Origin: a virus
Strand: one strand, 5' to 3'
DNA: 43,465 nucleotides
Virus record (IMG/VR): IMGVR_UViG_3300042391_000311
Location: 1 to 43,465 of that record
Numbering within the stretch: the first letter of the stretch is position 1; each line of letters opens with the position of its first letter. Both the position numbers and the translations under genes were made by a program. The notes beneath the pieces were generated by a model. That model was not told the DNA's origin. It worked only from the letters and a program-made list of their open reading frames with translations, and searched no databases. Of the stretch, positions 1-43,465 are shown in pieces.

Positions 1-1183
1 TGTTTTCAAATTGTAATGAATATTTAACGAATCGCTCTGTTAACTCATTAAGCTTTTCGTCTGTATTATAAGTCTGTTTTAAAAGTGACTTGAACTTTGT
101 TTCTACATAAAAGAACGCTGTCTTGATGTCGTTTGTTGGATAGTCTAACATCTTCTTGATTAGTTTAGTTCTCCATTCCAACGTATCTACGTTAGGCACT
201 GCACTAATGATACGGAACTCGATACGATTACTATGTATCTTGATTGCTTGATACTTCTCATTATCTTCTTTCAAGTCCTTGTTAGATTTACCCTTGCAAT
301 AGTTCTTGTCTACTCTACCATGATACAATGCATACAATAGTGGGGTATATCCCTTAACTTTCTCAAACATTTGCTCACCAGTCAAGCCTACTTCTGATAA
401 GTTGATATGCCCACCACAACTATAAGACTTGTCAGCGTTGATATGACTAACTAACAACTCATTACCTCGTATATGTTCAAAGATTTTCTTGATATTCAAC
501 TCGAATGTAGGTGATACTAACTCGAAACCACTACAACTATTAAGGCTGCCGTCTGACTCTTTACGCCACATATGGTCTGTCTTGCTTTCGAAGTCATCTA
601 TATCAATACTATTACGCACGTCCTCATCTTCTTTCTCTATCTCGTAACCGATATAATATCTTGGCTTCTTAGACCATGACTTAGTAGTGTACCCACTATT
701 ATGGTACCCTCGCACATAACTAGCATACGGAACTTCTGATACATAACAACCTCTGTCTTCATTATAATACGCATTGTCTATATCCATATATTCGTCAATA
801 TCTTCACACCATACAAGGTCGTAATACTCTAAGCCACGTTCACTATAGTACTCGCCATTATATCTACTAACTCCATATCTATCTATAGCTACACTAGACC
901 ACCACTCTTGATCTCTTCCATTATATACTAAGTGCATATCATCTTCGTCATGCCATTCCTCGGTACGTTCGCACCATCTCACATCGTGAATAGATTGTAT
1001 ATCGCTATTATATGTTACAACGAAGTTTTCTCCATTGAAGAAAATTCCGTCATGACATTCTGCGTCTTCGTATTCATCTATTGATATATAATCATTCTCT
1101 ACTGACTGAATGAATAATTTTACTTTCTCTCTATCGCCACCAAAATAGTCATATAGATTTCTTATCTCGCTTAACGTGTACAT
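1..1183 (-). CDS. Amidoligase-family (GCS/ATP-grasp-like) enzyme, 3' end outside window
   Basis: Open for 394 codons from ATG at 1183 to the left edge with no stop, so the C-terminus is missing. Visible motifs fit the carboxylate-amine ligase (amidoligase) fold: IGYEIE at residues 178-183 (metal/ATP acidic strand), DGSL followed by GFELVSP at 211-225, CGGHIN at 256-261 and RIEFRI at 320-325. The family joins amines to carboxylates of peptides or proteins and turns up in phages and in peptide-modification clusters; the substrate here is unknown. The first ~170 residues are rich in Tyr, Trp, Asp and Glu and are not recognised. The start is 2 nt past the stop of the preceding 54-residue gene, so the two are probably co-translated. 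The family call is from motifs seen by eye; the biological role is inference. Confidence 0.72.
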   Translation of the reverse strand, partial: MYTLSEIRNLYDYFGGDREKVKLFIQSVENDYISIDEYEDAECHDGIFFNGENFVVTYNSDIQSIHDVRWCERTEEWHDEDDMHLVYNGRDQEWWSSVAIDRYGVSRYNGEYYSERGLEYYDLVWCEDIDEYMDIDNAYYNEDRGCYVSEVPYASYVRGYHNSGYTTKSWSKKPRYYIGYEIEKEDEDVRNSIDIDDFESKTDHMWRKESDGSLNSCSGFELVSPTFELNIKKIFEHIRGNELLVSHINADKSYSCGGHINLSEVGLTGEQMFEKVKGYTPLLYALYHGRVDKNYCKGKSNKDLKEDNEKYQAIKIHSNRIEFRIISAVPNVDTLEWRTKLIKKMLDYPTNDIKTAFFYVETKFKSLLKQTYNTDEKLNELTERFVKYSLQFEN

Positions 1184-1185
1184 AA

Positions 1186-1350
1186 TTAGTGATATTTATA
1201 GCCTTTACAGCCGTTAGTATTAAACACTCTACTCATAAATCGGTGCATCTTTGCTTTACGATTATGTTTTTTATAATTAAAGCCAGGGTCTGACAGTGCC
1301 ACGTTACTTAATATGGTCAACGTGATAACCATTAAAACATACTTTTTCAT
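1186..1350 (-). CDS. Small protein with N-terminal signal-like helix (54 aa)
   Basis: Begins MKKYVLMVITLTILSNVALS, a short basic N-terminus plus a hydrophobic segment with small residues near position 18, which looks like a cleavable signal peptide. The rest (about 34 residues) is basic, rich in Lys/His/Arg, with one Cys near the end. The ATG lies inside the TGA of the upstream 67-residue gene (ATGA overlap) and the stop is 2 nt before the amidoligase start. The tight coupling is the main argument that this short gene is real. It may be exported or periplasmic; a peptide substrate of the amidoligase is a possibility but pure inference. Confidence 0.6.
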   Translation of the reverse strand: MKKYVLMVITLTILSNVALSDPGFNYKKHNRKAKMHRFMSRVFNTNGCKGYKYH

Positions 1351-1550
1351 ATCAATTCTATATTATCTGTTTCTACCTCTTCCCCATCTAATGGGATTGT
1401 GCCACAATTGTCAAACAAAAATTGTGTATCAATTTCAAATTTACCATCTCGTTTCAAGGCTTCTATTACTTCCCACCCTATGTTTTTTACATCGTCCAAG
1501 TCACTGAAATACCATTCAATGAATCTTGCTTTTGTCATTTGCTTTTTCAT
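1347..1550 (-). CDS. Small acidic hypothetical protein (67 aa)
   Basis: Not recognised. It is an acidic soluble protein starting MKKQMTKARFIEWYFSDLDD, with Trp/Phe-rich and Asp/Glu-rich stretches. Both ends overlap neighbours by ATGA: its ATG sits in the stop of the 26-residue gene, and its TGA sits in the ATG of the 54-residue gene. This implies translational coupling along the leftward operon. Confidence 0.65.
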   Translation of the reverse strand: MKKQMTKARFIEWYFSDLDDVKNIGWEVIEALKRDGKFEIDTQFLFDNCGTIPLDGEEVETDNIELI

Positions 1551-1627
1551 CTTGTTAAATAAATTAAAATTGCTATTACCATTACTAATTGAATGTATGT
1601 TAACACTCGTTCTATTTTCTCGTTCAT
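1547..1627 (-). CDS. Single-helix membrane miniprotein (26 aa)
   Basis: Encodes MNEKIERVLTYIQLVMVIAI plus six more residues: a charged N-terminus followed by one hydrophobic helix (about residues 11-24) and a final Arg. Start and stop both overlap neighbouring genes by ATGA. Too short for reliable homology; support comes from overlap coupling and the clear membrane-helix pattern. Confidence 0.5.
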   Translation of the reverse strand: MNEKIERVLTYIQLVMVIAILIYLTR

Positions 1628-1725
1628 GATACCTCGAATATGATTAATAATAATACGATAATTCCCATCGTTACCGCATACAATACGCCTATACTGGCGC
1701 CCCTTGTTAAGTTACTTTTGTTCAT
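1624..1725 (-). CDS. Single-helix membrane miniprotein (33 aa)
   Basis: Encodes a 33-residue protein starting MNKSNLTRGASIGVLYAVTM with one hydrophobic helix (about residues 11-30) ending FEVS. Its TGA overlaps the ATG of the 26-residue miniprotein. Two adjacent one-helix miniproteins could be small membrane effectors; no family is recognised. Confidence 0.5.
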   Translation of the reverse strand: MNKSNLTRGASIGVLYAVTMGIIVLLLIIFEVS

Positions 1726-1731
1726 CTTGTT

Positions 1732-1884
1732 TTATTTACGTTCTATAAAATATGGTAAAGGGTATTTTTTCTGCAAATATTCCTTTGCCGTTCGTTGTGT
1801 CGCACGTCTTATTGTAACGTCCTTTTTAAATAGCAACTTGTTGCCAGTTTCATCCCATAGGACGACCTCGAAAATATAGTTCAT
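1732..1884 (-). CDS. Small basic hypothetical protein (50 aa)
   Basis: Starts MNYIFEVVLWDETGNKLLFK and continues with a Lys/Arg-rich stretch ending FIERK. The alternating hydrophobic pattern suggests a small beta-alpha fold. It is the first gene after the tRNA-like element, whose 3' end lies about 22 nt upstream, and it ends 6 nt before the 33-residue gene. Not recognised. Confidence 0.55.
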   Translation of the reverse strand: MNYIFEVVLWDETGNKLLFKKDVTIRRATQRTAKEYLQKKYPLPYFIERK

Positions 1885-1906
1885 CTTATTTTATTTTATT
1901 AGTTAG

Positions 1907-1948
1907 TGGTGCGTAGGGAATCGAACCCTACTTCATACCATAGCACCT
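1907..1948 (-). ncRNA. tRNA-like T-arm/acceptor mini-helix (possible tmRNA 3' end or degraded tRNA)
   Basis: On the minus strand this reads GGTGC, an 11-nt linker, then GTAGGG-TTCGATT-CCCTAC and GCACC. The hairpin has a canonical tRNA T-loop (GTTCGATTC with the closing pair) stacked on a 5-bp acceptor-like stem. There is no D-arm or anticodon arm within 75 nt upstream, so this is not a normal tRNA. A second TGGTGC at 2148-2153 could pair with the 3' GCACCA instead, making a ~247-nt circularly closed RNA reminiscent of a small tmRNA, but no convincing tag reading frame was found. Confidence 0.4.
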
Positions 1949-2215
1949 AAATACTTTTGTTCCGTTCTTGAGTTTTTACTCCGAAATTTTAATTACGTTT
2001 AAAGTATTATTATATTATTGCTTGCCACGTGAAACTGCAAACCCTCATTTGTTCCGTTACATTAAATGTACGTTTTGATAATTACCATTTGAGAAATGTA
2101 TAATTTACCCCTACTTCGGGGAGTCTTCATACTTACCCCATAGGACTGCACCAACTTTACAATGCGTTTCTATCTTTTTATAGTTGTCAATACGTCAAAT
2201 TGTAGTTTTGAATTT

Positions 2216-2251
2216 AAAAAAACCCCCTCATTAGATGAGTACTATTTTTTT
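2216..2251 (-). terminator. Possible intrinsic terminator (leftward)
   Basis: On the minus strand a CTCAT-CTA-ATGAG stem-loop is flanked by A7 before it and GGGG-T7 after it, a weak A-tract/U-tract terminator form. It lies downstream of the 92-residue gene. The stem is short, so efficiency is doubtful. Confidence 0.35.
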
Positions 2252-2352
2252 CTACTCTTTAAAGCTTATTAGATAAGCGTTTAAATTTCAATTAATTCTA
2301 AATGTACTTTACTACTGGTAAAATCGTTTTTTTACCTTTTTATGTAACATAC

Positions 2353-2371
2353 AAAGGGATTTTATCCCCTT
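2353..2371 (-). terminator. Hairpin just past the 92-aa gene
   Basis: On the minus strand AAGGGGAT, loop AAA, ATCCCTTT forms an 8-bp stem with one G-U pair, 28 nt after the stop of the leftward 92-residue gene. No U-run follows, so it may protect the 3' end or act as a weak terminator. Confidence 0.4.
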
Positions 2372-2398
2372 GTTTCGAATATTAAATTCTCGTCAGTG

Positions 2399-2677
2399 TT
2401 ACTTGTTTTCTTTTTCGAATTTTTGTAAGGTTCTTATTACCCAATAGACACAAGTTTTTTCAGTACCTTTAACAAATTGCACACTGTTTTTAAACTCTTC
2501 GTATTTTTTAGCGTCCTTTTTAGTTGCTAGCAAGTACTTAATTTCATAGTTAGTCAACTCTAGTTCTTTTTGATACTCTAATAAAAAGCTACGTGTTGCG
2601 CCTAAGCTTCTTTGTAAGTTTTTAGCGTCCTTTGATAATTTTGATAATCTTGCTTGTTTTTCGTTAATCTTTTTCAT
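2399..2677 (-). CDS. Coiled-coil hypothetical protein (92 aa)
   Basis: Not recognised. It is highly charged and Lys/Glu/Leu-rich, starting MKKINEKQARLSKLSKDAKN. Residues about 5-65 carry a heptad-like pattern of Leu, Ala and Tyr that predicts a coiled coil. The C-terminal third (around residues 70-85) has a Cys-Val-Tyr-Trp stretch. It is the first gene leftward of the divergent control region. Upstream lies a good Bacteroidota promoter (2744-2773) and an inverted repeat over the predicted transcription start. Its position next to the candidate origin is compatible with an early or regulatory role, but no function can be assigned. Confidence 0.65.
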   Translation of the reverse strand: MKKINEKQARLSKLSKDAKNLQRSLGATRSFLLEYQKELELTNYEIKYLLATKKDAKKYEEFKNSVQFVKGTEKTCVYWVIRTLQKFEKENK

Positions 2678-2714
2678 AATATTAAATTAAAATTGTTTTA
2701 CATTTTTACACTTT

Positions 2715-2739
2715 GTTAATAACCTTGTTTGTTATTGAC
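2715..2739. promoter_or_regulatory. Inverted repeat over predicted leftward start site (operator-like)
   Basis: GTTAATAAC at 2715-2723 and GTTATTGAC at 2731-2739 are inverted copies with one mismatch, separated by 7 nt. They cover the predicted transcription start of the leftward promoter, where a repressor would act. Confidence 0.4.
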
Positions 2740-2743
2740 ATTA

Positions 2744-2773
2744 CAAAGGTAACTACTAAATTTGTTTATGCAA
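2744..2773 (-). promoter_or_regulatory. Bacteroidota-type promoter, leftward
   Basis: On the minus strand TTG, a 19-nt spacer and TACCTTTG match the Bacteroidota consensus TTTG-N19-TAnnTTTG. It drives the 92-residue gene about 67 nt downstream and probably the whole leftward block. Confidence 0.6.
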
Positions 2774-2910
2774 GTTTTTTTTTGATTTTTTTTTGATTTT
2801 TAGCTAATTTATAATGATTCTAAATAAAACCTATTGATTTTCAGATAGTTATAAATTTAAGGCGTATAAAAAAAATGTTGTGTTTGTTTGTTTATTTGCG
2901 GTTATAACGC

Positions 2911-3160
2911 AAAGAAAGAATATAAGCAAGCAAATAAAAAGAAAGAAAGAAAGGTATATTTATACAAAAAATGTAGCGATATAAAAAAAGATCAAAAAAA
3001 CGCCCTCACTGTTTTTGTTAAATTTTTAACAAAGTTGTTTATATTTTAACAAACTACCAAACGAAAAAACAAACGGAAGGAAGGACGGAAGAACTAACAA
3101 ACGGAAGGACCGAAGGTAGGAAGAAAAGAAGGAAGGTAGCAAGGCAAGAACGAACGAACT
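2911..3160. repeat. Purine-rich tetranucleotide-like low-complexity tract
   Basis: The plus strand is made largely of four-base words such as GAAA, GCAA, GGAA, CGAA and AGGA, with few T residues, in two blocks (2911-2953 and 3059-3160) around a T-rich interval. The word CAAACGGAAGGA occurs twice, at 3070 and 3098. No coding potential is seen. Confidence 0.6.
3014..3053. repeat. 20-bp inverted repeat plus third half-site
   Basis: TTTGTTAAA and TTTAACAAA are perfect 9-bp inverted arms separated by TT (3014-3033). A further TTTAACAAA occurs at 3045-3053, exactly 20 bp from the second arm. The pattern suggests a dimeric protein site with an extra half-site on the same helix face. Confidence 0.5.
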
Positions 3161-3289
3161 ATAAAAAGCTAAAAACTTCAGACAAATTTTTTGAAATCAG
3201 CACCCCCCACCCAAAATAAAGATCACTTTCCTTTTCGGATTTTTTTCGTGGAATGGGGGGGTTATCCCCTACCTCCTTATTTCTAATCC

Positions 3290-3359
3290 TATGTCGCTAG
3301 ACCCCCCTTTATGTCGATATTCGTGTTTTCATGTTGACCCCTGACGACTTTATGTCGAC
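3290..3359 (+). repeat. Left iteron group (four direct 9-mers)
   Basis: TATGTCGCT at 3290, TATGTCGAT at 3310, CATGTTGAC at 3330 and TATGTCGAC at 3351. All have the same orientation at steps of 20, 20 and 21 bp, about two helical turns. Confidence 0.65.
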
Positions 3360-3573
3360 AAAAAAAAATCAGCTATCCCACTGTTTATAGGCTTTTATCT
3401 TCTTTTTTTCCTTTAAAATGTTGTTACCACTACTACTCTATAAATAAAAAAAAAAAACTATATAAAGAGAGTATATAAAGAAAATAAAAAAAATAAAAAA
3501 TAATTTTCAAAAACAATCGGTAACAACATTTTTTTAGCAACTTTTCAAGCCCACTCTATGATATAGGCTGAAT

Positions 3574-3616
3574 TATGTCAACATTTTATCGACATAGGTC
3601 AACATAGAGCGACATA
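3574..3616 (-). repeat. Right iteron group (9-mers mostly inverted)
   Basis: TATGTCAAC at 3574 is direct. ATCGACATA at 3588, GTCAACATA at 3598 and AGCGACATA at 3608 are inverted copies spaced exactly 10 bp, one helical turn. A ninth copy, GTCAACATG, lies at 3673-3681 across the promoter and start codon of the next gene. Confidence 0.65.
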
Positions 3617-3643
3617 GTAACAGAATTTATTTTCACATACCCC

Positions 3644-3673
3644 TTGTTTCATTGGAATTAATGCGTATATTTG
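3644..3673 (+). promoter_or_regulatory. Bacteroidota-type promoter, rightward
   Basis: TTG at 3644-3646, a 19-nt spacer and TATATTTG at 3666-3673 match the consensus. The start codon at 3679 follows so closely that the message would be almost leaderless. A 9-mer iteron copy overlaps the box and the start, suggesting autoregulation. Confidence 0.55.
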
Positions 3674-3678
3674 TCAAC

Positions 3679-4029
3679 ATGAAGGTATGCAGTAAATGTA
3701 AAGAGGGTAAAGACACAGATTGTTTCAATGTTGACTCATCAAAGACTGACGGTCTACACGCAAATTGTAAGGACTGTAGAAAGGAAGATAAGTTAACGAA
3801 GAAGACCTGCACCTGTTGCAAGAAGGAGAAGTCATCGGACTGCTTCCATAGGAACTCTAAATCTACAGATGGGTTGTACACGATATGCAAGGTATGTAGA
3901 TCTCCAGAGAAGAAGGTAAAGAGTAAGGCATGTAGCAAGTGCATGAAGGTAAAGAGGTTGGATGAGTTTCATGCCTACTCGTTGGGTAAGCATGGTGTGT
4001 ACCCGAGTTGTAAAGAATGTCGTAGATAA
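3679..4029 (+). CDS. Triple zinc-ribbon protein (116 aa)
   Basis: Three tandem modules of about 38 residues, each with CxxC near its start, an acidic Phe, a DGL or GVY turn, and a second CxxC (for example CSKC ... CKDC in module 1; CTCC ... CKVC; CSKC ... CKEC). This CxxC/CxxC treble-clef unit usually sits at the N-terminus of phage HNH or endonuclease VII-like nucleases, but no HNH domain follows here, so the protein is zinc fingers only and probably binds nucleic acid. ATG 3679 is chosen because an upstream TTG start would lie before the promoter box and adds no zinc ligand. The gene sits directly beside the 9-mer array, so it could be the array-binding protein; that link is inference. Confidence 0.75.
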   Translation: MKVCSKCKEGKDTDCFNVDSSKTDGLHANCKDCRKEDKLTKKTCTCCKKEKSSDCFHRNSKSTDGLYTICKVCRSPEKKVKSKACSKCMKVKRLDEFHAYSLGKHGVYPSCKECRR

Positions 4030-4047
4030 TCGGAGAAAATCCGATTT
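4029..4047 (+). terminator. Intrinsic terminator after zinc-ribbon gene
   Basis: ATCGGA, loop GAAAA, TCCGAT, then TTT, overlapping the stop codon. The 6-bp stem has only a short U-run, so strength is moderate. Confidence 0.5.
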
Positions 4048-4088
4048 AATGTAAAATATAATGCACAATATAGCATTCATTTGTAAGT

Positions 4089-4096
4089 TATATTTG
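4089..4096 (+). promoter_or_regulatory. -7 promoter box TATATTTG for structured RNA
   Basis: Matches TAnnTTTG; no clear TTTG is seen 19 nt upstream. It would start a transcript near 4101, just before the structured segment. Confidence 0.4.
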
Positions 4097-4099
4097 GTG

Positions 4100-4240
4100 T
4101 TATGTATATTATAACTGGCTCACAAGACAACTTAACATTGTCGGAGGGAATGCAGGATGGTTAAGTGTCCGTGGCATCGGGTGGATTTCTGGTGATATTA
4201 ATCCATGACAGAGGAGAGCAGGTGGGAGCCTCTGTTTTTA
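4100..4240 (+). ncRNA. Structured leader or small RNA ending in an intrinsic terminator
   Basis: A stretch more GC-rich than its flanks, with no credible gene. Stems visible: GTTAT/ATAAC near 4100-4115; GACA-CTTAAC (4126-4136, one bulged A) with GTTAAG-TGTC (4160-4169); TGGATT (4182-4187) with AATCCA (4200-4205); and a terminator stem. GGCTC at 4117-4121 can alternatively pair with GAGCC at 4226-4230, which overlaps the terminator's 3' arm, so a switch is possible. The terminator ends 12 nt before the next start codon, so this may be an attenuator/riboswitch-like leader or a free small RNA. Confidence 0.45.
4208..4239 (+). terminator. Intrinsic terminator before 68-aa gene
   Basis: ACAGAGG (4208-4214) pairs with CCTCTGT (4229-4235) across a 14-nt loop and is followed by a run of five T. 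Confidence 0.6.
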
Positions 4241-4251
4241 AAATTAAAATT

Positions 4252-4458
4252 ATGAAAGAAAATTCAATTGACTATTTGTTCCAACAGCTTTGGGACAGAC
4301 CGAAAGACAAACTTACTTGGTATGCTATTCTAAAGGAAGCTAAGGAGAAACATGAGCAAGAGATTATTGATGCAAGACAAAGTGGCATAGATGCAACAAT
4401 AAATGGGAAATCTATAAGTAATATAGATTACTACAACGAAACCTTTAAACAAAAATAA
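4252..4458 (+). CDS. Hypothetical protein (68 aa)
   Basis: Not recognised by function. It starts MKENSIDYLFQQLWDRPKDK and is mostly helical and charged. Small proteins of this type are frequent in phages of Bacteroidota. ATG 4252 is preferred because it follows AAAATTAAAATT, the leader style seen before many genes here; an upstream GTG extension would run through the terminator. Confidence 0.65.
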   Translation: MKENSIDYLFQQLWDRPKDKLTWYAILKEAKEKHEQEIIDARQSGIDATINGKSISNIDYYNETFKQK

Positions 4459-4459
4459 A

Positions 4460-4741
4460 ATGGAAAACACAACAAATATTTTAAATTTAAGAGATATAAA
4501 CACCAATACTTCTTTAAATTCATGGAGTAATCCTATTAGAGTAGAAGTAAATGAGTATGTAGATAGCATAGAAATAATCTATAAACAAACAAGTAATTTG
4601 CAGTTAGCTGTTTACCCTCCTAGACCACCACAGGAAAGAGTTTTTAAAATTATCTTCTCTTGTAAAGACGGAGTTTGGAATAAGTCTGAGCCTATTTATG
4701 GTAATATTATTTCAATGAAACCTGAACATTATGAGTTCTGA
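4460..4741 (+). CDS. Hypothetical protein (93 aa)
   Basis: Not recognised. The N-terminal third is Asn/Thr-rich; the middle alternates hydrophobic residues like a beta sheet, and a PPRPPQ segment lies near residues 53-58. It starts one base after the previous stop, so it is probably co-transcribed with the 68-residue gene. Confidence 0.6.
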   Translation: MENTTNILNLRDINTNTSLNSWSNPIRVEVNEYVDSIEIIYKQTSNLQLAVYPPRPPQERVFKIIFSCKDGVWNKSEPIYGNIISMKPEHYEF

Positions 4742-4767
4742 AATGTCATTAAAGTACAACGCTTTAT

Positions 4768-4974
4768 ATGAAGATAGGAGATAGAGTTACACACAAGAAG
4801 AAGCCAATATATGGTCCTGGCACCATAGTCGACCAACTCCCAGGACTTACTTGGGACAAGTTGAGGGGGTTCGTTGTGCAGTTCGACATATTCAAGATGC
4901 ACAAGAATCAGACAGGATTTACGACAGTTCTTTTTGAGAATCAGATAGAATTGTTATATTTGTCAAAAAATTGA
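4768..4974 (+). CDS. Small SH3-like beta-barrel protein (68 aa)
   Basis: Begins MKIGDRVTHKKKPIYGPGTI, the GD-V ... GxGxI pattern of small SH3/KOW-like barrels that set protein or RNA contacts. Five or six predicted strands fill the sequence. Fold assignment is by pattern only; partners are unknown. The groEL promoter lies within its last codons. Confidence 0.55.
   Translation: MKIGDRVTHKKKPIYGPGTIVDQLPGLTWDKLRGFVVQFDIFKMHKNQTGFTTVLFENQIELLYLSKN
4933..4962 (+). promoter_or_regulatory. Bacteroidota-type promoter for groEL-groES
   Basis: TTTG at 4933-4936, an 18-nt spacer and TATATTTG at 4955-4962. It is one of the best full matches in the window and lies inside the 3' end of the preceding gene. 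Confidence 0.65.
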
Positions 4975-4981
4975 ATTAAAT

Positions 4982-6550
4982 ATGATAGCAAAAGAGATTT
5001 TCATCAAAGAAGAAGCTCGTAAGCAACTACGCGAGGGCATTAAAATTGTAGCAGACGCAGTTGGTTCTACATTAGGACCTCAAGGACAAACTGTATTGAT
5101 TGAATCAGAGAACATTGTTGGTGGGTTGACAGTTACTAAGGACGGGGTTACCGTCTTACGGAACATTAATCTGTTAAATCCAATACATAACTTAGCAGCA
5201 CAACTTGTCCGTCAGGCGGCAGAGCGCACTGTCTCTACAGCTGGAGATGGTACAAGTACTAGTGCTGTTCTTACAAATGCAATTATCGAGTCATGTGATG
5301 AGGCTATTGGAGAACATGACAACAGAACAGAGATACTGCGTAACATTGTTTCTATTTCTGAGGACGTTGAAAAACAACTTACTAAGATGTCTAAAAAAGT
5401 AAGCGGAAAGAAGTTATACGACATCGCTACAATATCTGCAAACAATGACTCGAGTATTGGTAAGATTATCGGTGACGTGTACAGTAAGTGCGACGTTGTA
5501 ACTGTTGAGAATGGACAAGATACATATACTTTCTTCGATGTAGTTGAAGGGGTTAAGATAGATCGTGGATTTTCTAGTAAATTTTTCATCAACGATCAGA
5601 AGACAGGAACATGCATACTAGAGAATCCATATATCTTAATCACGGACCATCAGATAACTAACCTAATGAATTTAGAGACGATCTTACAGCCTATAATTCA
5701 GTCAGAGAGAGCATTGCTCATCATCGGTGAGTTAGACGCTAAGACGTTAGCTACGATACTTAAGAACGTACACAACGGAGCGCTTAAGTGCTGTAACATC
5801 ATACCACCAAGCTTCGGTTACCGTAAGGATGAGTTGATGTCAGACATCGCGGCTGTTACAGGTGGTAACTACTACTCTGAGCATATGGGAGACAACCTGG
5901 CACTTATTAAGTTGGAGGACCTAGGTACAGCAACAAAAGTTATCGTTGCTCAGGACAAGACGACCATCATCAAGCATAGCGAAGCGCCAGACATTACTGA
6001 GTACATCTCAGAGCTTAAGACATCTGTTAAGAACGCGACAAATAACAACGACATTGAGTTCTTGAACGAACGTATTGCAAACATAGCTGGATCTATTGGG
6101 ATCATTAAGGTAGGGGCAAATACCGACATCGAGCGTAAGGAGCTGAAGGACAGAATCGACGATGCTGTTTTAGCTGTTAAGGCTGCCATCGAGGATGGTA
6201 TCTTACCTGGTGGAGGTATCTCACTTATCAACGCGATACATAGGATACATCCTAAGCTTAATGATCATAGCCATGAGGTAGCTCTTAATATACTTGAGGC
6301 TGCACTACAAAAACCATTTGGTGTGATCTGCAAGAACGCAGGTAAAGATCCTGAGAAGATTGCTAGAGATATTAATAATATTGGTCTTGATGGATACGGG
6401 TATGACTTTAAGAATGATAAACTTGGAGATCTAATGAAGATGGGCATCATTGACCCAACTAAGGTAACAAAGCAGGCGCTTAAGAACGCTGTGTCTGTTG
6501 CAACGACGATATTATCAACTGATGTAATAATTTCAAACGTAAGAGCATGA
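4982..6550 (+). CDS. groEL: Phage chaperonin GroEL-like protein
   Basis: A 522-residue group I chaperonin that would fold proteins in an ATP-driven double ring with GroES. Key elements are intact: LGP at 31-33, the KDG (53-55) and GDGTSTS (88-94) nucleotide loops with Asp54 and Asp89, Asp394 as the likely ATPase residue, and LPGGG at 408-412. The apical domain (about 180-370) is present but divergent. The flexible Gly-Gly-Met tail of bacterial GroEL is absent: the protein ends SNVRA. Its own promoter lies upstream and it overlaps groES by ATGA. Base composition is less AT-rich than the adhesin genes. Phage chaperonins are known but uncommon; a role in folding capsid or other virion proteins is inferred. 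Confidence 0.93.
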   Translation: MIAKEIFIKEEARKQLREGIKIVADAVGSTLGPQGQTVLIESENIVGGLTVTKDGVTVLRNINLLNPIHNLAAQLVRQAAERTVSTAGDGTSTSAVLTNAIIESCDEAIGEHDNRTEILRNIVSISEDVEKQLTKMSKKVSGKKLYDIATISANNDSSIGKIIGDVYSKCDVVTVENGQDTYTFFDVVEGVKIDRGFSSKFFINDQKTGTCILENPYILITDHQITNLMNLETILQPIIQSERALLIIGELDAKTLATILKNVHNGALKCCNIIPPSFGYRKDELMSDIAAVTGGNYYSEHMGDNLALIKLEDLGTATKVIVAQDKTTIIKHSEAPDITEYISELKTSVKNATNNNDIEFLNERIANIAGSIGIIKVGANTDIERKELKDRIDDAVLAVKAAIEDGILPGGGISLINAIHRIHPKLNDHSHEVALNILEAALQKPFGVICKNAGKDPEKIARDINNIGLDGYGYDFKNDKLGDLMKMGIIDPTKVTKQALKNAVSVATTILSTDVIISNVRA

Positions 6551-6813
6551 GAGCTTTAGGAAAATATATCCTTGTACGTCCAGACAAGGACGCTGAGGAT
6601 AAAGTAACAAGCTTCGGTCTTGTTATGACAGACATGGAGAGTAAGAGCGCTCGTTACAAGCGTGGCACAGTTGTAAGTGTTGGCGAGGACCTATCTTACG
6701 AGCTGAAGGCTGATGACTACATCGCTTATGATGCTGTACAGGGTCATGACATCGAGATTGATCATGTAACATATCGCGTCATTATGGAGCGCGACGTAGC
6801 GATTAAGTTTTAA
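6547..6813 (+). CDS. groES: Phage co-chaperonin GroES-like protein
   Basis: An 88-residue GroES-fold protein: an N-terminal strand LGKYILVRPD, a mobile-loop region (about 17-32, with SFGLVMTD in place of the bacterial GGIVL), RGTVVSVGE at about 39-47, the KADDYIAYDA strand and a C-terminal DVAIKF. It would cap the GroEL ring. Translation is coupled to groEL by a 4-nt overlap. The order groEL-groES is the reverse of the usual bacterial operon. Its 3' end overlaps the 3' end of the opposite-strand regulator by 11 bases. Confidence 0.88.
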   Translation: MRALGKYILVRPDKDAEDKVTSFGLVMTDMESKSARYKRGTVVSVGEDLSYELKADDYIAYDAVQGHDIEIDHVTYRVIMERDVAIKF

Positions 6814-7279
6814 CATACTCATTTATCTTTTTAATCTGAAGGGCAAACACCTTATCTGCATAACCTGCTGTCTTATTAAACATCGGGTTGTGCAGTGGGT
6901 CTGTTGAGTACTCCTCCTCACCACGTAGCTTCTTGTAGAACGATGTTATCATCTTCTTGCACTTGTGGGTAACCTCATAGTACTGGTTGTTACCACTCTC
7001 CTTCTTAGCCCACATATGCACCCATCCGTCATCTATTAACTTTTTAAGTCTGTTCTTATCGAACGCGAATATGTTACTGTACTCTAACAGGTCGGTCTTC
7101 TTAAAGAGACCCTCTGAGTATAAGAAGAGTAACATGTCTAGGTCTGGTAGTGATATCTGATACTTTGACTTTACCCACTTTCGAGCTACCTTGAAATACT
7201 TCAGGTAGTCATACTTCGGCTTAATTTGGTAATGCGCCACGTATGGAGCGCGCTTACGTTTTGATATTCCTATTTGCAT
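6803..7279 (-). CDS. Putative winged-helix DNA-binding regulator (158 aa)
   Basis: Basic protein with a MarR-like layout: helices around residues 30-60 (DLDMLLFLYSEGLFKKTDLL), a recognition-helix-like stretch at about 68-85 (NRLKKLIDDGWVHMW) and a wing-like segment with NNQYYEVTHKCKKMI. It reads 'start a helix, choose DNA, report growth' as expected for transcription factors of phages of Bacteroidota, but the assignment is by pattern only. It is the only leftward gene inside the long rightward block. Its promoter overlaps and opposes that of the next operon, so it may control that switch. Confidence 0.6.
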   Translation of the reverse strand: MQIGISKRKRAPYVAHYQIKPKYDYLKYFKVARKWVKSKYQISLPDLDMLLFLYSEGLFKKTDLLEYSNIFAFDKNRLKKLIDDGWVHMWAKKESGNNQYYEVTHKCKKMITSFYKKLRGEEEYSTDPLHNPMFNKTAGYADKVFALQIKKINEYVKT

Positions 7280-7299
7280 TTGAATTTTAATTTGTATTG

Positions 7300-7317
7300 C
7301 AAATTTAGTTAAATTTG
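7300..7317. promoter_or_regulatory. Opposed overlapping -7 boxes forming a palindrome
   Basis: CAAATTTA-GT-TAAATTTG: the right arm is a rightward TAAATTTG box 14 nt before the 7332 start codon, and the left arm is the same box reading leftward 20 nt before the regulator start at 7279. Polymerase could not occupy both at once, and a dimeric regulator could bind the palindrome. Confidence 0.55.
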
Positions 7318-7331
7318 TAGAAATTTTTATT

Positions 7332-7562
7332 ATGGCATCTAAGGTTAAGTTTTCAGCTGGTAAGGAGAAGCACGTGGTCTACAAGAAGACTACTAAAAGA
7401 GGCGAGGGTAAGGTTGGTGACATCATGGTCAACCACCCAACCAAGGAAAAGGGCACCTATGACACGATCAGCTTGACTAGAACTGCAAAGGCAAAGACTG
7501 TCAAGCAGGGCGTTAAGGCTGAGAAGGCTTGGCATAAAAATAATCCTACAAAGAAGAAGTAA
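7332..7562 (+). CDS. Small basic protein (76 aa)
   Basis: Very Lys/Thr-rich, with no cysteines and no hydrophobic core longer than a few residues; ends NNPTKKK. Such proteins in phages of this type are often virion-associated or DNA-binding, but nothing specific is recognised. The stop overlaps the next start (TAATG). Confidence 0.65.
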   Translation: MASKVKFSAGKEKHVVYKKTTKRGEGKVGDIMVNHPTKEKGTYDTISLTRTAKAKTVKQGVKAEKAWHKNNPTKKK

Positions 7563-7837
7563 TGGCAAAGACAGCAGCATGGACCCGATCAGAGGGAAAA
7601 AGTAAGACAGGTGGTTTGAATGCTAAGGGCGTCGCGTCTTATCGTAAGGAGAACCCAGGTAGCACGCTCAAAATGGCTGTTACGACACCACCATCAAAAC
7701 TTAAGGCAGGTAGTAAGGACGCTAAGAGAAGAAAATCATTCTGTGCTCGATCAGCTGGACAAATGGCTAAATTTCCAGAAGCTGCTAAAGATCCTAATAG
7801 CAGATTAAGACTAGCAAGAAAAAAATGGAACTGTTAA
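7562..7837 (+). CDS. Small basic conserved phage protein (91 aa, DUF6321-like)
   Basis: Pattern AAWTRSEGKS ... GGLNAKGVASYRKENPGS ... RRKSFCARSAGQM ... DPNSRLRLARKKWNC matches a widespread family of small basic phage proteins, which I believe is DUF6321; function unknown, probably virion or DNA associated. It has a Cys in the FCAR motif and a Cys as the last residue. Starts on the stop codon of the previous gene. Confidence 0.75.
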   Translation: MAKTAAWTRSEGKSKTGGLNAKGVASYRKENPGSTLKMAVTTPPSKLKAGSKDAKRRKSFCARSAGQMAKFPEAAKDPNSRLRLARKKWNC

Positions 7838-7892
7838 ATATTAATAATAAGTAAAATGAATTGATAATAATAAGTAAAATGGAACTGTTGAT
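7823..7892 (+). repeat. Short tandem-like duplication
   Basis: AAAATGGAACTGTT, the last codons of the preceding gene, recurs at about 7877-7890, and AATAATAAGTAAAATG occurs twice between (about 7844 and 7867). This looks like a recent local duplication in the spacer. Confidence 0.6.
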
Positions 7893-7900
7893 TTAATTAG

Positions 7901-7908
7901 TAAATTTG
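7901..7908 (+). promoter_or_regulatory. -7 promoter box TAAATTTG
   Basis: Matches TAnnTTTG, 15 nt before the start codon at 7924; no clear -33 element. Confidence 0.45.
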
Positions 7909-7923
7909 TAAAAAATATATATT

Positions 7924-8247
7924 ATGGCAGTAGAAGCACAAGGACCAGGTTGGAGAAGACTACGTGGTAAAATAAAGAAAGAAGTTAGCGACGTTAAGAA
8001 AGAGATTAAGTCTGTAGGTCGTCAGTTAGGTTTTACCAACAATGGTATTGCTTATATTACTCACCCATTGAATAACAAGATATACAACGCGGTTAAGGAC
8101 ATTAAGAACAACGCTCAGGATAGAAAGGCTGACCGTCAGAAGGCTAGAGCTCAAGGTAAGGCTGTTGCTCAGGGTAGCAAGCCAGCTAACAGTCCAAAGA
8201 TGATTTGTGGACCAAAGGGTTGTAGAGAAGTAGGAGGAAGATTATGA
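7924..8247 (+). CDS. Basic protein with CxxxxC motif (107 aa)
   Basis: Not recognised. Strongly basic, with a helical N-terminal half (KKEVSDVKKEIKSVGRQLGF), an Arg/Lys/Ala-rich stretch around residues 65-85 and a C-terminal CGPKGCREVGGRL. The sequence would suit nucleic acid binding. Its TGA overlaps the next ATG. Confidence 0.65.
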   Translation: MAVEAQGPGWRRLRGKIKKEVSDVKKEIKSVGRQLGFTNNGIAYITHPLNNKIYNAVKDIKNNAQDRKADRQKARAQGKAVAQGSKPANSPKMICGPKGCREVGGRL

Positions 8248-8417
8248 AAAATTACAAGATAAAATATAGCGAGATGACATTCATCGATAAGGCTATTCAG
8301 GAAAAGAAGATTCAGAAGATGCAGCGTGAAATGAACGAGGTAGTTATGAAGGAAACAGTTAAACAAAACATGAGAAATGATGAAAAAGGAAAAAGCAACG
8401 GGAGAAAAGTATGCTAG
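8244..8417 (+). CDS. Small helical protein ending in Cys (57 aa)
   Basis: Starts MKNYKIKYSEMTFIDKAIQE and is a charged helical protein with many Met and Lys, ending GRKVC. Its start overlaps the upstream stop by ATGA and its 3' part overlaps the next gene by 41 nt in another frame. Too short for homology; supported by the overlaps on both sides. Confidence 0.5.
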   Translation: MKNYKIKYSEMTFIDKAIQEKKIQKMQREMNEVVMKETVKQNMRNDEKGKSNGRKVC

Positions 8418-8520
8418 TAAGGCTGCTATGATGAAGCACGAAAAGACTGAAGGCAAGGCAGAGCGTATGAAGGAGTATGGCTCTGGAGTAAAAAATACAG
8501 GTAAGCACAAGAAATGCTAG
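8377..8520 (+). CDS. Small Lys/Met-rich protein ending in Cys (47 aa)
   Basis: Starts MMKKEKATGEKYASKAAMMK and ends TGKHKKC. Lys/Met-rich proteins of this kind are common beside virion genes in phages of Bacteroidota. It overlaps both neighbours (41 nt and 7 nt). The start could be either of two adjacent ATG codons (8377 or 8380). Confidence 0.5.
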   Translation: MMKKEKATGEKYASKAAMMKHEKTEGKAERMKEYGSGVKNTGKHKKC

Positions 8521-8783
8521 GAAGAACTGCTAAGTACTATAGAGAGAACCCAGAGGCAGCTGAGAAGCACAGGGCTTACCAACGTGAACTAAATAAAAAG
8601 CCATCTAAAGTTGCTTACCGTGTAGAGTTGAATAAAAAAAACAGAGAAGCGGACAAAAAAGGGACTGATAGAAATGGAAAGGATTACGATCACGCGACAA
8701 AAAGCTATGTAAAAAAATCTGTAAATAGAGGAAGAAATTCTAAAAATGGAGGAACAAAGGGAGATATAAAAGCAAGAGGTTAG
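8514..8783 (+). CDS. Small basic conserved phage protein (89 aa)
   Basis: Begins MLGRTAKYYRENPEAAEKHR and continues with KPSKVAYRVELNKKNREADKKG, a DHATKSYV block, then NRGRNSKNGGTKGDIKARG. The layout (AxYYxxNPEA, then KPxxxxxRVELNK, then SVNRGR) matches a widespread phage protein family often found near structural genes; function unknown. Confidence 0.75.
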   Translation: MLGRTAKYYRENPEAAEKHRAYQRELNKKPSKVAYRVELNKKNREADKKGTDRNGKDYDHATKSYVKKSVNRGRNSKNGGTKGDIKARG

Positions 8784-8786
8784 TAT

Positions 8787-9623
8787 ATGAGTAAAAATTT
8801 TAATTTTGTATATCAAACAAAAAATTTAATAAACGAAAAAACATATATTGGTGTTCATTGTACTAATGATTTAAACGATGGATATATAGGAAATGGCATC
8901 AGAAATATGTCTTCATGTTTAACTCAATATAGAAATGGAAGAAAACCTCCATTTATCAGTGCTGTAAAAAAATATGGTTATAAAAATTTTAAATCAGAAA
9001 TTCTTTGTTTCTTTGACACTAGAGCTGAAGCATATGAAGAAGAAGAATTTTTAGTAAATTACGCTTGGGTTAAAAATAAAAATAATTATAATGTAGCTTT
9101 AGGAGGAATGCATAATAAAGTTCCTTGTAAGCTTTATGATTTTAAAGAAGAAATAAATATTATGTTTTCAGACCCTAATACTAAATATGAAGATATATCT
9201 ATAAAATTTAATACATCAAAGTCAGCATGGTTAAGTCTTATAAACGAAGAAACTAAAATAAAAAGAAAATTAATTAAAAAAGATTCTTTTTACAAAGGAT
9301 TGAAAGTTATAAATATTAACGGTGATGAACATGAGTTAATAGATGATGTTGATTTTTTTAAAAAAACTAATTTAAATAGAAAGACAATACATAAATTATT
9401 AAAAAATGATTATTCTAATGGATGGTATATAAAAGGAAGTGATAAGTTTATTAAAAAATACGAATTAATAAAAGATTTATTCATACTTGTTAATGACAAA
9501 AAAGTTTCTTTAAAAGAAGTATACAGTATAGGAGTTTTAAAATATTCAAAAAAATATAATATAAATGAACATACTTTAGAAAAGAAAATAAGTGAAGCTA
9601 AGAAAAAATCTACAAAAAAGTAG
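8787..9623 (+). CDS. GIY-YIG homing endonuclease
   Basis: A 278-residue site-specific nuclease of the GIY-YIG (Seg-like) group. The module is N-terminal: VYQ at 8-10 and TYIG at 19-22 form the GIY-YIG pair, GYIGNG at 32-37, then KKYGYKNFKSEIL (about 62-74) and the acidic EEEEFLVN stretch with the catalytic-type Glu, ending with YNVALGG near 103-109. The C-terminal two thirds is Lys/Asn-rich and probably binds DNA. The gene is markedly more AT-rich than its neighbours, sits between unrelated blocks and has no partner, consistent with a selfish mobile gene. Confidence 0.85.
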   Translation: MSKNFNFVYQTKNLINEKTYIGVHCTNDLNDGYIGNGIRNMSSCLTQYRNGRKPPFISAVKKYGYKNFKSEILCFFDTRAEAYEEEEFLVNYAWVKNKNNYNVALGGMHNKVPCKLYDFKEEINIMFSDPNTKYEDISIKFNTSKSAWLSLINEETKIKRKLIKKDSFYKGLKVININGDEHELIDDVDFFKKTNLNRKTIHKLLKNDYSNGWYIKGSDKFIKKYELIKDLFILVNDKKVSLKEVYSIGVLKYSKKYNINEHTLEKKISEAKKKSTKK

Positions 9624-9639
9624 GTACCAAAAAAAATAG

Positions 9640-9647
9640 TATTTTTG
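9640..9647 (+). promoter_or_regulatory. -7 promoter box TATTTTTG
   Basis: Matches TAnnTTTG, 23 nt before the start codon at 9671. Confidence 0.45.
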
Positions 9648-9670
9648 TAACAAATATATAAAAAGAAATT

Positions 9671-10822
9671 ATGGCATTAATACCATCGGGTACTAGATTC
9701 GAAGCAATTCCAGTCGGTACGCCAATTAACTTACGATCTGCATTAGTAAATGAAACAGATCCATCATATACAATTGAAGATTTAGCAGCTGCTATTGGAG
9801 GAGGTGGAGGTCTAGAAGGAGATTCATTTTTGTATGTAGAAGCAAACTCTGGTTCTGAATTATCAAATGGAGCTGTACTTTTAAGCGTTGTTCAACAAGC
9901 AACTTTTTTAGAACCTTATGGTTCTCCATTGAGCGCTACAAATAGAGTTACTGTATTAGTTCCTCCAGGGACTTATAATCTTAACACAAGTCCATTAACT
10001 TTGACTACACCATTTGTTGATGTTGTATCATTAACTGGAAAGAGAGATGTAATTATTAAAACTTCACCTTTTACTTTATCAGCTGTTATAATAGGTAATA
10101 ATGTTAAAGTTGTAGGAATTAAAACAGATAAAAAAATAACTATAGAGTCCAACGCTAATGTAGAAATTGAGAACTGTCAAGCAGGTTTTGATTCATTTGG
10201 CGCTGAAGGTGGAGGTTTATTTGGAACTTTTAAAAATTGTGAGGCTTTAGGCAGAAGTTTTGGATATGGAAATAATACAAATATTCAAGCTACATTTATA
10301 GATTGTAAAAGTGGATCTCAAAGCTTTGGAAAAGGTGAAAATATTTTTATTCAAAATGCAACATTTACTAATTGCATATCAGGTGGTCAATCATTTGGTA
10401 ATGGTTCAAATGTAAGCATAGAGGCAACTGCAAAATTTAATAATTGCACCGCAGGAACTGGATCATTTGGATACGGAGTTGCAGCATATGTTGTTGGAAC
10501 ATTTAATAATTGCATAGCTGGAGCAGCATCATTTGGAGCTGGACCAAATTCAGGAGCTAGTGTTACTTGTGATGGAATATTTAATAATTGTACAGCAGCA
10601 GCAACATCATTTGGAGCTGGAGGAACTCAGGCTCTTATTTATGACAATGCAATATTAACAAATTGCACAGCTGGATTAGATTCTTTCGGTGGAGCAAATG
10701 GAAATATAACTGGAGTATTAATAGGATGCAGACTTACAACTGGAAATTTCTTTACAGTATCAGGAGCAGGAAAAACTAGACTTTGTTTAGACGGATCTTA
10801 CACAATAAATAATCAAGGATAA
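9671..10822 (+). CDS. Beta-helix repeat virion protein (383 aa)
   Basis: Probable surface or tail protein. The N-terminus (MALIPSGTRFEAIPVGTPIN) resembles virion attachment segments. Residues about 165-350 hold seven or eight repeats of roughly 25-30 residues with the core F-x-N-C-x-A-G-x-x-S-F-G-x-G, typical of a right-handed parallel beta-helix with an asparagine/cysteine ladder. Such folds in phages bind or cut host polysaccharides; no catalytic residues can be named. The stop overlaps the next start. Confidence 0.7.
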   Translation: MALIPSGTRFEAIPVGTPINLRSALVNETDPSYTIEDLAAAIGGGGGLEGDSFLYVEANSGSELSNGAVLLSVVQQATFLEPYGSPLSATNRVTVLVPPGTYNLNTSPLTLTTPFVDVVSLTGKRDVIIKTSPFTLSAVIIGNNVKVVGIKTDKKITIESNANVEIENCQAGFDSFGAEGGGLFGTFKNCEALGRSFGYGNNTNIQATFIDCKSGSQSFGKGENIFIQNATFTNCISGGQSFGNGSNVSIEATAKFNNCTAGTGSFGYGVAAYVVGTFNNCIAGAASFGAGPNSGASVTCDGIFNNCTAAATSFGAGGTQALIYDNAILTNCTAGLDSFGGANGNITGVLIGCRLTTGNFFTVSGAGKTRLCLDGSYTINNQG

Positions 10823-11070
10823 TGGGATATCAAAAATTACAAGTAAGCAGAGCGCTAGTCGTAGTACCAGCCGATGCTGACATCTTAATCGATGGACAGA
10901 CATACCAACCGTGTGTGCTCTATGTGGGCACAGGTGGAGACTTGGATGTAGTAACAGAGGCAGGAGATGCCGTTACATTTAAAAGCATACCGAGTGGCGC
11001 GTTTTTACCAGTATCAATCAGAAGAGTTCTGCCGTCAAGTACAGCGGAAGATATTTTAGCACTTTGGTAA
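10822..11070 (+). CDS. Small beta-rich virion-associated protein (82 aa)
   Basis: Starts MGYQKLQVSRALVVVPADAD, with alternating hydrophobic strands and a conserved-looking FKSIPSGAFLPVSIRRVL. Small proteins of this layout occur with tail/adhesin genes in many phages as structural components. Starts on the last base of the previous stop codon. Confidence 0.6.
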   Translation: MGYQKLQVSRALVVVPADADILIDGQTYQPCVLYVGTGGDLDVVTEAGDAVTFKSIPSGAFLPVSIRRVLPSSTAEDILALW

Positions 11071-11071
11071 T

Positions 11072-11209
11072 ATGCCGACAATATTAGGAATATCGATAGC
11101 TATACAGTCTCAGCAGATATCTGGGTCTCCAGCTCCGCCTGTGATAATTTATTCACTAGATTTTTCTAAGGCTTATAATTCGCAATATTATTCAACTTAT
11201 TTTTATTAA
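11072..11209 (+). pseudogene. Short remnant of an adhesin N-terminus (45 aa)
   Basis: ATG 11072 gives 45 codons starting MPTILGISIAIQSQQISGSP, followed by a Pro-rich linker and YSLDFSKAYNSQYYS before a stop. The segment looks like the N-terminal attachment piece plus first strand of the 775-residue carbohydrate-binding protein downstream (which has NLDFVNGSYQF). I read it as a truncated copy; a tiny intact gene is the alternative. Confidence 0.4.
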
Positions 11210-11211
11210 AA

Positions 11212-13089
11212 ATGGCAAATAACAAAACGATTAGAGATGGGAATGGAACTCCATTTATAACCAAAACAACTGAAACAGCAGGCGTTAATACGCCCCATGT
11301 TAATATTGATAATCTTCAAACTAACTACGCTTTAGAAGCAGGAGGTAATTTAGAAAATATTAACAACACGTTAGCAAATAACACTCAAAACACCGTCTCC
11401 TTTTACACAGCTTTACAGGACGATGTTTTGGAAAATCAATATTATAAAAATGATGTTATATCAAGAACTGATTTTTATAAACAATATGGTAGTGATTATT
11501 TAAATACTAGATGGGATAATATAACACAAGGCAGTACAGATTTAAACACACCAGACCTAGCAAACTTATTACTTCAAGGCATAGAGAAAGATACACCTTT
11601 TGAAATTAGTGGTTTAGGACCTGGTAGTACTTCTGCCCCAATAGATGTTTCTAATATTTCTTCAGTATCTTTTGCATCCACTGGACAACAAATAAAGGTG
11701 ATAGGCTCTGTTGATGGTAGTTCTTATGATAGTGTTACAATTTTTAATTTAACTACTCAAAGGTATATAGGAGACTCCCAAATCGGAAGTATAGATGTTT
11801 CATCATTTAAAACAATTAAGTTTATAAATTTTGATCCTGTTGCAAGTACAACAATCAATGGATTTCTTTCTATGCTGCCTGTTACACCTAATGGTGATGT
11901 TGCTTTACAACAAGAAACAAATGGGTTACTAAATAATATCAATTCAAATACAGTAAATGTTCCAAATGTAATAGCTCAAGAAGGTGGACCGCAACCTACC
12001 AGAGGAGTAGTTGTAATGGGACACACGGGGGCTGGTATTGTTAAACACATATTAGTAGATTCTACTGGAAAACAGATTGTGAATGTAAATAATTCAGCAC
12101 TACCAACAGGCGCGGCTACAGCAGCAAATCAAACTAACGGAACACAAAAAACTAAAATTACAGATGGTACACTTGACGCGTCTTTACTACAAGGTGGAGC
12201 TGGATATGTAGGTTTATTGACTTCAGTAGGTCCTGCGCTATTTTTAAGTAGCACAGCAAATAGCTCAACTGCTCAATTAACTGCTGGCGCTACTTTTACT
12301 GGTACTATTGAAACTGTATTTAGCCAGCCTGCTATACAGATTAATATGGTATCAGATCAACCGATAATTATCACTATTAACCAATATATAGATGCAGCAG
12401 GATTAAAAAGGTCAGGAGCTTATGCTTATTCTATTCCAGCAGGCGCTGGTTTTGATATGTGTTTACCTGTGGCTGGTAATTATTTTAACGTAACTGCTCA
12501 AAACATAGGCGCTGCTACAACTACAACTTTTACATTAGATGTCACTTATGGGACAATGCAAGCTGTAGATACATACGGAGCACAAACTGTCTCAATGACA
12601 CAATTAGCATACGGAACTGCAAACGCGGTATATGTAGGAGGCACATCACAAATACAAGTTACACCAACTTTAACGTCTGCATCAGCTTATGCTACAGGTA
12701 ACGTTGTTGGAGGATTATTAACTTTTCCAAATATTGTAAATTCAACAGTAAGATCAGGAGTTTTAGAAAGCATTACCATTGCTGTAAAATCTTTACAAAC
12801 TACTTCATTTAAGCTTTACATTTTTAGTGGAATACCAACTACAACTTTTACTAATAAAACAGCTCCTGCAATAGTAACAGCAGATGCAAATAAATTATTA
12901 GATGTATACAGTTTTACCACTCCTGATAATGGATTAGGAAACAATGTAACATTGTATTATTCTGACGCAATTAATAGATCATTGGTTTTAGATGGTTCTA
13001 GTATGTACGGTGTTCTTGTTTGTTTAGGTACACCAACATTTACAACTACAACAGATGTAGTAGTTACAGCTTCAATTTTAAGAGATTAA
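11212..13089 (+). CDS. Large adhesin/baseplate-like virion protein (625 aa)
   Basis: Not recognised to family level. Gly/Thr/Asn/Ala-rich and beta-dominated, as are many phage surface proteins. Segments around residues 250-330 read like phage tip proteins (GGPQPTRGVVVMGHTGAG, then ILVDSTGKQIVNVNNSALP). The last third looks like a beta-sandwich (about 480-625). It begins 2 nt after the remnant gene and ends 3 nt before the carbohydrate-binding protein, so these form one unit. A role in host binding is inferred from context. Confidence 0.65.
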   Translation: MANNKTIRDGNGTPFITKTTETAGVNTPHVNIDNLQTNYALEAGGNLENINNTLANNTQNTVSFYTALQDDVLENQYYKNDVISRTDFYKQYGSDYLNTRWDNITQGSTDLNTPDLANLLLQGIEKDTPFEISGLGPGSTSAPIDVSNISSVSFASTGQQIKVIGSVDGSSYDSVTIFNLTTQRYIGDSQIGSIDVSSFKTIKFINFDPVASTTINGFLSMLPVTPNGDVALQQETNGLLNNINSNTVNVPNVIAQEGGPQPTRGVVVMGHTGAGIVKHILVDSTGKQIVNVNNSALPTGAATAANQTNGTQKTKITDGTLDASLLQGGAGYVGLLTSVGPALFLSSTANSSTAQLTAGATFTGTIETVFSQPAIQINMVSDQPIIITINQYIDAAGLKRSGAYAYSIPAGAGFDMCLPVAGNYFNVTAQNIGAATTTTFTLDVTYGTMQAVDTYGAQTVSMTQLAYGTANAVYVGGTSQIQVTPTLTSASAYATGNVVGGLLTFPNIVNSTVRSGVLESITIAVKSLQTTSFKLYIFSGIPTTTFTNKTAPAIVTADANKLLDVYSFTTPDNGLGNNVTLYYSDAINRSLVLDGSSMYGVLVCLGTPTFTTTTDVVVTASILRD

Positions 13090-13092
13090 GCT

Positions 13093-15420
13093 ATGAGGTT
13101 ATGTGGAAGAAATAGAGCTAATTTGGTTAAAAGAGTACCTGTTCCAATTCCAACTTTAAACTTGGATTTTGTGAATGGGTCATACCAATTTGGTAATAAT
13201 AAATACACAACTCCTAATGATATAACAGGTTATAGTTTTGGTAATAGTACAGGTGGAACTGCTTTTAATCCAAACACAGGATTAGTACAAACTTTTGCGC
13301 CAAACGTCCCAAGAATAACAAGTAATGGATTATTAGTAGAAGGGGAAGGTAGAAACTTATGCTTATCAAGTGAAAGATTACAAAATGCAACTATTTGGAA
13401 TTATACTTTTTTAGCAACAATAACAGATGGTACAGTTACTTCACCTAATGGTACTAATACGGGAGCAACTGTTGTAGCTAGTGACCCTGGTTCTGAAATT
13501 AGATTTTCTAATGTACCAGTTACTACAAATCAAAATTATACATTAAGTTTTTGGGTAAGACTAGGAACAGGCGCAAGTGCTTCTAAACAAATTAAAATAG
13601 CTACAACAGGAGGATCACAGATAGGCGCATTAGGAAGTCTTGCAGGTGCAAATGCAACTACTTGGACAAGAGTTTCTTTAACTGTTAACGTGGGTGCAAA
13701 TTCATCTGTTCTTGTATATCCTTTAGCAGGAACAGGAACAGCAGGAACTTATTATATATGGGGAGTACAATTTGAATTAGGAAGTGTTCCTACAAGTTAT
13801 ATCCCAACTTATTATAGTGCTATTACAAATATTTGCCAACACTCAAATAATTTAGCAACTTCTCCTTGGAGTACAACAGGAACGGATGTTGCAGCCACTA
13901 ACAATACAGCAATTGCACCAGATGGAACATTTACTGCTTCAACATTAAATGTAACAGCAGGACTTAGCAATAGGTTACAAATAATAACAGTTGCTGCTAA
14001 TACACAATATACATTTAGTTTTTATGCTAAAAGAGGAACTGCTACAAATGCAAGTTATTCAATTACTAATCAAATAGCTTTTACAAATATAGTTATACCA
14101 ACTTCATACTATTCTCAAATAAATTCAACTACTTGGACAAGAGTTTCTGTTACATTTACAACACCAGCTGGGTGTACAAGTATAGGAGTTTTTCCAATGA
14201 GAGATAGTGGTCAATTAGGAACAACTTTTATTTGGGGATGTCAGTTACAATTAGGTAATACAGCTACAAAATACATTCAAACATCCCCTTCTGTGACTAA
14301 TCACTGTTTGTTTTCTCAACAAATTGGCGGAACAGGGTGGATAACAGCAAGTTGTACACCAACATTAAATAATACAGCAGCTCCTGATGGAACAACTACT
14401 GCTACTCTAATGACATCAACTACAGCAACTGCTTCTGCTCTTTATAGAAATGCATATACTACAACAGTTGGAAATCAAGTTATAACTAATAGTTGTTGGG
14501 TTAAAGCAGGAACAAATAGATATTGTACATTAAATTCAAACGCTGGGGGATATGCAACAGCTATATTTGATTTAATATCTGGAGTTGTTACAAAAACAGC
14601 AGTTTCAGGCACTTATTCAAATTTAGTTGCTTCAATAATTCCAGACCCAAGAGGAAACGGATGGTTTAGAGTTTCTATGTCATTTACTTATGCTAATAGT
14701 GGTGTACCTATTCCTATTCAAATATCTAATAGTGCATTGGCACAAGCTCCTATTGACGCACAAGGAAATGTTTCCGCAGCAAATGGTACAACTATATTTA
14801 TGTGGGGAGCTCAGCAAGAAGTAGGATATGGACCTAATCAGTATGTTTTGACAACTACAGCAAGTGCAAGTGCTGCTGCTCAAACAAGTGCAACACAAGC
14901 GATACTAACTTCGTTCACTAGAACACCTGATGTTTTGACATACGGCAGTACTTTAGGTTTATCATTTGCAAATACAAAAGCAATGATTGCAGAAGGTTCT
15001 TTTTTATATTACCCTTCTACCAATTTTGCTTTAGCTCAATTAAGTGATGGAACAAGTAATAATTCTATTTTAACAGGTCAATATTTAGGTAATTTTTTAT
15101 CTCAAATAGTAATTGGAGGCTCTTTAGTGAAAAGTATATTTCAAGGAGGGAAAATAAATGAACCACCTATTAACAGAAAACAAGGCGTTTCTTTTGGAGA
15201 TAATAGAATGGTAATATCTCAAAATGGAGGAGCAGTAACAGACCCAAATTTAGGAAATGGAACTTTTGCTGGTACAATATCTTTTAATCAATTATTGATA
15301 GGTGGAACAAATACAGTTGCAAATCCTCAAATGTTTGGATATGTAAAAAGCATTAAGCTATATCCATCATCATTAAGTTTAAACCAATTAAATACATTAA
15401 CAAGTTTACAAAACAACTAA
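13093..15420 (+). CDS. Carbohydrate-binding repeat virion protein (775 aa)
   Basis: Probable receptor-binding protein. After an N-terminal segment, three sandwich modules of roughly 150-190 residues follow (about 90-245, 245-400 and 400-590). Each opens with N-x-C or L-C-x-S-x-x, has an SF(Y/W)(A/V)(K/R) strand, a TWTRVS strand and ends YYIWGVQFELG or a variant such as FIWGCQLQLG or FMWGAQQEVG. This is the carbohydrate-binding-module 4/9-like fold seen in phage tail proteins. The last ~180 residues resemble a concanavalin-like module. No catalytic residues are evident. Confidence 0.72.
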   Translation: MRLCGRNRANLVKRVPVPIPTLNLDFVNGSYQFGNNKYTTPNDITGYSFGNSTGGTAFNPNTGLVQTFAPNVPRITSNGLLVEGEGRNLCLSSERLQNATIWNYTFLATITDGTVTSPNGTNTGATVVASDPGSEIRFSNVPVTTNQNYTLSFWVRLGTGASASKQIKIATTGGSQIGALGSLAGANATTWTRVSLTVNVGANSSVLVYPLAGTGTAGTYYIWGVQFELGSVPTSYIPTYYSAITNICQHSNNLATSPWSTTGTDVAATNNTAIAPDGTFTASTLNVTAGLSNRLQIITVAANTQYTFSFYAKRGTATNASYSITNQIAFTNIVIPTSYYSQINSTTWTRVSVTFTTPAGCTSIGVFPMRDSGQLGTTFIWGCQLQLGNTATKYIQTSPSVTNHCLFSQQIGGTGWITASCTPTLNNTAAPDGTTTATLMTSTTATASALYRNAYTTTVGNQVITNSCWVKAGTNRYCTLNSNAGGYATAIFDLISGVVTKTAVSGTYSNLVASIIPDPRGNGWFRVSMSFTYANSGVPIPIQISNSALAQAPIDAQGNVSAANGTTIFMWGAQQEVGYGPNQYVLTTTASASAAAQTSATQAILTSFTRTPDVLTYGSTLGLSFANTKAMIAEGSFLYYPSTNFALAQLSDGTSNNSILTGQYLGNFLSQIVIGGSLVKSIFQGGKINEPPINRKQGVSFGDNRMVISQNGGAVTDPNLGNGTFAGTISFNQLLIGGTNTVANPQMFGYVKSIKLYPSSLSLNQLNTLTSLQNN

Positions 15421-15431
15421 TATATAAAATT

Positions 15432-15695
15432 ATGAAGATTCAACCAATTAAAACAGTATTCAGTGGTGAAATTAAACAACTTAAAATAGTTGTAAATTCA
15501 TTTGATATTGAAACAAAAGAATGCACTCTTACAGGTATTTTTTTATCTGAAGATGATGCTGAAATTAAGAGTTTAAACTATACCCTAACAGAATTAGAGT
15601 ATGATGAGTGGGGAATAGAAGATAATTATTTATTTACTATATTTGCAACATTCTTTTACGACTTAACAGGAGAAGAAATTATTGCATTAAAATAA
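15432..15695 (+). CDS. Hypothetical acidic protein (87 aa)
   Basis: Not recognised. Acidic, beta-rich, with Tyr/Glu/Asp clusters. It sits between the carbohydrate-binding protein and the membrane proteins; small proteins in this position often accompany tail proteins. Confidence 0.55.
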   Translation: MKIQPIKTVFSGEIKQLKIVVNSFDIETKECTLTGIFLSEDDAEIKSLNYTLTELEYDEWGIEDNYLFTIFATFFYDLTGEEIIALK

Positions 15696-15702
15696 ATAAA
15701 AA

Positions 15703-16005
15703 ATGGTAAATTTCAAAAATTATCTAATACTTGCTGGCGCAGGTTTAATTGTAACGCTGTATAAAATTTTTAAATCTATCTCTGACGGGAAAAAGTTAAA
15801 AATGGCAACCGTAATTTCTAAAGTTCTTTTGGCTTTAATTATTAGTTTGTTAGTCATCCCAAAAGCAATGAATTATTTCAATTGGAATATTGAAACTGCT
15901 TTAACAGCAAACGCAATTGTAAACTTATTTTCAGAAGGAATTATGAAAATTCTTGAAAAAAAGGTTTATGAAAAATTGGAAGATAAATTAGACAAACACT
16001 TATGA
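15703..16005 (+). CDS. Small membrane protein, holin-like (100 aa)
   Basis: Two predicted membrane segments (about residues 8-24 and 35-55), then an amphipathic basic/acidic C-terminal tail ending KLDKHL. Layout and position before other lysis genes are compatible with a holin or membrane accessory, but holins are diverse and this is not proof. It overlaps the next gene by ATGA. Confidence 0.5.
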   Translation: MVNFKNYLILAGAGLIVTLYKIFKSISDGKKLKMATVISKVLLALIISLLVIPKAMNYFNWNIETALTANAIVNLFSEGIMKILEKKVYEKLEDKLDKHL

Positions 16006-16313
16006 ACGGGATAGATTTGAATATAATTGCCTATATAAGTATGGCAATAGTGATGTATATGGTTTCAGACAAATACACTAAAGAAAACATTAAGAATATT
16101 TCTGTTAAGTTAAAACTTAGTGGATCTTTATTACTAATGATATGGGCTATTTTTATGTCTGGATACTTAATAGTTGATTACAGTGAAATAATTAAAGCTC
16201 CTTTAAACATTAGGCTTAATTTTTTTGAAACAGTTACTAATTTTTTAATACCTTACTTTATTTTGGTTAACAGCTTTTCAGCAGAAATAATTAAGTTTTT
16301 ATTTAAAAAATGA
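16002..16313 (+). CDS. Small multi-span membrane protein (103 aa)
   Basis: Three likely membrane segments (about residues 6-21, 40-59 and 82-98) with a Lys-rich loop between the first two. Overlaps both neighbours by ATGA. With the previous gene it forms a paired membrane module; a lysis role (holin/antiholin) is inferred from location. Confidence 0.5.
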   Translation: MNGIDLNIIAYISMAIVMYMVSDKYTKENIKNISVKLKLSGSLLLMIWAIFMSGYLIVDYSEIIKAPLNIRLNFFETVTNFLIPYFILVNSFSAEIIKFLFKK

Positions 16314-18160
16314 TTGTACCACGTCCTTTAAAAAAAGTTAGGGAGAAGATTACACCCTTCTCCCAAGAGGACAAAATCCCTACATTTAATCTAGGCAGCG
16401 GTACGGCAGATAGCACGACCGTTCTTCACGGAGATGGTACATGGCAGCCAGAAGCAGAGGGATTACCCACTGGGGGCACAGCTGGTCAGCTACTAGCCAA
16501 GGAATCTGACACTAACTATGACGTTACGTGGGTGGACCAAGCTCCAGCGGCATCATACACAAGCGTGCTTAAGCATACTGTTAAGGCAGGTGAGAACCTT
16601 ATAAAGGGTCAGGCTGTCTATGTTAGCAGTGCTGATGGTACAAATATGGTAGTCTCTAAGGCTTCTAACACAACAGAGGCTACATCTAGTAAGACTATGG
16701 GTCTTATAGCTCAGAATTTATCAACTAACGGTAAGGGTTTTGTAATAACTGAAGGTTTATTAGCTGGTCTAGATACAGGGTCAACAGTTGCAGGTGCTCC
16801 TGTTTGGTTAGGAACTAATGGAAATCTTATATATGGCTTAGTAGGAAAGCCTTACGCTCCTGCGCACTTAGTATTTATTGGTATAGTAACCAGAGCTAAC
16901 AACAGCAATGGTGAGATATTTGTAAAGGTTCAGAACGGATTTGAGCTTGATGAGCTTCATGATGTTGACCTGAAGTCGATACTACCTACAGATGGGCAGG
17001 TACTACAGTTCGATGGAGCTTCTGGGCTTTGGAAAAATAAGACATTAGCGACTGGCTTAACGGTTGGATCAACTGCTATTTCAAGTGGTACAGATGGTAG
17101 GGTGTTGTTTCAAAATGGTGGCGTATTACAGCAAAGTTCGAATTTATTTTGGGATAATACAAACGGACGTTTGGGAGTTGGAACAATTACACCAACTGCA
17201 AAATTAGAAGTAAACGGCGAAATATTAACTAAAAGTTCAAACCCTTTATTTACGCTTAGGGATTCGGATAACGATATTAACGCGATGTATTTAGGCGCTG
17301 ACTTTAATTTTTCAGCTGGTACTATTTCATATACATCGCTTTCGGTAAATAGAAATCCAGCAAATGGAGTATTTTTTAATACTGCTAGGGCTGGAGCGCA
17401 AATAAATTTAGAAAGTTCAAATAATAATGGAACAATTGGATTTTATACCTCAAACTTAAATAATACAACGCCTAGTTTATCAATGGTAATAAACCAATTG
17501 GGGTACGTTGGAATAGGGCAAATACCGCCAACGGCAAGGCTGGACGTAAGGGCGCAAGGCGCTTTATCTACTGATATTGCTTTTCGAGTTCGAAATTCAG
17601 CTAATACAGGGGATTGGTTTAGTGTTCAAGGGGATAATATTACAAATGTTGTAAGGTTAATATCTTCGCAGTCTATTACAATAGCGCAACCAGCTGGTTT
17701 TTACTATCCAACCTTAGGATTTAGTAATAACGGAGGCGCTTCGCAAGGTTCTATTTATGGTTATAATAGTAGATTAGTTTTATCATCTTCAAGAATTGCG
17801 GTTGGGAGTGTTTTTAGTATTAATTTTGGTAATTTTGACGCTAACTACGCACAATTAGAAGTAAAAGCAAAAGACGCTTTATCGACGAGTAATTCATTTG
17901 GTATTTTAGATAGTGCGTTATCAATGTATTTTTTCAAAGTACAAAATAACGGAAGTATCGGAATTGGAACAACTGCTGCTATAGTTTCTTCGGCAAAAGT
18001 ACAGATCGATTCAACTACACAAGGTTTCTTACCTCCTCGCATGACTAATGCTCAGAGATTGTTAATCTCAACTCCAGCAGTTGGTCTAATGGTGTACTGC
18101 ACTGACGTAGTTGAGGGCTTATATATCTACAAATCAACAGGCTGGACTTTCGTAATCTAA
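16310..18160 (+). CDS. Tail fibre protein (616 aa)
   Basis: A fibre-type protein. GTADSTTVLHGDGTWQ near residues 28-43 is a standard phage tail-fibre motif, followed by a beta-rich region (about 80-230). The middle repeats the pattern seen in Bacteroidota phage fibres: WDNTNGRLGVGTITPTAKLEV near 277, and comparable segments near 400 and 515. The C-terminus (GFLPPRMTNAQRLLI ... GLYIYKSTGWTFVI) is a common trimerisation tip. Codon use shifts around base 17080 and back near 18000, suggesting domain exchange in the middle. Confidence 0.78.
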   Translation: MIVPRPLKKVREKITPFSQEDKIPTFNLGSGTADSTTVLHGDGTWQPEAEGLPTGGTAGQLLAKESDTNYDVTWVDQAPAASYTSVLKHTVKAGENLIKGQAVYVSSADGTNMVVSKASNTTEATSSKTMGLIAQNLSTNGKGFVITEGLLAGLDTGSTVAGAPVWLGTNGNLIYGLVGKPYAPAHLVFIGIVTRANNSNGEIFVKVQNGFELDELHDVDLKSILPTDGQVLQFDGASGLWKNKTLATGLTVGSTAISSGTDGRVLFQNGGVLQQSSNLFWDNTNGRLGVGTITPTAKLEVNGEILTKSSNPLFTLRDSDNDINAMYLGADFNFSAGTISYTSLSVNRNPANGVFFNTARAGAQINLESSNNNGTIGFYTSNLNNTTPSLSMVINQLGYVGIGQIPPTARLDVRAQGALSTDIAFRVRNSANTGDWFSVQGDNITNVVRLISSQSITIAQPAGFYYPTLGFSNNGGASQGSIYGYNSRLVLSSSRIAVGSVFSINFGNFDANYAQLEVKAKDALSTSNSFGILDSALSMYFFKVQNNGSIGIGTTAAIVSSAKVQIDSTTQGFLPPRMTNAQRLLISTPAVGLMVYCTDVVEGLYIYKSTGWTFVI

Positions 18161-18167
18161 ATTTTTA

Positions 18168-18175
18168 TATCTTTG
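18168..18175 (+). promoter_or_regulatory. -7 promoter box TATCTTTG
   Basis: Matches TAnnTTTG, 17 nt before the start codon at 18193. Confidence 0.45.
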
Positions 18176-18192
18176 TATAAAAATTAAATATC

Positions 18193-18504
18193 ATGGGATT
18201 ATTTGTAACACCGACAGAAGAGAAAAAGATTTTTATTAAAGGTACTCCAATGGAGCTATCTTCAGTTTATCTAAGAGTAGAATTTGCATCGAGAGCCGAT
18301 GGAAAGACTATGGAGATTGCTAACTATACATACTTCGATAAGGCAGCTTATACCGAAGGAACAATGCTTCCAACGGACTTACCAGCAGGAAGTTTAAATA
18401 TCCAATTAGAGAAAGGTTTAACTCAAGACCCAGATACTGCTCAATCTTACATGAAGTTAGCTTTAGAACAACAAGGATATAAAGTTACAGATGAAAAAGT
18501 ATAA
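18193..18504 (+). CDS. Hypothetical protein (103 aa)
   Basis: Not recognised by function; a beta-rich soluble protein with FASRADGKTMEIANYTYFD in the middle and a GYKVTDEKV end. It opens the lysis block and overlaps the spanin-like gene by 14 nt. Could be a small virion protein. Confidence 0.6.
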   Translation: MGLFVTPTEEKKIFIKGTPMELSSVYLRVEFASRADGKTMEIANYTYFDKAAYTEGTMLPTDLPAGSLNIQLEKGLTQDPDTAQSYMKLALEQQGYKVTDEKV

Positions 18505-18988
18505 CATTCTACAATTACTTCAGTTATTAACTTTAATTACTTGCTTATGCCTTTTGATTTTTAAAAAAGAAAAAATCATCAACCTTACTGTTTCTGAAAA
18601 AACAATTGAGCATAGGATAGCTGGTAAAGAGACTATAATTAAAGAAAAAGGAAAGGTAATTGATAACAGCAAGCTTATTATTAATGAACTTAATAACGGT
18701 CTTTCTGATTTACAAATACAACTTGAAGCTGTTAAAAATGCAAGAGATACTTTTAATATAGTGCAGATTCAAGACACTATGATCCATACACTTTACAAAA
18801 GAGATAGAGAGAAAGACTTGATCATAGCTAGCCAAGATACTATAATCAATGCACAACGCTATATAATCAACTCTAAAGATACAATTATCACACTTTTAAA
18901 AGTTGATCTTAAAAAAGTAAAAAGACAAAGAAATGGATCTATTATACTTAATATTTTATTATCAGCAGGAATAATTCTTAAACCATAA
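18491..18988 (+). CDS. Spanin-like membrane-anchored coiled-coil protein (165 aa)
   Basis: N-terminal membrane segment (about residues 8-23, with a Cys at 18 and 20), then a long charged region (25-145) with a coiled-coil pattern facing the periplasm, and a short hydrophobic C-terminal stretch (GSIILNILLSAGIILKP). This architecture fits an Rz-type spanin that fuses inner and outer membranes at lysis, and its neighbours are a holin-like protein and an endolysin. It lacks a convincing lipobox, and the C-terminal hydrophobic end is unusual for an i-spanin. Confidence 0.55.
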   Translation: MKKYNILQLLQLLTLITCLCLLIFKKEKIINLTVSEKTIEHRIAGKETIIKEKGKVIDNSKLIINELNNGLSDLQIQLEAVKNARDTFNIVQIQDTMIHTLYKRDREKDLIIASQDTIINAQRYIINSKDTIITLLKVDLKKVKRQRNGSIILNILLSAGIILKP

Positions 18989-18993
18989 TTATT

Positions 18994-19218
18994 ATGAAAA
19001 AGTTTTTTACACAAATTTTAACAGATGAAACAGGAAGTTTTTCATCTAAAAGAACAGCAGGTTTATTATGTACTTTCGCTCTTATTGCAGCTTTAATAAT
19101 GAACACAACAACACATGGCAACATTAAGCCTTCAGACGCATTAGTTAACGCAGTCTCCTTATTGGCATTTGGTGCTTTAGGCTTGACATCATTAGATAAA
19201 TGGAACAAAAAAAAATAA
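18994..19218 (+). CDS. Putative holin (74 aa)
   Basis: Two predicted membrane segments (about residues 20-37 and 49-66) after a charged N-terminus with SSKRTAGLL, ending DKWNKKK. This short two-helix form resembles holins that are common in phages of Bacteroidota, and it directly precedes the endolysin. A holin would form the lesion that lets the endolysin reach the wall. Confidence 0.6.
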   Translation: MKKFFTQILTDETGSFSSKRTAGLLCTFALIAALIMNTTTHGNIKPSDALVNAVSLLAFGALGLTSLDKWNKKK

Positions 19219-19220
19219 TT

Positions 19221-19664
19221 ATGCAATTAAGTAAAAACTTTACACTAGAAGAGCTTTGTCATAGTAACACAGCTAATTCTAAAGGAATCAAAAATATTCC
19301 TAGCGAAAAAGAAATGGCTAACTTATTATATTTAGCTGAAAAGGTGCTACAACCATTAAGAGATGGGTTAGGTAAGTCAATAAATGTAAACGTAGGATTC
19401 AGAAACAAGGTTTTAAATAAGGCAGTAGGTGGATCGTCAACATCATTTCATTTAACTGGATGCGCAGCTGATCTTGACAATGGAGAAGGAAACTCAGAAA
19501 TATTTCACTTTATAAAAGATAACTTACCTTATACAGAATTAATTTGGGAAAAAGGAAGCGATAAAAATCCATCTTGGGTACATGTAGCTATAGCAAAAGG
19601 AAGAGAAAAAGAGAAGGAGACTTTGAAAACAAAAGACGGAAAATCTTACAAACCTTATAAGTAA
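19221..19664 (+). CDS. M15-family peptidase, endolysin (147 aa)
   Basis: Cell-wall peptidase (D,D- or L,D-type) that would degrade peptidoglycan at lysis. The signature SFHLTGCAAD gives zinc ligands His77 and Asp84, and WVHV gives His121, with catalytic-type Glu near 106-110. Arg61 in VGFRN is also typical. Length fits short phage M15 endolysins. ATG 19221 is preferred over an upstream in-frame ATG inside the previous gene because it follows AATAATT. No signal peptide, so a holin is needed. Confidence 0.85.
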   Translation: MQLSKNFTLEELCHSNTANSKGIKNIPSEKEMANLLYLAEKVLQPLRDGLGKSINVNVGFRNKVLNKAVGGSSTSFHLTGCAADLDNGEGNSEIFHFIKDNLPYTELIWEKGSDKNPSWVHVAIAKGREKEKETLKTKDGKSYKPYK

Positions 19665-19801
19665 TGGCAAAGAAACAAGGAGAAGTAAAGGCAATGACTA
19701 AGAAGAATGTATCACGACCAGGCGTTCATTCTAAATCAAAGACTTCAAAACTTAAGACAAGCAAGAACTACGTAAAGTCTTACGGAAAACAAGGTAGATA
19801 A
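19664..19801 (+). CDS. Small basic phage protein (45 aa)
   Basis: Lys/Ser-rich protein with the pattern RPGVHSKSKTSKLKTSKNY and ending GKQGR. A very similar short protein is common in phages of Bacteroidota near virion genes; function unknown. It begins on the last base of the endolysin stop codon. Confidence 0.65.
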   Translation: MAKKQGEVKAMTKKNVSRPGVHSKSKTSKLKTSKNYVKSYGKQGR

Positions 19802-19809
19802 TTATTTAC

Positions 19810-19817
19810 TATATTTG
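19810..19817 (+). promoter_or_regulatory. -7 promoter box TATATTTG
   Basis: Matches TAnnTTTG, 19 nt before the start codon at 19837. Confidence 0.45.
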
Positions 19818-19836
19818 TAACATAAAATTAAATAAA

Positions 19837-20073
19837 ATGAAAAATTTAACACCAGAAGAATTAGAGTCGTTCAAAGCGGCTCACGAAAACTACTATTCAT
19901 TAAGAGGTAGATTGGCAGATATTGCCATTGCTGAAGAGCGTCTAAAGAACGACAAGCAGTCAACATTAGTTAATATCAGTATTGCAGCAGAACAACTTGA
20001 CAAGGTGAATAACGAGATTCACGAGAAGTATGGTGACGGTAATGTTAACATGCAGACAGGAGAAATATCATGA
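19837..20073 (+). CDS. Coiled-coil hypothetical protein (78 aa)
   Basis: Starts MKNLTPEELESFKAAHENYY; helical, Glu/Ala-rich with heptad-like Leu/Ile, ending with the turn KYGDGNVNMQTGEIS. The C-terminal MQTGEI is frequent in small Bacteroidota phage proteins of this type. Overlaps the next gene by ATGA. Confidence 0.65.
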   Translation: MKNLTPEELESFKAAHENYYSLRGRLADIAIAEERLKNDKQSTLVNISIAAEQLDKVNNEIHEKYGDGNVNMQTGEIS

Positions 20074-20288
20074 TAGTCAGAAAGATATCAGTTGGTCCTG
20101 ACTATATGAAGTGCATGCACTATGTAGTTGGACAGCCTGTTCTTGATAAGACCTATAATATTCAAGACATCATTCAGGATATAAATGGTAATATCGATAT
20201 TTATGTTGTTAAGAATGGAGAGATTGTAAAGTGGAAAACTTTCAATAGCACTATCCCTGTAACTATAGAATACAAAATAGACTTTTAA
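20070..20288 (+). CDS. Small beta-rich protein (72 aa)
   Basis: Not recognised. Predicted beta strands through the whole length (KISVGPDYMKCMHYVVGQPV ... EYKIDF). Overlaps the previous gene by 4 nt and shares one base with the next start, so all three are tightly linked upstream of the terminase genes. Confidence 0.6.
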   Translation: MIVRKISVGPDYMKCMHYVVGQPVLDKTYNIQDIIQDINGNIDIYVVKNGEIVKWKTFNSTIPVTIEYKIDF

Positions 20289-20839
20289 TGGTTTCACCCT
20301 ATTATTTTATTGTTAAGCCCCTTAACGGTAAAAGATATGACAGCGAGAAGCAGTACGGAGATAAGACATTTGTCGTAAGTTCATCTCAAGAGGATCATAC
20401 CGTTACCAACAGGTTCGCAGTTATACAAGAGCTTCCCTTAAGCTATAATGGATTTATAGAGAAGGGTGACATCGTCATTGTACACCACAACGTATTCAGA
20501 ATCTATTACGACACAAAGGGTAGAGAGAGAAGTAGTTGGAACCATCTAGAGGACGACATCTTCATCATTGAGTATGACCAGATGTATCTTTACAAGGGAG
20601 CTGATAATATCTGGAAGTCACCATATCCATACTGTTTTGTTAAGCCAATCCTAAATGAGGATGGTGCTACTACAGCTGAAAAGGAGCTGTTTGGAACAGT
20701 GAAGTTTATTCCTGAGAACGACTACAACATAAGTCCAGGTGACGTGGTATCGTTCAGACCTGACTCTGAGTATGAGTTTAGAATTGATGACGAGAAGTTA
20801 TATAGAATGAAATTAGATAACCTATGTCTGAGAGCTTAA
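20288..20839 (+). CDS. Two-domain GroES-like protein (183 aa)
   Basis: Two halves each look like a GroES beta-barrel. The first has FAVIQELPLSYNGFIEKGDI followed by an IV strand and YDQMYLY (about 43-102); the second has GTVKF then ISPGDVVSFRPDSEYEFRID and KLYRMKLDNLCL (about 136-181). Compare the canonical GEVLAVG / VKVGDIVIFNDG / VLIMSESDILAI. It overlaps the small terminase-like gene by 16 nt. A co-chaperonin or capsid-assembly role is inferred; I have not seen this proven for the family. Confidence 0.5.
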   Translation: MVSPYYFIVKPLNGKRYDSEKQYGDKTFVVSSSQEDHTVTNRFAVIQELPLSYNGFIEKGDIVIVHHNVFRIYYDTKGRERSSWNHLEDDIFIIEYDQMYLYKGADNIWKSPYPYCFVKPILNEDGATTAEKELFGTVKFIPENDYNISPGDVVSFRPDSEYEFRIDDEKLYRMKLDNLCLRA

Positions 20840-21120
20840 AAGATAAGAAGGTACGCGTACTTGAAGCAGCCGAGTGTGCTGTTGATGAGTTGATTAACGT
20901 GCTGAAGGAGAAGATCATAACTCACGGAGAGGATGACCTATCTGCTGATAAGATGAAGAACGCTGCATCTGCAAAGAGGTTGGCATTTGATGATGCTATA
21001 GCTATGCTACAGAAGATTGATGATGAAAGAAATAAACTAGAAGAGAAGCCAGTTACTGAGGTAGTCTCAGGTAAGTTTGGTTTTGCTGAAGGAAGGGCAA
21101 GCAAGAATGGTAGGAAATAA
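20824..21120 (+). CDS. Probable small terminase subunit (98 aa)
   Basis: Helical, charged protein with AAECAVDELINVLKEKI near the start, then SAKRLAFDDAIAMLQKIDDE (about residues 50-68) and a Lys/Gly-rich tail. It lies directly before the large terminase and overlaps it by 14 nt, the usual place of the DNA-recognition small subunit in crAss-like and related phages. Named by position and size, not by a clear domain. Confidence 0.5.
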   Translation: MSESLKDKKVRVLEAAECAVDELINVLKEKIITHGEDDLSADKMKNAASAKRLAFDDAIAMLQKIDDERNKLEEKPVTEVVSGKFGFAEGRASKNGRK

Positions 21121-23335
21121 TTATGCGCTATATACGATCGATACAAAGCACGTATCTCAGAGCATCATAAATTCTAGGAACAAGAAGAAGTTATGGAAGT
21201 ATGGGTACGATGAGAAGTACGACCTAGTTGTTATATCTAAGGATGGAACGGTTGGTGAGGTTTATCTTATCAACGGTCTGTACATTGGTCTCCCACTAGC
21301 TCCAGAGAAACTGCCAAAGGGAGACAATAGATGGATTCCTTACGATTACCCTAAAGAGCTTTCAAAGGTTAAGACAATCTTTGAGTGGAACAGAAGAGAT
21401 AACGACTTCAAAGCTAAGTGGGTAGACTTTATTGAGGAGGAGTTCGATAGGCGAGAGTTTGGTCACTTCTTCATGAATAACAGCAAGTCTACTTACTTAA
21501 CAGGTACTCACTATATGTACCTACAGTGGACTAAGATTGATGTTGGTCTACCTGACTTCCGTGAATCAAACAGGATATATTTTATTTTTTGGGAGGCTTG
21601 TAAGGCTGACTCTCGTTGTTTTGGTATGTGCTACCTTAAGAACAGACGTTCTGGGTTCTCATTTATGTCATCAGCAGAGACGGTTAACATTGGAACACTT
21701 GCAAAGGATTCACGACTTGGAATATGTTCTAAGACAGGGTCGGATGCTAAGAAGATGTTTACGGATAAGGTCGTTCCAATCATTAGAAACTACCCATTCT
21801 TCTTCAAGCCCGTTCAGGACGGTATGGACAATCCAAAGACAGAGATTGCGTTCCGTGTTCCTGCATCTAAGATTACCAAGAAGAACATGAACGAAGAGCA
21901 TGAGGAGGAGATTGAGGGTCTTGATACAACGATTGACTGGAAGAATACAGCGGACAACTCATACGATGGTGAGAAGCTACTCTTCTTGGTTGAGGATGAG
22001 GCTGCTAAGTTAGAGCGACCTAACAACATCCTTAACGGTTGGCGCGTAAGAAAGACCTGTCTGCGTCTAGGTAGCAAGATCATTGGGAAGTGCATGATGG
22101 GATCTACATCCAACTCACTGGATAAAGGTGGTGAGAATTACAAGAAGTTATACAACGACTCAAACCCGTCAGTAAGGTCAGGTAATGGTCAGACCAAGAG
22201 TGGGTTGTACTCTCTGTTTATTCCTATGGAGTGGAACTTCGAGGGTTATATCGACGAGTTCGGTATGCCTGTATTCGATGATCCAGAGAAGCCAGTTAAG
22301 GGAATTGATGGCGAGATGATAAAGATTGGCGTCATATCCTATTGGAACAATGAGGTTGCTGCATTGAAGAATGACTCTGATGCATTGAATGAGTTCTACA
22401 GACAGTTCCCTAGGACTGAGTCTCACGCATTTAGAGATGAGTCTAAGCAATCTTTATTCAATTTAACTAAGATATATCAACAGATAGATTATAACGACTC
22501 CCTGATTAAGGAAAAGTTCCTTACGAGAGGAAACTTCCACTGGTTAAATGGGAAGGAGGACACAAAGGTTGTTTGGTCGCCAGAGAAGAACGGTCGTTTC
22601 CTTGTTTCTTGGATGCCGACTGGTTCAATGGCAAATAATGTGATTGTGAAGAATGGGCGTAAATACCCAGGAAATGATCACCTAGGAGCATTTGGATGCG
22701 ATCCATACGATATATCTGGAACTGTTGGTGGTGGAGGATCTAATGGTGCTTTACACGGGATGACTAAGTTTCATATGGATAACGCGCCAACCAATGAGTT
22801 CTTTCTCGAATACATTGCTAGACCTCAGACAGCTGAGATATTCTTCGAGGATGTACTTATGGCGTGTATATTCTATGGTATGCCTGTACTGGTTGAGAAC
22901 AACAAGCAGCGACTACTGTACCACATCAAGAACAGAGGGTACAGGGGTTTTTCTATGAATAGACCAGACAAGCACATTTCTAAGCTGTCTAAGACAGAGA
23001 TAGAGCTTGGGGGAATACCTAACTCATCTGAGGATGTTAAACAAGCTCACGCGTCCTCTATCAACTCATACATCGAGGAGTATGTAGGTATGGACTCTGA
23101 GGGAACCTACAGGGATACGGACACTATTGGATCTATGTACTTTACTAGGACTCTAGAGGATTGGGCTAGGTTCGATATAAACAATCGTACAAAGCATGAT
23201 GCATCTATTAGTTCGGGACTTGCAATTATGGCAAATAGAAGGCATACATTCATAAAGCAAATTGAGAAATCAAAAATAAATATTAATTTTGCAAGATACA
23301 ATAATAGTGGCAATATAAGTCAATTAAAAAAATAA
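21107..23335 (+). CDS. terL: Large terminase subunit
   Basis: Packaging motor (ATPase plus nuclease), 742 residues. The segment STYLTGTHYMYLQWTKIDVG (128-147) is characteristic of crAss-like terminases. ATPase: Walker A-like KNRRSGFS (178-185), Walker B LLFLVEDEA (291-299) and coupling GSTSN (332-336). Nuclease: Asp532 in FGCDPYD, Glu597 in VLVEN and Asp698 in KHDAS. ATG 21107 is chosen; an upstream TTG adds no conserved sequence. Its stop is shared by the portal start, a tight coupling. Confidence 0.92.
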   Translation: MVGNNYALYTIDTKHVSQSIINSRNKKKLWKYGYDEKYDLVVISKDGTVGEVYLINGLYIGLPLAPEKLPKGDNRWIPYDYPKELSKVKTIFEWNRRDNDFKAKWVDFIEEEFDRREFGHFFMNNSKSTYLTGTHYMYLQWTKIDVGLPDFRESNRIYFIFWEACKADSRCFGMCYLKNRRSGFSFMSSAETVNIGTLAKDSRLGICSKTGSDAKKMFTDKVVPIIRNYPFFFKPVQDGMDNPKTEIAFRVPASKITKKNMNEEHEEEIEGLDTTIDWKNTADNSYDGEKLLFLVEDEAAKLERPNNILNGWRVRKTCLRLGSKIIGKCMMGSTSNSLDKGGENYKKLYNDSNPSVRSGNGQTKSGLYSLFIPMEWNFEGYIDEFGMPVFDDPEKPVKGIDGEMIKIGVISYWNNEVAALKNDSDALNEFYRQFPRTESHAFRDESKQSLFNLTKIYQQIDYNDSLIKEKFLTRGNFHWLNGKEDTKVVWSPEKNGRFLVSWMPTGSMANNVIVKNGRKYPGNDHLGAFGCDPYDISGTVGGGGSNGALHGMTKFHMDNAPTNEFFLEYIARPQTAEIFFEDVLMACIFYGMPVLVENNKQRLLYHIKNRGYRGFSMNRPDKHISKLSKTEIELGGIPNSSEDVKQAHASSINSYIEEYVGMDSEGTYRDTDTIGSMYFTRTLEDWARFDINNRTKHDASISSGLAIMANRRHTFIKQIEKSKININFARYNNSGNISQLKK

Positions 23336-25770
23336 TGGATAAACCATCTATCAAAATAGGGAACTATTCGTTTCCCAATCAGTTAGCGTCTGATTCCGAG
23401 AAAGCTACATTAGAGTACGGTCTAAAGGTAGGAAGAGCTATTGAATCTGAGTGGTTCAAGAGAGTTGGTGTCGACAGTTGCAGATACTATGATCAATTTG
23501 CTGAATATCACAGACTTAGGTTATACTCTAGAGGCGAGCAGCCTATAGCTAAATATAAGGGAGAGCTAGCTATTGATGGCGATTTATCACATTTAAACAT
23601 GGACTGGGCTATTGTCCCTATTATTCCTAAGTTCGTTGATATCGTTGTTAACGGTATGAATGATCGTATGTATACTATCAAGGCTGAGGCTCAAGATATT
23701 ATGTCAGCTGAGAAGAAGAACAAGTTCCAGGAAAATGTTGAAAGAAATATGTTAGGTAAGGACATCTTAACTATCATGAAGGAAAAGGGTGGTGTGGATG
23801 CGTTTACAATGCCTGAGAAAGATATTCCAGAATCAGATCAAGAACTAGAACTATATATGCAGTTGAAGTACAAGCCAAGTATTGAGATTGCTGAGGAGGT
23901 AGCTATCAACACATTGCTTAACATGAATGACTACAGTCACTCTATCAAGCCAATGGTTGACTATGACTTAGCTAGTATCGGTAAGGCTGCTGTTAAACAT
24001 ACGTTTACACCTGGAAGTGGTGTTACTGTTGAGTATGTTGATCCTGCTGTTTTGATTCATAGCTACACAGAGAAACCTGACCATTCAGATTGTTACTATT
24101 TTGGAGAGGTTAAACAGGTTCACTTCACTGAGCTTATTAAGATTAATCCAGATCTTACTAAAGAAGATTTAGAAGAGATTAGAAATATTGGTAGCGCTTG
24201 GTTTAGCTATTACCCTATATTAAGAAACTTACAGGATGACTTATTCTCAGAAGATATGGTATCATTACTATACTTCAACTATAAGACCAATAAGAACTTT
24301 GTATATAAAAAGAAACAATTAGAAAATGGTGGTGAGAGAGTCATCAAGAAGGATGACACATTCAATCCACCAGTAAGCGAAGAGGATCGATTCACTAAGG
24401 TACAGGTTGTAAAAGACGTTTGGTATGAAGGTGTGATGGTTCTTGGAAGTAATAAGTTGATTAAGTGGGAATTACTTAAGAATATGGTACGTCCAGAGGC
24501 AGCAACTCAGAATGCTCTACCTAACTATGTTGTTTCAGCTCCTCGTATGTATAGAGGTCGAGTTGATTCATTGGTTAAGAGAATGATTCCATTTGCTGAT
24601 CAGATTCAGTTAACACACCTTAAGTTACAACAGGTGATGGCTAGGGTTGTGCCTGATGGTGTATTTATCGATGCTGATGGTATCAATGAAGTTGACTTAG
24701 GTACAGGAGCAGCTTATTCTCCAGAGGATGCATTGAAATTATACTTCCAGACAGGTAGTGTGATTGGACGTAGTTACACAGGAGAGGGAGAGTTTAACAA
24801 CGCTCGTATTCCAATCCAAGAGTTAAATACAAATAGTGGTCAAGGAAAGATGGCTGCATTGATTAACTTATATAACTACAACTTATCTATGATTCGCGAC
24901 GTAACTGGTCTTAATGAGGCTAGAGACGGATCAACTCCTAATCCTGACGCATTAGTTGGGGTTCAGAAGTTAGCAGCGTTGAGTAGTAACACAGCTACTA
25001 GACACATATTAAATGGAGGATTAAATATAACAAGAAAATTAGCAGAGTGTTTATCATTAAGAATTTCAGATATACTTAAGTATGCTGACTTCAAGGAGGA
25101 GTTCTCTATGCAAATTGGTAAGTACAACTTAGCAATACTAGAGGATATTCAAAATCTTTACTTGCACTCATTTGGTATATTCATTGAATTGGAGCCAGAC
25201 GAGGAGGAGAGACAACAGACTGAGGCTAATATTCAGATGGCATTAAATAGAGATCAGATTGACTTAGAGGATGCTATCGATATTCGTTTAGTTAAGAACT
25301 TAAAACTTGCAAATGAGTTACTTAAGGTTAAAAGAAAGAAAAGAGATGAGAGCAGACAAGCTGCTGAAGCTCAAAAAATGCAACAGCAGGGAGAGATTAA
25401 TATGCAATCTCAACAAGCGGCAGCTCAAGCTAAGGCACAGCAAATTCAGATGGAGGCTCAGGTTAAATCATCTGTTAAACAGACTGAGATGCAGTTAGAA
25501 ATGCAGAAGATGCAGATGGAAGTTCAGTATAAGAAAGAATTAATGCAGTTAGAGTTTGACTATAACATGCAACTTAAAGGCATTGAAACAGATGGTCTTA
25601 TGCAACGTGAGGAGAAGAAGGAGATGGCTAAGGACGATCGAGTTAAGAAGCAGGCTACTGCTCAATCTAAATTAATAGATCAGAGAAAAAACAACTTACC
25701 TCCAGTAAACTTTGAGTCAGAGGATGATAGCCTTGATGGTTTCGACTTGTCTGGATTTGAGCCTAGATAA
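23335..25770 (+). CDS. Portal protein
   Basis: 811 residues, resembling the crAss-like portal: the vertex ring through which DNA is packed and ejected. Visible features: an N-terminal helical region with IVPIIPKFVDIVVNGMNDRM near 92-111, a central beta/helix part with the helix-rich stem around 410-470, and RDVTGLNEARDGSTP near 520-534 (a conserved-looking loop). The last ~170 residues are Gln/Met/Lys-rich coiled coil. Starts on the terminase stop. Confidence 0.85.
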   Translation: MDKPSIKIGNYSFPNQLASDSEKATLEYGLKVGRAIESEWFKRVGVDSCRYYDQFAEYHRLRLYSRGEQPIAKYKGELAIDGDLSHLNMDWAIVPIIPKFVDIVVNGMNDRMYTIKAEAQDIMSAEKKNKFQENVERNMLGKDILTIMKEKGGVDAFTMPEKDIPESDQELELYMQLKYKPSIEIAEEVAINTLLNMNDYSHSIKPMVDYDLASIGKAAVKHTFTPGSGVTVEYVDPAVLIHSYTEKPDHSDCYYFGEVKQVHFTELIKINPDLTKEDLEEIRNIGSAWFSYYPILRNLQDDLFSEDMVSLLYFNYKTNKNFVYKKKQLENGGERVIKKDDTFNPPVSEEDRFTKVQVVKDVWYEGVMVLGSNKLIKWELLKNMVRPEAATQNALPNYVVSAPRMYRGRVDSLVKRMIPFADQIQLTHLKLQQVMARVVPDGVFIDADGINEVDLGTGAAYSPEDALKLYFQTGSVIGRSYTGEGEFNNARIPIQELNTNSGQGKMAALINLYNYNLSMIRDVTGLNEARDGSTPNPDALVGVQKLAALSSNTATRHILNGGLNITRKLAECLSLRISDILKYADFKEEFSMQIGKYNLAILEDIQNLYLHSFGIFIELEPDEEERQQTEANIQMALNRDQIDLEDAIDIRLVKNLKLANELLKVKRKKRDESRQAAEAQKMQQQGEINMQSQQAAAQAKAQQIQMEAQVKSSVKQTEMQLEMQKMQMEVQYKKELMQLEFDYNMQLKGIETDGLMQREEKKEMAKDDRVKKQATAQSKLIDQRKNNLPPVNFESEDDSLDGFDLSGFEPR

Positions 25771-25789
25771 TAGGTGTTAAAAAAATAGT

Positions 25790-25797
25790 TAAATTTG
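25790..25797 (+). promoter_or_regulatory. -7 promoter box TAAATTTG
   Basis: Matches TAnnTTTG, 22 nt before the scaffold start codon at 25820. Confidence 0.5.
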
Positions 25798-25819
25798 TAA
25801 CAAATTAAAATTAAATATA

Positions 25820-26899
25820 ATGGACGAAGGTTTTAAAGTAAAGCTAGTTGATGCAGAAGAAAAGTCAATCGCTCAAATTGAAGAGCAGTTGATTGATAAC
25901 CATCAGGAGCAAATTGAAGAGACGGTAGAAGTTCCAGTAATTGAGGAAACTCCAATTATTGAACAGCCTACAAATGAGATAGATGACAATGTCGTTCTTT
26001 CACATATTAAAACAAGATACGGAAAAGAGATTAACTCTTTAGATGATTTATTTCAGGAGCGAGAAGCTAATGAAGAATTGCCTGAAGATGTTTCTGCTTT
26101 TTTGAAGTATAAAAAAGAAACTGGAAGAGGTATTGAGGACTTTATGAGATTAAATAGAGACTTTGATGCAATGAATCCAGAATCTTTACTAGCTAATTAT
26201 TATAAGGAAATTAGCCCTGAGTTAGACGATGAAGACATCGCTCTTGAAATGGAAAGATTTTCTTATGATGAAGATTTTGATGACGAAAAAGAAATCAAAA
26301 AGAAAAAATTAGCTGCAAAAAAAGAGCTTGCAAAAGCAAAGGATTACTTCAACAATTTGAAGGAACAATACAAGGTGCCTCTTGAGTCAAGAGCTTCCTC
26401 AGTTCCTAATGAAGACATGGAGGAATACAATGCTTTTAAAGCAAATAAAAGCGCTCAGTCTACGCAGCAAGAGGAGCAAATGAAGCGTCAGAAGTTTTTC
26501 GCTGAAAAAACGGACGAGTTGTTTTCAGATAAGTTCGAAGGTTTCGGGTTTAATATCACTGAGAATGATATAGTTACGTACAAGCCAGCGGATCACAGAA
26601 CACTTAAAGAGCAACAGTCAAACCTAGGCAACTTCATTGGAAGCTTCTTAGATGACCAAGGCTTCTTAAAGGATGCTGAAGGTTTCCATCGCGCTATAGC
26701 TGTAGCTACAGACCCTGAGAAGTTTGCTAAATTTTTCTATGAGAAAGGTAAGGCAGATTCGGTGGTTGATTTTGAGAAAGAATCTAAAAATATTGATATG
26801 GTTCGACAATCTCCTAATCCAACACCTAGTCAAGGAGGTTTGAAGATACGAGTAGTAGATGACGGCGCAAATAATACATTTAAGATTAAAAAACGCTAA
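25820..26899 (+). CDS. Scaffold-type protein (359 aa)
   Basis: Acidic, Glu-rich N-terminus (residues 1-60), helical coiled-coil middle (about 110-230) and a Lys-rich, mostly basic C-terminal end (KIRVVDDGANNTFKIKKR). This acidic-to-basic layout directly upstream of the major capsid gene is typical of capsid scaffolds, which guide procapsid assembly and leave. No protease motif is seen. Role inferred from architecture and position. Confidence 0.7.
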   Translation: MDEGFKVKLVDAEEKSIAQIEEQLIDNHQEQIEETVEVPVIEETPIIEQPTNEIDDNVVLSHIKTRYGKEINSLDDLFQEREANEELPEDVSAFLKYKKETGRGIEDFMRLNRDFDAMNPESLLANYYKEISPELDDEDIALEMERFSYDEDFDDEKEIKKKKLAAKKELAKAKDYFNNLKEQYKVPLESRASSVPNEDMEEYNAFKANKSAQSTQQEEQMKRQKFFAEKTDELFSDKFEGFGFNITENDIVTYKPADHRTLKEQQSNLGNFIGSFLDDQGFLKDAEGFHRAIAVATDPEKFAKFFYEKGKADSVVDFEKESKNIDMVRQSPNPTPSQGGLKIRVVDDGANNTFKIKKR

Positions 26900-26911
26900 A
26901 AACTAAAAAAA

Positions 26912-28315
26912 ATGGCTTTAAACACACCAGGGTATTCACTTACTCCAAGTGCAGCGAAAACACCGCTTGCAACAAATTACATCTCTGATTTCAACTTCTT
27001 GAATCAGTATTTACCAGACACTTACGAGCAAGAGTTCGAGCGTTATGGTAACCGTACAATCGCTTCTTTCTTACGTAACGTAAGTGCTGAGATTCCATCT
27101 GCATCAGATTTAATCAAATGGTCAGAACAAGGACGTTTGCATACAAAGTACACAGCTTGTACAATCGCTTACGGAGCTGGTAATGATACAGCTACGTTGA
27201 CTGTTACTCCATCTGACGCTACTGTTACTTCTTGTAACTTCCGTGTTGGACAAACAGTTTTCTTGTCTGCTAACACAGGTACTGCATCTGACAAAGCTGT
27301 TGTAACAGCAGTTAATGTTGGAGCAAACGTATTTGCTGTAACAGTTGCTTACTACGCAGCAGGTGGTGGTACAATCACAGCAGGTACAGACGTAGCTACT
27401 GCATTCGTTTACGGTTCTGAGTTCAACAAAGGAACAACAGGAATGGAAGGATCTTTGGAAGCTCAATTCCAATCTTTCGAAGTTAAACCAGTTATCATCA
27501 AAGATAAATACGCTGTTTCAGGTTCTGACATGGCTCAAATCGGATGGGTAGAGGTTTCTACAGAGAACGGTGGTTCAGGTTACTTATGGTACATGAAATC
27601 GGAGCACGAAACACGTTTACGTTTCGAAGATCAATTAGAAATGATGATGGTTGAGCACGAAGAAGCTGTTGCTGGTTCAGGTGCTGCTGCTTACTTTGGT
27701 TCTGCTAACTCAGGATCTCAAGGTATGTTCGCTGCTATCCGTGATCGTGGTAACATCTGGTCTGCTGGTAACCCTACATCTTTGGCTGACTTTGACTTAG
27801 TAGTTAATCGTCTTGACAAACAAGGAGCTATCTCTGAGAACACATTATTCGTAGATCGTCAGTTCTCTTTCGATATCGATGATATGTTAGCTGCTCAAAA
27901 CTCTTACGGTTTAGGTGGTACATCTTATGGCTTGTTTGACAACGATAAAGATATGGCATTGAACTTAGGATTTACAGGATTCCGTAGAGGTTACGATTTC
28001 TACAAAACTGACTGGAAATACTTAAATGCTGCTGACTTACGTGGTGGTATCACAGGTGGTCAAGTAAATGGTGTTTTAGTTCCTGCTGGTACAACTTCAG
28101 TTTATGACGAAGTTATCGGTAAAAACATGAAACGTCCTTTCTTACATATCCGTTACCGTGCTAACGAAGCTGAAGATAGAAAAATGAAAACTTGGATCAC
28201 TGGTTCTGCTGGTGGTGCTACAAATAGCTCATTAGATGCTATGGAAGTTCATTTCTTATCTGAGCGTGCATTATGTACATTAGGAGCTAACAACTTTGTT
28301 ATCTTCCAAGACTAA
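26912..28315 (+). CDS. Major capsid protein
   Basis: 467 residues with the HK97-like capsid layout of crAss-like phages. The N-terminus (MALNTPGYSLTPSAAKTPLA, then FNFLNQYLPDTYEQEFERYG) matches such capsid proteins. A Thr/Val-rich insert lies at about residues 75-165. A long helix region around 200-260 carries ETRLRFEDQLEMMMVEHEE. The codon use is strongly biased toward GGT, CGT, AAC and TTC compared with neighbours, consistent with very high expression. A strong terminator follows the stop. Confidence 0.9.
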   Translation: MALNTPGYSLTPSAAKTPLATNYISDFNFLNQYLPDTYEQEFERYGNRTIASFLRNVSAEIPSASDLIKWSEQGRLHTKYTACTIAYGAGNDTATLTVTPSDATVTSCNFRVGQTVFLSANTGTASDKAVVTAVNVGANVFAVTVAYYAAGGGTITAGTDVATAFVYGSEFNKGTTGMEGSLEAQFQSFEVKPVIIKDKYAVSGSDMAQIGWVEVSTENGGSGYLWYMKSEHETRLRFEDQLEMMMVEHEEAVAGSGAAAYFGSANSGSQGMFAAIRDRGNIWSAGNPTSLADFDLVVNRLDKQGAISENTLFVDRQFSFDIDDMLAAQNSYGLGGTSYGLFDNDKDMALNLGFTGFRRGYDFYKTDWKYLNAADLRGGITGGQVNGVLVPAGTTSVYDEVIGKNMKRPFLHIRYRANEAEDRKMKTWITGSAGGATNSSLDAMEVHFLSERALCTLGANNFVIFQD

Positions 28316-28325
28316 GAATAACCTT

Positions 28326-28360
28326 AGAGAGGGACATCAGTGTCTCTCTCTATTTTTTTT
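28326..28360 (+). terminator. Strong intrinsic terminator after capsid gene
   Basis: AGAGAGGGACA, loop TCAG, TGTCTCTCTCT (11 bp, one G-U), followed by a run of eight T. Confidence 0.85.
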
Positions 28361-28376
28361 ATAAATTAAAATTAAA

Positions 28377-29141
28377 ATGAAAATGAAAAAATTAGAGAAA
28401 AAAGATAGAACCTATCTTTTGTGTGGCGACTTACAGCCATTATCATTATTTATTGCATCAAGAGATTCTCAGAGAAAGAGATTATTATATTTTGATGAAG
28501 AAAATCAAACAAACAGAGCGTTAAGATACGCAAGAAATCAGAAGTCTGTGTTTATGGACGAACAAGATGAAAATGTTATCTTAGAACCAATCATCTTTCA
28601 AGATGGAGTGTTAAGTGTTCCAAAAAGTAATCCTGTATTACAAGAGTTTTTAAGTTATCACCCAGGAAATGTAACTAATGGTGGAGCTCAGTTCTACGAG
28701 TATGATGCAGAGAAGTCAGCATCTGATTCAGTAGAAAGATTATTCAACGAGGTTGATGCATTGATTGCAGCACGTGAACTGGATTTAAACACTATGTTAG
28801 CAGTTGGTCGTGTTTATCTTAATGGAGACGTTGATAAGATGTCATCTGCTGAGTTAAAGAGAGACATCTTGGTATTTGCTAAGAACTATCCAAATGATTT
28901 CTTAGACGCGATTAATGACCCAGACTTAAGTGTTAGTAACATTGCATCTAGAGCTATCAACGAAGGTTATGTAACCTTCAGAGCTGGTAAGGATCTTTAC
29001 TACAACTTAAAAGACAACAAAAAGAAAATTCTAACGGTTCCATTCGGTACAGAAGCTAGTGACGCGTTGATGACGTGGTTACATTCTGACGAGGGAGTTA
29101 AGCTATATGAATATCTCCAAAACGAATTCGGAGAAATTTAA
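28377..29141 (+). CDS. Conserved virion-associated protein (254 aa)
   Basis: Matches a conserved family in phages with crAss-like capsids, recognisable by LLYFDEENQTNRALRYARNQ (about 37-56), then LDLNTMLAVGRVYLNGDVDK, SSAELKRDILVFA and a C-terminal LTVPFG. Function is not established; a capsid or portal-associated role is inferred from position right after the capsid gene. It lies between two strong terminators with no TAnnTTTG box upstream, so it may depend on read-through from the capsid gene. Confidence 0.7.
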   Translation: MKMKKLEKKDRTYLLCGDLQPLSLFIASRDSQRKRLLYFDEENQTNRALRYARNQKSVFMDEQDENVILEPIIFQDGVLSVPKSNPVLQEFLSYHPGNVTNGGAQFYEYDAEKSASDSVERLFNEVDALIAARELDLNTMLAVGRVYLNGDVDKMSSAELKRDILVFAKNYPNDFLDAINDPDLSVSNIASRAINEGYVTFRAGKDLYYNLKDNKKKILTVPFGTEASDALMTWLHSDEGVKLYEYLQNEFGEI

Positions 29142-29152
29142 AACTATAAATT

Positions 29153-29180
29153 AAGGCACTATCTACATAGTGCCTTTTTT
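29153..29180 (+). terminator. Strong intrinsic terminator
   Basis: AAGGCACTAT, loop CTAC, ATAGTGCCTT, then T6, immediately before the next promoter box. Confidence 0.85.
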
Positions 29181-29182
29181 AT

Positions 29183-29190
29183 TATCTTTG
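29183..29190 (+). promoter_or_regulatory. -7 promoter box TATCTTTG
   Basis: Matches TAnnTTTG, 17 nt before the start codon at 29208 and 3 nt after the terminator T-run. It probably starts the tail operon. Confidence 0.5.
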
Positions 29191-29207
29191 CATATAAAAT
29201 AATTCAG

Positions 29208-29909
29208 ATGATTGATAACGTAAGAAATACTGTTCTATCTATATTAAGCAAGGATAATCGTGGGTACATCACTCCAATGGAGTTCAACCTGTATGCAGAT
29301 CAAGCTCAAAAAGAGATATTTGAGAGCTACTTCTATCAATATAGCGGTGCTATAAACAGACAAAATGCACACCTACATGGTGATGACTATGCAAATATTC
29401 CAGGAAGAATAGAGAATGTAATTGATACATTTATTGTTCCTGAATTTTATCTAAATTATGCATCTCCATATTTTGAATATCCATTGGATTATTACAAAAT
29501 GAATAGAGTAATGTCAGTTAATACTAATACAGAAGCAGAGAATGTAAGTATAAATAAAATACATATGTTAAATTCTTCTAACTTAACTGCTCCAACTGCT
29601 ATTTATCCTGTATATACAATGGATAATACAGGTATTAAAGTATATCCAGACATATATGGGGTAAGTGATATTACAGCTGATTACATAAGATACCCTAAAG
29701 CTCCTAAATGGACTTTTATATCTGTTGGTACAAATGATCCTTTATTCAATCCATCTGCATTAGATTATCAAGATTTTGAATTGCCAGAGAGTGATATGAA
29801 TAACTTAATTGTTAAGATATTACAGTACGCTGGATTATCAATTAGAGAATCAGAAGTGGTACAAGTTGCTAAACAGGAAGAAATGCAAGATAAACAAGAA
29901 AAGATTTAA
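29208..29909 (+). CDS. Ring/adaptor protein of the portal-tail junction (233 aa)
   Basis: Starts MIDNVRNTVLSILSKDNRGY, with a helical N-terminal part (ITPMEFNLYADQAQKEIFES), a beta-rich middle and an acidic C-terminal tail. Position after the capsid genes and before the muzzle protein matches ring/adaptor proteins in crAss-like phages, which link portal and tail. Named from order and layout rather than a strong domain. Confidence 0.6.
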   Translation: MIDNVRNTVLSILSKDNRGYITPMEFNLYADQAQKEIFESYFYQYSGAINRQNAHLHGDDYANIPGRIENVIDTFIVPEFYLNYASPYFEYPLDYYKMNRVMSVNTNTEAENVSINKIHMLNSSNLTAPTAIYPVYTMDNTGIKVYPDIYGVSDITADYIRYPKAPKWTFISVGTNDPLFNPSALDYQDFELPESDMNNLIVKILQYAGLSIRESEVVQVAKQEEMQDKQEKI

Positions 29910-29912
29910 TAG

Positions 29913-30800
29913 ATGTCAAATTTAACTCCACAACAATATTACGAAAATGAATCAAATTGGGGTTCATATCAGTATGTAACATTAGCTGATATCGTAAATA
30001 ACTTTATGTTGATGTATGTAGGTAACGATAAGATGGTTGCTAACGTGAAGCGTTACCAAATATTATTTCATGCTAAACAAGCTATCAAATTACTAAACAT
30101 TGATGCGTTTAGACTTACAAAATCATTAGAGCTTAATGTTCACGATAACTTGAAGTTTATATTGCCTCCAGATTATGTAAATTATGTAAAAATATATATA
30201 GAGCATAAAGGAGGGCTAAGATTATTAGCTGAAAATAGAAGACCTAATTCAGCAACTCATTTTGCTCAAGATAATGATGGCACACCTGAATTTTACGATC
30301 CGCTTGGAAATGTAATTACATCTCCATCTGAATTAGATACAACTAGATTAACTCAATCTCTTTACACAGGTCCAGGTCCATTCAATGGTGACTACGGTTA
30401 CTGCTTCGATGACAACTGGTACTTCACTAGAAGCACAGGAGGTGCTTATGGTATGCAGACAGATGAGATTACAGCTGGTCCTACATTTAGAATTCAGAAC
30501 GGTGTGATTGACTTCAGCTCAAATGCTGAGAACAACACCATCGTCTTGGAGTATATATCTGATGGTATGGAGAACGGTGATGATTCATTGGTTCAAGTAA
30601 ACAAGTTGGCTGAAGAGTTCGTGTACCGATACATCAAGTGGTGTATTTTGAATTCTAAGTATGGAGTTCCAATGTATGAAAAGAAAATGGCTAAAGACGA
30701 GAAACAGGCAGAATTTAGAAATGCTAAGATACGTATGAGTAACATGCATCCATCTAGATTATTAATAAGCCTTAGAGGACAAAATAAAATAATTAAATAA
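29913..30800 (+). CDS. Tail tubular/ring-type protein (295 aa)
   Basis: Helical N-terminus with YQILFHAKQAIKLLNIDAFR (about 48-67), then strands (LPPDYVNYVKIYI), an acidic central insert and a helical end (VNKLAEEFVYRYIKWCILNS). This layout is that of the tail tubular or ring-2 family in crAss-like phages. It is followed with one-base overlap by the tail muzzle gene. Confidence 0.62.
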   Translation: MSNLTPQQYYENESNWGSYQYVTLADIVNNFMLMYVGNDKMVANVKRYQILFHAKQAIKLLNIDAFRLTKSLELNVHDNLKFILPPDYVNYVKIYIEHKGGLRLLAENRRPNSATHFAQDNDGTPEFYDPLGNVITSPSELDTTRLTQSLYTGPGPFNGDYGYCFDDNWYFTRSTGGAYGMQTDEITAGPTFRIQNGVIDFSSNAENNTIVLEYISDGMENGDDSLVQVNKLAEEFVYRYIKWCILNSKYGVPMYEKKMAKDEKQAEFRNAKIRMSNMHPSRLLISLRGQNKIIK

Positions 30801-33800
30801 TGGCAGAAATAACTAATAGTTTTATTGCTGCTATGATGAATAAGGACATGGACGAGAGAATCGTTCCGTCTAATTCATATAGAGATGCATTAAATATTGA
30901 CATAGACGTTTCTGAGGGTTCTGATGCAGGATCTGCTCAGAATAAGCTAGGAAATACCAAAATTGGTAATTTAGAAGCTGTCACAGGATTCAACCCTGTA
31001 ACTGCGATGGCTAGAACTATTGGTGCCACAACAAATGAGAAGGACAACGTCATCTATTGGTTGATCGCCTCTGACAAGTTTGATGGAATATATGAGTTCA
31101 GCGAGGAGACTGGTGCTATAGTTAGAGTTCTACAATCCAACAAGTTAACTCCATCTACCCCAAGTAAACTTAACTTTAGTAAGTCATATATTATAACAGG
31201 ATTTAACTTTGTTAATGGATTCTTATATTGGACAGATGATTATAATCCACCGAGAAAGATAAATATTTCTAGAGCTAAGTCTTACTCAGTAGATGATGCG
31301 CGAATTGATGATGATATTGATGTTATATTGGAGCCGCCTTTGACATCTCCAACTATTAAGATGTCAAATGATGTTGACAAACCTAACAATATTGAGGAGA
31401 AGTTTGTTTACTTTGCCTACAGATTTGAATACATTGACAATCAGTACAGTTCGTTGTCTCCATTTTCAGCTGTTTCATTTAACCCGAAAGATTTTGAGTT
31501 AGATTTTGCAGCAGGTAACAACAAGTCAATGGTTAATAAGTTCAACACAGCGACTGTTACATTTAAGACAGGCAATCGAAATGTTAAGGCGATTCAGTTA
31601 ATTATGCGCGACACTAGAAACATTAACGCTAGTTTGGTTGAGACATTTAACAAGCAGGACCTAAATATAGATGATAACTCATTCTATTCATTTGCATTTA
31701 ACAACAACAAGACATATACAATAATTACTCCTGATCAGGTGACTAGATTATTTGATAACGTTCCTTTAACAGCTAAGGCTCAGGAGTTCGTAGGTAATAG
31801 AATTATGTACGGTAACTATACTCAGTTTCAAAACATTGATGAACCTATCGATATTATTCTAGATTATACGTCTGTAGATAATATTAGTGATCCCCCAAAT
31901 GAAAAGGCTCCTATTCAGACATTTAAGTCAGATAGAGACTACGAGATGGCTATCGTGTACTTAGATAAGTATGGTCGTATGACTACACCGCTAACATCTC
32001 AGGATAACACAATATACATACCGCCAAGTAAATCCAACAAGGGTAACAGCTTGCAGTTAGAAATTAAGAATAATCCTCCTTCATGGGCAACTAACTACAG
32101 ATTATACATTAAACAAAGTAAGGGTAACTATTACAATATATTCCCATTGTATATGTATGTATCTGGAGAATACAGATACTTCTTAATTAATGAATCAGAT
32201 AGAGATAAGATTCCAGTTGGAGATTACTTAATCTTTAAATCTGTTTCTAATGGTCCTACGTTCTCTAATAAAAAGTATAAGGTTCTAGAGCTTAAGCCTC
32301 AGTTGGCTAACTTTGAAGGAATTCAGGGTGCGCAAGCTGGTCTTTATTTCAAGGTAAAAGCAGATAGCAACTCTGATTTATCTCAGAGTGGAATACTTTT
32401 ATGGTACGAGGATGGATACGGCACTGATTCTCAATTTGGAAATCAAATATATCAAAATATAGCATATAATGAATATCCTATTTATTATGGTGAAAATAAT
32501 GATGTTTTAAAATTAGTACCTTCAATAAGTACTGCTCAAAATGATAATAGAATTACAATTAAAGCAGATTCTGCAACTACATTTATTTGGACAAGTTCAA
32601 TTAATGGAAGTACAGGTTGGAGTTCACCCATTGCTATAGTGTTAAATACACCAATTCAAGTTGGAACTCATTTTCAAGTAAATTTTATTGCTTATCCTGT
32701 ATTTAATGATATTTGGAAAATAAATGTAAGAGGGTTTCAATCTTCACCTATAGCTAATTATTTTGGAGGAGTTGGATTATTTACTAATTCACCATATATA
32801 CCATTAACTCCAGATCCAAATAATGAAGTAGAAATTCTTCCTGGTGATATTATAACTATATCTATACAGCAATCTCCATTTAATAGTTTTTCTTATTCTA
32901 AAACATTTTATGCTAATTCAAAATATAAAAATATAGAGGAATGGTTCGTTGAGTCTGGATCTTATTTATTATTTGATAGCAACATAGGAACTGATTCAAA
33001 TAATATATCATTCAGAAGGGGATATGTTATAAGTCTTTCATCTAATTTTAATGATTCATTACAAAGTGATTATCCATCAAGTTTAAATCTTCCTGTATAT
33101 ATGGTAATCAGAATGCAGGATGCGCCAGGAGATGAATTTAATAGAGCATCTGGAAGTATTTCAATCAAGAGATCTGAGAATATTATAATAGCTGAGACAT
33201 CTCCTAAAGAAATAGATATTGATATCTATCATGAGCTATCAAAAACATTCAACATATACGAAGGTAATCACCTGACAAGATGGAGCTATAAAGACTTTAC
33301 TTTTAATTCATTAGGAACAAACTTAGGACAATTGGTTCCAGGTTCTGAACCTACAGCAGGTGAATTCCCTCATGGTTTTGAGATTGGAGATAAGGTTTAT
33401 GTTTCTTCAGCAAATATAAATAATAATCCTTATGAAGTAGTTGATGTTGTTGATCAGTATAATATTGTTATTAATTTACCATTTCCTGGTCCTGGTCCCG
33501 CTGTACCTGGTTCTGTATCTTATAATTCATTTGATGTTGATCAGACAGTTTCTAACAGCGCTAAGATTCAAATAAATAATACAGAAATCGATAACTCAGA
33601 TTTCAATGCATGGTCTTATAAAAACGCATTAGAGACATATAGAATTAGAGATGACTTTAACAAGCCAACACTAGAATATAGTCTTAGAGCTATGACAACT
33701 GTTGACGAGTACAGTAAAAAGTTTAGTAAGAACTCTATTTGCTACAGTGGTACTTATGGGGAAAATACTAATATAAATAGATTGAATGAATTTAATCTAT

Positions 33801-34579
33801 CTATTGCTAACTTTAAGTATTTAGATAGCGAGTACGGATCTATACAGAAGCTTCACGCTAGAAATACTAATCTTGTTGTGTTCCAAGAAGATAAAGTAAG
33901 TGAGGTACTGTACGGAAAGAACTTATTATCAGATTCAGTTGGTGGTGGATCTATTGTATCAATACAAGAGGTTCTTGGAAGTCAAGTTGCTTATCCAGGA
34001 GAATGGGGAATAAGCTTAAATCCAGAGTCATTTTCCAAATTTGGAACTGAAATATACTTCTCAGATTCTAAGAGAGGAATTGTATTGCAAATGTCTGGAG
34101 ATCAAGTTACTAGAATATCAGACAATTTTATGACTGATTATTTTAGAGATTTAATGATGAGCAGTCAATATACTCAGAAGCTTGGAGCTTACGATCCGCA
34201 TAACAATATGTACACGTTATCATCTAATGATATAAGTGTCTCAGCTTGTAGATTAGAGTTAAATATACTTTCAAGAGTAATTAACTACAATACAAATGGA
34301 AATCTTATAGATCTTTTCACAATCACAACTGATGGTGCATGGGACATTGAATTGGTTGATATCGGATGGGGAACTAACTGGGTGAGTGGGTTTACACCTA
34401 ATGGATTCGGGTCACAAGATATAGATGCAAATGTAACTACAAATACATCGCTAGCTTTAAGAAAGGTAGTGTTTAATGTAAAGTATTGTACAAATAAAAA
34501 TATAGCATTCATTTTGACACAAGCTGGTTATAATAAGATTACAGTGGTTACAGGTGTATTTAATATGAGAAACGAATGA
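30800..34579 (+). CDS. Tail stabilisation/muzzle protein (1259 aa)
   Basis: The N-terminus (FIAAMMNKDMDERIVPSNSY, then RDALNIDIDVSEGSDAGSAQ) is diagnostic of the crAss-like tail stabilisation family; this large protein forms the tail tube or muzzle. The rest is beta-rich with LTKTRDxN-like turns. Bases about 32420-33060 (residues about 540-755) are more AT-rich with different codon use, as if a domain was exchanged. In related phages a segment like the separate 242-residue gene at 36260 is part of this protein. Overlaps the next gene by ATGA. Confidence 0.8.
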   Translation: MAEITNSFIAAMMNKDMDERIVPSNSYRDALNIDIDVSEGSDAGSAQNKLGNTKIGNLEAVTGFNPVTAMARTIGATTNEKDNVIYWLIASDKFDGIYEFSEETGAIVRVLQSNKLTPSTPSKLNFSKSYIITGFNFVNGFLYWTDDYNPPRKINISRAKSYSVDDARIDDDIDVILEPPLTSPTIKMSNDVDKPNNIEEKFVYFAYRFEYIDNQYSSLSPFSAVSFNPKDFELDFAAGNNKSMVNKFNTATVTFKTGNRNVKAIQLIMRDTRNINASLVETFNKQDLNIDDNSFYSFAFNNNKTYTIITPDQVTRLFDNVPLTAKAQEFVGNRIMYGNYTQFQNIDEPIDIILDYTSVDNISDPPNEKAPIQTFKSDRDYEMAIVYLDKYGRMTTPLTSQDNTIYIPPSKSNKGNSLQLEIKNNPPSWATNYRLYIKQSKGNYYNIFPLYMYVSGEYRYFLINESDRDKIPVGDYLIFKSVSNGPTFSNKKYKVLELKPQLANFEGIQGAQAGLYFKVKADSNSDLSQSGILLWYEDGYGTDSQFGNQIYQNIAYNEYPIYYGENNDVLKLVPSISTAQNDNRITIKADSATTFIWTSSINGSTGWSSPIAIVLNTPIQVGTHFQVNFIAYPVFNDIWKINVRGFQSSPIANYFGGVGLFTNSPYIPLTPDPNNEVEILPGDIITISIQQSPFNSFSYSKTFYANSKYKNIEEWFVESGSYLLFDSNIGTDSNNISFRRGYVISLSSNFNDSLQSDYPSSLNLPVYMVIRMQDAPGDEFNRASGSISIKRSENIIIAETSPKEIDIDIYHELSKTFNIYEGNHLTRWSYKDFTFNSLGTNLGQLVPGSEPTAGEFPHGFEIGDKVYVSSANINNNPYEVVDVVDQYNIVINLPFPGPGPAVPGSVSYNSFDVDQTVSNSAKIQINNTEIDNSDFNAWSYKNALETYRIRDDFNKPTLEYSLRAMTTVDEYSKKFSKNSICYSGTYGENTNINRLNEFNLSIANFKYLDSEYGSIQKLHARNTNLVVFQEDKVSEVLYGKNLLSDSVGGGSIVSIQEVLGSQVAYPGEWGISLNPESFSKFGTEIYFSDSKRGIVLQMSGDQVTRISDNFMTDYFRDLMMSSQYTQKLGAYDPHNNMYTLSSNDISVSACRLELNILSRVINYNTNGNLIDLFTITTDGAWDIELVDIGWGTNWVSGFTPNGFGSQDIDANVTTNTSLALRKVVFNVKYCTNKNIAFILTQAGYNKITVVTGVFNMRNE

Positions 34580-36237
34580 GAATAACAAACGGATTTGAGG
34601 TAGATGGAAATCTATACGAATATAAAAATTTAGAGCAGAGAGCCAATGGTGTTGCATTATTTGATGCACAGACTGGCTTTGGAGGAATTGACTTCTATCC
34701 ATTTGACGGAGCTACTGTAAAGGTAGTTACTGGTGTGATATCTACAGATATGAAGAACCTAGAGCCAGAGTTTAACAACAAGGTTTATTACTTAGTATCT
34801 GACAGAGTCTATACAAGAAATGATAAGGATCTTATGATATCCTTGGCTACAGAGATACCTGTCGTTTTAAATGTAGATGTATATGAGGGCACGTTTGTTT
34901 TTAATAATCCAGATAGCCTGCCTTACCTTTACTTGTTATGGAACTATGTAGATACGTTATCAGGCACTTCAGCTAACTATGTTGGCGATGAGGCGGATAA
35001 GATCATTACAGTTGACTTCGGTTCTAATGTTGGTATCGCTAGCTTAGACTACTCAGTAGCTTCAGCGGTTGACACACAGTTTGTACTTAAGTACAACAAT
35101 GCGATAGTTGGAGATACAGGACTAATCAACTCAACATCAGGCTCATTGGCATTTAATAAGTTCTCACCTGACATCACAACTGCATTGCTTTACACATACT
35201 CTCCGTCATCAGGAAACGACTGGACCGTAAGCAGAACGTTACCATCACTTACATCATTCTATATCTATGCTCCTAATGACGGAATTGAATCAACAGTTAG
35301 GGATCAGATAGCAGATACTCAGATGTGGCATGATGGAAGCGGAGCTGTACCTGTTGCAGGTAACAACATATACACAGACGTAAACGGATTAGAAAGATTT
35401 GCTGGTGGAAATGCTTATCATTTAGTTAGCCCCACCATAATGATAGCTCCACCTATTAGTGGTTTAACATGGGTGATAGTTAATGACTTCGGTCAGGCAG
35501 TTAGCGGTGGTGCTGTAGATTACGGACCAACTATTGCGCCTACAATAACTCAAGGAGAGATTGCTATTGTAAGAGGGGAATCTGTGGATATATTATTTCA
35601 GGCAGATGCTCAGGTTGACACATGGAATGTAATAACTTCAATGGATGATTATGAATTAACAGGAAGTGATACAGGTACAATATTTACGTATACAGATAAA
35701 TATGGTAATACAGTTAGAGTAACGGTTAGTATAAATGATACTATAACCATAGCATCTTCAACTACACCAGTAGTTATTCTTGGTAGTGGTGGATCAACAA
35801 ATATAGGTGTTTCAATATCTAGCGTTCTTCCTATTGGTTTAGACTTTGATATTAACTCAGGAAGATTATTTGGATCAGTTACAGATGGTTACATATTTCC
35901 TATTGAACTTACAGCAACAAACATAATTGGAACAAGCGCTCCTGTAACTGTTAATATAGTAATTGTTTCAAGTAATTCGCTTACTCCATTTGCTATAGAT
36001 ATCGAGAACGTGTCTGATGATCCAGCCGTATCATGCGCTTTGACAGGTGTATATTCATTGTTGTACCATAATGGTAATGCAGCGCTTCCAGATGTTAACG
36101 ACATAATATTTATAGACCCTCGTGGATTAAACCCATTGATGGGAGGTAATGTTTGGTATAATATCGAGACAGGGGTATATGTTGTAAAAGTTACAGAATC
36201 TGGGGCGGTTTCTCAATCAAGCAATTGCTTATTTTAA
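34576..36237 (+). CDS. Ig-domain virion protein, tail-associated (553 aa)
   Basis: Probable tail fibre or decoration. The C-terminal part (about 330-460) includes a beta-sandwich with VLPIGLDFDINSGRLFGSVT and ATNIIGTSAPVTV, the pattern of Ig-like (He_PIG-type) domains. N-terminus MRITNGFEVDGNLYEYKNLE is beta-rich. It lies between the tail muzzle and what looks like the muzzle's own C-terminal part. A receptor-contact role is inferred. Confidence 0.62.
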   Translation: MRITNGFEVDGNLYEYKNLEQRANGVALFDAQTGFGGIDFYPFDGATVKVVTGVISTDMKNLEPEFNNKVYYLVSDRVYTRNDKDLMISLATEIPVVLNVDVYEGTFVFNNPDSLPYLYLLWNYVDTLSGTSANYVGDEADKIITVDFGSNVGIASLDYSVASAVDTQFVLKYNNAIVGDTGLINSTSGSLAFNKFSPDITTALLYTYSPSSGNDWTVSRTLPSLTSFYIYAPNDGIESTVRDQIADTQMWHDGSGAVPVAGNNIYTDVNGLERFAGGNAYHLVSPTIMIAPPISGLTWVIVNDFGQAVSGGAVDYGPTIAPTITQGEIAIVRGESVDILFQADAQVDTWNVITSMDDYELTGSDTGTIFTYTDKYGNTVRVTVSINDTITIASSTTPVVILGSGGSTNIGVSISSVLPIGLDFDINSGRLFGSVTDGYIFPIELTATNIIGTSAPVTVNIVIVSSNSLTPFAIDIENVSDDPAVSCALTGVYSLLYHNGNAALPDVNDIIFIDPRGLNPLMGGNVWYNIETGVYVVKVTESGAVSQSSNCLF

Positions 36238-36247
36238 TTATAATACG

Positions 36248-36255
36248 TAACTTTG
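36248..36255 (+). promoter_or_regulatory. -7 promoter box TAACTTTG
   Basis: Matches TAnnTTTG but only 4 nt before the start codon at 36260, so the message would be leaderless if this is the promoter. Confidence 0.35.
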
Positions 36256-36259
36256 TATA

Positions 36260-36988
36260 ATGGAAGATACACTAACATTTTCAGCTAGATCTAATGGATG
36301 GACATCACGATGGTCTTTTATACCTGACTGGATGACTGGATTAAACAACTCGTTCTACACATGGAAGAACGGAGAGTTATATAAGCACGATACGAATACA
36401 AAGCGTAACGAGTTCTATGGGACTCAGTATCCATCCACGATTACCCCTATTCTTAATATGGAGCCTGCTCAGGTTAAGGTATTCAAGACACTTGCTCTTG
36501 ATAGTAATATGCCTTGGGATACCAAGATAACTACCGACCTAGTTGTTGGAGAGATTGCACAGAGCCAGTACGAGCCAAAAGAAGGTGAATGGTACGCGTA
36601 CATCAGAAGAGATGACGCTGAGAACTACGACACTAGAGCTCTATCTACACAGGGACTAGGTCAAGCATTGTCACTTGTTGGTAACACAATAAACTTCTCG
36701 TTTAATATTGGTAACAACATAAGCAATGGAGATACTATCTATAAGGTTTCATTAGGAAATTTAGTAAAGGTTGGTACGGTGTTGACACATACAGCTACTG
36801 CTGTTACGTTGTCAGCTGCTCCATTAACATCTGTATCTCCTGGCGACATGATTGTATATGTAAAGAATAGCGTTGCTGAGTCATATGGAGCTAGAGGTTT
36901 TTATATGGAGGTTAAGCTGTCGCTTATGTCAGATGATTATGCAGAGATATTTGCTGTGTCATCAAATGTATTTAAAAGTAATTATTAA
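36260..36988 (+). CDS. Tail muzzle C-terminal-like protein (242 aa)
   Basis: The sequence NGWTSRWSFIPDWMTGLNNS followed by FYTWKNGELYKHDTNTKRNE and FYGTQYPSTITPILNMEPAQ is the kind of segment that ends the tail stabilisation protein in crAss-like phages; here it is a separate gene, apart from the 1259-residue protein. The later half is beta-rich. It may assemble with the larger tail protein as a split subunit. Confidence 0.6.
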   Translation: MEDTLTFSARSNGWTSRWSFIPDWMTGLNNSFYTWKNGELYKHDTNTKRNEFYGTQYPSTITPILNMEPAQVKVFKTLALDSNMPWDTKITTDLVVGEIAQSQYEPKEGEWYAYIRRDDAENYDTRALSTQGLGQALSLVGNTINFSFNIGNNISNGDTIYKVSLGNLVKVGTVLTHTATAVTLSAAPLTSVSPGDMIVYVKNSVAESYGARGFYMEVKLSLMSDDYAEIFAVSSNVFKSNY

Positions 36989-37389
36989 TGGAATTTAGAA
37001 GATTGAATGAGTCTGACTACGATGATACGTTGGTCGGATGGTGGAAGAAGTGGCGATGGATTGCTCCATCAAGAGACTTCTTACCTGAGAACGGATCAGG
37101 TGGTATAATGGTCAGCAAGGACGGTGTAGATATATGTGCTGGATTTGTTTATTTCACGAACTCTAAGGTGGCTTGGATTGAGTTCATAGTATCTAACTTC
37201 GACTATAAGGAGAAGGACCGTAAGGACGCTCTAAAGTACCTAATCGATTCAATCAATACAATTGCTCTAGGTATGGGGTACAAGTTCATCTATACATCCG
37301 TAAAGAACCAGAACTTAATAAACGTATATACAGATTGTGGTTTCACTATGGGTAGTGTAAACTGTCAGGAAATGGTTAAGATTCTATGA
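36988..37389 (+). CDS. GNAT-like acyltransferase (133 aa)
   Basis: Compact alpha/beta protein with the GNAT outline: an N-terminal beta-alpha start (MEFRRLNESDYDDTLVGWWK), central strands AGFVYFTNSKVAWIEFIVSN, an acyl-CoA loop-like KEKDRKDALKYLIDSI, and a last strand with YTDCGFTMGS. It could modify a virion or host protein or metabolite. Overlaps the next gene by ATGA. Confidence 0.6.
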   Translation: MEFRRLNESDYDDTLVGWWKKWRWIAPSRDFLPENGSGGIMVSKDGVDICAGFVYFTNSKVAWIEFIVSNFDYKEKDRKDALKYLIDSINTIALGMGYKFIYTSVKNQNLINVYTDCGFTMGSVNCQEMVKIL

Positions 37390-37868
37390 ATATAAATCAG
37401 TTCTTTATTATCGATAATTTTTTAGATGATCCAGAGCTTCATCTTCAAGATATTTTTGACCACGACTTTACAGATGTACCATCAGATGTTGGTGTATTTA
37501 AAAACATACAGGACAGGAAGAGTGACATAGTTAGTGATGCAGTTCTGAAATTAATGCCTAACCATGAGGTAGCTTACAACTTTGTTCGTAAGTCACCACT
37601 AGATCAGGAAGAGCCAACATACATACACTCTGATGATATTATGGGTGATCTTACCTGCTTGCTGTATTTGAGTAAGAGCCATCCAAAAGAGGATGGAACA
37701 ACAATTTATGAGGACGATGAGATAACAAAAAATATGGAGTTCAGAAGCAAATTTAATAGAATGATAATTTTTGATGCTAAACTTTTTCATAGTAGAAATA
37801 TTTTGAGTAACTTTGGGGTTAATAAGTCGGCTAGACTTATACAAGTAATTTTTTTAAAGAAGAAATAA
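37386..37868 (+). CDS. 2-oxoglutarate/Fe(II) oxygenase-like protein (160 aa)
   Basis: A short double-stranded beta-helix protein. The iron-binding triad is visible as His81-x-Asp83 (TYIHSDDIMGDLT) and His135 (KLFHSRN), and Arg150 (SARLIQVIF) suits 2-oxoglutarate. The role in a phage is unknown; hydroxylation of a virion or host protein is inferred from position beside tail and cargo genes. Confidence 0.62.
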   Translation: MNINQFFIIDNFLDDPELHLQDIFDHDFTDVPSDVGVFKNIQDRKSDIVSDAVLKLMPNHEVAYNFVRKSPLDQEEPTYIHSDDIMGDLTCLLYLSKSHPKEDGTTIYEDDEITKNMEFRSKFNRMIIFDAKLFHSRNILSNFGVNKSARLIQVIFLKKK

Positions 37869-38599
37869 TGGCAGCAGTAACAAGTGTTATATCGGCAGGA
37901 GTGGCTTTGGCAGGAGTTGGTATGAGCGCATATCAACTTAGCGAATCACAGAAAACTAAAAAGAATGCACAGCAAGATGCAACAAATGCATTGAATAACT
38001 ACGGAAATATTAAAGAGCAGGATGTTTTTAGTGGGCTTCAGGTTCCTACAATGGGAGCTGAACTACAACAACAATCTGCTGATAGATCTACAGCTCAGGC
38101 ATTACAGATGGTTTCAGGTACTCCTGAGATGGCTATTGGAGCTACTCCAGGATTAGTTCAGGCTAACATGGAGCAGACAAGACAGATAGGTGGAGACTTA
38201 GACGCTTTGAGATACCAAAGAGATTTAGATCAAACTAGAAATAGAGCTAGAATTGAAGGAGGAAGAGTTGGTCGTCAAGAAGAAGTTATAAATGCTCAGT
38301 TATCAAATGCACAGATGGCAGGAAGACAAGCTGATTTGAATAAACAAGCTGGTATTTCTGGTATGTTTGCAGGCGCAACAAATACATTAAACGCTGTGGA
38401 TAAATTAGTTCCATTGTACTCTAATAAAACAACACCACAAACTCCAGTAGCAAATGGTAATACATATACACCAATGACTTACAACCCTGCGCCTATAGCT
38501 AATGTATCAGCTAATTACGGTTCGCAGGTTCAAGGTCTTCAACCAAGTGATTTTTGGGGAGCATCTGGTCTAGGTTATCAAAATCAAGTAATACCATAA
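37868..38599 (+). CDS. Cargo/internal virion protein (243 aa)
   Basis: Short N-terminal hydrophobic stretch (SVISAGVALAGVGMSAYQL), then a Gln/Ala-rich helical middle. Its position at the end of the tail gene set and its Ala/Gly-rich, membrane-interacting start match small ejected 'cargo' proteins of crAss-like phages. Not recognised to family level. Confidence 0.55.
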   Translation: MAAVTSVISAGVALAGVGMSAYQLSESQKTKKNAQQDATNALNNYGNIKEQDVFSGLQVPTMGAELQQQSADRSTAQALQMVSGTPEMAIGATPGLVQANMEQTRQIGGDLDALRYQRDLDQTRNRARIEGGRVGRQEEVINAQLSNAQMAGRQADLNKQAGISGMFAGATNTLNAVDKLVPLYSNKTTPQTPVANGNTYTPMTYNPAPIANVSANYGSQVQGLQPSDFWGASGLGYQNQVIP

Positions 38600-38601
38600 T
38601 T

Positions 38602-40173
38602 ATGCCATTAGATAAAGGAGTAACAGGTTATATTGAAAACTCAGCTATAGATTGGGCTGGGTTAACTAACGGTCTATCTAAGACTGTTTATGATATTGGT
38701 GAAAATAGAGAGAAAAGAAAACAAGAGTTAGAAGATCAGTGGACAGATATTAATACTCAGCTGGCTTCAGCTGAAGTTCCAGAAAATCAGACACTTGGTG
38801 ATGTGTTCTTGAATACAACAAACGCAGGTACATCTAAAGCTTTAGAGTGGAACAAGCAATTAAAAGCTGGTAAGATATCTCCAGAGCAGTACACCAAACT
38901 AATGAATAACTTAAAACAAAACTTTGAGGGATTTGTTGGTACAGCCGCTACATTTGACAAGAGATACAAGGAATACATGGAGAGACAGCAGACTGGTAAA
39001 GCTTCTGCTCTTGAATTAGATTTTGCATCTAAGTTTGGTAAGATGGCTGAGCTTAATGGGAAGTCTAGTATTATTGATATGGACGGAAACATTAAGTTAG
39101 CTAACATTGATCCAGCAACTGGTAAGGTTACTGATTTTTACGATATGCGTACAATGAATAAACCAGAGAATATTATTGACAATAAGGTTGTTCTAGGTGA
39201 TGAAGTTGAGGCATATACTAAATCTTGGGAGACTACAGAGCTTTGGAAGGAGCTTGGAAGAAATGGATGGCAGTCAATTGAGACAGCTAGACAGACTCCT
39301 GGATATGAGCTAGCTAAGGTGAATGTAGTTGATGCATTGGTGAATACATCTAACCCTAGAAAGACATTAAGTATATTAGCTGATAATGGAGGTATTCAAT
39401 TAAATACGTACACAACTCCTGAAGAAAAATCTAAACTAATTGAAGCTGCAAAAGCTAAATTAATAGATCAAAAAAAGAGAGCAGGAGAGCCTGTAATGTT
39501 AAGCCCTGAGGAACTTAAACAGATAGACCTTAATATGGTTGAGATGGTTAGAGACCCTAGAAATGTATTCCAACCTAAACTTACAAATGAACAGATTGAA
39601 AAAGCTAGAAAAATTGCTGGTGACGCTGTTGATGTAAGTATTGGTCAGAAGATGCAAGGCGCAGCTAGGTCTTATTATAATCCAAATACTGGAGGAGGAA
39701 GTGGCGGAAGCAGAGCTAAAGAACCTAGAAATAATACTGATTTATTCGAAACTCTATATAGTGCATTTAAACCAAAGGTAGAAGGTGATACAACATTTAG
39801 AACAGATGCAGCTACTAGATTAACAGCGGCTACATTAAATAAATTTATATTCTCTCCTGCTGCTGATGGAGGACCTGGATATGATTACTATAAAAGTGGT
39901 AATCCTAAAGAGATAAAAACATTAAGAACACAAAGAGATATTGCGCCTCTTTTATTTGGAGATGAAGCTGGTGGTATAAATATATATGATACACAATATA
40001 AAAATTGGTTAAATAATAATTATCCTAATGTTATTAATGTTCAGAAAAAACAACAGAAAGGAAAGGGAGGATTTAATGCAGCTCAAGAGGCAAATATCAA
40101 AGCTACTATGAAGGCAAATCCTGGAGCATCAAGAGCTGATGCAATACAATCATTAGGTTATAATAATCAATAA
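38602..40173 (+). CDS. Cargo/internal virion protein (523 aa)
   Basis: Helical, charged protein of the type ejected with DNA (internal core/cargo). Starts MPLDKGVTGYIENSAIDWAG; later parts include NPRKTLSILADNGG and a Gly-rich tail. ATG 38602 is used since an upstream in-frame ATG lies inside the previous gene. Function inferred from position after the other cargo-like gene. Confidence 0.6.
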   Translation: MPLDKGVTGYIENSAIDWAGLTNGLSKTVYDIGENREKRKQELEDQWTDINTQLASAEVPENQTLGDVFLNTTNAGTSKALEWNKQLKAGKISPEQYTKLMNNLKQNFEGFVGTAATFDKRYKEYMERQQTGKASALELDFASKFGKMAELNGKSSIIDMDGNIKLANIDPATGKVTDFYDMRTMNKPENIIDNKVVLGDEVEAYTKSWETTELWKELGRNGWQSIETARQTPGYELAKVNVVDALVNTSNPRKTLSILADNGGIQLNTYTTPEEKSKLIEAAKAKLIDQKKRAGEPVMLSPEELKQIDLNMVEMVRDPRNVFQPKLTNEQIEKARKIAGDAVDVSIGQKMQGAARSYYNPNTGGGSGGSRAKEPRNNTDLFETLYSAFKPKVEGDTTFRTDAATRLTAATLNKFIFSPAADGGPGYDYYKSGNPKEIKTLRTQRDIAPLLFGDEAGGINIYDTQYKNWLNNNYPNVINVQKKQQKGKGGFNAAQEANIKATMKANPGASRADAIQSLGYNNQ

Positions 40174-40179
40174 ATAAAA

Positions 40180-43100
40180 ATGGAAATAAAACCTGTTAGA
40201 GTTTTAGACGAAAAGACTGGTAGAAGTATTTCATCTAGTAATAATTCAAGTATAAAGCCTGTTAGAGTTTTAGATGAGAAGACTGGTAAAAGTGTTAAAA
40301 AAAAAAGCACTACGGTGTCTCCTTCAGAACAAGATCAGGAAGGTGTATCATCGGGTACATCAACAATGGCAACAAAAAAGCCATCGGTATCTTCTGGTTC
40401 GGCAGGTAAAGATTTATTTAGAGGTGACGCAGGAGCAGGAGAAAAGACTTACAAATTAGATAAATCTTCTGGAGTTCCTGTATGGAAGGAATACTCAACT
40501 ACAGTAATTGATCCTACAGGTAAAAAACCTGAGTATGATGTATATGATAAAGTTATCACTGATCCAACAAGAGTTAAGACGTTAAATAATTTCTTCAAAC
40601 AAAACGCTAGTGCATCTGAAGTTGATGAAGTGTTTACTGGATTTCCAGGTAAAGAAGCAAACAGATATAGAGTTTATAATGGCTCTTGGCAAAGAATGCA
40701 ACCTAACGCTAAGGAATGGACAACTATAAATGAAGATAATGCTATCACTGCATTAAACAGACAATACAAAAAAGACATTAAGCCTATTAAGGGGTTAAAC
40801 GTTGCTAAACAAGGTGCTAAATTTACAGACATTAACACTAAACTTGTTTCTCAGACAGAGGGAAATGTTGTTCCTTATTTACAAAAGAAATATAGTAATT
40901 TAGGATTTACTTTTGAAGAGGCTGGAGTAGGTCAAGATTTTGTTACTGTAACAGCTAAAGATGGTAAAACAAAAATAGATGTTAGTTTAGATGAGGCTAA
41001 TCCAGAGGAAGCATTAAAGTTAAGACATTTTTTATCTCAAAACGCTTCTACTCCAGTAAGTAAAAAATCAATATATCTAAAATCTAAAATAGAAGAGAAC
41101 CCTAACTACTCAAAAACACCTAAGTATATTAATGCATTAAAGAGCTTAAGCCCAGATGAGGTAGAGGACTTGATAGATGAAAGAAAAGAAGTTCTATCTA
41201 AAAAATTAAGCGAGTCATCTCGTGATTTTGATTTAGGAGATTATAAAAAAGCTAAAGAAGATTTAGACGCTTTGTATTCTTCTGAAGAGTACAAAATATA
41301 TAAAGAAAAAAAATCTGAGAAACAAAAAGAAAGAACTACTAAAGTTGATCAACTTTACTATGAGTTAAATAATGCAAAAACTACAAAAGATAAACAATAC
41401 ATTAAGAGCAAAATAAATACATTCCTTTCTGATGATATAATCCAAAAACAAACTGATGGATATAACATGCAGATGATGGATGTACAGAACGCGTATAAAA
41501 AAATAAATTCTGAATATACTAACTTAAACTCTGCTGCTGCTTCAGGAAAATTAACACAGGAGCAATATGATGCACAATTAGCTAAATTAAATCAGAAGAG
41601 AGTTGACCTAAAAGAAAACTCTGATGGCGTTATTTCTCAAATGAAAAAACTTGAGAAGGTTACGGGAAAGTACTTACTAGATAAGGAAAAGACGGGATCT
41701 TTTGGTGGTAATCTTTTAAATGCTTTTGTAACTGGAATTAGTAAGATAGCTGAAACACCAATTTCAGGTAGTGTTGAATCAAATAAAACACAAACTTATG
41801 AAGCTCTATCACCTGAAGAGAAAAAATATCTATCAGATAAAGGATACACCAAAGAACAAGCTATAAATTACGTAGCTAATAAAAATGCTAAAAAAATAAA
41901 AGAAGAAATAAGAAGTGGTGCAGTTGAATTTATGGGCGCTAGAGGTACCACAAAAGAATACTCTCAATCTAAAGACAGAGGTTTCTTTGAAAGTACTTTA
42001 GCTGGAGTAGCTGAGTCTTTACCTTCAATGATAATTCCAGGTGGAGCGATAGCTAGAACGGCTGCAATGAGCTCTCAAGCTTATGCATCTATAGAGGATG
42101 AGATGTTGAATGACGAAGATTTTGAAACTACATCTATGGCTGAAAGATCTTTAATAGCTGCGCCTTATGCTGTAGGTATGGGTATATTGGAAAATCTTGG
42201 TTTTACTAAGATGATATCAAAGGATCCATTAGCTAAGTCTTTAGTAATGAAGTCAATAACTAAGGTTCTAACTAAGAAGGGCACAACTGAAACATTAGAG
42301 AGCGCTCTAGAGAAAGAACTTAAATCTAACATAACTAAGTTTGGATTAAAGGTTGTCGGTGGTACATTGGCTGAGGCTGAGACTGGAGCACTTCAATCTG
42401 CAATATTAGATGTTGGTCTTAAGACTGCTTACAATAAGATTAGAAATTCATACGAAAATAAGTCAGATGAAGAGATAGCTAAATTAACTAACGAAGGTTA
42501 TTTTAACACTCCTGACAACTTGAAAGAGGCAAGTGCTCAAATACTTGAAGACGCTGCTGCTGAGGCATTGGGTGGTACTGTTATGACTGCTGCAATGACT
42601 GGCTTTGAGAAGCTATCAAATGGAGAGATAACATTATTTAACGATGAAGATATTACTAAATTAAAGGAACTATCTACAGATCCAGAGATGAAGAAGATGT
42701 TTGTTGCTAAGTTACGTACTGACATGGTCAATGGAGACATAACTAAGGAGCAAGCTAAAACAAAACTTGAAGCTCTGAGAAGCGTTGAGGCTGACTTTAC
42801 TAGAATTCCTGACGATATTACAGGTCCAGACTTAAAAAGAGCTGTGGAATTATCTATAGAGAAGAAAGATTTAACTAACGAGATAGCAGGAAAGGATGAG
42901 GCACTTGTAGCCCCTAAAAAAGCTAGAATAGAAGAAATAAATAACGAACTAAAAACAATTGGAGAAAATGCCGCTAAAGAAAGTTCTGCTATTCCATCTG
43001 AAATATCAGATTTAAAAGATGATGAAGAAGTTTCTTTAACAGTAGGTACAATTGATGAAGTTCCAGAAGAATTTAGAGATAGAGCAAGAAAAAATGGAGG

Positions 43101-43465
43101 TAGGGATTATGAAGTTAGAAAAACCATACTAGGTCTCCCAATTGGTAAAAAACAAAATATAAAAACAGAAGAAAGTTATACATATAAATTAACAGGTAAA
43201 GAAGCAAAAGATTATGCCACTAAAGAAAGCAACAAACAAGAAAACGGTACAGAAGGCGATATCGTACAACGTGAAGGAGTTAATGTCGGACAACAAGAAG
43301 TCGGGCAAGGAGAAGGGAGCCAACGGGAAACCGCGCAGCCGAGCACAGATATTAGCGATAGCAATATCGGCAGCCAAGAAGAAATAGACAAGAAAGAAAA
43401 AGAGCTAGATAGTATACGTATAGAAGTAACTAAAAAATACGATGAACTATACGATAAAGGATTAA
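40180..43465 (+). CDS. Very large cargo/ejection-type protein, C-terminus outside window
   Basis: Open for 1095 codons to the right edge. The N-terminus repeats the motif IKPVRVLDEKTGRS/IKPVRVLDEKTGKS (residues 3 and 27). The protein is long, helical and charged, with hydrophobic segments around residues 610-670 (AESLPSMIIPGGAIARTAAM) and low-complexity linkers near 1030-1060. Such giant proteins at this position are ejected with the DNA in related phages and often carry enzymatic modules. No enzyme motif is seen in the part present. Confidence 0.65.
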   Translation, partial: MEIKPVRVLDEKTGRSISSSNNSSIKPVRVLDEKTGKSVKKKSTTVSPSEQDQEGVSSGTSTMATKKPSVSSGSAGKDLFRGDAGAGEKTYKLDKSSGVPVWKEYSTTVIDPTGKKPEYDVYDKVITDPTRVKTLNNFFKQNASASEVDEVFTGFPGKEANRYRVYNGSWQRMQPNAKEWTTINEDNAITALNRQYKKDIKPIKGLNVAKQGAKFTDINTKLVSQTEGNVVPYLQKKYSNLGFTFEEAGVGQDFVTVTAKDGKTKIDVSLDEANPEEALKLRHFLSQNASTPVSKKSIYLKSKIEENPNYSKTPKYINALKSLSPDEVEDLIDERKEVLSKKLSESSRDFDLGDYKKAKEDLDALYSSEEYKIYKEKKSEKQKERTTKVDQLYYELNNAKTTKDKQYIKSKINTFLSDDIIQKQTDGYNMQMMDVQNAYKKINSEYTNLNSAAASGKLTQEQYDAQLAKLNQKRVDLKENSDGVISQMKKLEKVTGKYLLDKEKTGSFGGNLLNAFVTGISKIAETPISGSVESNKTQTYEALSPEEKKYLSDKGYTKEQAINYVANKNAKKIKEEIRSGAVEFMGARGTTKEYSQSKDRGFFESTLAGVAESLPSMIIPGGAIARTAAMSSQAYASIEDEMLNDEDFETTSMAERSLIAAPYAVGMGILENLGFTKMISKDPLAKSLVMKSITKVLTKKGTTETLESALEKELKSNITKFGLKVVGGTLAEAETGALQSAILDVGLKTAYNKIRNSYENKSDEEIAKLTNEGYFNTPDNLKEASAQILEDAAAEALGGTVMTAAMTGFEKLSNGEITLFNDEDITKLKELSTDPEMKKMFVAKLRTDMVNGDITKEQAKTKLEALRSVEADFTRIPDDITGPDLKRAVELSIEKKDLTNEIAGKDEALVAPKKARIEEINNELKTIGENAAKESSAIPSEISDLKDDEEVSLTVGTIDEVPEEFRDRARKNGGRDYEVRKTILGLPIGKKQNIKTEESYTYKLTGKEAKDYATKESNKQENGTEGDIVQREGVNVGQQEVGQGEGSQRETAQPSTDISDSNIGSQEEIDKKEKELDSIRIEVTKKYDELYDKGL

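Follow-up and report, generated by a model that had tools for sequence, protein, structure and literature searches.

Mirrored, helix-phased ATGTYR boxes around an A/T-rich core as a probable replication origin of a Bacteroidota podovirus

In SaPI origins, two opposed sets of iterons flank an A/T-rich region, and P4 carries two iteron sites, ori and crr, a few kb apart. It is the C-terminal domain of the SaPI Rep protein that binds the iterons, and the protein apparently does so as a pair of hexamers (PMC7581432). Here, we describe an array of short boxes at 3290-3616, with an outlying box at 3673, in a stretch of viral DNA of 43,465 nucleotides (the window; IMG/VR record IMGVR_UViG_3300042391_000311), which, to judge from its sequence and its relatives, is very probably a replication origin.

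The phage and the layout of the array

The window covers part of a podovirus-like genome, and to the right of the array come genes for terminase, portal, capsid and GroEL/GroES; at the left end of the window, an open-ended leftward gene (2-1183, minus strand) encodes a 394-aa protein without a Pfam match. By terminase, the nearest named genomes are MW202828 (67%) and Flavobacterium phage elemo (43%), with further matches to the Cellulophaga phages phi19:3 (39%) and phi38:1 (35%), and the source is a Bacteroidota podovirus related to elemo and the Cellulophaga phages. An impression of Crassvirales membership, drawn from terminase and portal PHROGs, was dropped since the nearest named phages are MW202828, elemo, Baltivirus and Callevirus. 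BLASTN of the array region against named phages gave no DNA-level match. Among complete relatives, IMG/VR 3300012664_000155 (hereafter G002) comes closest, a genome of 64.9 kb with a 55-bp terminal repeat and a terminase 97% identical to that of the window. The parts of the array are listed below, together with their counterparts in the relatives L003 and L022.

3290-3298 (+): box L1, TATGTCGCT; CATGTCGCT in L003
3310-3318 (+): box L2, TATGTCGAT; unchanged in L003
3330-3338 (+): box L3, CATGTTGAC; TATGTCGAC in L003
3351-3359 (+): box L4, TATGTCGAC; AATGTCGAC in L003
3415-3428 (+): inner left arm, AAAATGTTGTTACC, with box ATGTTG; AAAATGTTGACACC in L003 and L022
3429-3437 (+): (ACT)3, a DnaA-trio-like repeat; kept in L003 and L022
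3438-3516 (no strand): A/T-rich core, putative DNA-unwinding element
3519-3532 (-): inner right arm, GGTAACAACATTTT, with inverted box CAACAT
3574-3585: overlapping boxes TATGTCAAC (+) and AATGTTGAC (-)
3588-3596 (-): box R3, ATCGACATA
3598-3606 (-): box R2, GTCAACATA
3608-3616 (-): box R1, AGCGACATA
3673-3681 (-): outlying box, GTCAACATG, over a promoter -7 element and the ATG at 3679; identical in L003

The nine 9-mers of the preliminary description were confirmed at 3290, 3310, 3330, 3351 and 3574 (plus strand) and at 3588, 3598, 3608 and 3673 (minus strand), with steps of 20, 20 and 21 bp on the left and of 10 and 10 bp on the right, and their variants are mirrored as claimed, with one CGCT box, one CGAT box and YGAC boxes on each side. 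In the whole record, the exact 9-mer TATGTYGAC occurs only at 3351 and 3598. The core motif (ATGTYG/CRACAT) has 11 sites in 400 bp, against a maximum per 400 bp that averaged 3.1 and never exceeded 7 when the 43-kb record was shuffled 300 times with dinucleotides preserved, and the rest of the window holds no cluster of equal density. Two boxes had been overlooked (3418-3423 and 3524-3529), both within the 14-bp inverted repeat that flanks the core. The three right-hand boxes at 10-bp steps stand in a different order in the window (3588-3616) and in the 84%-identical relative L003 (3053-3081), which suggests that units may be exchanged within the array.

The core had been described as an A/T-only run, a claim that does not hold: 3439-3516 is 91% A+T and its longest A/T-only run is 27 nt. 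It is the second least stable 90-bp place of the record. The arms on either side covary (GTTGTTACC/GGTAACAAC versus GTTGACACC/GTGTCAAC in L003 and L022), with the adjacent (ACT)3 and the core unchanged; this covariation, seen in three sequences only, is suggestive of a hairpin but not proof of one. Single-strand folding beat 198 of 200 shuffles (z = -2.5).

The surroundings of the array comprise the following features.

2744-2773 (-): divergent promoter TTG-N19-TACCTTTG of the leftward gene
3164-3208 (+): conserved non-coding element AAAAGCTAAAAA...CACCCCCC
3644-3673 (+): promoter TTG-N19-TATATTTG of the 3679-4029 gene
3679-4029 (+): array neighbour, a zinc-ribbon repeat protein with endonuclease VII-like PHROG matches
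4982-6550 (+): phage GroEL, the large gene nearest the array on its right, an arrangement shared by many relatives

The promoter at 3644-3673 is of Bacteroidota type. The outermost box at 3673 does overlap this promoter and the start codon, as had been observed, so a regulatory side-role for the box is possible. The products of 3679-4029 and 2399-2677 had been proposed to bind the array; only their position favours this, and the 2399-2677 product has no family match and its gene lies outside the blocks conserved in L003. The element at 3164-3208, which is perhaps part of the origin, stands 79-82 bp before the first box in the window, L003, L017 and L018, and it is present near the array of L285 too.

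The non-coding block at 2731-2927, which contains the leftward promoter, is 94% identical to L003, above the conservation of GroEL. Between two conserved blocks, 3000-3160 holds purine-rich GGAAGG-type repeats where L003 has unrelated sequence, and appears from this comparison to be a rapidly changing spacer. Just downstream of the zinc-ribbon gene, the non-coding block at 4110-4239 is 84% identical to L003, where tRNA-like sequences surround its counterpart; a structured RNA is possible, and Rfam and tRNA scans of the window gave no matches. There are two GroES-like genes, one adjoining GroEL (6547-6813) and one near the terminase (20288-20839).

Conservation of arrays and stability of their cores

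The array is kept in close relatives: L003 matches the window at 84% identity over 3160-3726, a level similar to that of the GroEL region. When 2.9 million viral contigs of IMG/VR were scanned for exact matches to three CRACATR boxes placed every 10 bp, 27 stretches were recovered, and nine of the 12 source records tested carry the window's terminase at 69-97% identity; in the relatives tested, this motif occurs at one place each. A scan with the core sequence recovered only two already known relatives. Dozens of related phages have arrays of like plan, often with two in a genome, although such counts overstate significance because the relatives are not independent. The first array lies in front of GroEL; the second, in many relatives, is placed either next to a DnaA domain IV gene or in the interval from SSB to the primase-helicase, usually 5-11 kb from the first. 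Specifically, the second array of G002 (28790-29100; L033) has such a domain IV gene about 350 bp away, and nowhere in the genome is the DNA less stable than in its core. Neighbouring genes vary among phages and the array stays. Several relatives, for example G016, have few or no ATGTYR boxes.

Across 34 arrays, 225 of 250 boxes face the core and box spacings cluster at 8-11, 20-21 and 31-32 bp. The box logo holds information only in ATGTYR, with a weak TT flank, and is partly built in by the ATG[TC][CT][GA] pattern used to gather the boxes. A pattern search of 21 further records gave a count of 30 versus 24 in the control, and because this is barely above control only phased clusters were used.

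All 22 cores tested rank among the 0.75% of positions with the lowest stability. In G002, G004, G005, G010, G013, G019, G021, G028 and MW202828, no 90 bp of the genome or available sequence is less stable than the core, and the two arrays of G021 are its two least stable places. In the complete relatives G002 and G013, the cumulative GC-skew minimum lies at the first array (23-kb bin, array at 23213; genome start, array at 186), and in MW202828 and G006 it lies within about 1 kb of that array, although this minimum cannot separate replication from transcription because it coincides with the point of divergent transcription.

Candidate initiator and competing readings

Taken as a whole, the explanation that we consider likely is an origin worked by the phage's own D5-family primase-helicase. 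ATGTYR iterons, inward-pointing and helix-phased, would stand on both faces of an unwinding core; the enzyme, with a BT4734-like primase, a ring helicase and a C-terminal winged helix, would bind them as two opposed hexamers and melt the core, whereupon bidirectional replication would start and the host polymerase would extend. The second mirrored array would serve as a second or helper origin, comparable to ori and crr of P4.

The initiator gene lies outside the window, which is a fragment, and is inferred from G002. Each of the 17 near-complete relatives examined, G002 included, encodes a fused primase-helicase with the Pfam domains BT4734-like_N and PriCT_1, the Walker motif NPEGGTGKG and a conserved C-terminal region. 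Among these relatives are G006 and G014, which have arrays but no DnaA domain IV proteins. The elemo phages encode the primase part only (residues 2-300, 37%) and have no arrays, and so may act as a natural control in support of the primase-helicase as initiator. The helicase half, modelled with AlphaFold from an alignment, reached a mean pLDDT of 62.6, with low confidence over the ATPase core, and its C-terminal 80 residues (pLDDT about 86) show the winged-helix order of elements. Foldseek matched it to D5-family PDB entries, among them the SaPI5 primase-helicase 7ola (3.6e-6), at low TM-scores of 0.3-0.4; PDB searches by sequence found no significant match. Because of its co-occurrence with arrays, the elemo control and what is known of SaPI Rep (PMC7581432), we lean, on balance, towards the D5-type primase-helicase as the protein that binds the boxes.

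The arrangement of gene and array differs among relatives. A notion that the array always lies upstream of the primase-helicase gene was rejected, as at least three boxes stand just upstream at only 4 of 73 loci; the array is so placed in a subset of relatives, and in G002 the first and second arrays are about 12.6 kb and about 7 kb from the gene. As a lead only, GTAAC repeats, direct then inverted, surround an A/T-rich stretch at about 5040-5300 of Bacteroides phage BT-TP2 (L200), downstream of a distant helicase homologue (a 28% similar segment).

Alternatively, the boxes of the origin could be bound by stand-alone DnaA domain IV proteins lacking the AAA+ motor, which would recruit the primase-helicase. 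Such proteins, one or two per genome in most relatives, are 90-230 aa long, carry the DnaA helix-turn-helix (PF08299) and are related to structurally characterised DnaA domain IV, and in G002 one gene is a close neighbour of the second array. Furthermore, trio-like (CTA/TAG) runs are enriched in arrays (15 versus 3.4 in shuffles), many arrays being without any. However, no domain IV protein was detected in G006, G014, G034, G038 and G039 despite their arrays or phased boxes, and the searched parts of phi19:3 and Gundel, whose annotations include a DnaA protein, hold no array of this kind. The DnaA AAA+ domain (PF00308) is absent from the 12 records tested. A reading of the 9-mer as a DnaA box (TTATNCACA) was rejected, as none of 31 arrays holds TTWTNCACA and the logo is ATGTYR, and covariation between box and recognition helix was not demonstrable. 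As several records with arrays lack them and no DnaA box occurs in the 31 arrays, we rank the domain IV proteins as accessory, regulatory or second-choice binders; an accessory or regulatory role is probable, and their being the box binders is unlikely.

A related and similarly unlikely idea is that of an undescribed class of origin, in which two mirrored arrays per genome would be worked jointly by a D5-type primase-helicase and motor-less, DnaA-derived domain IV proteins. In such a class, the domain IV proteins would either bind boxes or bridge the two arrays, making a phage hybrid of a satellite-type self-loading origin and oriC.

The preliminary description had left the choice between an origin and a large operator, at which a phage regulator on the phased boxes would control the divergent flanking promoters by DNA looping. 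The promoters at 2744-2773 and 3644-3673 do flank the array, the outermost box covers a -7 element and start codon, many arrays are adjoined by promoters, and in relatives arrays precede the GroEL or primase-helicase gene. Yet an operator needs no inward mirrored polarity around a core that is the genome's least stable DNA, and the flanking genes change between phages while the array is retained. Overall, the origin is clearly favoured by 1) conservation, 2) the stability minimum of the core, 3) the GC-skew minimum of complete relatives and 4) a density of boxes unequalled elsewhere in the window, and we consider the operator quite unlikely; none of the results named beforehand as adverse (9-mers as frequent elsewhere, an array not kept, skew pointing elsewhere) was found. 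A packaging (pac/cos) or partition site, which would also be intergenic, rich in repeats and few per genome, is highly improbable given that the array is far from the terminase (21077-23332), that several relatives have two copies, that no partition gene was recognised among the proteins scanned and that an unwinding core is not expected there.

Comparison with described origins

Reading the array as an origin worked by the primase-helicase provides, from sequence alone, a testable origin and initiator for widespread, almost uncultured aquatic Bacteroidota phages, and raises the question of what role motor-less DnaA domain IV proteins play beside primase-helicases.

Like iteron plasmid and SV40-type origins, the arrays have phased repeats and an A/T core, and an IHF-consensus site (WATCAANNNNTTR) occurs in 12 of 31 arrays (0.9 expected); in contrast, the window's clade has no such site (none in the window, L003 or G002), and the initiator family differs. 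With bacterial oriC and its basal unwinding system, the array shares boxes beside an A/T-rich unwinding element and a trio-like (ACT)3 adjoining boxes, and the relatives encode DnaA domain IV proteins, whereas the array lacks DnaA boxes and an AAA+ DnaA and is symmetric in layout. The alpha protein of P4 is a fused primase-helicase, as is the candidate initiator, but the window's group has a primase of the BT4734-like N type, another repeat and both arrays mirrored around a core. SaPI origins with Rep pair short iterons with a D5-family helicase bearing a C-terminal winged helix, and a loading of two hexamers is proposed for them, as we propose here. The array is not filed as a SaPI-type member because it is not directly downstream of the helicase gene, and the window phage is, in contrast to SaPI, a full-size podovirus rather than a satellite, with a different box sequence and often two arrays per genome in its group. 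Our reading of the array suggests that fused primase-helicases of the SaPI and P4 kind may drive full-size phages.
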